DNA from: Acidobacteriota bacterium
GTDB lineage: Bacteria > Acidobacteriota > Terriglobia > Versatilivoradales > Versatilivoraceae
DNA length: 47,856 nt
Assembly: GCA_022821775.1 (NCBI GenBank)
Contig: JAJECY010000280.1
Location: forward strand, 1-47,856
Reading direction: 5' to 3'
Numbering within the stretch: position 1 is the first letter of the stretch; every line of letters begins with the position of its first letter. Below are positions 1-47,856 of this stretch, one piece after another. The notes under the pieces are model-generated. The model did no database searches. It was given only the letters and a program-made list of their open reading frames with translations, and was not told where the DNA came from. The position numbers were made by a program, and so were the translations under genes.

Positions 1-437
1 CTCTCGACCCCGTCGCGCAGAAGCCTGTATGCGGAATCGAGGTACGCCACCTCAAATACCTCGTTTTGGAGTCTCCCGAGCCGAAAGCGCCAGAACTCCC
101 GCAGGCGCGACGAATCCAAAAGCGAGTTGCGATCCTCTCCCGATTGCTGCAGGTAGAGAGCGGCAGCAGCCTTGATAATCTGAAGCGCAACAGGGGTGAC
201 GGCTCCAATTCCACTGACGGCACGCAATTCGTCGACCGGAGCATCCAGGATGCCACGGAGATTCTTGAAGCGGTTGATCAAGTCCTTGGCTGGTTGCTTG
301 ACGTCACCACGCGGAATCGCCAAAGTCAAAAGTAGCTCGACAACTTCGTAGTCGTGAAAGCTACCAAGACCAGATCTCAGGAAGCGTTCGCGGAGACGTT
401 GCCTGTGACCGGCATAATGTGGGCTCCCTCGTTGCAT
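1..437 (-). CDS. radC: RadC-family protein (JAB domain), 3' part cut by window edge
   Basis: This is an open frame running off the left edge, read from an ATG at 437. About 145 residues are visible. The N-terminus reads MQRGSPHYAGHRQRLRERF, followed by HDYEVVELLLTLAIPRGDVK, then a helix-hairpin-helix-like segment with VSGIGAVTP. This is the typical N-terminal UPF0758 region of RadC. The last visible part (NEVFEVAYLDSAYRLL) matches the start of the JAB/MPN metalloprotease-like domain, whose metal-binding motif would lie outside the window. RadC was named for DNA repair, but its real role is unsettled. It lies downstream of pyrC on the same strand after a 278-base gap. No strong ribosome binding site precedes the ATG. 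Family assignment is from recalled motif similarity. Confidence 0.85.
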   Translation of the reverse strand, partial: MQRGSPHYAGHRQRLRERFLRSGLGSFHDYEVVELLLTLAIPRGDVKQPAKDLINRFKNLRGILDAPVDELRAVSGIGAVTPVALQIIKAAAALYLQQSGEDRNSLLDSSRLREFWRFRLGRLQNEVFEVAYLDSAYRLLRDGVE

Positions 438-715
438 CGAATACTGACACCCTACTCGTTGCGCACCAAGTGCTCTCTCCGGAAATCAGGTCTTGCGAGC
501 GATCCGAGGTCGCCAGCATCAACCAACAATTCGAGACGCCAAAGTACCTGTTGCAGTCGTACAGCGCCGTTCCGGGAAGTGCGATGGAGGGAGCCAAAGA
601 TAGAATAGATACCTACTTGGGGGATTTTCGTCAACTCAGGAGTCGCCAACTTTGGCAACGTCGCAATCACCAGGCACCGCACCCCAAAACCACAGCCGGG
701 GCCGTGCGACTCAAC
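438..715. other. Gap between pyrC and radC, nothing assigned
   Basis: This stretch separates the pyrC stop from the radC start. On the minus strand an uninterrupted 76-codon frame with a GTG start spans 682 to 452. Its predicted protein shows no domain I recognise and it has no clear ribosome binding site. It could be a small gene, a decayed gene end or chance. Confidence 0.3.
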
Positions 716-2011
716 TCACTCATTAAAGTATTCCGAACTCTGATAAACGATCTTCCCCCCCACGATGGTGGCGGCCACGCGCCCTTTGAGGGCCGTTCCG
801 TGGAAGGGGGAATTGCGGCTCTTCGACCTGGTCTTTCCGAGATCGTAGGTCCACTCGGCATCCGGATCGAAGAGGGTCAGGTCGGCCGCGGCTCCTGCTT
901 TCAGGTGGCCGAGCGGCTGGTTGATCAGTTGGGCGGGTTGGGTGCTCATGAGTTCCACCACGCGTGGGAGACTGATGAGGCCGGGATGGTAGAGGCGGGT
1001 GAGGACCAGGCCCAGGGCGGTCTCGAGACCGATGATTCCAAAGGGGGCCTGGTCGAATTCCAGCATCTTTTCGTTGGGATTGTGGGGAGCGTGGTCGGTG
1101 ACGATGCAATCCACCGTGCCGTCCACGATGGCTTCCAGCAACGCCTCGATATCCTCCTCGGTCCGCAGGGGAGGACTCATCTTGGTGTTGGTGTCGTAGT
1201 CGCGGCATGCCGCGTCGCTGAGGGTGAAATGGTGGGGGCAGACTTCGCAGGTGACGTGAATGCCCTTGCTCTTCCCCTGCCTTACCAGGTCGGCGGCTCC
1301 ACTGGTGGAAAGATGGGCGATGTGGATGTGGGCGCCGGTCAACTCCGCCAGCATGATGTCCCGAGCCGCCATGGCGTCCTCGGCCGTGCGGCTCATGCCC
1401 TTCAGGCCCAGGACCGTGGACTGGTACCCTTCGTTCATGCAGCCGTGGGCCGAGAGGTTGAGATCTTCGCAGTGTTCGATGATGGGAATCTTGAAGGGCA
1501 GCGAATACTCCATTGCCCGACGCATGAGTTGCCCGTCCATCACGCCCTTGCCGTCGTCACTGATGCCGATGGCTCCCGCGTTGACCATTTCTCCGATTTC
1601 CGCCAGGCGCTCTCCGGCGCTGCCCGCGCTGATGGCGCCTATGGGAAACACCCGGGTCAGGGCTCGCCGCTCAGCCTCCTTGAGGATGAAGCTGGTGACC
1701 GCCGGATTGTCGTTGACGGGATCGGTGTTGGGCATGCAGCAGATGGAGGTGAAGCCGCCGGCCGCCGCCGCCTCGGAACCTGATTGGATGGTTTCTTCGT
1801 CCTCCCTGCCGGGTTCCCTCAGGTGCACGTGGATATCGATCAGACCCGGGGACACGACCAGCCCGGAGGCATCCAGAACCGTGCTTCCGGGGGCTTGCAG
1901 GCCGGGTGCGATGCGGCTGACCCTGCCGTCCTCCAGCAGGACATCGCTGACATGGTCCAGCTCCTGGGCCGGGTCGATGACTCTTCCTCCTTTAACCAGC
2001 AAGGCTGTCAC
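716..2011 (-). CDS. pyrC: Dihydroorotase
   Basis: This enzyme cyclises carbamoyl-aspartate to dihydroorotate in pyrimidine synthesis. The 431-residue protein has the metal-binding DIHVHLREPG motif near residue 60, a PIIEHCED segment, HIAHLST and the TDHAPH motif of class I dihydroorotases. I chose a GTG start at 2011 because GGAGG lies about 8 bases upstream, which leaves a 34-base gap after pyrB. The longer frame to 2122 would overlap pyrB by 77 bases with a non-family N-terminus. It is the last gene of the pyrR-pyrB-pyrC operon. Bacteria of this type often use the PyrB-PyrC pair as a complex, but that is inference. Confidence 0.96.
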   Translation of the reverse strand: MTALLVKGGRVIDPAQELDHVSDVLLEDGRVSRIAPGLQAPGSTVLDASGLVVSPGLIDIHVHLREPGREDEETIQSGSEAAAAGGFTSICCMPNTDPVNDNPAVTSFILKEAERRALTRVFPIGAISAGSAGERLAEIGEMVNAGAIGISDDGKGVMDGQLMRRAMEYSLPFKIPIIEHCEDLNLSAHGCMNEGYQSTVLGLKGMSRTAEDAMAARDIMLAELTGAHIHIAHLSTSGAADLVRQGKSKGIHVTCEVCPHHFTLSDAACRDYDTNTKMSPPLRTEEDIEALLEAIVDGTVDCIVTDHAPHNPNEKMLEFDQAPFGIIGLETALGLVLTRLYHPGLISLPRVVELMSTQPAQLINQPLGHLKAGAAADLTLFDPDAEWTYDLGKTRSKSRNSPFHGTALKGRVAATIVGGKIVYQSSEYFNE

Positions 2012-2045
2012 GGGTGACTCCTCCAGTCGTTGCGTCGGCTGACAC

Positions 2046-3074
2046 TCACCCCTCGGCGACCCGTGGGGCTTGTTCTCTTCCTCCGATGACCAGGTAAAGA
2101 ACGGCCATTCGAATGGCGACACCGCTGGCCACTTGTCCCAGGATTACCGAATAGGGTCCGTCGGCCACCTCGGACGCAATTTCCACGCCGCGATTGATGG
2201 GGCCGGGATGCATGATGATGGCGTCGGGCTTGGCCGATCTCATGCGCCGGGCGGTAAGCCCGTAGTAGCGGAAGTATTCCCGCACCGAGGGGAAGAAGGC
2301 CTCTCGCTGGCGCTCCATTTGAATGCGCAGCATCATCACCACGTCGGCTCCCTCCAGGGCTTCGTCCATCCGATCGGTCACGGTCAGCGATCCGTCCGGG
2401 GCGCCCATCCGTTCAAAGCCTACCGGGAGCAGGGTGGGCGGTCCGCAAACCGTCACCCGGGCGCCCATCTTCCCCAGCAACAGGCAATTGGACCGGGCCA
2501 CCCGGCTGTGGGCGATGTCGCCGATAATGGCGACCCGCAATCCCTGCAAGCTGGGCTTGTGGTCCAGAATGGTGAGCGCATCCAGCAGTGCCTGAGTGGG
2601 ATGCTCATGGGCGCCGTCACCGGCGTTGACGATGCAGGCGGTGCACGATCCGGCCAGTTGGTGGGGGGCTCCGGCCGATGAATGTCGGATCACGATGACA
2701 TCCGGGGCCATGGCCTCCAGGTTTCTGGCCGTATCCACCAGGGTCTCTCCTTTCACGATGCTGCTGGCGGAAGTAGAGATATTGATGGCGTCGGCACTGA
2801 GTCGCTTGGCCGCGATCTCGAAGGAGGTGCGCGTCCGGGTCGAGGCCTCGAAGAAGAGATTGATGACGGTCTTCCCGCGAAGCGTGGGTACTTTCTTGAT
2901 GGGACGGGTTGAGATTTCTCGAAGAGACTTGGCCGTCTCCAGGATCAATTGAATCTGATCCACCGACAGCGGCTCAATGCCCAGCAGGTGTTTGGCATTG
3001 AATGACACCGGGCCTCCCCGCGAGGTGGGTGGGGTGGACGCTCCGGACTCTGGGGCAATGGCTTCAGGACTCAT
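2046..3074 (-). CDS. pyrB: Aspartate carbamoyltransferase catalytic chain
   Basis: This enzyme joins carbamoyl phosphate and aspartate, the first committed pyrimidine step. The 342-residue product carries the carbamoyl-phosphate loop [13 protein letters not shown] (about residues 74 to 86), the SIVKGET loop, the HPTQALLD motif and MHPGPINRG near the C-terminus. The N-terminus has about 25 extra Pro/Ser-rich residues before the conserved core starts at [10 protein letters not shown], so a later start is possible. The ATG overlaps the pyrR stop in an ATGA, indicating translational coupling. No pyrI regulatory chain is present in the window. Confidence 0.97.
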
Positions 3075-3619
3075 GAAGCAGGTTCAACCAGCAGGACTCC
3101 CTCTCTACGATCGATCTCTTTCAGTCTTACCTCCACCATCTCCGCCGCGTCGGTCTCCACCGTCTTGCCCACGAAGTGAGCCTGGATGGGCAGCTCTCGA
3201 TGGCCCCGATCGATCAGGACGCAGAGCTGAATGGCCTTGGGCCGGCCGTAATCCACCAGGGCGTCCATGGCGGCCCGCACGGTGCGCCCGGTGAACAGAA
3301 CATCGTCCACCAGCACCACGATCTTCCGGTTCAACGGGAAATCGATTTCGCTGCTCTGCACGATCGGTTGGGTGGCTACCGAGGAGAGGTCGTCTCGATA
3401 GAGATTGATATCCAGATGACCGACCGGAACCTTGACGGCCTGCATTTCCCACAGGGCCCTGGCCAGACGCTCCGCCAGAGGCACCCCGCGGCGACGGATC
3501 CCGACCAGCGCCAGTCCATGTTGCCCCCGATTGTGGTCGAGGATCTCCCGCGCCAGCCGGCGAATGGTGCGCTCGATCTGATCGGAGCTCATAAGTTCTT
3601 CTTTTTCAATCGGTCCCAT
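3071..3619 (-). CDS. pyrR: PyrR bifunctional pyrimidine regulator / uracil phosphoribosyltransferase
   Basis: PyrR binds UMP or UTP and pyr mRNA, and has weak uracil phosphoribosyltransferase activity. The PRPP-binding motif [20 protein letters not shown] is clear, as is the N-terminal [11 protein letters not shown] placed the start at the ATG at 3619 ([13 protein letters not shown]), which matches the usual family N-terminus of about 12 residues before the first helix. In-frame ATGs also lie at 3634, 3631, 3628 and 3592, and none has a strong ribosome binding site. It is the first gene of pyrR-pyrB-pyrC. I found no canonical PyrR anti-antiterminator loop upstream, so control may be transcriptional or by initiation. 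Confidence 0.93.
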
Positions 3620-3668
3620 TAGAGTCATCATCATTTGGCCGGCTGCCGCTCCCCGCAAAACCGCTCGA

Positions 3669-3698
3669 ATACTACCACAGCGGGCGCCGGTCCGTCAC
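3669..3698 (-). promoter_or_regulatory. Putative promoter of pyrR-pyrB-pyrC
   Basis: On the minus strand, GTGACG (3698 to 3693) and TAGTAT (3674 to 3669) are separated by 18 bases. Each box matches the sigma-70 consensus at four of six positions. The predicted transcript leader is only about 40 bases, too short for a usual PyrR attenuator. Confidence 0.35.
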
Positions 3699-3730
3699 CT
3701 CGGCCGGGGAATGAGCGTGCCTGGCAGTTC

Positions 3731-3993
3731 TTGTCTGAAACAAATCGGTTTCGCGGTGCATGCGACGGGGTAAAAGAGTTATCCACGAAGGCACACGAAG
3801 GATCACGAAGACACACGAAGCGAGAGGCCGAGGGGAACCGGAACCTTTCCGTGCTCCCGATACGCCTTCCGGGTCCCCTGTTTCTCTCTCGAATGATCCG
3901 CCCGTCGTCGGGGCGGGGGCGCGGCTTGTCTGAAACAACAGAAAAAAAGAGTTATCCACGAAGACACACGAAGGAGAACGAAGGGCCACTAAG
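3731..3993 (+). repeat. Repeat family A, copy 1 (full unit plus head of a second unit)
   Basis: The full unit starts with TGAAACAA, passes through AAAGAGTTATCCACGAAG and a run of 10-base CACGAAG words, then a conserved body containing CTTTCCGTGCTCCCGATACG and CTGTTTCTCTCTCGAATGAT, and ends near 3926 at a GGCTTGTC segment. A second head, TGAAACAACAG plus GAGTTATCCACGAAG, follows at once and decays by about 3993. The body is shared with copies at 25003 and 43720. Confidence 0.85.
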
Positions 3994-4033
3994 GCGTTGA
4001 GGTTAATCGTGACGGGATGCCAAGGAAAACGGC

Positions 4034-4065
4034 GAACCACGAATGGACACGAATGAACACCAATA
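4034..4065 (+). repeat. CACGAAT 10-base word array
   Basis: Three 10-base words of the form ACGAATGGAC / ACGAATGAAC follow GAACC. The 32-base segment is an exact reverse complement of 44665 to 44696, about 40 kb away. Confidence 0.8.
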
Positions 4066-4073
4066 CACTTCGC

Positions 4074-4126
4074 TGAGCCTTTTGCAATTTTCCGCAGTCA
4101 ACGGCTTTATGGGTCGGGAGAGGGGA
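4074..4126 (+). repeat. Repeat family B, copy 1
   Basis: The core GAGCCTTTTGCAA is followed by TTTCCGCAG and GGGTCGGGAGAGGGG. The same order of blocks occurs at 12751 to 12801, and shorter versions at 18270, 39334 and 39521. Confidence 0.75.
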
Positions 4127-4137
4127 TAGGCAGTTCG

Positions 4138-4340
4138 AGGGACAAGCCCGCTCTGTGTCTGAATGGCCGCAAGAGGCACAAAAACGGGACTGGGTAAGAC
4201 TGGAGCCTTTTTTTGTGCCTTTTGTGCTTTTTGTGGTTGAGCCGTTTACCCCATTGGCCGGGCAGCGGGAGCGTTTCCGGGAGAAGCCAGGGAAGAGGCA
4301 CTCGTGGGGCAAGCCCGCTCTCTGTTGTTTCATGGAGATG
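4138..4340 (+). repeat. Repeat family C, two copies flanking an inverted word array
   Basis: GGGACAAGCCCGCTCTGTG at 4138 and GGGGCAAGCCCGCTCTCTG at 4306 share a core. The second continues into TTGTTTCATGG. A diverged third copy closes the window at 47824 to 47856. Confidence 0.65.
4165..4240. repeat. Inverted CACAAAA / TTTTGTG word arrays
   Basis: The left arm (about 4165 to 4187) contains AGAGGCACAAAAAC. The right arm (about 4211 to 4237) has three TTTTGTG words at 9-base period. The arms can pair over a spacer of about 25 bases. The same pair with a longer spacer occurs at 39384 to 39523. Confidence 0.7.
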
Positions 4341-4727
4341 CGCGATTCCGAATTTTGAAAAGGGCTGCGTTACTCACAAAGGCCAAAAAAAGAACTCCAC
4401 CAAGGACACGAGGTGACGCCATTCAAGTTCCGGCGTTTGGTCTCGGCCCCGAGTGCAAAAAGACTTTCTACATGGATGCACAGGATGCACCGGATTATCG
4501 TCCTCAACCCCCTTGCCCCGATTGCAGGTATCCAGTGTCTCGTTTCGCGTGAGTCAGCTTCCTCTGCAACAGCCTCTCGTTCGGTAGATTGAGGGATTCT
4601 ATCGGTCCTTGTATCCCTTCGAGGTCCTTGGTGGATTCCTCTTGTTGAGAACCGACTTCTCCTACCGTTGGAGAGAAATGCAGGTTAATATCGCAATCAC
4701 TTTCCCTGGACCGAACTCGCCTGACTC

Positions 4728-7700
4728 ATGAAGCCCGAAGACCTGCTGTTGGCGCCGGAACTATCCACGGAAGAGGTGACGGAATTCCTCGCCCGATTCG
4801 GATTCGCGGACCCGGCGGGCGCCGACCGCAACCTTCAGCTCATGGCGGAGGACGTGACCACCCGGCTGGTCCTGGCGCGCATGGTGGGAAAGTTGCTGGA
4901 GGTGGTCCGGGAAACACCCGACCCCGACGGAGCGCTCAACCACTTCGAACGCCTGCTCGGGGTGGTCAGCCACCCCGTGAACTTCCTGGGCTTCCTGGGC
5001 GATACCTCCGAGGCCCTGGAGGCGGTGCTCCTGATCTGCGGTTCCTCCAGCTACGCCTCCGAGATCCTCATTCGCGACCCGGAGACCTTCTACTGGTTGT
5101 TGAACGAGCTGGGAGCGCCCTGGCCCAAGTCCCTGGATTCCTATTGCACGGGAGCCCGCCAGGCCATCGCCCGAGGTTGGGCTGAAGAAGATCGATTGAG
5201 GGCTCTGGCCCGCTTCAAGCGCCGGGAGATGTTGCGCATCAGCGCCCGGGACATTCTGAGAGTCATCGACGTGGGCGACACGACCACGGAGCTGTCTCGG
5301 CTGGCCGAGTCCGTCATCGACGGTGTGTACCGGATTTGCCGGGCCCGCCTGGTGAGCCGGCACGGGGTCCCACAGACACCCGATGGCCGGGGCGGCATGA
5401 GGGAGGCCCGCTTCACCGTGCTGGGAATGGGCAAGCTGGGCGGCGAGGAGCTCAACTACAGCTCCGATATCGACTTGATCTACTGCTACGACGGGGAGGA
5501 AGGACACACCGTCGCCACGCAGGCCGGCTCCGATGCCGGGTTCTCGGGCGGTCCTCCCAAAGCCGTTTCAAATCGTGACTTCTTCACCAAGCTGGCTCGC
5601 ATGATCACCCAGGCCCTTTCGGAGTCGACCGTTGAAGGAGCCTTCTACCGGGTGGATTTGCGGCTGCGGCCCGAAGGCGGCTCCGGAAACATTGCAGCCT
5701 CGCTGACCGACTACCGCAACTACTATGGCAGTTGGGGGGAAACCTTCGAACGACTGGCCCTGATCAAGGCCAGGCCGGTGGGCGGGTCCAGGGAACTGGG
5801 AGAGATCTTCTGCGAGACCTTTCGACCCTTTACCTACCGCAAGTTCCTGGATTTCGCCTCTCTGGACGAACTGCAGGAGATCAAGAACCGCATCAACGCC
5901 AAGCTGGATTCAACGGGGAAACAGGGACGGCATGTCAAGCTGGGGGAGGGCGGCATTCGCGAAGTCGAATTCTTCGTCCAGGCACTCCAGCTCATCTACG
6001 GAGGCCGCCAACCGCACCTTCAGCAGAGACAGACGGTGCGCGCCCTGGAAACCCTGCACCGGGCTCGATTCCTCAATGCCCGGGAACATCGCGGTTTGCA
6101 GGAAGCCTACCGGTTTCTGCGCGACCTGGAACACAAGCTGCAGATGGTCTTTCATTTCCAGACCCACGAATTGCCGGAGAAGGAAGGAGACCTCTACAAG
6201 TGCGCCCGGCGGATGGGGATTGCCGGCTCCACAGTCGCGGAAACCGTCGACAGGTTCCGACAGACCTACGCCCGGCATACTGGGCAGGTGCACCGCATGT
6301 TTGAAGACCTGGTGGCCTGGCGGCGAGGGGGCGCTGCCGGCGTCGAGCTCAGGGAAGCGGCCCTGGTGCTCCAATCGGGACTTCCGGAGCAGGAAGCCCA
6401 TCACATGCTTGCCGGCCGCGGATTTTCAGACTTGAGAACCGCCTACCACCAGGTCACCCTGTTGCGGGATGCCCCCTCCTTCGCCCACGCCCCTTCCCGG
6501 ATGCGCAACCTGCTGGCCAACCTGATGCCCGGACTGTTGAGCGGACTTCAGGCCAGCCCCGACCCCGATGCCGGCCTGTCCGCATTCGAGAGTTTCGCCG
6601 ATGCCCTGGGCGATCGGGATTCGCTCTACGGGTTGCTGAACGAGTCCCCGCAGGTTCTGACCCGGCTCTTGAGATTGCTCGCCTCCAGCCGATTCCTTTC
6701 GGATTTTCTCTGCAGGCGACCCGAGTTCTTCGACACCCTGGTTCGCCCCGAGGAGTTGAAACGGCAGAAGACTCTCTCGCGCTTCTCGGCCGAGTTGGGC
6801 CCCCTGCTCCGGGAAGCCGGCAACGATCGGAAAAAACGGGACTGTCTGAGGCGGTATCAGCAGACCGAAATGTTCCGAATCGGGATGAAGGACGTGTTGG
6901 GCGAGTTGAGCCGGGACCGGGTCGGGAAGCAGATGGCCTCCCTGGCCGAGTGCTGCCTTCTGGCCGCCTTCGATTTGGCCTGCAAGAGCCTGGAAGACCG
7001 CTTCGGCCCGGGCTTCACCGGCTGGGCGCGCGAGCAGGTGGCCATACTGGCCATGGGAAAGCTGGGGGGCAGCGACCTCAGCTACCACTCCGACCTGGAC
7101 CTGGTCTACCTCTACGGCGACCAGGATGCGGCGGCAGCCTGGGAGAGTCAGCGACGCTGTGTCCGCCTGGTCGAGCGCCTCGACGAAATCCTCTCGGTGT
7201 CGCAGGGCGAGGGAACCATTTACCGCATCGACACCCGGCTGCGGCCCATGGGGAGCAAGGGGGAACTGGTCACTCCCGCATCCCGTTATCGGGAATACCT
7301 GGCGACGCGCGCGGAAGCCTGGGAGCGCCTGGCGCTATCCCGCCACCGCTTCATTTCGGGTGGACGCCGCCTGCAACGACAGATCGGCGCCATGATCGAC
7401 GGGTTTGTCTATGAGCCGGAGTTGAGGCCGGAGGAAGTCTCCCAAATCGCCCACCTGCGCCGCCGCATGGAAGTCGAATTGGGGAAAGAGGCCCAGCGGG
7501 ACCGATTCCATTTAAAGGCCGGAGCCGGAGGCCTGCAGGATGTGGAATTCGCCACTCAGTTGCTGCAGCTCAAGTACGGAGGAGAGTACCCCGAGCTCCG
7601 CATCCCCCACACGCTAACGGCCATGGGACGGCTGGAAAGACTGGGGCTGCTGGGCGAGGATGCGGTTCGCGACCTGTCGGAGGGCTACCGGTTCCTGCGC

Positions 7701-7916
7701 CGGCTGGAAAACTGCCTGCGAATTGCAGCCACCGACGGCGTCTCCACGGTCTCCCGCGACCCTGGGCATCTTCGCAAGCTGATTCTCCTGCTGGGGGAAC
7801 CCAAGGCTCCCTTCTGCCAATCCCCGCAAGCCTTCACCGACCACTACCTGGCGTCTACCCGGCGGGTGCGAAGCCACTACCGGGAAATCGTGGCCCGGCT
7901 GGGTGGAGAATTGTGA
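4728..7916 (+). CDS. glnE: Glutamine synthetase adenylyltransferase / deadenylase
   Basis: GlnE adds and removes AMP on glutamine synthetase in response to PII state and glutamine. The 1062-residue protein has two nucleotidyltransferase halves, as the family does: the first with GMGKLGGEELNYSSDIDLIY near residue 232, and the second with AMGKLGGSDLSYHSDLDLVY near residue 775. The GxGxLxxxDLxxxSDxD signature is intact in both. Each is followed by a GIREVEF or GLQDVEF segment of the helical linker. It is longer than the E. coli protein (946 residues, from memory). The ATG at 4728 follows the repeat-rich gap and has no strong ribosome binding site. It converges on glnB and glnD, which encode its signalling partners. 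Confidence 0.97.
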   Translation: MKPEDLLLAPELSTEEVTEFLARFGFADPAGADRNLQLMAEDVTTRLVLARMVGKLLEVVRETPDPDGALNHFERLLGVVSHPVNFLGFLGDTSEALEAVLLICGSSSYASEILIRDPETFYWLLNELGAPWPKSLDSYCTGARQAIARGWAEEDRLRALARFKRREMLRISARDILRVIDVGDTTTELSRLAESVIDGVYRICRARLVSRHGVPQTPDGRGGMREARFTVLGMGKLGGEELNYSSDIDLIYCYDGEEGHTVATQAGSDAGFSGGPPKAVSNRDFFTKLARMITQALSESTVEGAFYRVDLRLRPEGGSGNIAASLTDYRNYYGSWGETFERLALIKARPVGGSRELGEIFCETFRPFTYRKFLDFASLDELQEIKNRINAKLDSTGKQGRHVKLGEGGIREVEFFVQALQLIYGGRQPHLQQRQTVRALETLHRARFLNAREHRGLQEAYRFLRDLEHKLQMVFHFQTHELPEKEGDLYKCARRMGIAGSTVAETVDRFRQTYARHTGQVHRMFEDLVAWRRGGAAGVELREAALVLQSGLPEQEAHHMLAGRGFSDLRTAYHQVTLLRDAPSFAHAPSRMRNLLANLMPGLLSGLQASPDPDAGLSAFESFADALGDRDSLYGLLNESPQVLTRLLRLLASSRFLSDFLCRRPEFFDTLVRPEELKRQKTLSRFSAELGPLLREAGNDRKKRDCLRRYQQTEMFRIGMKDVLGELSRDRVGKQMASLAECCLLAAFDLACKSLEDRFGPGFTGWAREQVAILAMGKLGGSDLSYHSDLDLVYLYGDQDAAAAWESQRRCVRLVERLDEILSVSQGEGTIYRIDTRLRPMGSKGELVTPASRYREYLATRAEAWERLALSRHRFISGGRRLQRQIGAMIDGFVYEPELRPEEVSQIAHLRRRMEVELGKEAQRDRFHLKAGAGGLQDVEFATQLLQLKYGGEYPELRIPHTLTAMGRLERLGLLGEDAVRDLSEGYRFLRRLENCLRIAATDGVSTVSRDPGHLRKLILLLGEPKAPFCQSPQAFTDHYLASTRRVRSHYREIVARLGGEL

Positions 7917-7985
7917 ATTCTGGATTGGAAAAAAATGAATTCGAGCCGACAATTGCCGTCAACTCTTCCGCCGGCACTGTCTGTC

Positions 7986-8002
7986 GCAGATCCAGGATCT
8001 GC
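7986..8002. other. Palindrome between convergent glnE and glnB
   Basis: GCAGATCC, A, GGATCTGC forms 8-base perfect arms around one base, in the 115-base convergent gap. It has no following T-run on either strand, so a terminator role is only possible. It could also be a protein-binding site. Confidence 0.25.
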
Positions 8003-8031
8003 CATCGACAATCCCTCATCGGATGATCGGG

Positions 8032-8364
8032 TCAATTGACGTCCTTTTCTCCGGTGCGGATGTTGTATCCCTCATCTACCGGAAGGACGAATATCCGGCC
8101 GTCTCCGATCTCTCCGGTTCTGGCGGTCTCGATGACGACTTTCAATACCTCGTCCACCTGATCATCCGGCAGCACCAAGTCGATCATCATCTTGGGAAGA
8201 AGGGTCACGCTGTATTCCCGGCCGCGATAAATGGCTTTATGGCCTTTTTGGCGGCCATGACCGCGTACTTCCGATACGGTCATCCCGGAAACGTTGACCT
8301 GCGAAAGAGCTTCCCGGACTTCCTCTACTTTATTCGGCCGAATGATGCATTTCACGAGCTTCAT
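8032..8364 (-). CDS. glnB: PII nitrogen regulatory protein
   Basis: This small trimeric signal protein senses 2-oxoglutarate, ATP and ADP and controls GlnE and other targets. The 110-residue product begins MKLVKCIIRPNKVEEVREAL. The T-loop YRGREYSV places a tyrosine at residue 51, the usual uridylylation site. The C-terminal TGEIGDGRIFV is the standard nucleotide-binding segment. The start at 8364 has GGAAGGGG upstream, and the longer frame to 8397 is not needed. It lies downstream of glnD on the same strand with a 150-base gap that may hold its own promoter. GlnB versus GlnK cannot be separated here; no amtB gene is adjacent. Confidence 0.95.
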   Translation of the reverse strand: MKLVKCIIRPNKVEEVREALSQVNVSGMTVSEVRGHGRQKGHKAIYRGREYSVTLLPKMMIDLVLPDDQVDEVLKVVIETARTGEIGDGRIFVLPVDEGYNIRTGEKDVN

Positions 8365-8514
8365 GGATTTCCCCTTCCTGGTAGCGGTAGCCAGCAATGC
8401 GGATTTCGAAACATATAACTACTCCAGGTCCTGCTTGATGGAGCCACGACTTGGATGCCGGCATATCGCTGCCGGACTCATGACTCCTGTCCTCCAGGTC
8501 GAGCCGAATCCGGA

Positions 8515-11085
8515 TCAGGCCCCATCCAGAGCCCGATGCAACGACTCTTCCAGCGCCTGCTGAGGCAGTGAAGTCAACTTCCCTCCTGCCCGAGTCAAGT
8601 AAAAGACGTCAATGGCTTTGTGTCCTTCGGTGGATATCAGGGCGACGTCGATGTTGCAGTCGTTCCTCGCCAGGGTGGTGGCAACAGTATACAAGAGACC
8701 AAACCGATCGCGGGTCACGATTTCCATCAAGGTGTACTTATCCGAGGCATGGTCATCGAAACCCACAAAGGTCTGGATCGGGCTCCAGCTCTTGGACCGG
8801 AAAAGAATACTACTTTCCCTTTTCTTGAGCAACACCGCCAGGTCCCGGCGCCCCAGCACCACCTCACGCAGGGTATTCTGAAAGGCATCCATCTCGCTCC
8901 GGTTCATTTTGAACGTGTGCAACCGGTCTTCGAACTCGATCAAGTCCAGGATCAGGCCGTGGCTGTTGGCGAAGGCCTGCCCCCGAACGATATTCATGCC
9001 ATAGCAGGCCAGGACCCCGGTCAACTTGGCGAACAGGTTGGGACGGTCCAAGGCCATGAAGGTGAGCCGGTAGGTCGACCGATGCCGGGTCAGTCGGCTG
9101 ACGATGTCGGTAGCGGAACGGATTCCCTCCGACAATCGATAGTGCTCGGCGATGTGCTCCCTGGGGGTGAAGCGCAGATAACGCCGTGGAAACCCATCCA
9201 GGAAGACCTGCAGCCGGGAGTTGTCGGGGCTTTCCCCCACCAGGGCGGAAACCTCCTGCATCAAGCCGGAATCCTCGTTCAGGTGCCAGCGCTCATCGGC
9301 GAAGTCCCGGGTCAGTTGAGCATTGGTCTCCACGTAGAGCTGCCATAGCACCTCTTCCTTCCATGAGGTCAGCGCCTCGGGACTGACGGCGGTAATGTCG
9401 GCGTAGGTCACCAGGCAAAGCAGGCGGAGATTTTCCTGGTTACCCACAAACTCGGCAAAACGCTTGATTACGGACTCATCGGTCACATCCCTCCGCTGAA
9501 AGGTGTTGGACATTTCCAGGTGGCCGCTGACCAGGAACCGGACCGTTTCGAGATCCGCCCGGGGCAGTTGAATCCGCTCGGCAATCCGGTTGATGGCCGC
9601 CAGGCTCTTTTCGCAATGGTTGCCCGGCTCGGCCTTTCCGACGTCGTGGAACAGCAGGGAGAAGAGCAGCAGATCCGGGCGTTCCAGGCCCCTGAGAATC
9701 TCGCCGAAGCGAGGACGTCGCTCGCGATAGAGATCTTCCAGGTTCTTGACGGTCAGCAGGGAATGCTCGTCCACGGTGTACTTGTGAAAGAAGTCCCGGG
9801 TGACGTGGCAGCGAATCCGATCGAACTCCGGAAAGATCTGTCCCAACAGTCCGATCTCGTGCATCAGGAACAGCGCCTCGTAAACGCCTTGGCGCTGGCG
9901 CAGCAACCTCAGGAAGTGGTCCCTGACTTCCGGCGTGGCCCGAAGCTTTTCACCGATCAGCGGCAGATTTCTCCGGATCTGATCCAGAGCCTCTTCGCTG
10001 ACGGGAACCTGGTACCTCACCGAACGGGAGAACAGTTTCAGAACGTTGAGAGGATTCTCGTGAATCACTGCTTCCCGGGGAAAGGCCAGAGCGCCTTTCC
10101 TGACAACGGTGGTGGTCCAGGTCTTTTTCAGGGAACGCCTGTGGCGCTTTACGGGGGGGAAGGCCCTCCGAACCATGGATTCGCAAAAGGCGTGAATGAC
10201 CTTGGCCCTCAGGAAATAGTCCTTCATCAGGTTTTCCACGGCCATCCAGTCGGTATCGGCGGAGTAGCCCAGGACCTTGACCATCTCTTCCTGGGATTCG
10301 TGCGACAAGACGTTTCGGTTGCGTCCCGCCAGCACGTGAAGGTAGGTCCTCAACTGCATCAGGAACCGTTGCGCCTCTCTGAGATCGCCCCACTGACCTT
10401 GGCTCAGAAGGCCCAGCTCGATCAGCCCCTCCCCCGGGTCGACTCCGTACAGGAGTCGACTCAGCCAGCCGGCCACCTGCAGATCTCTCAGGCCACCCGG
10501 GGCCTCCTTGATGTCGGGTTCCAACTGGTAGATGGTCGAACTGAACCGCTTCTGACGTTCCTCGTAGTTGTCCACCAAGACACGCAGGAATTGTTTTCGC
10601 TGCCGCTTGAGGAGCCGCCTCACGTCCCGTTGCAGGAATTGCTGATACAGGCGGGAGTCACCGGCCACCAGGCGCGTTTCCAGCAGGGCGGTCGCCAGCT
10701 CCAGGTTCTCCGGATCGAAGCGATAGCGGTTCAGTTCCAGGATCTGGTGGCCGATGTGCAGCCCCAGATCCCAGAGCGGATGAAGCAGCCTCTTGAGGAA
10801 GGTTTCGTCCTCTTCCCGGAGCCGGCCGGAAAACAGCACGAGGATGTCGATGTCCGAATAGGGGTGAAGCTGGCTTCGGCCGAATCCTCCGGTAGAGAGC
10901 AGCGCGACCCCGTTGCGGCCGGGCGGCAGCGCGGTTCGAGCCTCGCGGTAGGCATCCTCGACCACGCCCTTGATGAGCCCGGTCATGGACCCAAGCGTGG
11001 TCTCCACTTGCAGGTGACCGCAAAAGTCCTCCTTGAGCCGATCGATCTTCCGGTTCAGTTCTTCGCGCTTCATGGCTGGCAGCAT
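8515..11085 (-). CDS. glnD: Bifunctional PII uridylyltransferase / uridylyl-removing enzyme
   Basis: GlnD modifies PII at Tyr51 when glutamine is low and removes UMP when it is high. The 856-residue protein has the family order: a nucleotidyltransferase domain with STGGFGRSQLHPYSDIDILV near residues 64 to 83, the linker with APGGLRDLQ, an HD domain with LLFSLLFHDVGKAEPGNH in mid-protein, and two C-terminal ACT domains (starting near YRLTFMALDRPNLFAKLTG and YTLMEIVTRDRFGLLYTVA) that sense glutamine. Length is close to the usual 850 to 900. The start may be 11085 or the ATG at 11073. It is followed by glnB and faces the MFS gene across a 129-base gap. Confidence 0.97.
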   Translation of the reverse strand: MLPAMKREELNRKIDRLKEDFCGHLQVETTLGSMTGLIKGVVEDAYREARTALPPGRNGVALLSTGGFGRSQLHPYSDIDILVLFSGRLREEDETFLKRLLHPLWDLGLHIGHQILELNRYRFDPENLELATALLETRLVAGDSRLYQQFLQRDVRRLLKRQRKQFLRVLVDNYEERQKRFSSTIYQLEPDIKEAPGGLRDLQVAGWLSRLLYGVDPGEGLIELGLLSQGQWGDLREAQRFLMQLRTYLHVLAGRNRNVLSHESQEEMVKVLGYSADTDWMAVENLMKDYFLRAKVIHAFCESMVRRAFPPVKRHRRSLKKTWTTTVVRKGALAFPREAVIHENPLNVLKLFSRSVRYQVPVSEEALDQIRRNLPLIGEKLRATPEVRDHFLRLLRQRQGVYEALFLMHEIGLLGQIFPEFDRIRCHVTRDFFHKYTVDEHSLLTVKNLEDLYRERRPRFGEILRGLERPDLLLFSLLFHDVGKAEPGNHCEKSLAAINRIAERIQLPRADLETVRFLVSGHLEMSNTFQRRDVTDESVIKRFAEFVGNQENLRLLCLVTYADITAVSPEALTSWKEEVLWQLYVETNAQLTRDFADERWHLNEDSGLMQEVSALVGESPDNSRLQVFLDGFPRRYLRFTPREHIAEHYRLSEGIRSATDIVSRLTRHRSTYRLTFMALDRPNLFAKLTGVLACYGMNIVRGQAFANSHGLILDLIEFEDRLHTFKMNRSEMDAFQNTLREVVLGRRDLAVLLKKRESSILFRSKSWSPIQTFVGFDDHASDKYTLMEIVTRDRFGLLYTVATTLARNDCNIDVALISTEGHKAIDVFYLTRAGGKLTSLPQQALEESLHRALDGA

Positions 11086-11139
11086 TCTTTCCCAGGTAAA
11101 GCCGCGAAATCAAATCATTAGTTGCCCAAGGCAATCGGA

Positions 11140-11168
11140 TTGACAGCGACCCGGCCCTGAGCTAAGCT
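11140..11168 (+). promoter_or_regulatory. Putative sigma-70 promoter of the MFS gene
   Basis: TTGACA (11140 to 11145), 17 bases, then TAAGCT (11163 to 11168). The start codon lies about 45 bases downstream. It sits in the divergent gap with glnD. Confidence 0.5.
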
Positions 11169-11214
11169 GCGCCTGTTTCGACAGCACCGAACTCACGGCA
11201 GGCCTGCCCAATCC

Positions 11215-12744
11215 ATGGACAATCCCACCTCGCCAGGGGACGAGCAGCCACGGCTCGATTCCAACGCCAAGCGGCTCTTCTGGGCCAGCTTCATCGCCCT
11301 GGTGGCCACCGCCTTCGGCTTCATCGTGCGCACTCAGGTCATCAACGAGTGGGGCGTCCAATTCAACCTCAGCGAAACCCAGAAGGGCGAGATCTTCGGC
11401 GTGGGGCTATGGCCCTTCGCCTTGAGCATCGTCCTGTTCAGCCTGGTGGTGGACCGCATCGGGTACGGCAAGGCGATGGCCTTCGCCTTCGTCTGCCACC
11501 TGGCCTCGGCCGTGATCACCATCCTGGCTCAGGGCTATTGGGGTCTCTATATCGGGACCTTCATCGTGGCCCTCGGCAATGGGACCGTGGAGGCGGTGGT
11601 CAACCCCGTGGTGGCCACCATGTATCCCCGCGACAAGACCAAGTGGCTCAATATCCTGCATGCGGGCTGGCCGGGAGGACTGGTTCTGGGCGGCATACTG
11701 GCGCTCCTGATGGGCGGCGTGGACTGGCATTGGAAGGTGGGCCTGATCCTGCTGCCGACGGCAGTCTATGGACTGATGTTGCCCGGCTGCAGGTTTCCCG
11801 TGCAAGAGCGGGTCCAGGCCGGCGTCTCCTACAGGGCCATGCTCCAGGAAGCAGGCATCCTGGGCATCCTGATCGTGGTGGCCCTGATCGTAGCCGAGGT
11901 GGGCCGCGTGTTCTCCTGGCCACTGGCGGTTCAACTGGCGGTCGGTGGCGTTCTGGTGGGCGGCTATACCCTTTACGTGCGCTCCTGGGGCAGGATGATG
12001 TTCTTCTTCCTGCTCCTGCTGATGATTCCGCTGGCCACCACCGAGTTGGGCACCGATAGCTGGATCACCTCCCTGATGGCCCCTGAAATGAGCCAATTGG
12101 GGATCCATCCCGGATGGGTGCTGGTCTACACCTCCCTCATCATGATGATCCTCCGCTTTTTCGCGGGTCCGTTCGTGCACAGGCTTTCTCCTCTGGGCCT
12201 GCTGGCCGTCAGCAGCCTGGTGGCGGCGGTCGGCCTGGTAGCCCTGTCGGAATCGACCGGGATCGTCATTCTGCTGGCGGCGACCCTTTACGGCTTCGGC
12301 AAGACCTTCTTCTGGCCCACCATGCTGGGCGTCGTTTCCGAGCAGTTTCCCCGAGGAGGCGCCTTGACCCTGAACGCCATCGCAGCCGTGGGAACGCTCA
12401 GCGTCGGCGTGGTCGGCGCCGCCTTTCTGGGACACGTTCAGGACCGGGTGATCGAACGCGAGCTGCACGCGCAGAATCCCGCCCTGCACGCCCGGGTGGT
12501 GAGCCAGGAAAAGGTTAGCGTGTTCGGCAGGTACCGGCCCCTGGACCAGGAAAAGCTTCAAGCCTCAAGCGCGGACGACCTCCGCCTGATCGGAGAGGTG
12601 CAATCCGGCGCCAAGAAGGATGCCCTCATGACGGTGGCCATCCTGCCCCTCATCATGCTCGGGGGGTATCTCATTCTGATGGCCTACTTCAAGCGGACCG
12701 GAGGCTACCGGGCCAGGCTTCTGGACCAGACCAGCCGAAGATAG
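11215..12744 (+). CDS. Major facilitator superfamily transporter, substrate unknown
   Basis: The 509-residue protein has about 12 hydrophobic segments with a short charged N-terminus, so it is an inner-membrane secondary carrier. The loop after segment two (VVDRIGYGKAMAF) resembles the MFS signature. A charged, non-membrane stretch of about 70 residues (from DRVIERELHAQ to SGAKKDA) precedes the last membrane segment, which is unusual and may be a periplasmic or cytoplasmic insertion. No substrate can be read from the sequence, and the neighbours (glnD and a Rieske ferredoxin) do not define one. No strong ribosome binding site precedes the ATG. Confidence 0.85.
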   Translation: MDNPTSPGDEQPRLDSNAKRLFWASFIALVATAFGFIVRTQVINEWGVQFNLSETQKGEIFGVGLWPFALSIVLFSLVVDRIGYGKAMAFAFVCHLASAVITILAQGYWGLYIGTFIVALGNGTVEAVVNPVVATMYPRDKTKWLNILHAGWPGGLVLGGILALLMGGVDWHWKVGLILLPTAVYGLMLPGCRFPVQERVQAGVSYRAMLQEAGILGILIVVALIVAEVGRVFSWPLAVQLAVGGVLVGGYTLYVRSWGRMMFFFLLLLMIPLATTELGTDSWITSLMAPEMSQLGIHPGWVLVYTSLIMMILRFFAGPFVHRLSPLGLLAVSSLVAAVGLVALSESTGIVILLAATLYGFGKTFFWPTMLGVVSEQFPRGGALTLNAIAAVGTLSVGVVGAAFLGHVQDRVIERELHAQNPALHARVVSQEKVSVFGRYRPLDQEKLQASSADDLRLIGEVQSGAKKDALMTVAILPLIMLGGYLILMAYFKRTGGYRARLLDQTSRR

Positions 12745-12750
12745 ACACAC

Positions 12751-12801
12751 GAGCCTTTTGCAAATTTCCGCAGGCAATGGTTTCGTGGGTCGGGAGAGGG
12801 G
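12751..12801 (+). repeat. Repeat family B, copy 2
   Basis: GAGCCTTTTGCAAATTTCCG, then CAGGCAATGG and GGGTCGGGAGAGGGG, in the same order as at 4074 to 4126. It follows the MFS stop codon directly. Confidence 0.75.
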
Positions 12802-12903
12802 TTGGGGCATCTGTTGACAGGAGATTTGCCGGTCACACATCATTGGTGGATCTTCGCCGGCTCGGCGAAGTGGAATCCACATCCGATCCGCAGGGAGGAG
12901 ACC

Positions 12904-13209
12904 ATGGCCGACTACATTCGCGTGGCCGGAGCCGATGAGATTCCGGCCGGACAGGGCCGAACGGTTGAGGTCCAGGGAAAGAGCATTGCGGTTTTCAACG
13001 TGGATGGCAATCTGCATGCCATCGACGACACCTGTGTCCACCGGGGAGGACCGCTGGGCCAGGGCGCGTTGGACGGCAACATCGTGAGCTGCCCCTGGCA
13101 TTCCTGGCGATTCGACGTCGGCACGGGCGCCTGCCTGACCAACCCGCGGGTCCAGGTGGAATGCTACCCGGTCAAGATCGAAGGGTCCGACATTTGGGTG
13201 AGCTGCTGA
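12904..13209 (+). CDS. Small Rieske-type [2Fe-2S] ferredoxin
   Basis: The 101-residue protein is a stand-alone Rieske domain. Cluster ligands are visible as CVHRGG (CxH) and, about 17 residues later, CPWHSW (CxxH). There is no signal peptide or membrane segment, so it is a soluble ferredoxin like those of dioxygenase systems or the NirD group. The start was set at 12904 because GGAGGAGACC precedes it; the longer open frame from 12802 covers repeat sequence. The N-terminus MADYIRVAGADEIPAGQG is typical of this family. No matching oxygenase or reductase is adjacent, so the electron partner is unknown. Confidence 0.93.
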   Translation: MADYIRVAGADEIPAGQGRTVEVQGKSIAVFNVDGNLHAIDDTCVHRGGPLGQGALDGNIVSCPWHSWRFDVGTGACLTNPRVQVECYPVKIEGSDIWVSC

Positions 13210-13220
13210 ATGCCATAAAC

Positions 13221-13250
13221 TTGCCTAAGTGCGCGACACGCGGGTAAAAT
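13221..13250 (+). promoter_or_regulatory. Putative promoter of the ccm operon
   Basis: TTGCCT (13221 to 13226), 18 bases, then TAAAAT (13245 to 13250), about 66 bases before the ccmE start. Confidence 0.4.
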
Positions 13251-13315
13251 GTTGCTGTCGGGATTAGCCCTGCTCTCACGAGACGGGGACTGTTGGCGGC
13301 GGGAAGGAAGAAGGC

Positions 13316-13747
13316 ATGGACAAGCGAAAAATCAAGTTTCTGGCCGGCTCTCTGGTCATCGTACTGGCGGTTGCCTGGCTGGGGTTCAGCAGCTTCGACG
13401 AAAGTGTGGCCTACTACAAGACCGTCGGCGAATTGCAGGCCATGGGGGAAGAAGCCTACGGCCGCCGGATCCGGGTAGCCGGCAACGTCGTGCCCGGAAG
13501 CATCCTCAAGGCGGACCAGGGAGTCCGGTTCACCCTGGAACAAGAGGGACATAGCCTGAATATCCGCTATGTCGGGAAAGATCTGCTGCCCGACACCTTC
13601 AAGGACGACGCGGAGGCCATGGCGGAAGGCAAGCTCATGCCCGGCGGAGAGTTTCAGTCGACGGTGGTTCAGGCCAAGTGCGCTTCCAAGTACGAGGCCA
13701 CCTACAGCCAGGAAGCCCTCAAACAAGCCACCAGTCAAAACCCGTGA
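13316..13747 (+). CDS. ccmE: CcmE haem chaperone of the cysteine (CXXXY) type
   Basis: CcmE binds haem covalently in the periplasm and hands it to CcmF. The 143-residue protein has a single N-terminal membrane anchor (about residues 8 to 25) and the CcmE beta-barrel domain. The haem-binding site reads KCASKY, with Cys122 and Tyr126, where most bacteria have HxxxY. This cysteine form is known from Desulfovibrio and archaea ('system I*', from memory). A GGAAGGAAG ribosome binding site precedes the ATG. It opens the operon and is separated from ccmF by 99 bases. Confidence 0.93.
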   Translation: MDKRKIKFLAGSLVIVLAVAWLGFSSFDESVAYYKTVGELQAMGEEAYGRRIRVAGNVVPGSILKADQGVRFTLEQEGHSLNIRYVGKDLLPDTFKDDAEAMAEGKLMPGGEFQSTVVQAKCASKYEATYSQEALKQATSQNP

Positions 13748-13846
13748 CCCTGCCGGTGCGGACCGGACAGTGAAACGCCGGCAGTCGTTCCTTTCGGCGC
13801 CAATCCCCGGGTCAACTCAGCACCGAACTCCTGTAGAAATCACTCC

Positions 13847-15877
13847 ATGCAAGTCTTCTTGACCGATGTCGGACAGTTCACCATGCTGCTGGCCTTCGGC
13901 CTGTCCTGTTATGCGCTGGTAGCCTCGCTGCTGGCAGGGAAGTTCGGGCACCGCCGCCTGGCTGCCACCGGAGAGAGAGCCGCCGTCGCCGTCACCGCCC
14001 TGGTGACCGTCGCCGTGATGAGTCTCTGGTATCAGCTCGTCACCAGCAACTTCCAACTTCAGTACGTCGCTTCTTCCAGCAACCAGGCCATGCCCTGGTA
14101 CTACAAGGTGGGGGCGCTGTGGGGAGGACAGGAAGGCTCACTTCTCTTCTGGTGCTGGATTCTGACGCTCTTCTCCATGGTGACCGTCCTGGTCCATCGC
14201 AAGAGGAATCCCGTGCTGATGCCCTGGGTGGTGGGGGTGGTGGCCATGGTGACCACCTTCTTCCTGCTGGTCAACAACTTCGTCGCCAACCCCTTCGACG
14301 CCATCGGGGTGTCGCAGGGAGGGGCAGCGCCGGTGCCCTGGGCTCCCCCCGACGGCCAGGGACTCAACCCCCTGCTGCAATACTGGGCCATGGTGATCCA
14401 CCCGCCCATCCTCTACGTGGGCTACGTCGGATTCACCGTCCCCTTTGCCTTCGCCATTGCCGCCCTGATCACCCGGGAACTGGACGAGGAATGGATCCGG
14501 ACCACCAGGCGGTGGATGATGGTCCCCTGGCTGTTCCTGGGCACGGGGATCCTTCTGGGCGCCATGTGGGCTTACGTGGTGTTGGGCTGGGGCGGCTACT
14601 GGGGGTGGGACCCGGTGGAAAACGCCTCCCTGATGCCCTGGCTGACCGGGACGGCCTTCCTGCACTCGGTCATCATGCAGGAGCGCAAGGGGATGATGAA
14701 GGTCTGGAACATGGTCCTGATCCTGGCCACCTTTCTGCTGTGCATTCTCGGCACCTTTCTCACCCGCAGCGGGATCGTTTCATCGGTCCACTCTTTCGCC
14801 CAGTCACCGATCGGTCCCTTCTTCTCTACCTTTCTCATCCTGATGACCGCCCTGTCGCTCTACTTCCTCTTCACCCGCATGGAAGAGCTCAAGAGCGAGA
14901 ACCGGCTGGACTCGGTGGTCTCCAGGGAGAGCAGCTTCCTGTTCAACAACCTGGTGCTGTTGGCGACGACCTTTGCCGTGTTGTGGGGGACCATCTTTCC
15001 CATTCTGTCGGAATGGGTCACCAACGAGAAGAGAACCGTGGGGGCTCCCTTCTTCAACCAGGTAAACATCCCCATCGGGCTGTTTCTGCTCTTCCTGACC
15101 GGCGTCGGCCCCCTGCTGGCCTGGAGAAAGACCTCCCTGCGCAGCTTGAGGAAGAACTTCACCATTCCGCTGGCCTCCGGATTGGGGGCCGGGGTGCTGT
15201 TCGTGGCTTTCGGGATGCGCCACTTCTATTCGACCGTCTGCCTGATTCTCTGCGTCTTCGTAACGGTGACGATTCTGGCCGAGTTCCATCGGGGAGCGCG
15301 GGCGCGCCGCCGGCAGGGTCAGGCCTATTGGCACTCTCTCTGGGTCCTTACCTTCCGCAATACCCGGAGGCATGGCGGCTACATCGTGCACGTGGCCATG
15401 GTCTTCCTGTTCGTGGGATTTGCCGGGGCAGGCTTTGACCAGGAACAGCAGCAAGCCATGGTTCCGGGGGACAAGCTGGAAATCGGCCCCTATACGCTGG
15501 AGATGAAAGAGGTGGAGAGCACCGACAACCCCAACTACTCCTCCGCCATGACCCGCTTGCAGGTCTGGAAGGAGGGTCAGGCCCTCTCCGAGATCAGGCC
15601 AGAACAGCGACTCTACAAGACCAGCAAGCAGCCCACTTCCGAAGTGGCCCTCCACCGGACGCTCAAGGAAGACCTTTACGTCGTCTTTGCCGGCCCCGAC
15701 CAGGATGGGTCCAGGTACATTATTCAGGCCTACATCAAGCCGTTGGTCGCCTGGATCTGGATCGGAGGAGCCGTCTTCATCCTGGGGACGGTGATCTGCC
15801 TGATTCCCAACCAGCACGAGCGGGCTGCCCAGAAGGTTCCACTGAAAGTCGAGGCCAGGTCTTATGCCAAAGTTTAG
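13847..15877 (+). CDS. ccmF: CcmF cytochrome c haem lyase subunit
   Basis: CcmF is the integral membrane haem lyase that attaches haem to apocytochromes with CcmH. The 676-residue product is highly hydrophobic, with the periplasmic haem-handling WWD motif GGYWGWDPVENASLMPWL near residues 245 to 262, and conserved flanking histidines such as MVIHPPILY. Length is near the usual 650. A large periplasmic loop near residues 540 to 640 precedes the last membrane segment (LVAWIWIGGAVFILGTVICL), as in the family. Its stop codon overlaps the proposed start of the ccmH-like gene. Confidence 0.96.
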   Translation: MQVFLTDVGQFTMLLAFGLSCYALVASLLAGKFGHRRLAATGERAAVAVTALVTVAVMSLWYQLVTSNFQLQYVASSSNQAMPWYYKVGALWGGQEGSLLFWCWILTLFSMVTVLVHRKRNPVLMPWVVGVVAMVTTFFLLVNNFVANPFDAIGVSQGGAAPVPWAPPDGQGLNPLLQYWAMVIHPPILYVGYVGFTVPFAFAIAALITRELDEEWIRTTRRWMMVPWLFLGTGILLGAMWAYVVLGWGGYWGWDPVENASLMPWLTGTAFLHSVIMQERKGMMKVWNMVLILATFLLCILGTFLTRSGIVSSVHSFAQSPIGPFFSTFLILMTALSLYFLFTRMEELKSENRLDSVVSRESSFLFNNLVLLATTFAVLWGTIFPILSEWVTNEKRTVGAPFFNQVNIPIGLFLLFLTGVGPLLAWRKTSLRSLRKNFTIPLASGLGAGVLFVAFGMRHFYSTVCLILCVFVTVTILAEFHRGARARRRQGQAYWHSLWVLTFRNTRRHGGYIVHVAMVFLFVGFAGAGFDQEQQQAMVPGDKLEIGPYTLEMKEVESTDNPNYSSAMTRLQVWKEGQALSEIRPEQRLYKTSKQPTSEVALHRTLKEDLYVVFAGPDQDGSRYIIQAYIKPLVAWIWIGGAVFILGTVICLIPNQHERAAQKVPLKVEARSYAKV

Positions 15878-16415
15878 GATGGGCCTCGGGGCGCAGTACG
15901 AACCGCCTGCGGTCATATTCCAAGCCCAGAGTGCTGCTTGGGTCCGGCGCCGCTTTTCGGCCCTGATTCTGATATTGGGAATCCTGCTTCCCTCACCGGC
16001 TGCGGCGCAGATCTTTTCACCCGAGGTCAAGAAGGTTTCCGAGAACTTCGTCTGTCAGTGCAGCTGCAACCACCAGCTTTCGGGCTGTGGCATGCTGCAT
16101 TGCGGGTCCGCCAACCCGCTCAGAAGCGAGATCGACCAGAAGCTTCAGGCGGGAATGACGGAAGAGCAGATCGTCGACGACTTCGTGGCCAAGTACGGTG
16201 GCGTGATTCTATCGGCCCCCACCGGCGAGGGCTTCGACCTGGTGGCCTGGACCTTGCCGGTGGTGGCTCTGCTGGCGGGGGTGATGGTCCTCTATCGGGT
16301 CGTCACGGTGTGGACCCGGCGCCGGCCGCTCCCGGCTTCGACGCCAGCCGATCCCGAGGCCATCCCGGAAGCGTATCGCAATCGGCTTGAAAAAGAGTTG
16401 AAGGATTTCGACTGA
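15864..16415 (+). CDS. ccmH: CcmH/CycL-like thioredox protein with a variant Cys-rich motif
   Basis: CcmH family proteins reduce or hold apocytochrome cysteines for haem attachment. The 183-residue product has a hydrophobic signal segment (about residues 31 to 48, ending PAAAQ), the Cys-rich site VCQCSCNHQLSGCGMLHC (Cys 64, 66, 68, 75 and 80), then LRSEIDQKLQAGMTEEQIVDDFVAKYG, which is typical of the family, and a C-terminal membrane segment (about 124 to 148). Usual family members have LRCxxCQN; here the pair is replaced by CxCxC plus two more cysteines. The start is uncertain: 15864 overlaps ccmF by 14 bases, and an ATG at 15879 follows its stop. Confidence 0.85.
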   Translation: MPKFRMGLGAQYEPPAVIFQAQSAAWVRRRFSALILILGILLPSPAAAQIFSPEVKKVSENFVCQCSCNHQLSGCGMLHCGSANPLRSEIDQKLQAGMTEEQIVDDFVAKYGGVILSAPTGEGFDLVAWTLPVVALLAGVMVLYRVVTVWTRRRPLPASTPADPEAIPEAYRNRLEKELKDFD

Positions 16416-16483
16416 GTTCCTGTTTCGGTGTGGCGCCGCCACCCAAACAGGGAGCATCCCTTGAGATTCGAGGTTCAGTGCCC

Positions 16484-16855
16484 ATGTTCTGGCTGGCTCT
16501 GACATGCATTCTGATCTCCCTGGCAGCGGCCTTTTACGTCTTTCGCCCGCTGCTATCCACCGCCGGCAGCCCCTTCCTGGCGGATATCGACAGCCGCTCC
16601 ACCGGCCTGAAGCGCCTGCTGCGAAGGAAGGAGACCATCTACGAGAACATCAAGGACCTGGACTTCGAGTACAGGATGGGGAAACTCTCCGACGAGGACT
16701 ACCAGCGACTCCATCAGGACTACCTGACAGAAGCCTACGGGGTGGTGAGTCAGATCGAAGCGATCCAGCCCGAGCCGCTCGACCGGACGGGCAGTCCTCA
16801 GGTGGTGGCGGTGCTGAAGAGCGGCAAGCGCCCGGGCAGATCCAGGAAGCCTTGA
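16484..16855 (+). CDS. Short CcmI-like membrane-anchored protein
   Basis: The 123-residue protein has one N-terminal membrane segment (MFWLALTCILISLAAAFYVF) followed by a charged helical region containing KDLDFEYRMGKLSDEDYQRL. This resembles the membrane and helical part at the N-terminus of CcmI, without its TPR domain. Its place between ccmH and ccmA supports a role in apocytochrome handling. The start at 16484 avoids an upstream frame (16430) with no family features. The identity is inferred from context and weak similarity. Confidence 0.7.
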   Translation: MFWLALTCILISLAAAFYVFRPLLSTAGSPFLADIDSRSTGLKRLLRRKETIYENIKDLDFEYRMGKLSDEDYQRLHQDYLTEAYGVVSQIEAIQPEPLDRTGSPQVVAVLKSGKRPGRSRKP

Positions 16856-16976
16856 GCCGATATCCCTCCAATCCTCCCCATCCGTCCGGGTTCCAATCGA
16901 CGCATCGCCCCTCCTTCCGGCCTTCCCAGGGCAGAAAGTCTTGGTGGGCTCGGCGAAAGAGGGCTGAGCGACTTCC

Positions 16977-18104
16977 ATGATAGCCATCATTCCGGGCCAA
17001 TGGCCCCCCCGGCGACACAAGGAAGGTCCTTGCCCGGTCTCCCGCGGCCTTGCACTGCTCCCGGCCATTCTCTGGGCATCCAGCCTTTGCTGGCAAGCAG
17101 CCTGGGCCCAGTCCTCCGTCTCGGGACAGGTGATCAACGGGACCACCGGACGGCCGGCGGTCAACCAGAAGGTGGAGCTTCTCACGTTGGGAGAGGGAAT
17201 GAACGCCACCAGGGAAACCTTCACCGGTACAGGGGGCCGGTTCACCTTCGAGCAGGTCGAGTTGGCCCCTTCGAGCCCGCACATTCTGCTGCGCACCATC
17301 TACCGGGGTGTCAACTACAACCAGTCGCTGTCTTCCACCTCCGAGATGGCGGGCCCTCAACTCCTGACCATCTATGAGACGGCCCCCCAGCTCGCCGAAG
17401 TCGGCGTATCCATGCCCTTCATGATCGCCTTGGCTCACGGCAACGAGTTGCGGATCGAGCACCAATACCTCCTTACCAACGACTCTCAGCCCAAGCGAAC
17501 GCTGGCGAATTCCCTGTCGACCTTCGAGTTCGACACGCCGGACTCTCCTCTCGATCTGAAGGTGTCGGTGCTGGGCCTGGGGAGAATTCCCCTGCCTCAG
17601 CAGCCTCTCATCCGGGACGGGGGCGGTTACCGGATCAACTACCCCATGAAGCCGGGAATCAATGAAATCTGGGTCGCCTACAACGTCCGCTTTCCCAGCG
17701 ACGACCGGCAACTGAAGTTTCGACTGCTCCACGGGACCGACCACTCCCAACTGTTCGTGAAGCCCTCCGACCTTCAAGTCACTGGGACCGGAGTGGTTTC
17801 CACGGGTATCGACTCCCGGACCGAGTCCGCAACCTTCCACATCACCCAAATCGCCGAGGGAGAGTTTCTCAACCTCAGGATCGCCGGAGAGGCCCCCGAA
17901 CACTCCGCCCATGACGGCCACGATCACGGGGAGGACTCCGATTTCCGGGTGGTCCGGCTGCCGAACCGTATCTTTGAACAGCGAACGCTCATCCTGGGAA
18001 TCCTGGCCGCACTGTCCCTGGCCATCATCTTCTACGCGCTGGGACAGCAATCCCGGGAGCGGCTTCACCAGCAAGCGCGAAAGCGCAAGAAGAAGCGCTC
18101 CTGA
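16977..18104 (+). CDS. Exported carboxypeptidase-regulatory-like protein with His-rich segment and C-terminal anchor
   Basis: The 375-residue protein has a signal peptide (hydrophobic LALLPAILWASSLCWQAAWA), then a beta-rich domain starting SVSGQVINGTTGRPAVNQKV, which looks like a carboxypeptidase regulatory-like (transthyretin-type) fold. A His/Asp cluster (HSAHDGHDHGEDSD, about residues 304 to 317) could bind metal. A C-terminal membrane helix (TLILGILAALSLAIIFYAL) ends in a basic tail. So most of it lies in the periplasm, anchored at the C-terminus. It sits within the ccm operon, which suggests a role in cytochrome maturation or haem or metal delivery, but no function is known to me. Confidence 0.8.
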   Translation: MIAIIPGQWPPRRHKEGPCPVSRGLALLPAILWASSLCWQAAWAQSSVSGQVINGTTGRPAVNQKVELLTLGEGMNATRETFTGTGGRFTFEQVELAPSSPHILLRTIYRGVNYNQSLSSTSEMAGPQLLTIYETAPQLAEVGVSMPFMIALAHGNELRIEHQYLLTNDSQPKRTLANSLSTFEFDTPDSPLDLKVSVLGLGRIPLPQQPLIRDGGGYRINYPMKPGINEIWVAYNVRFPSDDRQLKFRLLHGTDHSQLFVKPSDLQVTGTGVVSTGIDSRTESATFHITQIAEGEFLNLRIAGEAPEHSAHDGHDHGEDSDFRVVRLPNRIFEQRTLILGILAALSLAIIFYALGQQSRERLHQQARKRKKKRS

Positions 18105-18109
18105 CAATT

Positions 18110-18265
18110 GAACATCGATGCACAGGATGCACAGGATTTTTTCAGGAAACGGCCAGCTTGTATTCCTGGGCATCCGCAAGCCCGAGCCGGATCATCGGCC
18201 GAGCCGGCTTCTCGTGCAGAAACCTCTCGTTCTGTGCATCCTGTGCATCCTGTGCATCGATGTTC
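18110..18265. repeat. 156-base element with 28-base perfect inverted ends made of GCACAGGAT words
   Basis: The left arm 18110 to 18137 and the right arm 18238 to 18265 are perfect reverse complements. Each contains two copies of the 9-base word GCACAGGAT, and the right side carries a third just inside. The interior of about 100 bases has no gene. There is no visible target duplication and no transposase. Confidence 0.85.
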
Positions 18266-18269
18266 AAAA

Positions 18270-18290
18270 GAGCCTTTTGCGAAATTCGTA
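18270..18290 (+). repeat. Repeat family B core, copy 3
   Basis: GAGCCTTTTGCGAAATT directly follows the inverted element, as a short version of the copies at 4074 and 12751. Confidence 0.55.
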
Positions 18291-18313
18291 GCGGTTGTGG
18301 GCAAGGACAGGTT

Positions 18314-18388
18314 CCCTCACCGTCTTTCTTCGTGTGTCTTCGTGGTCCTTCGTGTGCCTTCGTGGATCACTCTTTTTCTGTTGTTTCA
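18314..18388 (-). repeat. Repeat family A head, copy 5 (inverted), next to ccmA start
   Basis: On the minus strand it reads TGAAACAACAG, AAAGAGTGATCCACGAAGG, four 10-base CACGAAG words and AAGACGGTGAGG. It nearly equals copy 4 at 29258. Its TGAAACAA edge lies 21 bases upstream of the ccmA ATG. Confidence 0.85.
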
Positions 18389-18409
18389 AATTAGGTGGAG
18401 AGTGGGCCG

Positions 18410-19144
18410 ATGACGGACGATGCCGCCGTGGTCGTCGAGAACGCGGAAAAATGGTTCGGGCTCAACCCGGCCCTGGCGAACGTTTCCCTGCTCGTCCACC
18501 CAGGTGAGTTCGTGGTGTTGCTGGGTCGCAACGGGGCCGGGAAGTCGACCTTGCTGCGGGTCATGGCTCGATTGGTGAAGCCCAACCGGGGCCGGGTGCG
18601 GATTTGCGGCGTGGATGTCGCCCGGGATCCCGAGCGCGGGAGGGAGCGGATCGGCCTGGTGGCCCACCAGACCTTTCTCTATCCCGGCTTGACCGCCAGA
18701 GAGAACCTGCGGCTGCACGCCCGGCTGCACGGGCTGGAGGGAGCCGGCGATCGGATCGCCGCCGCCCTGACCGATGCCGGGTTGGACCTGAGCGCCGACC
18801 GTCCCGTTCGCGGCTTCTCCCGCGGGATGCAGCAGCGCCTGGCCATTGCCCGGGCTACGCTGCACGGGCCTGAGCTGGTGCTGCTGGATGAACCCTTCAC
18901 CGGTCTCGACCTGGAAGCGGCCGAGCTCCTTTCGGAACGGCTGCGGCAATGGGCGGCAGCCGGGCGAACCATCGTCATGGCCACCCACAACCTGGATCAG
19001 GGTCTGGAGGGAGTCACCCGCTGGGTCCTTCTGGACCGCGGCCGCATTGTAACCGAATGGACCGGCGACTCCACGGCGGCTCGAAGCCGCTACCGGCAGT
19101 TCCTGAAAGGAGTTCCTCCCGGCTCGGAGGGGCTAAGGAACTGA
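18410..19144 (+). CDS. ccmA: CcmA haem exporter ATP-binding protein
   Basis: This is the ATPase of the CcmAB(CD) complex that releases haem-loaded CcmE. The 244-residue ABC protein shows the Walker A LLGRNGAGKSTLLR near residue 40, the signature RGFSRGMQQRLAIARA, the Walker B LVLLDEPFTGLD and the switch His in MATHN. The start at 18410 has AGGTGGAG about 10 bases upstream; a GTG at 18395 is also in frame. The gene begins right after an inverted family A repeat, so the 305-base gap from the previous gene is made of repeats inside the operon. Confidence 0.95.
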   Translation: MTDDAAVVVENAEKWFGLNPALANVSLLVHPGEFVVLLGRNGAGKSTLLRVMARLVKPNRGRVRICGVDVARDPERGRERIGLVAHQTFLYPGLTARENLRLHARLHGLEGAGDRIAAALTDAGLDLSADRPVRGFSRGMQQRLAIARATLHGPELVLLDEPFTGLDLEAAELLSERLRQWAAAGRTIVMATHNLDQGLEGVTRWVLLDRGRIVTEWTGDSTAARSRYRQFLKGVPPGSEGLRN

Positions 19145-19226
19145 CAACCGGGCGTTTGAGACGGCAGATCGATTGCAACCGGATATCGACGCGTTTCAGG
19201 AATCGCCGCTATAGTGAGGCGCGAGC

Positions 19227-19907
19227 GTGAAGTTCTGGAGCCGGACGGCAGCCATTTTGATGAAGGACCTCCTGACCGAATACAAGACCAAGGATGTCCT
19301 GACCTCCATGCTGCTGTTCGGGCTTCTGGTCATCCTGATGTTCAACTTCGCATTCGAGCCCGATGCGGACGAAATCAGGCAGTTCGGACCCGGGCTCCTG
19401 TGGATGACCTTCATTTTCGCGGGACTCCTGGGAATGAACCGATCCTTCGCCGCCGAGAAGGAGAACGACGCCCTGGATGGATTGATGTTGTCTCCGGTGA
19501 ACTGGAGCAGCATCTACCTGGGAAAGATGCTGGCCAACCTGCTCTTCCTGCTGCTGGCGCAGGCCATCATCCTCTGCCTGTTCTCCCTCCTTTTCAACTA
19601 CGGCATCTGGCCCAGGATCGGCTGGATGGCGGCCATTACCTTCCTGGGAACTCTCGGCTTTGCCTCGGTGGGCACGCTGCTGGCTGCCGTTTCCGCCAAC
19701 ACCCGCATGAGCGAGGTCATGCTCCCGGTGCTGCTGGTGCCCCTGGTCCTGCCCGTGATCCTGGGCGCGGTCCTGGCAACGGCCGCCAATTTCGCCCAAC
19801 CCCCGGAAGAACGGGTGATGTTTTTCTGGATGCAGGTGCTGGCGGCCTACGACATCATCTTCGTGGCCCTTCCCCTGATGACCTTCGACTACGTCCTCGA
19901 AAAATGA
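19227..19907 (+). CDS. ccmB: CcmB haem exporter membrane protein
   Basis: CcmB is the membrane partner of CcmA. The 226-residue product has about six hydrophobic segments, and its N-terminus (AAILMKDLLTEYKTKDVLTS) is typical of the family, including the conserved KDL..E.R/K pattern. The LLGMNRSFAAEKENDALDGL segment is also characteristic. The start is a GTG at 19227 with TGAGGCG upstream; no ATG lies nearby. An 82-base gap follows ccmA, and an unusual 298-base gap precedes ccmC. Confidence 0.95.
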   Translation: MKFWSRTAAILMKDLLTEYKTKDVLTSMLLFGLLVILMFNFAFEPDADEIRQFGPGLLWMTFIFAGLLGMNRSFAAEKENDALDGLMLSPVNWSSIYLGKMLANLLFLLLAQAIILCLFSLLFNYGIWPRIGWMAAITFLGTLGFASVGTLLAAVSANTRMSEVMLPVLLVPLVLPVILGAVLATAANFAQPPEERVMFFWMQVLAAYDIIFVALPLMTFDYVLEK

Positions 19908-20205
19908 GGTTCTTGGTGCTGGGCTCCAAATTTGGGTAATATGTGCCGATTGTCCGGTCGGCTCCGGCGCAGGAGCGGAAGGATTCCATGGCAGGCTTCC
20001 ACAAAGGACTTGCCCGCATTTCTCACCAGGGGGCATGTTCATGGCGCAGGATTTTTTTCTCCAGCGCGTGCTCGCGACCGAAGAGCGTCGCGGTTTCTAC
20101 GGTCAAGGGAGCATGTGCGCGCTGGAGGAAAAAAGACAAGCCAGGGCATGCCCAGCACCGTCTGTTTGTATTGCACCTTAAAGAAGGGCCGATAACGCAT
20201 TAAAA
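19908..20205. other. Long gap inside the ccm operon with a nested inverted repeat
   Basis: No gene is visible. A long arm TTTTTTTCTCCAGCGCG (20052 to 20068) can pair with CGCGCTGGAGGAAAAAAG (20118 to 20135), and between them CGCGAC (20073 to 20078) pairs with GTCGCG (20087 to 20092). This gives a hairpin within a hairpin on the transcript. It could be an mRNA structure or a small mobile-element relic. Confidence 0.5.
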
Positions 20206-20928
20206 GTGAACGGTTTCTTACAATTTCGGGTGCGGCCTGGTGAGAAATACGGGCTAGGACTGCTGGCCCTGTTGGCGATGATGGCGGCTCTCTACGCCAT
20301 TTTTGTGTTGGCGCCGGTGGAACTCACCATGGGGATCGTGCAGAAGATCTTCTACTTCCACGTGGCTTCCGCCTGGGTGGGCTTCCTGGCCATCTACCTG
20401 GTGTGCTTCTGCAGCCTCCGGTTCCTGCGGAAACGCGACCGCCAATGGGACGTTCGGGCCGCCTCGGCGGCCGAGGTGGGCGCGGTCTTCCTGACGCTCA
20501 ACCTCGTCAGCGGTCCCATCTGGGCCAAGCCGGTGTGGGGGATCTGGTGGACCTGGGATGCCCGGCTCACCACCACCTTCGTTCTCTGGCTGATCTACAT
20601 GGGCTACCTGATGCTGCGCCGCCTGGTGGAATCACCGGAACAACGGGCAAGATTGAGCGCCGTCGTCAGCATATTCGGCGCCGTGAACGCCCTGATTGTC
20701 TACATGGCCAACCGCTGGTGGCGGACCCAGCACCCCCAACCCGTGATCGCCGGAGGCGAGGACTCCGGCTTGCATCCGGACATGATGTTGGCCCTGATGG
20801 TGACTTTGCTGGCTTTAACTCTGCTCTTCTTTTGCCTCTGGAAAATGGGGTGCGACCTGGAACGGAGCCGGGAATCGGTCGAGAGTCTCCGGCGGACGGC
20901 CCAGCGCCACCTGAGGGAGGTCCAATGA
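20206..20928 (+). CDS. ccmC: CcmC haem handling protein
   Basis: CcmC loads haem onto CcmE. The 240-residue product has six membrane segments and the WWD motif VWGIWWTWDARLT near residues 109 to 121, with conserved histidines in FYFHVASAW and near the later HPQPV loop. The start is a GTG at 20206, preceded by AAAGAAGGG about 20 bases away, so the ribosome binding site is weak. Its TGA overlaps the ccmD ATG (ATGA). Confidence 0.95.
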   Translation: MNGFLQFRVRPGEKYGLGLLALLAMMAALYAIFVLAPVELTMGIVQKIFYFHVASAWVGFLAIYLVCFCSLRFLRKRDRQWDVRAASAAEVGAVFLTLNLVSGPIWAKPVWGIWWTWDARLTTTFVLWLIYMGYLMLRRLVESPEQRARLSAVVSIFGAVNALIVYMANRWWRTQHPQPVIAGGEDSGLHPDMMLALMVTLLALTLLFFCLWKMGCDLERSRESVESLRRTAQRHLREVQ

Positions 20929-21068
20929 ATGAATACCTGCTGGCGGCTTACGGGATCATGTGGCTCATCCTCTTCGGATATGTCTTCAGTATCGGCCAAC
21001 GCCAAGTCCGGTTGCAGGAGGAGCTGGCGCGGCTGCGGGATGCCCTGGACAAGGCGGGAGAAGAGTAA
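20925..21068 (+). CDS. ccmD: CcmD small membrane protein
   Basis: This 47-residue protein begins MNEYLLAAYGIMWLILFGY, giving one membrane helix followed by a charged helix (RLQEELARLRDALDKAGEE). CcmD supports release of haem-loaded CcmE from the CcmABC complex. Its ATG overlaps the ccmC stop, and GGGAGG lies upstream. Length and layout match the family, which is poorly conserved in sequence. Confidence 0.88.
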   Translation: MNEYLLAAYGIMWLILFGYVFSIGQRQVRLQEELARLRDALDKAGEE

Positions 21069-21100
21069 CCCCTGTATGCGCGATGGGAGCGCGACTGGAT

Positions 21101-21820
21101 ATGAACCATTCGGCCGGCCAGAAGATTGAGGTTCGGGAGCGGGGAGCCGGGGGGCAAAGCCTGGACCGCCGCCTGTTCCTTCAGCTTCAGGCTTTCGGCA
21201 ACTGCACCGATGCCACACCGGTCATTCGAGTCCTGGAGCAAAGCTCCCACGACCTGGTCCTCTATCAGGACCTGAATGATCCCAAGGGCATTGCCGTGCT
21301 GGGCATGAGCGAAGACCCCGCCTATTTCGTGACGGAGTGGCGGGATCTCTTGAACTCTCCGCCGTTGGCAGGGCTGGCGCCCAAACCCGAGCTGACCATG
21401 CTGGGGAGAACCTATGCTTCGGGGTTCGAACCCGATCTGGAGCACTGGCTGCTGCAGAAGGCTCGCAGAACCGTGCTCAATCCGGACTGGCCCTGGGCCA
21501 TATGGTACCCTCTGAGGCGTTCCGGAGCCTTTGCCGGGCTGGAGCCGGCCCAACAGAGCTCCATCCTGCGCGAGCACGCCACCATCGGACGGGCCTATGG
21601 AGAGGCCGACCTGGCTCACGACGTTCGCCTGGCCTGTCACGGACTGGACAAGAACGACAACGATTTCGTGATCGGGCTGGTCGGCCGGGCTCTGCATCCT
21701 CTCTCCCACATCGTGCAGACCATGCGAAAGACCCGCCAGACCTCCCAGTACATTGAATCCCTGGGGCCCTTCTTCATCGGCAGGACCCTTTGGCAGAGTC
21801 CCCCGGCCTCTACGGTATGA
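21101..21820 (+). CDS. Chlorite dismutase / HemQ-family haem protein
   Basis: The 239-residue protein has the family core: DWPWAIWYPLRRSGAF, then LREHATIGRAYGEADLAHDV, LACHGLDKNDNDFVIGLVG and LHPLSHIVQTMRKTRQTSQY, ending with GPFFIGR. Members bind haem or coproporphyrin; HemQ (ChdC) decarboxylates coprohaem, and true chlorite dismutases break chlorite. No distal Arg typical of chlorite dismutase can be assigned by eye, so function is open. The start may be 21101 or 21083. It lies 32 bases after ccmD, likely co-transcribed, which suggests a haem role. Its end overlaps the convergent lipid kinase gene by 11 bases. Confidence 0.85.
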   Translation: MNHSAGQKIEVRERGAGGQSLDRRLFLQLQAFGNCTDATPVIRVLEQSSHDLVLYQDLNDPKGIAVLGMSEDPAYFVTEWRDLLNSPPLAGLAPKPELTMLGRTYASGFEPDLEHWLLQKARRTVLNPDWPWAIWYPLRRSGAFAGLEPAQQSSILREHATIGRAYGEADLAHDVRLACHGLDKNDNDFVIGLVGRALHPLSHIVQTMRKTRQTSQYIESLGPFFIGRTLWQSPPASTV

Positions 21821-22748
21821 CCTTCCCCTCCCCGCTGGACATCTCCCCGGGCCCCGGAATGAGCAGGGACAGGGCATCGGGCTGAAGGGTCACCGACTGC
21901 GGCAGGCAGCCGATCAGCTCACCGTCGATTTGGACTCCGATTTGCGTGCTGCCCTCGACCAGTACGGAGCGGGCGCGGAATTGGAGCACGTCCGGAAGAC
22001 GATGGTGCCTCCGGCGAACCACGCCCCAGAAATAACGGGGGAATCGCCATCGGTTCCCGGCCTGAAAGAGGCACACCTGGAAGTCATCCGAAAATAGGTC
22101 CGCCTGGCCGGCAATCTGAAATCCGCCTCCATAGTTTTTGGCTCTGGCGATCACCGCAAAGGTGGCCCGCCTGGAGTCTCCGTCCGCCTGCACCTCGAAC
22201 GGGGCGAAGGGGTAGCTCAGGAACTGCCTCAAACCCGAAATCCAGAAGGCCCCCTGTCCCAGGAGCCTCTTCAGTCCCGGGTTCACCGCACTCACAACAG
22301 CCGCGTCCACTCCGATACCGGCCATCAGGATGAAGGGTCGGCTGCCGACCCGGCCCAGAGCGATGCGGCGGATCCGACCTGTCTCGAGCAGCCCGGCCGC
22401 GTCGACCCAGTCCAGTGGCAAACCGATCTCTTGGGCCAGGACATTGGCGGTGCCGGCCGGGATCACCATCAAGGGGACGCGGGATCCCTCCATGCCGCGC
22501 ACGACCTCGTTGATGGTGCCGTCTCCCCCGCATGCGATGATCAGGTCGCAACCCCTCTGCAAGGCCGATCGCACCAGGCCGGGGGCATGGTTGGAGCCAA
22601 CCGTCCCCTGGACCTCCACCGCCAGCCCGAAAGAGCGAAGGCGCTCCAGGACCGCCCGAAGCTTGCGGGCCCGCCGCCACTGCAACCGCCGGGCCGCGGG
22701 GTTGTAGATCAGGGCCGCTCTCGAAAACCGCAAGGGTGCCGGATGCAT
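21810..22748 (-). CDS. Diacylglycerol/sphingosine kinase-like lipid kinase
   Basis: The 312-residue product has the catalytic-domain features of the DAGK/YegS family: ALIYNPAARR at the N-terminus, the nucleotide-binding CGGDGTINEVVRGM and IPAGTANVLAQEIGLP. The C-terminal beta-rich domain has IDGELIG near the end. Such enzymes phosphorylate lipids with ATP; the substrate here is unknown. The start was set at the ATG at 22748, 25 bases after the gatA stop, in the same operon. Confidence 0.92.
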   Translation of the reverse strand: MHPAPLRFSRAALIYNPAARRLQWRRARKLRAVLERLRSFGLAVEVQGTVGSNHAPGLVRSALQRGCDLIIACGGDGTINEVVRGMEGSRVPLMVIPAGTANVLAQEIGLPLDWVDAAGLLETGRIRRIALGRVGSRPFILMAGIGVDAAVVSAVNPGLKRLLGQGAFWISGLRQFLSYPFAPFEVQADGDSRRATFAVIARAKNYGGGFQIAGQADLFSDDFQVCLFQAGNRWRFPRYFWGVVRRRHHRLPDVLQFRARSVLVEGSTQIGVQIDGELIGCLPQSVTLQPDALSLLIPGPGEMSSGEGKVIP

Positions 22749-22773
22749 GTTGGCTTGGGAGAACCCGGAGGGG

Positions 22774-24219
22774 TCAGGGGGCGAAGCCGCCAGCCTGCTC
22801 GAAGGCATGCGCCGCCTTCAGAACCACCGGCTCGCCAAAGTGCTTTCCCAGAAGCTGAATCCCGACGGGCATGCCCTCGGGAGTCCTGCCGCAGGGGAGT
22901 GAAATGCCGGGAATGCCGACAAGGTTGGCGGTAATGGTGAATATATCCGAAAGGTACATGGACAGCGGATCGTTGGTCTTCTCGCCCAGGCGAAAGGGCG
23001 GAGTGGGGGAGGTGGGCGAAACCAGGAGGTCCACCTTTTGGAAGGCCGCTTCAAAGTCCCGCTTGATCAGGGTCCTCACCTGCTGCGCCTTCAGATAGTA
23101 GGCGTCGTAGTAGCCCGAGCTCAGGACGAACGTTCCCAGCATGATCCGACGCTTGACTTCTGCGCCGAATCCGGCGTCTCTGGACTCCCGGTACATGTCG
23201 GAAAGATCGCCCTGTCCGGGAATCCTCAGCCCGTAGCGGACTCCGTCATACCGGGCCAGATTGGAACTGGCTTCGGCCATGGCAATGACGTAGTAGGTGG
23301 CAATGGCGTAATCGGTGTGGGGCAGGTCGACCTCGATCAGGTCGCACCCCAGATCCTGAAACAGCTTCAGGCCTGCTTCGATCCTGGTCCGAACCGTCTC
23401 GGAGACCCCGCTCTGCCGATACTCACGGGGTATACCGATTCTCAGGCCTTCAATCGGCTGACCCAGGCCGCCCGCATAGTCGGGCACATCCACCGCCAGG
23501 GAGGTGGCGTCGAGCGGGTCCTTTCCCGAGATCACCTTGAGAATACCGGCTATGTCCTCGACTCCGTGAGCCAGGGGTCCGATCTGATCCAGGGAGGATC
23601 CGAATGCCACCAGCCCATAACGGGATACTCGACTGTAGGTGGGCTTCATGCCGACCACACCGCAAAACGACGCCGGCTGCCGAATGGAGCCTCCGGTGTC
23701 CGTGCCCAGCGCCGCTACCGCCATATGGGCTCCTACGGCCGCGGCCGACCCGCCGCTCGACCCCCCGGGAACGTGGTCGCGGGAGTGAGGATTCCGCGTC
23801 GGCTGAAAGGCGGAATTCTCCGTGGACGAGCCCATGGCATATTCGTCCAGATTGGCCTTTCCGAGAAACACGGCCCCGGCCGATGCCAGCCGGTCAATGA
23901 CGGTGGCGTTGTAGGGAGCGACAAAGTTCTCCAGGATCCGAGATCCGCAGGTGCAGCGGAGACCCCGAATCAGGAGATTGTCCTTGATGGCCATCGGCAG
24001 CCCGGCCAACTCGGGCAGCGGCTCTCCGGCATGCTTCATGCGATCGATCCGCTCGGCCTGCTCCAGGGCGAAGTCGTTGTCGTAGTGCAGGAAGGCCTGA
24101 ACCTCGGGGTCCTGCTCTCGGATGCGGTCCTGGAAGGCGCGGCATATCTCCACGGCAGAAGCTTCCCCGCGCTCGATCAGACCCCTGATTTTCCTGGCGG
24201 TCAGGCTGTTGAGATCCAT
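22774..24219 (-). CDS. gatA: Glutamyl-tRNA(Gln)/aspartyl-tRNA(Asn) amidotransferase subunit A
   Basis: GatA hydrolyses glutamine to amidate mischarged tRNA together with GatB and GatC. The 481-residue protein has the amidase signature catalytic set: Lys in PMAIKDNLL, and the serines in VPGGSSGGSAAAV and LGTDTGGSIRQPA. The start at 24219 (MDLNSLTARKIRGLIERGE) matches the family N-terminus; the open frame to 24315 would overlap gatC. It follows gatC by 37 bases. No gatB is in the window. Confidence 0.97.
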   Translation of the reverse strand: MDLNSLTARKIRGLIERGEASAVEICRAFQDRIREQDPEVQAFLHYDNDFALEQAERIDRMKHAGEPLPELAGLPMAIKDNLLIRGLRCTCGSRILENFVAPYNATVIDRLASAGAVFLGKANLDEYAMGSSTENSAFQPTRNPHSRDHVPGGSSGGSAAAVGAHMAVAALGTDTGGSIRQPASFCGVVGMKPTYSRVSRYGLVAFGSSLDQIGPLAHGVEDIAGILKVISGKDPLDATSLAVDVPDYAGGLGQPIEGLRIGIPREYRQSGVSETVRTRIEAGLKLFQDLGCDLIEVDLPHTDYAIATYYVIAMAEASSNLARYDGVRYGLRIPGQGDLSDMYRESRDAGFGAEVKRRIMLGTFVLSSGYYDAYYLKAQQVRTLIKRDFEAAFQKVDLLVSPTSPTPPFRLGEKTNDPLSMYLSDIFTITANLVGIPGISLPCGRTPEGMPVGIQLLGKHFGEPVVLKAAHAFEQAGGFAP

Positions 24220-24256
24220 GAACACCCTCAGGCCGAAAGGTTGGAGGAGGGGCGGG

Positions 24257-24559
24257 CTATTTCTCCGAGATGACTTTCGGCACCTTGAAGTGGCCCGACC
24301 CGGTTGCGGGACCATTGCCCAACGACTGTTCCTGGGAAAATCCCGAACGCGGCTGGTCGGCCCGCCAGCTATAGTTCTGCTCCGTGGTATGGACTACCTG
24401 CGTGGTAGGCTCGATGCCACTGGTGTCCAGTCGGTTGAGCTGCTCCACGTAGTCCAGTATGGAATTCATCTGACCGATGAGTTCCCGCCTTTCCTCTTCG
24501 GTAACCGCCAACTGGGCCAGATTGGCGATGTAGTCCACCCGGGCGCCATCGATCTTCAT
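24257..24559 (-). CDS. gatC: Glutamyl-tRNA(Gln)/aspartyl-tRNA(Asn) amidotransferase subunit C
   Basis: This 100-residue subunit stabilises GatA. The N-terminus MKIDGARVDYIANLAQLAVT, then EERRELIGQMNSILDYVEQL and the Asp-Thr-Ser region, fit the family. The C-terminal half (RSGFSQEQSLGNGPATGSGHF) is the usual extended belt that ends with FKVPKVI. The start at 24559 is 10 bases after the preceding DUF721 stop. It forms an operon with dciA-like, gatA and the lipid kinase. Confidence 0.95.
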   Translation of the reverse strand: MKIDGARVDYIANLAQLAVTEEERRELIGQMNSILDYVEQLNRLDTSGIEPTTQVVHTTEQNYSWRADQPRSGFSQEQSLGNGPATGSGHFKVPKVISEK

Positions 24560-24569
24560 GGCGGTATCC

Positions 24570-24998
24570 TCACTTTCCCCGATCCAGGCAGGCCGCGGCA
24601 GCCGCCTGAATCCGGGCTCGGAGCTCCTTGTCCGCAATCCCCTGAAGGGGCAGGTCGACGGGAGCGGAAGTTCGCTTGGAAGGTGCTGGAGGCGGTGTCC
24701 GCGGCGCTCGCTCCACCGTGGAGTCGATCCGGAACACCACCCGGGCGATGTCGGTGCCGAGCACCTGGTTGAGCCGGCTCACGATCTGCCCCCGGAGGGC
24801 GCGCAATTGCCGCTTCCAGCCGGACGACGGTACCAGGACCACCAGCCTGGATCGACTGATTGAGACAGGTCGGGTGCGACGGGCCAGGTGCTCGCCCACG
24901 ATCTCATTCCAGAGAGCCGCCGCCGCCTGCTCCCTCCACTGTCCGTCGGCCGCGTACTGACGGACGAGATCGGGGAGCAAGGTTTTCAGCGATTTCAT
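24570..24998 (-). CDS. DUF721 / DciA-like protein
   Basis: The 142-residue protein has the DUF721 core: KTLLPDLVRQYAADGQW, ALWNEIVGEHLARRTRPV, LVVLVPSSGWKRQL. Members of this family include DciA, the ancestral loader of the replicative helicase, but the family is broad. The C-terminus is Pro-rich and then helical. The start at 24998 is an ATG that directly follows an AGGTAAG sequence supplied by the edge of a family A repeat. It heads the gatC-gatA-kinase operon. Confidence 0.85.
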   Translation of the reverse strand: MKSLKTLLPDLVRQYAADGQWREQAAAALWNEIVGEHLARRTRPVSISRSRLVVLVPSSGWKRQLRALRGQIVSRLNQVLGTDIARVVFRIDSTVERAPRTPPPAPSKRTSAPVDLPLQGIADKELRARIQAAAAACLDRGK

Positions 24999-25002
24999 CT
25001 TA

Positions 25003-25160
25003 CCTGAAACAACAGCAAAAAGAGTTATCCACGAAGACACACGAAGCGAGACGCCGAGGGGAACCGGGACCTTTCCGTGCTCCCGATACGCCAACCGGGT
25101 CCCCTGTTTCTCTCTCGAATGATCCGCCCGTCGGGGGGCGGGGGTCCGGCTTGTCTGAAA
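25003..25160 (+). repeat. Repeat family A, copy 2 (full unit)
   Basis: CCTGAAACAACAG, GAGTTATCCACGAAG, CACGAAG words, then the body with CTTTCCGTGCTCCCGATACG and TCTCTCGAATGATCCGCCCG, ending GGCTTGTCTGAAA. It nearly matches 3731 to 3926. Its head edge lies 5 bases from the ATG of the DUF721 gene. Confidence 0.9.
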
Positions 25161-25370
25161 GCCCCCTATTTCGCCCCTTGTGAGCCGCCCCGTCGTGTGG
25201 CACGGCGGCGCGGCCAGGTGAAGAGTGGAGAGTGGTCAGCGGAAGATTCCGGGAACGGGCAAGCACCTGATTCCCTGGTTGCACTCTTGAAGGAGTACGC
25301 CGCGATCGACAAGATGCTTCACCTGTAAATGAAATAACTATCCACTCTTCACTCTTCACTAAACAGCCTG
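25161..25370. repeat. Inverted CACTCTTCA word pair in the gap before the haem protein end
   Basis: GTGAAGAGTGGAGAGTGG (25218 to 25235) and CCACTCTTCACTCTTCAC (25342 to 25359) are inverted copies with one mismatch. The spacer of about 105 bases contains an in-frame peptide end LVALLKEYAAIDKMLHL that might be a decayed gene; I could not assign it. No other gene is seen in this gap. Confidence 0.65.
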
Positions 25371-26768
25371 TCAGTGCTTGATGGCTTCCCAGTAGGACAC
25401 GAACTCGAACTCGGGACTGTTGGACGGATTGTGGCAAGTCACACAGGAATTCGGCCCCAGCGGTTCCATCCTGGACACGGTCGGCTGCCGGCTGTGTTCC
25501 CGACCCTGACCGTGACAGGCCTCACACTGGACATTGGCCAGGTGGGCGGTGCGATAGAGGTCTTCAAACCCGCCCGGCTGCCCCGAACCGGTCACGTGGC
25601 AGATGACGCACTGGGTATCGAATTCCTTTCTTTCCCTGATCAGGATGTCGATGGCATGGGCGTGGCCCGAGCTCTCCCAGACCTGAAACGCATCCGCATG
25701 GCACGTCCCGCAGGTTTGAGAGGTCACGAAATCGGAATCCGCGTGGTCCCGGCGGCTGCCGTGGCTGTGGCCATGGCCGTGGTCGTGGCCGTGGTCGTGC
25801 GCATGGGCGGTGCTCTTGGCCATCTCGGTCTGCCTGGCCGAGATGTCGGCTTTGGCTTTCACCATGAAGGCAGCGATATCGGGGTCGTCGGCCACCCGCC
25901 GGGTCAAACGGTGATTCAAGGGCTGCACTGCGGGCCGGCCCGACTTCAGGGAAAAGCGCAGCTCTCCCAGGCTCTTGGCTTCGTCTTCGGCGTAGACGAT
26001 GGTGGACCGGCTGATCTTGATGGGGGCCATTGCCGATTGATGCTCGAATCCGTTGAGAATCATGTCGATGCCCTTATGGTCGATAGCCAACTGGATGGCG
26101 TCGCCAAGGGGCATGCAGGCCAGTGCAATCACGTAGTCGCACTTCTCTCTCAACTCGGGCAGCCATTTTTCGGCGCTCTCGGATGGATTCTCCCAGCGGT
26201 AGCTCGCGCCGGTCTTGGAGGAATGCTTGCTGACCGCAAATCCGATGAAGCCGACCCGGACAGCGGGGGCGGAAGGCGCCGGCGGCATGGTCTTGATCAC
26301 ATAGGGATCGAGCAGCGGATCGCCGGTTTGGCCGGAAAGCAGGTTGGCGGAAACAAACCGCCCGTTCTTGCTCAGCTCCACACCGAGGGCCTGAAGCTCC
26401 TCAATGTCATTGCCCCCGATGTTGAAGACCTCGATCCCAAGCAACTCCATCCCCTTCCACAGCCACTCGTTCTTGACCGCCCGATCGGGGCCCAGCCGCT
26501 GCATGAAGTTGCCGATCTCCACCTGGAGGGCGGGACGGCCGGGAAACTCCCGGATCCTCTCCCTGATGACCTGTGCTCGGCGAGCAAGACCGCCCGCGGG
26601 ATTGCGCGGTCAGCCGCAGGGTTCGAGATTCCCCCGCACGTTTCCGGTAAAATAGATGCTGAAGTCGAAGTCGGAACTCTGGAGCTGCGGCGCCGATCGG
26701 ACCTGGCCAATGACGGCCAGCATGGACAGAACCAAGCCGGCGCCATAGCGCAAACGCCTATCGATCAA
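25371..26768 (-). CDS. Exported UshA-like tetrahaem cytochrome, probable selenoprotein (TGA at codon 53)
   Basis: I read one 465-residue protein from a TTG at 26768, with AGGAGG 9 bases upstream. It has a signal peptide (RRLRYGAGLVLSMLAVIG, cut near RSA), then the UshA-like motif FTGNVRGNLEPCG, an in-frame TGA at 26612 to 26610 (codon 53), then PRNPAGGLARRAQV. Relatives carry EPCGC at this place (from memory), so TGA replaces a Cys codon. The frame stays open on both sides. Further on are a His-rich linker (about residues 320 to 345) and four c-haem motifs: CGTCH (353), CVICH (387), CEACH (415) and CVTCH (442). A SECIS-like hairpin starts 12 bases after the TGA. The alternative is a broken gene or a downstream start at 26522, which would lose the signal peptide needed for haem attachment. 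Confidence 0.8.
26580..26612 (-). promoter_or_regulatory. SECIS-like hairpin just after the in-frame TGA
   Basis: On the transcript, 12 bases after UGA, GCGGGC (26597 to 26592) pairs with GCUCGC (26585 to 26580) through six pairs, one of them G-U. The apical loop is GGUCUU. The loop begins 18 bases after UGA. The E. coli fdhF element, from memory, has loop AGGUCU about 17 bases after UGA. A G at the first loop position fits the bacterial SECIS rule. Confidence 0.65.
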
Positions 26769-26952
26769 TGGAAAAATCCTCCTCGCAGGCAGGTCCGTAC
26801 CGGGTGGCTGGAACCACGGAAGGGACCTTTTCTATCATACCGCCCGGAAGATTGTAAACCGGGCCGATCCGGGCTTGGCCGGCAGGCGCATCGTCAGCCC
26901 GGCCACTCCATGGCAATCGCTTTCGGAAAGCTCTCCAAGGACCTCCAACCAC

Positions 26953-27549
26953 ATGCCCGCCGGACTCGAATCACACTCTCCACGCCTGATTTTAGCATCC
27001 GCCTCGCCCAGAAGACAGGAGCTGATGAAGCTGCTCCGGTTCGACTTCGCAGTCCGTGTCAGCGGCGTGCCGGAGGAACCGCAGAGGGGCGAGTCTCCGG
27101 CCCAACTGGTGATGCGTCTGGCCCGGGCCAAGGCCGAAGCCATCCGCGACACCCGGCCCGACGTCTGGGTGATAGGAGCCGACACGGTGGTGGTCTGCGG
27201 CCCCGAGGTTCTGGGAAAGCCGGAATCGCCGGCGGCGGCGGGGGAGATGCTGCGGAAGCTGAGCGGCCGCACCCATCAGGTGTTGACGGGCATCTGCATC
27301 CGGCACGGGCAACTCCGGCATGCCAGCTTCGTCGAGACCACCGTCCGCTTCGCGGCGCTTTCCGATAGAGACATCCAGGGATACGTGGCCACCGGCGAGC
27401 CCCTGGGGAAGGCCGGCGCCTATGGGATTCAAGGCTACGCCTGCCGGTTCATTCAGGACATCCACGGCTGCTACTTCAACGTCGTCGGCCTGCCCCTGGC
27501 CCACCTCCACCGGACACTCATGCAATTGGGGTTCCCGGCCGATGGATAA
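26953..27549 (+). CDS. maf: Maf-family nucleotide pyrophosphatase
   Basis: Maf proteins hydrolyse non-canonical nucleoside triphosphates and limit septum formation in some bacteria. The 198-residue product has the LILASASPRRQELM motif near residue 10 and GADTVVV near residue 70, with KPESPAAAGEMLRKLSGRTH and the C-terminal YGIQGYACRFI. The start at 26953 gives the family length; the open frame to 26875 is longer than usual. Its stop overlaps the start of the NFACT gene by 8 bases. Confidence 0.94.
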   Translation: MPAGLESHSPRLILASASPRRQELMKLLRFDFAVRVSGVPEEPQRGESPAQLVMRLARAKAEAIRDTRPDVWVIGADTVVVCGPEVLGKPESPAAAGEMLRKLSGRTHQVLTGICIRHGQLRHASFVETTVRFAALSDRDIQGYVATGEPLGKAGAYGIQGYACRFIQDIHGCYFNVVGLPLAHLHRTLMQLGFPADG

Positions 27550-29338
27550 TTTCTGCCTCCAGGCGCAGGTGCAGGAACTCCGGGAGTTGCTGCACCGGAA
27601 GAGAATTCGCAAGGTCCGGCAGCTCGATGACCGGAAGTTCCTCTTCTCGCTGCATCGCCCCAGCCCTTTCGACCTGGCTGTGGTGCTGGAACAGCGACTC
27701 CCCTGTCTCTACCTGCAGCCCAAGGAATCACGGGCAGGCTCCCCCGCCGCCGCCAGTGACTGGCTTCTTTCGATACGGAGCCACCTGACCGGAGGCACCA
27801 TCGTCGCCGTCGAGAAAGAGCTGGGAGATCGGGCGGTGACCTTCGCAATCGAGGAAGGAAAGTGGCCTTCCTCGACCAGAATCCTCCATCTGCGCCTGGA
27901 ACTGATTCCCCTCCGGGTCAACGCCTTCTTGCGGGACGATCAGGGCCGCATTCTGCGGGTCTTCAGACCCCATCAGCCCGGCGCCGGACCGGTCTCCGGC
28001 GCTGGATCCGGCCTGGAAAGCCTCGACAGGCAGGTGCTCCGCGACCTGGTCCTGGATGCCTGCCGGGGGTCGGGAAGGAAGAGCCCAAGGACCGGCAGGA
28101 CCGTTCGCGCAAGGACGGGAACCCGAGGCCTGAGTCCCCTGTTCCTTCGAGAGATCGCCCACCGATTCCCCCCGCCGGAACTGGAGGGGGCGTGGGAATG
28201 CTTGCAGGAAATGATTCGGCAAGTGCGGCTTGGGCCCTTCAGCCCTCGGATCTACCCGCCCGCCAAGGACGGCCAACCCTGGATCTGCTCTCCTTTTCCT
28301 CTGGCCCACATGGAGGATCGTCCGCATCGGGAATTCCCCGACATGAACGCTGCCGTCGCCGAGACCTGCCGGCTCTTCCAGGATCGGCAAGGGCGGCTCG
28401 AGCAGCATCAGGGCCGCCTCTCGCCTCTCCGCCGGCGGAGCAGGAAGCTGACCCGCTTGCGGAAAGACCTGGAAGCGGACCTGGAAAAGAACCGGCGGGC
28501 CCGGTGTTTCAAGAAATACAGCGACCTGCTGCTGGCCCAGGCTCCCCGGCTGCCCGCTGGGCGGACCTCCGTGAACCTTCCGGACCTGTATCAGCCGGAT
28601 CAGCCCGAGGTGGCCATTCCCCTGGAGCCCCGGCTCACGGCGCTCCAGAACGCCACCCGCTATGCCCGGCAGTTCCAGAAGTCGAGCCGCGCCATCCCCA
28701 GGATTCTGACTCGTCTGGAAGCGGTTCGAGCGGAGCTTGCCGCCCTGGAAAAGCAACGGGAGCAACTTGACCGGACAACCGCTCCGGCCGAGTTGGAGCT
28801 GCCGCCCCCACCAACGGGTTCAACCTCTTCGCTGGCCCCGGCCGGGGCCGGGCGCGGCCGCTCTCCCAGGGAAGAGGAAAGGTCGGAACTATCGAAGCTG
28901 GCTCGCCGCTTTGTTTCTTCGGAAGGGTCGACCATTCTGGTGGGCAGGGGGAACCGGCAAAACGACGCCTTGACGGGCAAAGTAGCTCACGGCCACGACT
29001 TCTGGCTGCATGTGGCGGGCTATTCGGGATCTCACGTGGTTCTGCGAAATCCCGACAGGCGTTCGGAACCCTCGGAGCCCTCGCTGCTGGAAGCAGCCCA
29101 GTTGGCCGCCTACTTCAGCCAGGCCCGCAACGCACCCAGGGTCGAAGTGCACTACACGCAGAAAAAGTACGTCACCAGGCCCAAAGGCGGCAAGCCGGGT
29201 GTCGTCCGGCTCCGGCGCTACCAGTCCGTTGCCGTCCAACCCTGTATTCCCGACTTTCCTGAAACAACAGAAAAAAAGAGTTATCCACGAAGGCACACGA
29301 AGGACCACGAAGACACACGAAGAAAGACGGTGAGGTGA
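27542..29338 (+). CDS. NFACT-family ribosome quality control protein (RqcH/Rqc2 homologue) with repeat-derived C-terminus
   Basis: These proteins bind stalled 50S subunits and can add alanine tails. The 598-residue product has the NFACT-N region at the start (VQELRELLHRKRIRKVRQLD), a charged coiled region in the middle (about 270 to 430) and an NFACT-R domain with ILVGRGNRQNDALTGKVAHG and FWLHVAGYSGSHVVLRNP. The start at 27542 overlaps the maf stop (ATGGATAA). The natural end seems to lie near RRYQSVAVQPCIP; the last 25 or so codons, from PETTEKKSYPRR on, are translated family A repeat sequence. Confidence 0.9.
   Translation: MDNFCLQAQVQELRELLHRKRIRKVRQLDDRKFLFSLHRPSPFDLAVVLEQRLPCLYLQPKESRAGSPAAASDWLLSIRSHLTGGTIVAVEKELGDRAVTFAIEEGKWPSSTRILHLRLELIPLRVNAFLRDDQGRILRVFRPHQPGAGPVSGAGSGLESLDRQVLRDLVLDACRGSGRKSPRTGRTVRARTGTRGLSPLFLREIAHRFPPPELEGAWECLQEMIRQVRLGPFSPRIYPPAKDGQPWICSPFPLAHMEDRPHREFPDMNAAVAETCRLFQDRQGRLEQHQGRLSPLRRRSRKLTRLRKDLEADLEKNRRARCFKKYSDLLLAQAPRLPAGRTSVNLPDLYQPDQPEVAIPLEPRLTALQNATRYARQFQKSSRAIPRILTRLEAVRAELAALEKQREQLDRTTAPAELELPPPPTGSTSSLAPAGAGRGRSPREEERSELSKLARRFVSSEGSTILVGRGNRQNDALTGKVAHGHDFWLHVAGYSGSHVVLRNPDRRSEPSEPSLLEAAQLAAYFSQARNAPRVEVHYTQKKYVTRPKGGKPGVVRLRRYQSVAVQPCIPDFPETTEKKSYPRRHTKDHEDTRRKTVR
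29258..29335 (+). repeat. Repeat family A head, copy 4, forming the end of the NFACT gene
   Basis: CCTGAAACAACAG, AAAGAGTTATCCACGAAGG, four 10-base CACGAAG words and AAGACGGTGAGG. It lacks the body seen in copies 1 to 3. It matches copy 5 (18314 to 18388, inverted) almost base for base. Confidence 0.88.
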
Positions 29339-29377
29339 TCCGTGACGGACGCGACCTGAGAGCAAGGACACGACCGC

Positions 29378-29424
29378 TTGGCTACGGATATTCGTTGAAA
29401 GTATGCTCTCTCTATGAGAGCATA
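29378..29424 (+). promoter_or_regulatory. Putative promoter and operator of the toxin-antitoxin pair
   Basis: TTGGCT (29378 to 29383), 18 bases, TATGCT (29402 to 29407). The minus-10 box overlaps a perfect inverted repeat: TATGCTCTC (29402 to 29410), 5 bases, GAGAGCATA (29416 to 29424). This is the expected form of an autoregulatory operator for an HTH antitoxin. Confidence 0.55.
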
Positions 29425-29429
29425 GGAGC

Positions 29430-29702
29430 ATGAATTCGGGCAGGGGAATAGCATGGTCGGCCAGAGCGAAGAAGGACATGAGACGCACGGCTGTAACGGA
29501 CCGCGCGCGAATAATCTCAAAGGTAGAGCAGTATGCCCGGAATCCGTCTGCGTTCGCCAATCAAGTCATCGCTCTGACCCGTAGTGAGTATTGGCGGCTA
29601 CGAGTTGGCAGGTATCGCATCATCTTCAAATGGGACCAAACCGGCGATATGACCGTCATGGTTGTCTTGAGAGTCCGGCATCGGAGGGAAGCCTATGTCT
29701 GA
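29430..29702 (+). CDS. RelE/ParE-family toxin
   Basis: The 90-residue product fits the RelE/ParE fold: IAWSARAKKDMRR, then RIISKVEQYARNPSAFANQV, YWRLRVGRYRIIFKW and a final strand MTVMVVLRVRHRREAYV. RelE members are ribosome-dependent mRNA interferases and ParE members target gyrase; by eye it looks closer to RelE. AGGAG ends only one base before the ATG, so translation may be inefficient or the true start may differ. It overlaps the antitoxin by 8 bases, with the toxin first as in HigBA pairs. Confidence 0.88.
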   Translation: MNSGRGIAWSARAKKDMRRTAVTDRARIISKVEQYARNPSAFANQVIALTRSEYWRLRVGRYRIIFKWDQTGDMTVMVVLRVRHRREAYV

Positions 29703-30027
29703 GACCGAAACCGTTACGCTGAGTCGGGCGGACTACGACGCCCTGATTGCTCGTCAGGAAGAGCTGGAAGACTTGTTGGCGGCCAGGGAAGCCGACGATG
29801 GGAGTCGCATCCCGCACGAAGTGTTCCTGAAAATCATGGATGGGGACAACCCCGTCGCTGCCTGGCGAGCGTTTCGCGGCATGACGTTGAGAGCTCTGGC
29901 CGAAAGGACGGGGCTCGCCAACGGGTATCTCTCCGAAATCGAACGAGGCCTCAAGACCGGCTCGGTGAAGGCCTTGAACCGCATCGCACAAGCGCTGGAC
30001 ACAAGGATCGACACCCTCATGGATTGA
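29695..30027 (+). CDS. HTH (XRE-family) antitoxin
   Basis: The 110-residue protein has an N-terminal region (SRADYDALIARQEELEDLLA) and a helix-turn-helix domain in the last 55 residues: AWRAFRGMTLRALAERTGLA then NGYLSEIERGLKTGSVKALN. It most likely neutralises the upstream toxin and represses the operon at the inverted repeat 29402 to 29424. Its ATG overlaps the toxin stop by 8 bases, a sign of coupling. Confidence 0.9.
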   Translation: MSETETVTLSRADYDALIARQEELEDLLAAREADDGSRIPHEVFLKIMDGDNPVAAWRAFRGMTLRALAERTGLANGYLSEIERGLKTGSVKALNRIAQALDTRIDTLMD

Positions 30028-30045
30028 CGGGGCGCCCAGCCTGCA

Positions 30046-30978
30046 TTATCGCTGACCATCCAGCCAGGGAATCTTGAAGTTCAGGGACTGAAGCTTGTCC
30101 TCCAGCTCCCTGCGTTCGCGGTTGGGTTTGAGGCGGGGGCCGTCATAGTTGAGAAGCCCGAATTGAGCAGCCAGCGCCTTGGCCTCCTCGGGACGACCGG
30201 CGGCCAGCATGCGGATAATCTGCTGCTCCCGGCGGGAGAGGGCGGTGGAATGAAATCGATAGTCCTGGAAGGCTTCCCAGGCAATAGGACACCAGCGGCT
30301 GAGAATCTGCTCGCCGATAACCGTGGCGTAGCTGCGGATCTCCCACTGGGCGTGGGCGTCCATTCTCAGGGCCAGGAAGTGCAACAGGTTGTGGAGGTCG
30401 ATCTTCCAATAGGCCTCGGTATAGGTTGAGAGCGGAAGGTCCTTGCGAGCCTGCTCTCTGGCCACGCCGGCCTCCAGTCGTTCCCGGTAGAGCCGGCGGC
30501 TGTCCCGAATCAGAGCTGCTTCTCTTTCGGAAAGCTCCGAACCCACCTCCCCATCCAGGAATCCGGTGCTACCCTGCCGGTTGCCCCGGGATTGCTCCCG
30601 CCACTGGTCGTCGCCGGTCAGTTGAGCCGAATCGATAGCCTCGGAATAGCGGGTCGAGTACTCGTTGACACTGGCCGTTCGGTGGCGGATCCACTGCCGC
30701 CAGCAGTCCATGGGCACCCGGACATGCAGCTTGATCTCGCACATCTCGAAGGGAGTGGTGTGCCGGTGCCGCATCAGGTATCGAATGAGGCCGCGGTCCT
30801 GGTGTACCTTCTTGGTTCCCTTGCCGTAGGACACCCGGGCCGCTTGCACGATGGACTCATCCGATCCCATGTAGTCGATCAATCGGATGAAGCCGTCATT
30901 CAGGACCTTGAAGGGAACCCCCAGAATTTCGTCCAGCTCTGGAACCTTGACGCGCTCGATCTTGTCGCTGCCGTCCAT
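30046..30978 (-). CDS. thyX: FAD-dependent thymidylate synthase
   Basis: ThyX makes dTMP from dUMP using FAD and methylene-tetrahydrofolate. The 310-residue protein has the ThyX motif RHRTASVNEYSTRY at about residues 98 to 111, preceded by MRHRHTTPFEMCEIKLHVRV. The C-terminal segment LALRMDAHAQWEIRSYATVI holds the usual flavin and substrate residues. It is longer than many ThyX proteins (about 220 to 250) due to an insert near residues 120 to 145 and a C-terminal tail. Its ATG lies directly after the TAG of the coiled-coil gene. No thyA is in the window. Confidence 0.96.
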   Translation of the reverse strand: MDGSDKIERVKVPELDEILGVPFKVLNDGFIRLIDYMGSDESIVQAARVSYGKGTKKVHQDRGLIRYLMRHRHTTPFEMCEIKLHVRVPMDCWRQWIRHRTASVNEYSTRYSEAIDSAQLTGDDQWREQSRGNRQGSTGFLDGEVGSELSEREAALIRDSRRLYRERLEAGVAREQARKDLPLSTYTEAYWKIDLHNLLHFLALRMDAHAQWEIRSYATVIGEQILSRWCPIAWEAFQDYRFHSTALSRREQQIIRMLAAGRPEEAKALAAQFGLLNYDGPRLKPNRERRELEDKLQSLNFKIPWLDGQR

Positions 30979-31254
30979 CTAGAAGAGTTTGGTCAGACCG
31001 ACAATCAGGGCAACGATTCCGGCTCCCTGGATCCACAGGGCCCTGAAGAATTCCGCCTTGAGGTTGGCCATGTCCGCCCTGAAGTTGGCCATGTCCGTCT
31101 TGAGGTTGGCCATGTCGCCCTTGAGTCCGGCCACGTCTTGCTTGGTTGCCAACTGCTCGCTGAGCGGAATAGATTCGGCGGCGGCCTTGGCCTTGGATTC
31201 AGAGGCGCCGGCTTCAATCAGTGCCTCGTAGACTTCGCTGACCATGATTCCCAT
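30979..31254 (-). CDS. Small coiled-coil membrane protein (CCDC90/DUF1640-like)
   Basis: The 91-residue product has an N-terminal YEALIEAGASESKAKAAAES segment, a heptad run (DMANLKT, DMANFRA, DMANLKA) and a C-terminal membrane helix (ALWIQGAGIVALIVGLTKLF). Proteins of this layout resemble the bacterial CCDC90/DUF1640 group. The start at 31254 has AGGGGGGTG upstream. The gene ends exactly where thyX begins, so the two are co-transcribed; no functional link is known to me. Confidence 0.8.
   Translation of the reverse strand: MGIMVSEVYEALIEAGASESKAKAAAESIPLSEQLATKQDVAGLKGDMANLKTDMANFRADMANLKAEFFRALWIQGAGIVALIVGLTKLF
31064..31133 (-). repeat. 21-base tandem repeat in the coiled-coil gene
   Basis: About three copies of a 21-base unit beginning GGCCATGTC on the plus strand code for successive heptads. 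Copy-number change would add or remove whole heptads without shifting the frame. Confidence 0.8.
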
Positions 31255-31473
31255 CAGACACCCCCCTGAATCCGCGAGCATTGCCGGGTAGGCTGTATTC
31301 CCCCGGACTCCGGCCTAAGCCGGCAAGCCAGAATCGGCCACAGCACCGATTTTGGTCCGCTTGCGCAACTGGTTCCAACCGCCCGGCTCCTGCGGCAGGG
31401 CAAACACCAATTCGCGGGACAGAGGGAGAACACCCGGAATCGGGCTGCGCCGTCGGGCCGGCTCGGGGGCCGA

Positions 31474-32913
31474 TCAAGGCAGATCGGTCGATCCCATCAG
31501 AAACCGGTCCACGCCGCGAGCGGCCCGGCGGCCTTCGGCGATGGCCCAGACCACCAGCGACTGGCCTCGCCGCATGTCACCGGCCGCAAAGACTCCAGGC
31601 TGGCTGCTCATGTAGTCTTCATCCGCCTCTACGTTGCCGCGAGCGTCCAGCTCGACCCCCAGTTGTTTCAGCATGCCGTCGGACTCCGGTCCAAGGAAGC
31701 CCATCGCCAGCAACACCAACTCGGTTTCTACCTCAAACTCGCTTTCCGGCACTTCCCGCATGGGACGGCGTCCGTTTTCATTGGGTTCTCCGAACTCGAC
31801 GCGAACCGCATGCAGCTTCTCCACTCGACCGTTGGAGCCGCTGAACCGCTTGGTGTTGACGCTCCAGTCTCGATGGCCTCCCTCCTCGTGGGAAGAGGAG
31901 GTTCTCAGGATCATCGGCCAGTAGGGCCACGGCATGGAGGGAGTCCGTTCAGCCGGAGGCTTGGGCAGGAGTTCCCAGGAGTGCACCGAGCGGGCTCCCT
32001 GCCTGAGAGCCGTCCCGTGGCAGTCCGAACCCGTATCGCCGCCGCCCAGGATGATCACTCGCTTGCCTTTGGCGGTGATGGCCTTGCCCGGAATCTTCCG
32101 GTCTCCAGCCACCCGCCGGTTCTGCTGAGGCAGGTAGTCCATGGCCAGGTGGATGCCGTCCAGCTCGCGGCCCGGGACGGGCAGGTCTCGGGCCTTGGTG
32201 GCCCCGCCCGCCAGAACCAGGGCGTCGAAGTCGCGCCTCAGATCCTCCACCGCCACGTTGAATCCGACGTTGGCTCCGGTCTTGAAGACGACACCCTCGT
32301 CCCGCATCAGATCGAGGCGGCGGCGCACCACCCACTTTTCCAGCTTGAAATCCGGGATCCCATAGGTCAGCAGTCCGCCGATGCGGTCGGCTCGTTCGAG
32401 CACGGTGACCCGGTGGCCCACCTTGTTCAACTGGTCCGCACAGGCCAGCCCGGCCGGACCCGAACCCACCACCGCCACCTTTTTCCCGGTACGAACGGCG
32501 GGAGGGGTCGGCTTGATCCAGCCTTCACGGAAGGCATGCTCGATGACGCTGATTTCGATCTGCTTGATGGTGACCGGATCGTCGTTGATTCCGAGCACAC
32601 AGGCGGCTTCGCAGGGCGCCGGACAGACCCACCCGGTAAATTCGGGAAAGTTGTTGGTCTTGTGCAGTACCTGGATCGCTTCACGCCAGCGGTTTCGATA
32701 GACCAGGTCGTTCCAATCCGGAATGATGTTGCCCAGAGGGCAACCGGTGTGGCAGAAGGGGATGCCGCAATCCATGCACCGGGCCCCCTGGCTCTGCACC
32801 AGGGAGTCGGCAGGTTCCCGGTACACCTGGAACCAGTCCTTGAGGCGCTCTTCGACGGGGCGGCGGGGGGCCATCTTCCGGCCGATTTCCATGAATCCCG
32901 TCACTTTTCCCAT
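31474..32913 (-). CDS. gltD: Glutamate synthase small subunit
   Basis: GltD takes electrons from NADPH to the large subunit through Fe-S clusters and FAD. The 479-residue protein has the N-terminal Cys-rich cluster region ([17 protein letters not shown] and [12 protein letters not shown]), the FAD motif [19 protein letters not shown], the NADPH motif [15 protein letters not shown] and the C-terminal [17 protein letters not shown]. The start at 32913 has GGAGAAG upstream; the frame to 32949 adds residues with no family features. It follows gltB with a 97-base gap. Confidence 0.97.
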
Positions 32914-33010
32914 GGCTTCTCCGCTTCGGAGCCACTGAAAGGAACCCAATGGCCAGCCCTTGACTCGAGCTGGAACCGCCGGTTTCCGGTTTGACTTTCC
33001 GGTGACTGAG

Positions 33011-36000
33011 CTAATGCGACAGGGCCGGAGTCTTCTCGCGGTCGGCTTCGGCAGCCCGGGCCTTCTCCAACTCCTGGAGGACTCTCCGGTAGTCCACGGG
33101 CATCACCTTCACGAACTTGGGCAGCAACGCCTCCCAATTTCGCAACACTCTCTCCGCGACCGCACTCCCCGTATAACTCCGGTGCCGGGAGATCATCCCC
33201 GCGAGCGTCTCCAGGTCGGCCGGCTCCACCACCGGCTCGAGATCCACCATGCTGTGGTTGCAGTTCCGGCTGAAGTGGCCCGACTCGTCCAGCACGAAGG
33301 CGACGCCTCCACTCATTCCGGCGGCAAAGTTGCGCCCGGTCTCGCCCAGCACTACGGCCACACCGCCGGTCATGTACTCGCACCCATGGTCCCCCACCCC
33401 TTCCACGACCGCGCGGGCGCCGCTGTTGCGGACTGCAAACCGCTCGCCGGCCACCCCGCGGAAGTAGGCCTGTCCGCCGGTGGCGCCGTAAAGCACCACG
33501 TTTCCGACGAGGATGTTGTCTTCGGCCTTGAAGGTGGCCTCTGTCGGGGGAAACACAATCAACTTGCCACCCGACAACCCCTTGCCGATGTAGTCGTTGG
33601 CATCTCCTTCCAGCCTGAAGGTAATGCCGGACGCCAGAAAAGCGCCGAAGCTCTGCCCGGCCGACCCGCGAAAATCCACCTGAATGGAGTCTTCGGGAAG
33701 CCCCGAATTGCCGTGGCGCTCTGCCAGGGCGGAGCTCAGCATGGTGCCCACCGTGCGCTGGGAGTTCCTTATGGGGTAGCTGAGGGAAATCCGGGTTCCC
33801 TTCTCCAGGGATTCCCGGCTATCGGCAATCAACTGGTGGTCCAGGGCCTTCTCCAGACCGTGGTCCTGCTCCTGGACCTTGTGGGTAGCGACCCGCTCGG
33901 GAACCTGGGGCCTGTAGAAGATGCGGGTGAAGTCCAGCCCCATCGCCTTCCAGTGCTCGACCGCGTCGGTCACGTCCAGGCGATCCGACCGGCCCACCAT
34001 CTCCTCCACCCTGCGGAAGCCCATTTCCGCCATGATCTCCCGCAGTTCCTCGGCCACGAAGGTGAAGAAGTTGATGACATATTCGGGCTTGCCGGCGAAC
34101 TTGCGCCGCAGCACCGGGTCCTGGGTGGCGACGCCCACCGGACAGGTGTTGAGATGGCACTTGCGCATCATGATGCACCCGGAAGCCACCAGCGGAGCGG
34201 TGGCGCACCCGAACTCCTCGGCGCCCAGCAGGATGGCCACCGCCACGTCCCGGCCCGTCTTGAGCTGGCCATCGGTCTGAACCACGATGCGCCCCCGCAG
34301 ATCGTTGAGCACCAACGTCTGCTGGGTCTCCGCCAGGCCCAGTTCCCAGGGCACGCCGGCATGCTTGATGGAGGTCTGCGGAGAAGCACCCGTGCCTCCG
34401 TCGTGCCCGCTGATGAGGACCACGTCGGAATGGGCCTTTGAGACCCCCGCCGCCACCGTACCCACTCCCACTTCAGCCACCAGTTTCACCGAGATCCTGG
34501 CCCGCGGATTGGAATTCTTGAGATCGTGAATCAACTGGGCCAGATCCTCGATGGAGTAGATGTCGTGGTGGGGCGGAGGCGATATCAGCGAAACTCCCGG
34601 GGTGGAGTGGCGCACCCGTGCGATCACCTTGTCCACCTTGTGTCCGGGAAGCTGGCCCCCTTCTCCCGGCTTGGCCCCCTGGGCCATCTTGATCTGCAGT
34701 TCCTCCGAGTTGACCAGGTACTCCGCCGTCACGCCAAAGCGCCCCGAGGCCACCTGCTTGATGGCGCTGCGGCGCCAGTCCCCGTTGGGATCGCGCACAT
34801 ACCGGACCGGGTCCTCGCCTCCCTCGCCCGTATTGCTCTTGGCCCCGATGCGGTTCATGGCGATGGCCAGGTTCTCGTGGGCCTCCTTGCTGATGGACCC
34901 AAAGGACATGGCCCCGGTAGCGAACCGCTTCACGATCTCGGAGGCAGGCTCGACCTCATCCAGCGGAAGGGGGTCGCCCTTCTTGAGCTTGAACAGGCCC
35001 CTGAGCGTGCACAGGTTTCTGCTCTGGTCATTGATCAAGGTGGAGTACTGCTTGAACAGGCGGTAGTCGCCGTGACGGGTGGCCACCTGCAGCTTGGCCA
35101 CCGATTCCGGATTGAACAGGTGAAACTCGCCGTCGCGCCGCCACTGATACTGTCCGCCCACATCCAGCAGGTGTTTCCGAGACTGCGCCTTGGGGAAACC
35201 CTGTCGGTGGCGGGCGATGGCCTCCCGCCCCAGAACGTCCAGGCCGATGCCCTCGATGCGAGAGGCGGTGCCGGTGAAGTGGCGTTCCACCAGGCGTGAA
35301 CTCAGCCCGATGGCTTCGAATATCTGAGCCCCCCGATAACTCTGGATGGTGGAGATCCCCATCTTGGCGATGATCTTGAGCAGTGCCTTGTTGATGGACT
35401 TGACGTAGTTCCTGAAAGCAAGCTCTTCGGTGACTTCGGAACGAAAGAGCTTTTGCGCCACCATGTCGGCCAAGGTTTGGAAGGCCAGATAGGGGTTCAC
35501 CGCCCCCGCCCCGTATCCGATCAGGAGCGCAAAGTGCATGACCTCCCGAGCCTCGCCGGTTTCCACCACGATGCCCACCTTGGTCCGGGTGCCTTCCCGA
35601 ATGAGGTGGTGGTGGACGGCCGAAGTCGCCAGCAGGGCCGGGATGGCCACCCTTTCGGCATCGAAGCCGCGGTCGGAGAGAACAATGATGTTGTGCCCCC
35701 GGCTCACCGCCCGGGAAGCCTGGCGGCAGAGCTCCTCCAGGGCGGTCTCCAATCCGCCGCCTCCGTCGCCCTCGGAGAAATGCATCATCAAGGTCTTGGC
35801 GCTGAAGTCCTTGACCGAGGCGTGCCGGATTCGGGCAAGCTCGAGATCGGTCAATACGGGGCACTGCAGTTTGAGCAGGCGGGCGTGCCTGGGGGTTTCG
35901 TCCAGCAGATTCTGCTCGCTGCCGATATAACTCTCTACCGACATCACCATCTCTTCCCGGATGGAATCGATGGGAGGGTTGGTCACCTGGGCGAAGAGCT

Positions 36001-37567
36001 GCTTGAAGTAGTTGTAGAGAAGCGGCGACTTGTTGGAGAGAACCGCCAGCGGCGTATCCGTGCCCATGGACCCGACCGCCTCTTCGCCGTTCCTGGCCAT
36101 GGGAGCCATCAATAGCCGAAGGTCTTCCACGGTATAGCCGAACGCCTGCTGCCGGGTCAGCAGGTCTTCGACCACCGGTTCCTTCTCCGCCGGAGCCGGC
36201 GGCAACTGGGAAAGCTCGATCCGGTTGGCTTCGACCCACTGCCGATAGGGCTTTCGGGTGGTGAGAGCCCCCTTGAGCTCCGAGTCGTCGATGATGCGGC
36301 CCTGCTGGGTGTCGACCAGAAACATCCTGCCGGGTTGGAGCCGGCCCTTGTACAGGACTCGCTCCTCGGGTATTTCCAGCACGCCCACTTCGGAGGCCAT
36401 CACCACCAGGTTTTCCTTGGTGACCACATAGCGGGAAGGACGCAATCCGTTCCGGTCGAGCACGGCGCCAATGCGGGTCCCGTCGGTAAAGGCGATGGAA
36501 GCCGGACCGTCCCAGGGCTCCATCAGACAGGAATGGTACTCGTAGAAACCCCGCTTGTCGGGATCCATGCGAATGTCCTTGTTCCAGGCTTCCGGGATCA
36601 GCATCACCACCGAGTGCGCCAGCGAGCGGCCGCCCTGGACCAGGAACTGCAAGGCGTTGTCGATGGTGGCGCTGTCGCTGCCCGTATCGGACACCAGCGG
36701 AAAAATCTTGGGAAGGTCTTCCCCGAAAAGATCCGAGGAGAGCGTCTTGGAGCGGGCCCGCATCCAGTTGCGGTTGCCGCAAAGCGTGTTGATCTCACCG
36801 TTGTGGGCCAGGTAACGGTAAGGATGGGCCAGCTTCCAGGAGGGGAAGGTGTTGGTGCTGAAGCGCGAGTGGACCAGACACAGGGCGCTCTTCACTGCAG
36901 GATCGGCCAGATCCCGATAGTAATTGGGGATCTGAGGAGCGGTCAGGAGGCCCTTGTAAACGACGGTGGCGGCCGACAGGCTGGCGATGTAGAAGCTCTC
37001 CCCCTGATCCAACTCACGGCTCTCCACCTCCCGCTCCACCCGCTTGCACACCACGTAGAGCTTGCGCTCAAAGTCGGCCGTTCCCTTCAAGCCGGCATTC
37101 TTGCCGATGAAGACCTGGCGAATGACGGGCTCCGACTCTCGAGCCAGACGGCCGATGGCCTGGCTGTCGACGGGCACATCCCTCCAGCCCAGGAGGTGTT
37201 GCCCCTCTGCCTCGATCACCTCCTCCGTGACCTGCTCCAGGCGGGCACGGGCCTCGACCTCGCGAGGGAGGAAGACCATGCCCACCCCGTAGTCTCCCGG
37301 CGGGGGCAGTTGCAACCCAAGGGTCCTGCAGTCTCGTTTCAGGAATTCGTGGGGAATCTGGATCAGGGCACCGGCCCCGTCTCCCGTCTCAGGATCGCAA
37401 CCGCAGGCCCCTCGATGAGCCAGGTTGGAAAGCACTTCCAACCCCTGTCGGATGATGAGGTGGCTGCGCGTTCCGTCCACGTTGACCACGAAGCCCACGC
37501 CGCAACTGTCCCGCTCAAAGCGAGGATCGTACAGCCCCTGTTTTTTCGGCAGTCCGTCCTGATGCAT
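33011..37567 (-). CDS. gltB: Glutamate synthase large subunit
   Basis: GltB makes two glutamates from glutamine and 2-oxoglutarate. The 1518-residue protein has a short propeptide then RDSCGVGFV, in which Cys22 would become the N-terminal nucleophile after cleavage. The class II amidotransferase domain ([11 protein letters not shown], near residue 230), the central domain, the FMN synthase domain (with [13 protein letters not shown]-type segments and the Fe-S cysteines [13 protein letters not shown]) and the C-terminal glutamate synthase GXGXG repeat region are present. The start at 37567 lacks a clear ribosome binding site; a TTG at 37603 is the alternative. Confidence 0.97.
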
Positions 37568-37763
37568 GGAAATCGTCTGAAACTTGACCAAGCCTGCCGC
37601 CAAATGGCGACAGCTACACCGCCGAAGCCGGCACCGGCGGTTCCTGGAACGGCCCCGCGGTGCTGCCTTCCAGCTAAATCAGTTGGCTAAAGGTGCTTGA
37701 GTTGGGGAAGCCAGCAAACTTGATTGACAGCCGGAAAGGGCATGTTGACTCATCGAACCAAGG

Positions 37764-37772
37764 ATTGTACCA
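37764..37772 (-). promoter_or_regulatory. Putative extended minus-10 promoter of gltB-gltD
   Basis: TGGTACAAT on the minus strand, with no good minus-35 box, about 190 bases upstream of the gltB start. Confidence 0.3.
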
Positions 37773-37916
37773 AATTCGGACCCGAGAGTCTTGCATCTCC
37801 TGGTTGATCCCTCGGTCCGGTGAGCTGCTACACAGGGAAATCCCTTTTGACGATACGGCTCCCGGCAAATTTTAGAAGAAAGGCGTCGGTTAGATAAATT
37901 TATATTTTTTATATCT

Positions 37917-37946
37917 TTGATAACTTCTGTTAATAAAGCGTATAAT
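37917..37946 (+). promoter_or_regulatory. Strong sigma-70 promoter of the small Cys-rich gene
   Basis: TTGATA (37917 to 37922), 18 bases, TATAAT (37941 to 37946) behind an AT-rich stretch that could act as an UP element. The expected transcript start near 37953 is only about three bases before the ATG, so the mRNA may be leaderless. Confidence 0.65.
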
Positions 37947-37955
37947 CCTGCCTCT

Positions 37956-38228
37956 ATGTCCAAAGGCACCCGGATCCTCATCGCCGTCTCCCTTCTGGCC
38001 GTCCTGGGCTATATCGTCTATTCCTCCATGGCATTGGACCAGTACAGTTGCGAGGTCTGCATGGAGTTCAGAGGGAGGACGGACTGTCGCAAAGCCGTTG
38101 GAGCCACCGAGGCCGAGGCCCTGCGTACGGCACTCGACACTGCCTGCGCCCAGCTCTCCTCGGGAATGACCGACACCATCGCCTGCTCCCGAACCCCTCC
38201 CAAGAGCGTTGCCTGCGAAAAGCGTTAG
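37956..38228 (+). CDS. Small membrane-anchored six-cysteine protein, function unknown
   Basis: The 90-residue protein has an N-terminal membrane anchor (RILIAVSLLAVLGYIVYSSM) and a short outer domain with six cysteines (32, 35, 44, 64, 77, 87), including a CEVC pair. The even number suggests three disulfides in the periplasm. The helical centre GATEAEALRTALDTACAQL is followed by a Cys/Thr-rich tail. The start at 37956 was chosen over the upstream frame because of the promoter TATAAT just before it. I do not recognise the family; the layout is that of a small secreted or anchored protein. Confidence 0.75.
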   Translation: MSKGTRILIAVSLLAVLGYIVYSSMALDQYSCEVCMEFRGRTDCRKAVGATEAEALRTALDTACAQLSSGMTDTIACSRTPPKSVACEKR

Positions 38229-38342
38229 CCCGCCGGAGCCACCCGGACTCTGAAGCCAAAAGGGTTGACCGCTGCCCTCCTGACGCCCGTTTTCCCTGTG
38301 TTAAGATTAGCGCCCGAAGAAACGAGTTCGGTGGAGACAGGC

Positions 38343-39308
38343 ATGGACAATCCGGGCCACGCCCCTGACGACCGGCAATCCCGAGACAGCCTTCTGGGCA
38401 GGTTCAAGGCGGCAGTGTCGTCGACCCGCAGGAACCTGGTTGCCCGCATGGAAAAGGTGCTGCAAGGCCGGAGCGCGATCGACCCGGAATTGCTTGAGGA
38501 CCTCGAAGAAATCCTGGTGGGGGCCGATGTGGGAATCGATACCACTACGGTGGTCCTCGACAGGATCAGGAACCGGGTAGAGCGAAACGGCATCAGCGAC
38601 GCCGGCCAGCTCAAGACCTGTATCCGATCGGAGCTCCTCGACATTCTGCAGGCCGGTTCCGCCGCGAGCGACATGCCAGTCCCCTCCGGCCTCCAGGTCC
38701 TGTTGGTGGTCGGCGTCAACGGCGTGGGCAAGACCACCACCGCCGGCAAGCTGGCGGGTCGTTGGGTCCGGGAAGGACGGAAGGTCCTGGTGTGCGCCGC
38801 AGACACCTTTCGGGCGGCGGCGGTGGAGCAACTGGAGGCATGGGGCAAGCGGGCCGGAGCCCAGGTGATCCGCCAGCGGGCGGGCTCCGATCCGGCCGCG
38901 GTGCTCTTTGACGCCATACACGCCGCCAAGGCCAGGCAGGCGGACATCCTGATCGTGGATACGGCGGGACGACTCCACACCAAGAACAACCTGATGGCCG
39001 AACTGGAGAAAATGAAGCGGATTGCCGCGCGGGAAGTTCCCGGAGCGCCCCAACAGATTCTGCTGGTGGTGGATGCCACCACCGGGCAGAACGGGGTGGT
39101 GCAAGCCCGGGAGTTCACACGCTCCACCGGCGTCAGCGGGATTGTATTGACCAAGCTTGACGGGACAGCCAAGGGAGGCGTCGTAATCGGCATTGCGCGG
39201 GACCTCGCAATCCCCATTCGATACGTGGGAGTGGGCGAGCGGATCGAAGACCTGGTCCCCTTTTCAGCCGAGCATTTCATCGCCTCCCTTTTCGACGGAG
39301 ATGGATGA
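38343..39308 (+). CDS. ftsY: Signal recognition particle receptor FtsY
   Basis: FtsY is the membrane receptor that docks SRP and delivers nascent membrane proteins. The 321-residue GTPase has a short N-terminus, an N domain (LLEDLEEILVGADVGIDTTT) and a G domain with GVNGVGKTTTAGKLA, DTFRAAAVEQL, the DTAGRLHTKNNLMAEL motif, TKLDGTAKGG and the final GVGERIEDLVPF. The acidic A domain of E. coli is missing, as in many bacteria. The start at 38343 has GGAG upstream. It lies ahead of ribD with a repeat-filled 300-base gap. Confidence 0.97.
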   Translation: MDNPGHAPDDRQSRDSLLGRFKAAVSSTRRNLVARMEKVLQGRSAIDPELLEDLEEILVGADVGIDTTTVVLDRIRNRVERNGISDAGQLKTCIRSELLDILQAGSAASDMPVPSGLQVLLVVGVNGVGKTTTAGKLAGRWVREGRKVLVCAADTFRAAAVEQLEAWGKRAGAQVIRQRAGSDPAAVLFDAIHAAKARQADILIVDTAGRLHTKNNLMAELEKMKRIAAREVPGAPQQILLVVDATTGQNGVVQAREFTRSTGVSGIVLTKLDGTAKGGVVIGIARDLAIPIRYVGVGERIEDLVPFSAEHFIASLFDGDG

Positions 39309-39608
39309 GATCCAGCCTGAGGCCGGTTATTGGTCGAGCCCTTTGCAAATTGCGGCAGGTTTGACGCGGGTTTGAAACTGAACGGCCACAAGAGGCACAA
39401 AAACCGGAATCGGCAAGTCTTCAGTCTCATTCAAGAATGAGATGTCACCAAACCGGCTTGTCGCCTGAGGCTCAAATCGTCAAGACTTGGGTCTCATTTT
39501 GTGCCTTTTGTGCTTTTTGTGGTCGAGTCTTTTGCAACATTCTCCAGGCAGCGGAAACAACCCGCCCAACGGTCGCCGGCTGACACCGACCGGCCGCAAC
39601 ACTCCACC
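39309..39608. other. Repeat-filled gap between ftsY and ribD
   Basis: No gene and no FMN riboswitch is visible. It holds family B cores at 39334 to 39362 and 39521 to 39553 and the inverted CACAAAA word arrays between them, with nested inner complementary segments. Confidence 0.75.
39334..39553. repeat. Composite repeat: family B cores flanking inverted CACAAAA arrays
   Basis: Left family B core (39334 to 39362), left array GGCCACAAGAGGCACAAAAA (39384 onward), CAAGTCTT near 39414, a small TCTCATTC/GAATGAGA hairpin, AAGACTTG near 39481, right array of TTTTGTG words (39497 to 39523), then another family B core. The arms and the inner segments are complementary in nested order. The same array pair sits at 4165 to 4240. 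Confidence 0.7.
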
Positions 39609-40736
39609 ATGTCCGAAGATGACCATCACTACATGGGGCAGGCCCTGGAGCTGGCCCTGCAGGGAAGGGGGCTGGCCAGTCCCAATCCCATGGTGGGGGC
39701 GGTCCTGGTTCGGGACGGCCGCGTCGTCGGCCAGGGCGTTCATCGATACGGCCACCGCAAGCACGCCGAGGTTTGCGCCCTGGAGCAGGCAGGCGACCGG
39801 GCACGGGGAGCCACCCTCTACGTCAACCTGGAACCCTGCTGCCACCAGGGCCGCACCGGGCCCTGCTGCCGTGCCATCGTGGACTCGGGCATCGCCCGGG
39901 TGGTGGTGGCCATGAGAGACCCCAATCCGCTGGTGGCGGGCAAGGGTGTGGAGTGGTTGACCTCGGCCGGACTCGAAGTCACTCCAGGTGTCCGGGAGGA
40001 CGAGGCCCGCAGGCTCAACGAAGCCTTCGCCAAATTCATTTCCAGCCGGAAACCTTTCGTGACCGCCAAGGTTGGAGCCACTCTGGACGGCAGAATCGCC
40101 GCCACCAGCGGCCCTCCCCAATGGATCACCAGCCCCGAGTCCCGCCAACGGGTGCACCGGATGCGCCTCGAGGCCGACGCCATCCTGGTCGGCATCGGAA
40201 CAGCCCTTCAGGACAATCCCTACCTGACCGACCGCAGTGGGCAACCGCGGACCCGGCCCCTGCTGCGCGTGGTCCTCGACTCTCGATTGAGGCTCCCGCT
40301 GGACGGCCGCCTGGCAAGCACTCGCAGACTGGGTGGTATAATCGTTTTCTGCGGCCGGCGGCCCAACCCTGACCGGCGGCACAAGCTGGAAAAGGCAGGG
40401 ATCGAGGTCATTCCGACAGCCGGGACCGCCGGCCGAATTCCCTTCGGTCCGGTCCTGGAGGAATTGGGGCGCCGCCAGGTTTTGAGTCTTCTCATCGAGG
40501 GCGGCGCCAAGGTCAACTTCGACGCCCTGCACAACCGGATCATCGACAAGCTGGTCTGCTTTCTGGCCCCCAGGATCCTGGGGGGAGCGGCGGTCCCCAT
40601 GTTTGGTGGCGCCGGTTTCTCGATGTCGGACCAGGCGCCCCCGCTGGCCTTCACCAGAATCGAACGAATCGGGCCCGACCTCATGATCGAAGCTTATCCG
40701 AAACCCTCGGGCTCCACCTCGGACCACGCGTATTGA
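39609..40736 (+). CDS. ribD: Riboflavin biosynthesis deaminase/reductase
   Basis: RibD deaminates and then reduces the pyrimidine intermediate of riboflavin synthesis. The 375-residue product has the deaminase zinc site HAEVCALEQA and EPCCHQGRTGPCC, then the reductase domain with KPFVTAKVGATLDGRIA and LLIEGGAKVNFDAL. The start at 39609 (MSEDDHHYMGQALELALQG) fits the family; the frame to 39501 covers repeat. It begins the ribD-ribE-ribBA run, with 12 bases to ribE. Confidence 0.96.
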   Translation: MSEDDHHYMGQALELALQGRGLASPNPMVGAVLVRDGRVVGQGVHRYGHRKHAEVCALEQAGDRARGATLYVNLEPCCHQGRTGPCCRAIVDSGIARVVVAMRDPNPLVAGKGVEWLTSAGLEVTPGVREDEARRLNEAFAKFISSRKPFVTAKVGATLDGRIAATSGPPQWITSPESRQRVHRMRLEADAILVGIGTALQDNPYLTDRSGQPRTRPLLRVVLDSRLRLPLDGRLASTRRLGGIIVFCGRRPNPDRRHKLEKAGIEVIPTAGTAGRIPFGPVLEELGRRQVLSLLIEGGAKVNFDALHNRIIDKLVCFLAPRILGGAAVPMFGGAGFSMSDQAPPLAFTRIERIGPDLMIEAYPKPSGSTSDHAY

Positions 40737-40748
40737 ACCGAGAACGGG

Positions 40749-41399
40749 ATGTTTACCGGAATCATCCAGCACGTCGGTCGTGTGAGGTCGCTGAGGCGGC
40801 GTGGAGACACGGCTTTATTGGAAGCGCTTGCTCCTCACTTGAATTCGGAGCTCCGACCCGGCGACAGTGTGGCCGTCAACGGCGCCTGTCTGACCGTGAC
40901 CGGCCGGGACGGCAAGGGGTTCCAAGCGGACCTGTCCCGGGAAACGCTGGAGCGGTCAAACCTGGGAAATCTGAGCTCAGGGGACTCCATCAACCTGGAG
41001 TTGCCCTTGTTGCCCACGGCGCGATTGGGGGGACACTTCGTCCAGGGTCACGTGGACGCCGTTGCCCGCGTAGTCCGGATCGAGAAGCAGCAGGCCTTCG
41101 CCCTGTTCCGCTTTTCGCTGCCGGTGGGGACGGGAGCCTACGTGGTGGAGAAAGGATCCATCGCCGTCGACGGCATCAGCCTGACGGTCTCGGGTCTGGG
41201 GAAGGACTTCTTTGAAGTGGCCATCATCCCCCACACGCTGGAACACACCAACCTCTCCCAGCGAAAACCCGGAGATCGGGTGAACCTGGAGTGCGACATT
41301 CTGGCCAAGTACGTGGAGGCCGCGCTGAGCCACCGGCGGCCCGACGGCAGCCGGGACGGCCTGACCGCCGAGTATCTCCGCGACCAGGGGTATCGATAG
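40749..41399 (+). CDS. ribE: Riboflavin synthase alpha chain
   Basis: This enzyme makes riboflavin by dismutation of two lumazines. The 216-residue protein is two tandem lumazine-binding halves: MFTGIIQHVGRVRSL with NGACLTV in the first, and GHFVQGHVDAVARV with GSIAVDGISLTV in the second. The C-terminal tail of about 20 residues (RRPDGSRDGLTAEYL) is typical. It lies between ribD and ribBA on the same strand. Confidence 0.97.
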   Translation: MFTGIIQHVGRVRSLRRRGDTALLEALAPHLNSELRPGDSVAVNGACLTVTGRDGKGFQADLSRETLERSNLGNLSSGDSINLELPLLPTARLGGHFVQGHVDAVARVVRIEKQQAFALFRFSLPVGTGAYVVEKGSIAVDGISLTVSGLGKDFFEVAIIPHTLEHTNLSQRKPGDRVNLECDILAKYVEAALSHRRPDGSRDGLTAEYLRDQGYR

Positions 41400-41446
41400 A
41401 CGGTTCCCGACGAAACCATTCCAGCCGGCACCTGCCGAGGAAGCCA

Positions 41447-42628
41447 TTGGACAACTATTTTTCAACCATTGAAGAGGCCATAGACGACATCCGGTCGGGG
41501 AAGATGCTCATCGTGGTCGACGACGAGGATCGGGAAAACGAAGGCGACCTGACCATTGCCGCCGAGAAGGTGACACCGGAAGCCATCAACTTCATGGCGA
41601 AATTCGGGCGGGGCTTGATCTGTCTTTCCCTGACGGGGGAACGCCTGGACGAGTTGCAGATCCCGCTGATGGTGAACGAGAACAGCTCCCGCTACGGCAC
41701 CGCCTTTTGCGTGTCGATCGAGGCCAGGGGGAAAGTGTCCACGGGAATCTCGGCGGCTGACCGCTCCCAGACCATTCTGACGGCCATCCACCCCGCGACC
41801 CGACCCCGCGACCTGGTCAAGCCCGGTCACGTATTCCCCTTGAGAGCCCGCCGAGGGGGTGTGCTGATACGCGCCGGCCAGACCGAGGCGGCCGTCGACC
41901 TGGCACGCATCGCCGGATTGAGACCGGCAGGCGTCATCTGCGAGATCATGAACGACGACGGCAGCATGTCCCGGGTCGGAGAGCTGCACCGGTTCGCCAC
42001 GGAACACGGGCTGAAAATGATTACCGTGGCCGATCTGATCGAGTACCGGCTGCGGACCGAATCATTCGTGAAGCTGGTGGCCGAGGCCGACCTGCCCACC
42101 GAGTTCGGCACCTTCCGGATGCTGGCCTTCGAAAGCGAGATCGAGCAGGAGACCCACGTGGCCCTGGTTTTCGGCACCATTCGTTCGGAGGAACCGGTGC
42201 TGGTCAGGGTGCACTCCCACTGCCTGACGGGGGACGTCTTCCATTCGGTTCGATGCGACTGCCGCGCTCAGATCGAACGCTGCATGCGGGTCATTGCTCA
42301 AGCCGGCAGCGGCGTGCTGCTCTACCTTCACCAGACCGGGAGGGGATTTCAGCTCAATAAGGAGGACGGCTGCTACCGCATCGCCTACCACGGCATGACC
42401 TCCACCGAAGCGGATGTCTACAGCTGGCGTCGAGCCCAGCGGGACTACGGCACGGGCGCCCAGATTCTCTCCCGGCTGAACCTCAAGCAAATTCGGCTGC
42501 TGACCAACCACCCCCGCCGCATCGTCGGACTGGAGGGTTACGGGATTCGGGTGGTCGAGCAAATTCCCATTCGCGCCCCCGCCGAGGCGACTCCGACCCA
42601 ACCCGAGGTGGCCGAGAAAAATCGGTAG
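41447..42628 (+). CDS. ribBA: RibBA: DHBP synthase fused to GTP cyclohydrolase II (variant motif)
   Basis: The N-terminal half makes dihydroxybutanone phosphate; the C-terminal half opens GTP to start riboflavin synthesis. The 393-residue protein has the DHBP acidic motif [12 protein letters not shown], with [13 protein letters not shown]. The RibA half has [10 protein letters not shown] and the zinc cysteines [14 protein letters not shown]. The catalytic loop reads [10 protein letters not shown] where QEGRGIGL is usual. The start is a TTG at 41447, with GAGGAAG upstream and the family N-terminus following; there is no ATG in frame nearby. ribH is not in the window. Confidence 0.94.
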
Positions 42629-42654
42629 CTGAAAGCCGGCCCCGGGGACCCGCC

Positions 42655-43704
42655 TCAAGGGGACAGGAGCCGGCTGTTGGCGGAGACGCAAGCGTCGTCT
42701 CCCAGCACCACCCCTTCCCCCACCACGGCGTAGGGCCCGATGCGGCAACCGTTGCCCAGGATGCAGCCCCGCAACTGGGCCCCTTCCCCCACCAGCACTC
42801 CCCTCCAGAGCACTGAACCCTCGATGACCGCCCGTTCGCCCACCCGGCAGTTCTGATCGATAGTCGAGCCCAAGATCCGGGCGCCCTTACCGACCTGGGC
42901 CGAAGAGGCGATGACAGCGTTCCGGACTGGGCTGTCAAGATCCTCCCCTCGAGGGGTTCCCCCCGGGTCGAACCGGAAACCGGCTAAAGGCGGAGCAAAC
43001 CGACCCTCAAGAATGTCCCGGTGAGCCTGCAGGTACTTTTGTGGGGTTCCTATGTCGATCCAGTAACCCGGAGAGACATAGGCAAAGACGGGCCGGCCGC
43101 CGGCCAGCAGACCTGGAAACACCTCCCTTTCGAAAGAGGTGTTCACACCGGCCGGGATGGTCTGCAGGACTTCCGGTTCCAGCACATAGAGCCCGGCATT
43201 GATGGTGTCGCAGGTGACCTGGTCGCGTCCGGGCTTTTCCAGAAAGCGCGCGACCCGGCCATCTTCCCCGGTTTCCACCAATCCGTATGCGGAAGGGTTG
43301 TCGACTCGGGTCAGGGTCAAGGTGGCCGCTGCCGAGCGTCGGCGGTGGGAACGCAGGATCTCGGTCAGATTGAAGTCACAGAGAATGTCCCCATTGAACA
43401 CCACGGCGGGTCCGTCCAGGAACGGCTCGGCATTCTTGAAGGCTCCGCCGGTACCCAGTGGGGACTGCTCGACCACGTAGCGGAGCCGAATGCCGAATCG
43501 GCTGCCGTCTCCCAATTCCGCTTCGATCCTGTCGGGCCGATAGCCCAGGCTCAGGATGGCCTCGCTGATGCCGTGGCGGCGCAGCAGGTCGAGCTGGTAT
43601 CCGAGAAACGGGACGTTGGCGATGGGAACCACCGGCTTGGGCACCTGGAGCGTCAACGGCCTGAGCCGGGTCCCTTCACCGCCCGCCAGGATCACCGCCT
43701 TCAT
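42655..43704 (-). CDS. Sugar-phosphate nucleotidyltransferase with left-handed beta-helix tail
   Basis: The 349-residue protein begins MKAVILAGGEGTRLRPLTLQ, the nucleotidyltransferase signature, with GDILCDF as the metal-binding Asp site and EKPGRD. The C-terminal hexapeptide repeats (from ASSAQVGKGARILGS on) form a left-handed beta-helix. It resembles mannose-1-phosphate guanylyltransferases and related enzymes that make NDP-sugars, but the exact sugar cannot be read. It starts 16 bases from the edge of a family A repeat. Confidence 0.9.
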   Translation of the reverse strand: MKAVILAGGEGTRLRPLTLQVPKPVVPIANVPFLGYQLDLLRRHGISEAILSLGYRPDRIEAELGDGSRFGIRLRYVVEQSPLGTGGAFKNAEPFLDGPAVVFNGDILCDFNLTEILRSHRRRSAAATLTLTRVDNPSAYGLVETGEDGRVARFLEKPGRDQVTCDTINAGLYVLEPEVLQTIPAGVNTSFEREVFPGLLAGGRPVFAYVSPGYWIDIGTPQKYLQAHRDILEGRFAPPLAGFRFDPGGTPRGEDLDSPVRNAVIASSAQVGKGARILGSTIDQNCRVGERAVIEGSVLWRGVLVGEGAQLRGCILGNGCRIGPYAVVGEGVVLGDDACVSANSRLLSP

Positions 43705-43719
43705 GCTACGATCCTCTTA

Positions 43720-43912
43720 CCTGAAACAAGCCCGTTTGGCGCTGCATGCGACGGGGTGAAAAGAGTGATCCACGAAGGCACACCAAGGACCACGAAGACA
43801 CACGAAGCAAGACGCCGAGGAGAACCGGAACCCTTCCGTGCTCCCGATAGGCCATGAAAGTCTCCTGTTTCTCTCTCGTATGATCCGCCCCGTCGTGCAG
43901 TACGGGGCGGCG
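43720..43912 (+). repeat. Repeat family A, copy 3 (full unit, diverged)
   Basis: Starts at CCTGAAACAAG, passes through a GCATGCGACGGGGT segment shared with copy 1, GAGTGATCCACGAAGG, CACGAAG words and the body with CCTTCCGTGCTCCCGATAGG and TCTCTCGTATGATCCGCCC. It shows more changes than copies 1 and 2. Confidence 0.85.
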
Positions 43913-43932
43913 CATACCGGAAAGATCCGAAC

Positions 43933-44295
43933 TCAGGACAGCCAGGAGCGCCGGCGCTCCACCTCGACCCCCACGAAACCCAGCTTTTCGGTGAAAGGCC
44001 TCGTCTTGCCGATTCGAACCCTGACCTTCCTGACCGGGAAGCCATTCAGCACCTCTCTGCAGATCAGCAGGGCCGCTTCCTCCAGCAGGGTAAAGGTTCG
44101 ACTTTCGCACAACTTCTCGACCCGGCTATAGACCGCGCTATAGTCCACCGTCTTGTCCAACCGTCCCTTCCGGGCTTTCTCCAGGGACCGCCACAGGGTC
44201 AGGTCGGCCCGGCAGGGTTGGGCCTGACCGCGTTCCTGCCGGGTGGTTCCCACTTTCACCTGCAGCCGAATGTCCCTCAGCAGAATCTTGTCCAT
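43933..44295 (-). CDS. folB: Dihydroneopterin aldolase
   Basis: FolB converts dihydroneopterin in folate synthesis. The 120-residue product begins MDKILLRDIRLQVKVGTTRQ and has ERGQAQPCRADLTL, VDYSAVYSRVEKLCESR and FTLLEEAALLICREVL, all usual in FolB. The start at 44295 gives the standard length. It lies upstream of the nucleotidyltransferase on the same strand, with a family A repeat between them. Confidence 0.94.
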   Translation of the reverse strand: MDKILLRDIRLQVKVGTTRQERGQAQPCRADLTLWRSLEKARKGRLDKTVDYSAVYSRVEKLCESRTFTLLEEAALLICREVLNGFPVRKVRVRIGKTRPFTEKLGFVGVEVERRRSWLS

Positions 44296-44775
44296 GGCCA
44301 AACGCGCCCCGCGGTCTCGCATTTGCCCGATGATAGCATGGGGGACGAACGGGATGGTTCGCCGCCAGGCAACTTCTCCCCGTAGCGCACCTTGACGGGC
44401 TTCAGAGACCGGAGGGGTTGCCCCCGTTTCGTCTCGACCGCGGGCCAAGTCGTGGCCGGCGAATCATCGAAGGAAAACCGACTGATCATTGGTATGAAAT
44501 TGAACCACGAATGAACACGAATAGACACGAATACTGATGAACCCCTTGAACCCCAAGCGCCACCCAAGAGGCTCCTGCCGTTTTGAAGCTCTGGTATTAC
44601 TTGGTGCTCTTCGTAGAAAACCTCGTCGACTTCTCCCCCCAGATCAACAACTCATCAATCCGTTTATTGGTGTTCATTCGTGTCCATTCGTGGTTCCCCT
44701 TCGTGGATTCCTTTTTGTTTTTCGTGGATAGCCCTCGGCGTTTCAGGCAGGTTTCCCGACACTTTCTAGGGCATA
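44296..44775. other. Gap between folB and uvrC with inverted CACGAAT arrays
   Basis: No gene is visible. GAACCACGAATGAACACGAA begins the left array (44502 to 44533), three 10-base words; the right array (44665 to 44696) is inverted and ends TTCGTGGTTC. The spacer is about 130 bases. Beyond it are further TTCGTGGAT words up to about 44729. The two arrays differ at a few positions. Confidence 0.7.
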
Positions 44776-46629
44776 ATGGACCGGGAATTCCCCATGCAAA
44801 CCCTGGAAGAAAAGACCGCCGACCTTCCTGTCGAACCGGGGGTGTACCTCTACCAGGACGGGCGGGGCGACATCATCTACGTGGGCAAGGCCAAGTCGCT
44901 GCGCCACCGGGTCAGAAGCTACTTCCAGGACTCCCGCCCCTCCGACATCAAGCTGGACCAGCTTCGCTCGGAGATCGCCGATCTGGAGTGCATTGTGGTC
45001 GACAACGAGATGGAGGCGCTGGCCCTCGAGAACAACCTGATCAAGCAGCACAAGCCCAAGTACAACATTCTCCTCAGGGACGACAAGACCTACCCCTGCA
45101 TCAAGCTGACCGTCAACGAACCCTTTCCGCGCATCATGGTCACCCGCCGGGTCAAGAACGACGGGGCCCTCTATTTCGGTCCCTTCTTTCCCGCCAGCCT
45201 GGCCTCGCGGATCTTCAAGCTGATGAGTCGTCATTTCCAGATCCGTACCTGCTCCATCGAAATCGACGGACACCGGCCCAGAGTATGCCTCGACTACCAC
45301 ATCAAGCGCTGCATGGGGCCTTGCGTGGCCTCGGTTTGCGGCCGGGAGGAGTATGCCGGCAGGGTCCAGGACCTCAGGTGGTTCATGGAGGGGAAGCGGC
45401 GCGAACTCATCAAGAGTCTGCGCGGCAAGATGTTGAAGGCCGCCGACGAGGAGCGGTTCGAGCTGGCGGCCCACCTGCGGGACATGATCAGGACCATCGA
45501 CCAGCTCTCCGAGCCGCAACGCATGTCCTCCAGCCGAACCGCCGACGTGGACGTCTTCGCGCTCCATCGGGAGGACAACAAGGCGGCCGTGCAGCTATTC
45601 CATTTGCGAAGCGGCCGCGTGGTGGACCGGCACCAGTACTTTTGGGAAGACCTGGCCGGCGGCGCCGGCAATCGAGATATTCTTGCCTCTCTGCTCAAGC
45701 AGTACTACTTCGATTCCAGCTTTACCCCCGACGAGGTCCTGGTTTCCTGCGGATTCGAGGATCAATCCATCCTGGCTTCCTATCTTTCGAGCCGGAAGGG
45801 AAGAAAGGTGGTTGTGAAGGAACCTCGCCGCGGTCCCAAGAAGCAGCTCGTCGGCTTGGCCCAAAAGAACGCCCGCCTGACCTTCGAGCAACGCTTCCGC
45901 ACCCTGAATCCCGGCAGCCGGATGATCGGCGAGGCTCTGGCCGACCTGATGGACCTGCAGAACCCTCCCAAGCGGATCGAGTCCTTCGATGTCTCCAACA
46001 TTCAAGGGTCGGATTGCGTGGCCTGCATGGTGGTCTGGGAGGAGGGCCGAATGAAGAAGGCCGACTACCGGAAATTCATCATCAAGACCGTCACAGGTCC
46101 GGACGACTTCAAGAGCATGGTTGAAGTCATCTCTCGCCGCTACCGCCGGCTCCTGCAGGAACACCGCACCCTGCCCGACCTGGTCCTGGTGGACGGTGGA
46201 GTGGGACAGCTCCACGCCGCCGCTGCCGCGCTCGACGCCCTGGACCTGACCACCCAGCCTCTGGCCAGCATCGCCAAGAAGGAAGAGCTCATCTACGTCA
46301 GAGGCAGCGAGGAGGAGCCCATCCGCTTGCACAGGCATTCTCCCGTCCTGCGACTGATCCAGCGCATCCGGGACGAAACCCACCGCTTCGCAGTGACTTT
46401 TCATCGCCGGCGCCGCTCCGGCCGAACCCTGACTTCAGCGCTCACCCGGATTCCGGGGGTCGGCGACAAGACGGCCAAGCGGCTGCTGCAACGTTTGGGG
46501 AGCGTCCCGCAAATCGCCGCCGCGCCGCTGGATCGCCTGATCGCCGAAACTTCTCCCCGTGTCGCCCGGAACGTCTACGATCATTTTCACAAACCCGCGG
46601 CCAGCGGCCGCTGGTCTCAGGAAGGGTGA
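44776..46629 (+). CDS. uvrC: UvrABC excinuclease subunit C
   Basis: UvrC makes both cuts around UvrB-bound DNA damage. The 617-residue protein has the GIY-YIG domain (LPVEPGVYLYQDGRGDIIYV then GKAKSLRHRV), the UVR linker (LKAADEERFELAAHLRDMI), the RNase H-like domain (ESFDVSNIQGSDCVACMVVW and LVLVDGGVGQLHAA) and C-terminal helix-hairpin-helix motifs (LTRIPGVGDKTAKRLL). Length is near the usual 610. The start may be 44776 or the ATG at 44794. It ends one base before the convergent coiled-coil gene. Confidence 0.97.
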   Translation: MDREFPMQTLEEKTADLPVEPGVYLYQDGRGDIIYVGKAKSLRHRVRSYFQDSRPSDIKLDQLRSEIADLECIVVDNEMEALALENNLIKQHKPKYNILLRDDKTYPCIKLTVNEPFPRIMVTRRVKNDGALYFGPFFPASLASRIFKLMSRHFQIRTCSIEIDGHRPRVCLDYHIKRCMGPCVASVCGREEYAGRVQDLRWFMEGKRRELIKSLRGKMLKAADEERFELAAHLRDMIRTIDQLSEPQRMSSSRTADVDVFALHREDNKAAVQLFHLRSGRVVDRHQYFWEDLAGGAGNRDILASLLKQYYFDSSFTPDEVLVSCGFEDQSILASYLSSRKGRKVVVKEPRRGPKKQLVGLAQKNARLTFEQRFRTLNPGSRMIGEALADLMDLQNPPKRIESFDVSNIQGSDCVACMVVWEEGRMKKADYRKFIIKTVTGPDDFKSMVEVISRRYRRLLQEHRTLPDLVLVDGGVGQLHAAAAALDALDLTTQPLASIAKKEELIYVRGSEEEPIRLHRHSPVLRLIQRIRDETHRFAVTFHRRRRSGRTLTSALTRIPGVGDKTAKRLLQRLGSVPQIAAAPLDRLIAETSPRVARNVYDHFHKPAASGRWSQEG

Positions 46630-46630
46630 T

Positions 46631-47575
46631 TCAGTTGGAGTCGGCGGACACGGTCCGGGGTCGGCGCCGGAGAGTCTCGGCGGCCTTGGCCTGCTGGGCC
46701 AGGGCGACGCCTTCCCGGAGGAGTTCATGGATTCTCTGCAGGGTGCGGGCGATGTCCGTCTGGCGGGAGAAGCTGGCTTCGGGCTCGCCGGAAATGAGGT
46801 TGGCCAGTTTTTCGATTTCCTGCTCCAGGGACCAATCGTGGGCTTCCCGCGAAACCAGGCCCTCTCTGAGTAGACCGGTTCGCCGCTGCTGGTCGGAAAG
46901 AGAAGCCTTGAGCTTCCGGATCTCTTCCTGGAGATTCTTCGATTCGTTCTCTTTATCGGCGGTCAGCCGCGAGAGAGCTCCCCTCAGTTCCTCTTGCCCT
47001 TGCCGGGCCAGAGCCAGCCTGGACTCGGCCGATAGGAGTTCCCGTTTCAACTGGAGAGAGTCCTGCACAGCCGCCTCCTTTTGCCGTTGAAGGGCCTCCA
47101 GCAGCCGCTTCAACTCAGCCAGGCTTTCCTGGAATCCGGCAGCCGCCTGCTGTTGGCCCTGAAGCGCCACTTGCAGCGACTTGGCCTGTGCCGCCAACTC
47201 GGTCTGACGACGGCCGGCGATCCGCTGGTAAATCTGTCTTTGCTCGGTCAACTGCCGGACCTGAGCCTTAAGATCCTGCAGCGACCGGGTTGTCGCCTCG
47301 AGTCGGATCGATCGATCCCTGACCTCCCCCAGTGCTCCCTCCAATTCCGGCTGCAACTCGCGAATCAGGCCGTCCTGCCGCCAAGAGGAATAGGCCAGAG
47401 AAAGCAGCACCAACGCCACCAGCAGGACGGTCAAGGCGGCGAACCGGCTGCGCACTCCCAACCCCAACAGCCAGAATTCCGGCCTGTCTCTCCCCAGCCG
47501 CACCAATCCACCCAGGGCCAGACAGGACACCCCTAGCCCCAGCAGCACCAGGACGATCGGCACGACGATTTCCAT
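46631..47575 (-). CDS. Membrane-anchored coiled-coil protein, function unknown
   Basis: The 314-residue protein has two N-terminal membrane segments (IVVPIVLVLLGLGVSCLALG and FAALTVLLVALVLLSLAYS) and then a long coiled coil (about residues 65 to 250) rich in Leu, Gln, Glu and Arg. The end (DIARTLQRIHELLREGV) is helical. No enzyme motif is seen. It converges with uvrC across a one-base gap. I do not recognise the family. Confidence 0.75.
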   Translation of the reverse strand: MEIVVPIVLVLLGLGVSCLALGGLVRLGRDRPEFWLLGLGVRSRFAALTVLLVALVLLSLAYSSWRQDGLIRELQPELEGALGEVRDRSIRLEATTRSLQDLKAQVRQLTEQRQIYQRIAGRRQTELAAQAKSLQVALQGQQQAAAGFQESLAELKRLLEALQRQKEAAVQDSLQLKRELLSAESRLALARQGQEELRGALSRLTADKENESKNLQEEIRKLKASLSDQQRRTGLLREGLVSREAHDWSLEQEIEKLANLISGEPEASFSRQTDIARTLQRIHELLREGVALAQQAKAAETLRRRPRTVSADSN

Positions 47576-47709
47576 ACAGGCTCCCGGTTGGAATTGGCCA
47601 AACCTGGCTCAGTCTGACACCCCTTTCCCCAATAGCACGGGCCAAACTACAGGAAACAAGCCCGATCTTGCAAGTAAAAGGCAACCCGGCTCCAAGCACA
47701 GGGTGCGCT

Positions 47710-47738
47710 TTGGACGGCTCCGGAACCTGTGCTATGAT
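47710..47738 (+). promoter_or_regulatory. Putative promoter for a gene beyond the window
   Basis: TTGGAC (47710 to 47715), 17 bases, TATGAT (47733 to 47738), pointing right. No gene start follows before the window ends. Confidence 0.4.
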
Positions 47739-47823
47739 TAGGTCTTTATTGTAGAGCCTTTGGCTAAAGTCCTCAGGTAGGGGGATTTTTGGGTTGTAAG
47801 GGATAAGAGGACAGGTGCGAGGA

Positions 47824-47856
47824 GGGACAAGACCACACTCTGTTGTATCATGAAGG
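47824..47856 (+). repeat. Repeat family C, copy 3, at the window end
   Basis: GGGACAAGACCACACTCTG then TTGTATCATGAAGG, a diverged match to the copy at 4306 to 4340. It may continue past the edge. Confidence 0.55.

Follow-up and report, generated by a model that had tools for sequence, protein, structure and literature searches.

A probable exported tetrahaem UshA-like selenoprotein with a PCGU motif in an Acidobacteriota genome

The window analyzed here is a 47,856-nucleotide stretch of an Acidobacteriota contig. Its minus strand carries a frame for 465 residues that starts at a TTG codon (positions 26768 to 26766), ends at a TGA stop codon (25373 to 25371), and is interrupted once, by a single internal TGA at residue 53 (Table 1). 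After a signal peptide and the residues EPCG comes the TGA; the residues PRNPAGGLARR follow it, then a long domain, a stretch rich in His, and four CXXCH motifs. Re-reading the frame bore out the coordinates, the strand, and the AGGAGG/TTG start given in the original prediction. Standard ORF calling reports a product at positions 25371 to 26522, beginning at a GTG codon 3' of the TGA; as a result of this internal start, the called product has neither the signal peptide nor the CGU motif. A 664-codon open frame on the opposite strand (window positions 25374 to 27368, plus strand) spans the entire gene; this antisense frame probably arises from GC-rich codon usage, but gene callers could be misled by it.

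TABLE 1 Features of the window, with the basis for each assignment
Feature	Positions	Strand	Basis
Complete predicted selenoprotein gene running from the TTG to the TGA stop (465 residues, Sec at residue 53)	25371..26768	-	Sequence and homologues
Ribosome-binding site AGGAGG, 9 nt 5' of the TTG	26778..26783	-	Sequence
Signal peptide, residues 1-26 (MIDRRLRYGAGLVLSMLAVIGQVRSA)	26691..26768	-	By eye; low-confidence N-terminus in the structure model
Metallophosphoesterase domain of the 5'-nucleotidase/SoxB type (residues 34-325), degenerate, with other residues in place of the metal ligands	25794..26669	-	Profiles and predicted fold
TGA codon, Sec 53 within the invariant C-G-U motif	26610..26612	-	Homologue alignment
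Putative bSECIS hairpin, 24-42 nt from the TGA	26571..26589	-	Covariation
His-rich linker (HAHDHGHDHGHGHSHGSRRDH), residues 322-342, between the two domains	25743..25805	-	Alignment
Haem motif 1, CGTCH, residues 353-357	25698..25712	-	Sequence, alignment
Haem motif 2, CVICH, residues 387-391	25596..25610	-	Sequence, alignment
Haem motif 3, CEACH, residues 415-419	25512..25526	-	Sequence, alignment
Haem motif 4, CVTCH, residues 442-446	25431..25445	-	Sequence, alignment
Cytochrome c assembly protein (CcmC type)	20206..20925	+	Pfam Cytochrom_C_asm
ABC transporter ATPase, possibly CcmA-like (by position)	18395..19141	+	Pfam ABC_tran; adjoins the cytochrome c assembly gene

Using the read-through protein as the query, we searched 12 genomes from four genera of the host family. 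Every genome yielded a homologue, interrupted in each case by a single in-frame TGA at the identical residue. The 11 other genomes of the family all share this TGA, and one of them is a single 5.1-Mb contig; neither a sequencing error nor a private lesion can therefore explain it. Between sister genera, the stretch upstream of the TGA (residues 34 to 52) shows 9 to 14 third-position changes versus 1 to 3 amino acid changes, and, judged by these substitutions, it is under strong purifying selection. One homologue (L042, G011:C23:9457-10728) was matched in two pieces, with approximately 45 residues missing after LARRAN; the gap is probably a local misassembly or deletion.

A profile search across the phylum yielded a match in 236 of 396 genomes, many to the haem part alone, and 81 members were fetched and aligned for comparison of residue 53. 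Of these members, 61 have TGA at this residue and 20 have a Cys codon (TGC or TGT); no other state occurred, in line with the original prediction, which had placed the TGA exactly where relatives have Cys. On a maximum-likelihood tree built without the residue-53 column, there were at least 10 changes between the Sec and Cys states, 7 of them forced by strongly supported branches alone. Switching was also seen inside a single family (TGA in L084, Cys in L076 and L079).

The sel genes that such decoding implies were sought in the same genome, and all were present: a tRNA-Sec with a TCA anticodon (contig C74), selB above the cut-off (C228), selA (C56), and selD (C108). Further tRNA-Sec matches above the cut-off (C174 and C17) were identified as tRNA-Ser by ARAGORN and dropped. 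The host selA (G000:C56:5613-6978; L025 and L029) is split by one extra A in a six-A run (CTGAAAAAAGGTC), across which congeners read CTGAAGAAGGTC or a close variant with the frame open; selA is intact in nine relatives, and the 1-nt indel is restricted to the host assembly. Given the open frame of the congeners, the indel is likely an assembly error, with slippage on the A run as a possible alternative. The host selD (G000:C108:26116-27042, L030) has an in-frame TGA within its CAGU motif, making SelD itself a likely selenoprotein. Across 55 genomes of the phylum, selA accompanied the Sec form in 36 of 36 cases and the Cys form in 17 of 19, so that both genomes lacking selA carry the Cys form.

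We also searched for a bSECIS-type hairpin 3' of the TGA. Single-sequence folding of this region of the window was no better than that of shuffled sequences (z scores of -0.13 and -0.47), and covariation was used in its place; an Rfam scan of the window gene gave no match. Numbered from the T of the TGA, a covarying hairpin was found with positions 24 to 31 paired to positions 35 to 42. Three of its pairs (24-42, 27-39, and 30-36) connect third codon positions at both ends and are therefore hardly constrained by the protein sequence. In 50 distinct Sec genes, these wobble-wobble pairs were Watson-Crick in 106 of 150 cases (permutation mean, 49; maximum in 5,000 permutations, 72), whereas 18 Cys genes gave 15 of 54 against 17 expected. 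All four Watson-Crick types were represented among the Sec genes at pair 30-36 (CG, 23; TA, 9; AT, 5; GC, 5). Counts over the pairs of the structure in 43 rows gave 45 double-change cells versus 14.9 after shuffling, and the covariation score for these rows was 0.359 versus no more than 0.192 in slid controls. Shuffling ignores relatedness; the Cys genes, although fewer, are therefore the more informative control, and they show no such signal. Synonymous-site covariation 3' of the TGA, for which the Cys homologues serve as an internal negative control, provides a cleaner test for a bSECIS than folding energy.

In the window gene itself, the core of the hairpin, at positions 26586 to 26574, is a 5-bp stem (TGCTC/GAGCA) closed by a GCC loop. 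Its loop, stem length, and spacing of 28 nt fit the constraints of the bSECIS model (PMC13188914). The isolated stem, at -5.4 to -7.0 kcal/mol, is slightly weaker than the limit of that model (-7.5), and four of the five sister-genus rows (L044-L047) do not form pair 30-36. For these two reasons, a functional hairpin in this particular gene is probable rather than proven.

Comparative evidence from conservation, alternation with Cys, the covarying hairpin, and the sel genes thus supports the original proposal for residue 53 and confirms, at the level of sequence, the decoding of UGA codon 53 as selenocysteine, with TGA as a sense codon. The competing view takes the TGA for a true stop, a sequencing error, or the lesion of a pseudogene, with a shorter protein started at the internal GTG as the product. 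Such a product is what automatic ORF calling gives, and the selA indel is another 1-nt problem in the same assembly. This view is nevertheless extremely improbable: it is opposed by a TGA that is conserved between genera and, alternating with Cys, throughout the phylum, by the purifying selection on the frame 5' of it, and by a hairpin that covaries in TGA-bearing genes only, and the short form would have no signal peptide despite its four haem motifs.

The best NCBIfam match of the protein was NF041198 (UshA_like_PCGU, "UshA-like (seleno)protein"; E = 8.9e-70, 235.7 bits, in two stretches), the family whose name the original prediction had correctly given. The score is below the curated cut-off of 275 bits, which places the protein formally outside the curated call. 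It shares one tree, however, with proteins that pass the cut-off, and all 48 aligned haem-bearing members match NF041198. Of 10 relatives scanned singly, 3 reached the cut-off (L075, 282.5 bits; L081, 275.1 bits; L144, 348.5 bits), while the window protein and the two host family relatives tested scored 235.7 to 254.9 bits; annotation pipelines would consequently probably not name these proteins. The PCG[U/C] motif that characterizes NF041198, located after the first strand, is present as EPCGU. The window protein has in common with the family the two-domain layout, the CGU motif, and the haem C-terminus, and it differs by its sub-cut-off score and by a His-rich linker confined to one genus. 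A second model, NF049981 ("UshA-like (seleno)protein family 2"), matched the N-terminal domain weakly (29.5 bits; cut-off, 140); with 262 positions, it is too short to include the haem domain, and its family is reported to have a CxxU motif (PMC13188914). The UshA-like family has been listed as a CxU selenoprotein (PMC13188914, PMC9312934) and as COG0737 UshA-like (PMC2398784).

These results give good support for the window gene as a divergent, probably uncalled member of the known NF041198 family; it adds a member to that family and is not a new kind of system. The fusion to a haem domain, which had been singled out as unusual, is not new: positions 344 to 518 of the NF041198 profile match the domain, and profile positions 357 to 518 align to residues 288 to 456 of the protein, with its four CXXCH motifs, so the fusion belongs to the known family. 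What is new here is the uncalled branch, the genus-only linker, the loss of all seven phosphoesterase metal ligands compared, and the covariation support for a bSECIS. In Acidobacteriota, this known selenoprotein family extends beyond the proteins that the NCBI model calls.

The AlphaFold model of the protein was confident (pLDDT, 87.9; pTM, 0.87), and its N-terminal fold matched those of UshA, SoxB, and CD73 (Foldseek match to 1hp1: E value, 3.3e-18; probability, 1.00). Kinship with SoxB was also indicated by TIGR04486, which 39 of the 48 haem-bearing members matched, and by fold matches to 2wdc and 4uwq. The metallophosphoesterase fold is common to the window protein, SoxB, and the UshA/CD73 5'-nucleotidases; unlike these enzymes, the window protein has neither the metal ligands nor the C-terminal nucleotidase domain, and it adds the Sec/Cys motif and the haem domain. 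Seven ligand residues (DxH, GD, GNH, and a later His) were compared by HMM alignment. The corresponding residues of the window protein are N43, R45, N87, G119, N120, C218, and F241, with none of the seven ligands kept, and among the 48 haem-bearing members 44 have two or fewer and no member has more than three. The N-terminal residues invariant in all 48 are G46, C51, G52, residue 53 (U or C), G59, G60, and G86.

The clear 5'-nucleotidase homology and the matching fold would suit a protein that is still a metal-dependent UshA-like phosphoesterase or nucleotidase. In such a protein, Sec/Cys would have a structural role or act as an unusual metal ligand, and the haem domain would be a tether or an independent module. 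The ligand counts given above, the conservation centered on CG[U/C], and the position of the haem domain, which stands in place of the C-terminal nucleotide-binding domain of the 5'-nucleotidases, all speak against such a protein, and we regard it as very unlikely. Nucleotide hydrolysis by the window protein is likewise unlikely.

The C-terminal haem domain matches cytochrome c554 (PF13435, PDB 1bvb; 55.6 bits; 8e-20 by profile); in contrast to cytochrome c554, it is joined here to the UshA-like domain, as the C-terminal module of one protein. In the 48 haem-bearing members, all four CXXCH motifs, W364, H369, G420, and H465 are invariant, and H425 is present in 47; the three histidines H369, H425, and H465 could be distal haem ligands. 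The His-rich linker, to which the original prediction had drawn attention, is present as claimed in every aligned member of the genus of the host but is absent from the three sister genera, and is thus a peculiarity of one genus. Metal binding is a possible role.

We consider it highly probable that the gene encodes an exported tetrahaem UshA-like (PCGU) selenoprotein in which CGU is a periplasmic redox center coupled to the haems. According to this model, codon 53 would be read as Sec by way of the downstream hairpin, tRNA-Sec, SelA, SelB, and SelD, and the protein would be exported before its haems are attached in the periplasm by Ccm machinery. The CcmC-type gene, approximately 5 kb away in the window, is as expected if the haems are attached after export. 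The C-G-U near the N-terminus of a phosphoesterase fold devoid of metal ligands could then form a selenenyl-sulfide/selenolate redox center, and the four c-type haems at the C-terminus may carry electrons between this center and a substrate or partner in the periplasm. In this view, selenol/thiol redox chemistry, coupled to the haems, would have taken the place of hydrolytic chemistry. That the phosphoesterase fold has been turned, in a family found widely within one phylum and with repeated Sec/Cys switching, into a periplasmic selenium-haem oxidoreductase, with CG[U/C] and four haems replacing the dinuclear metal site, is a plausible but tentative proposal. With its natural Sec/Cys pairs and its lost metal site, the family is a tractable one for asking why an exported haem protein keeps selenium.

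Because SoxB is among the nearest fold relatives, a sulfur compound would be the leading guess for the substrate, and we offer it as a guess. A narrower form of the oxidoreductase proposal would have the protein act like SoxB on sulfur compounds (carrier-bound sulfane or thiosulfonate) and pass the electrons to the haems. SoxB is among the best relatives in sequence as well as in fold, and a CGU motif would be well suited to S-S or S-Se exchange; on the other side, the metal ligands of SoxB are missing, and SoxY (TIGR04488) was unmatched in the 12 host family genomes, although the control genomes were likewise silent, so that this absence is not proof. On balance, SoxB-like action appears rather unlikely. 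The conserved gene order around the gene consists of housekeeping genes (Maf upstream, DciA and gatCA downstream) and hence gives no clue to the substrate.

Searches with the protein found no relatives in IMG/VR viral contigs and, in PLSDB plasmids, three distant nucleotidases alone (22 to 28% identity). Approximately 25 relatives (L146-L171 except L150) have the CG[U/C] domain without haem motifs. In the stretches fetched around haem-less relatives, no multihaem gene lies directly downstream on the same strand except in L150; that single candidate for a separate cytochrome was rejected, as it is apparently a split or frameshifted gene. The existence of haem-less relatives indicates that haems are not required by every form of the Sec/Cys domain.
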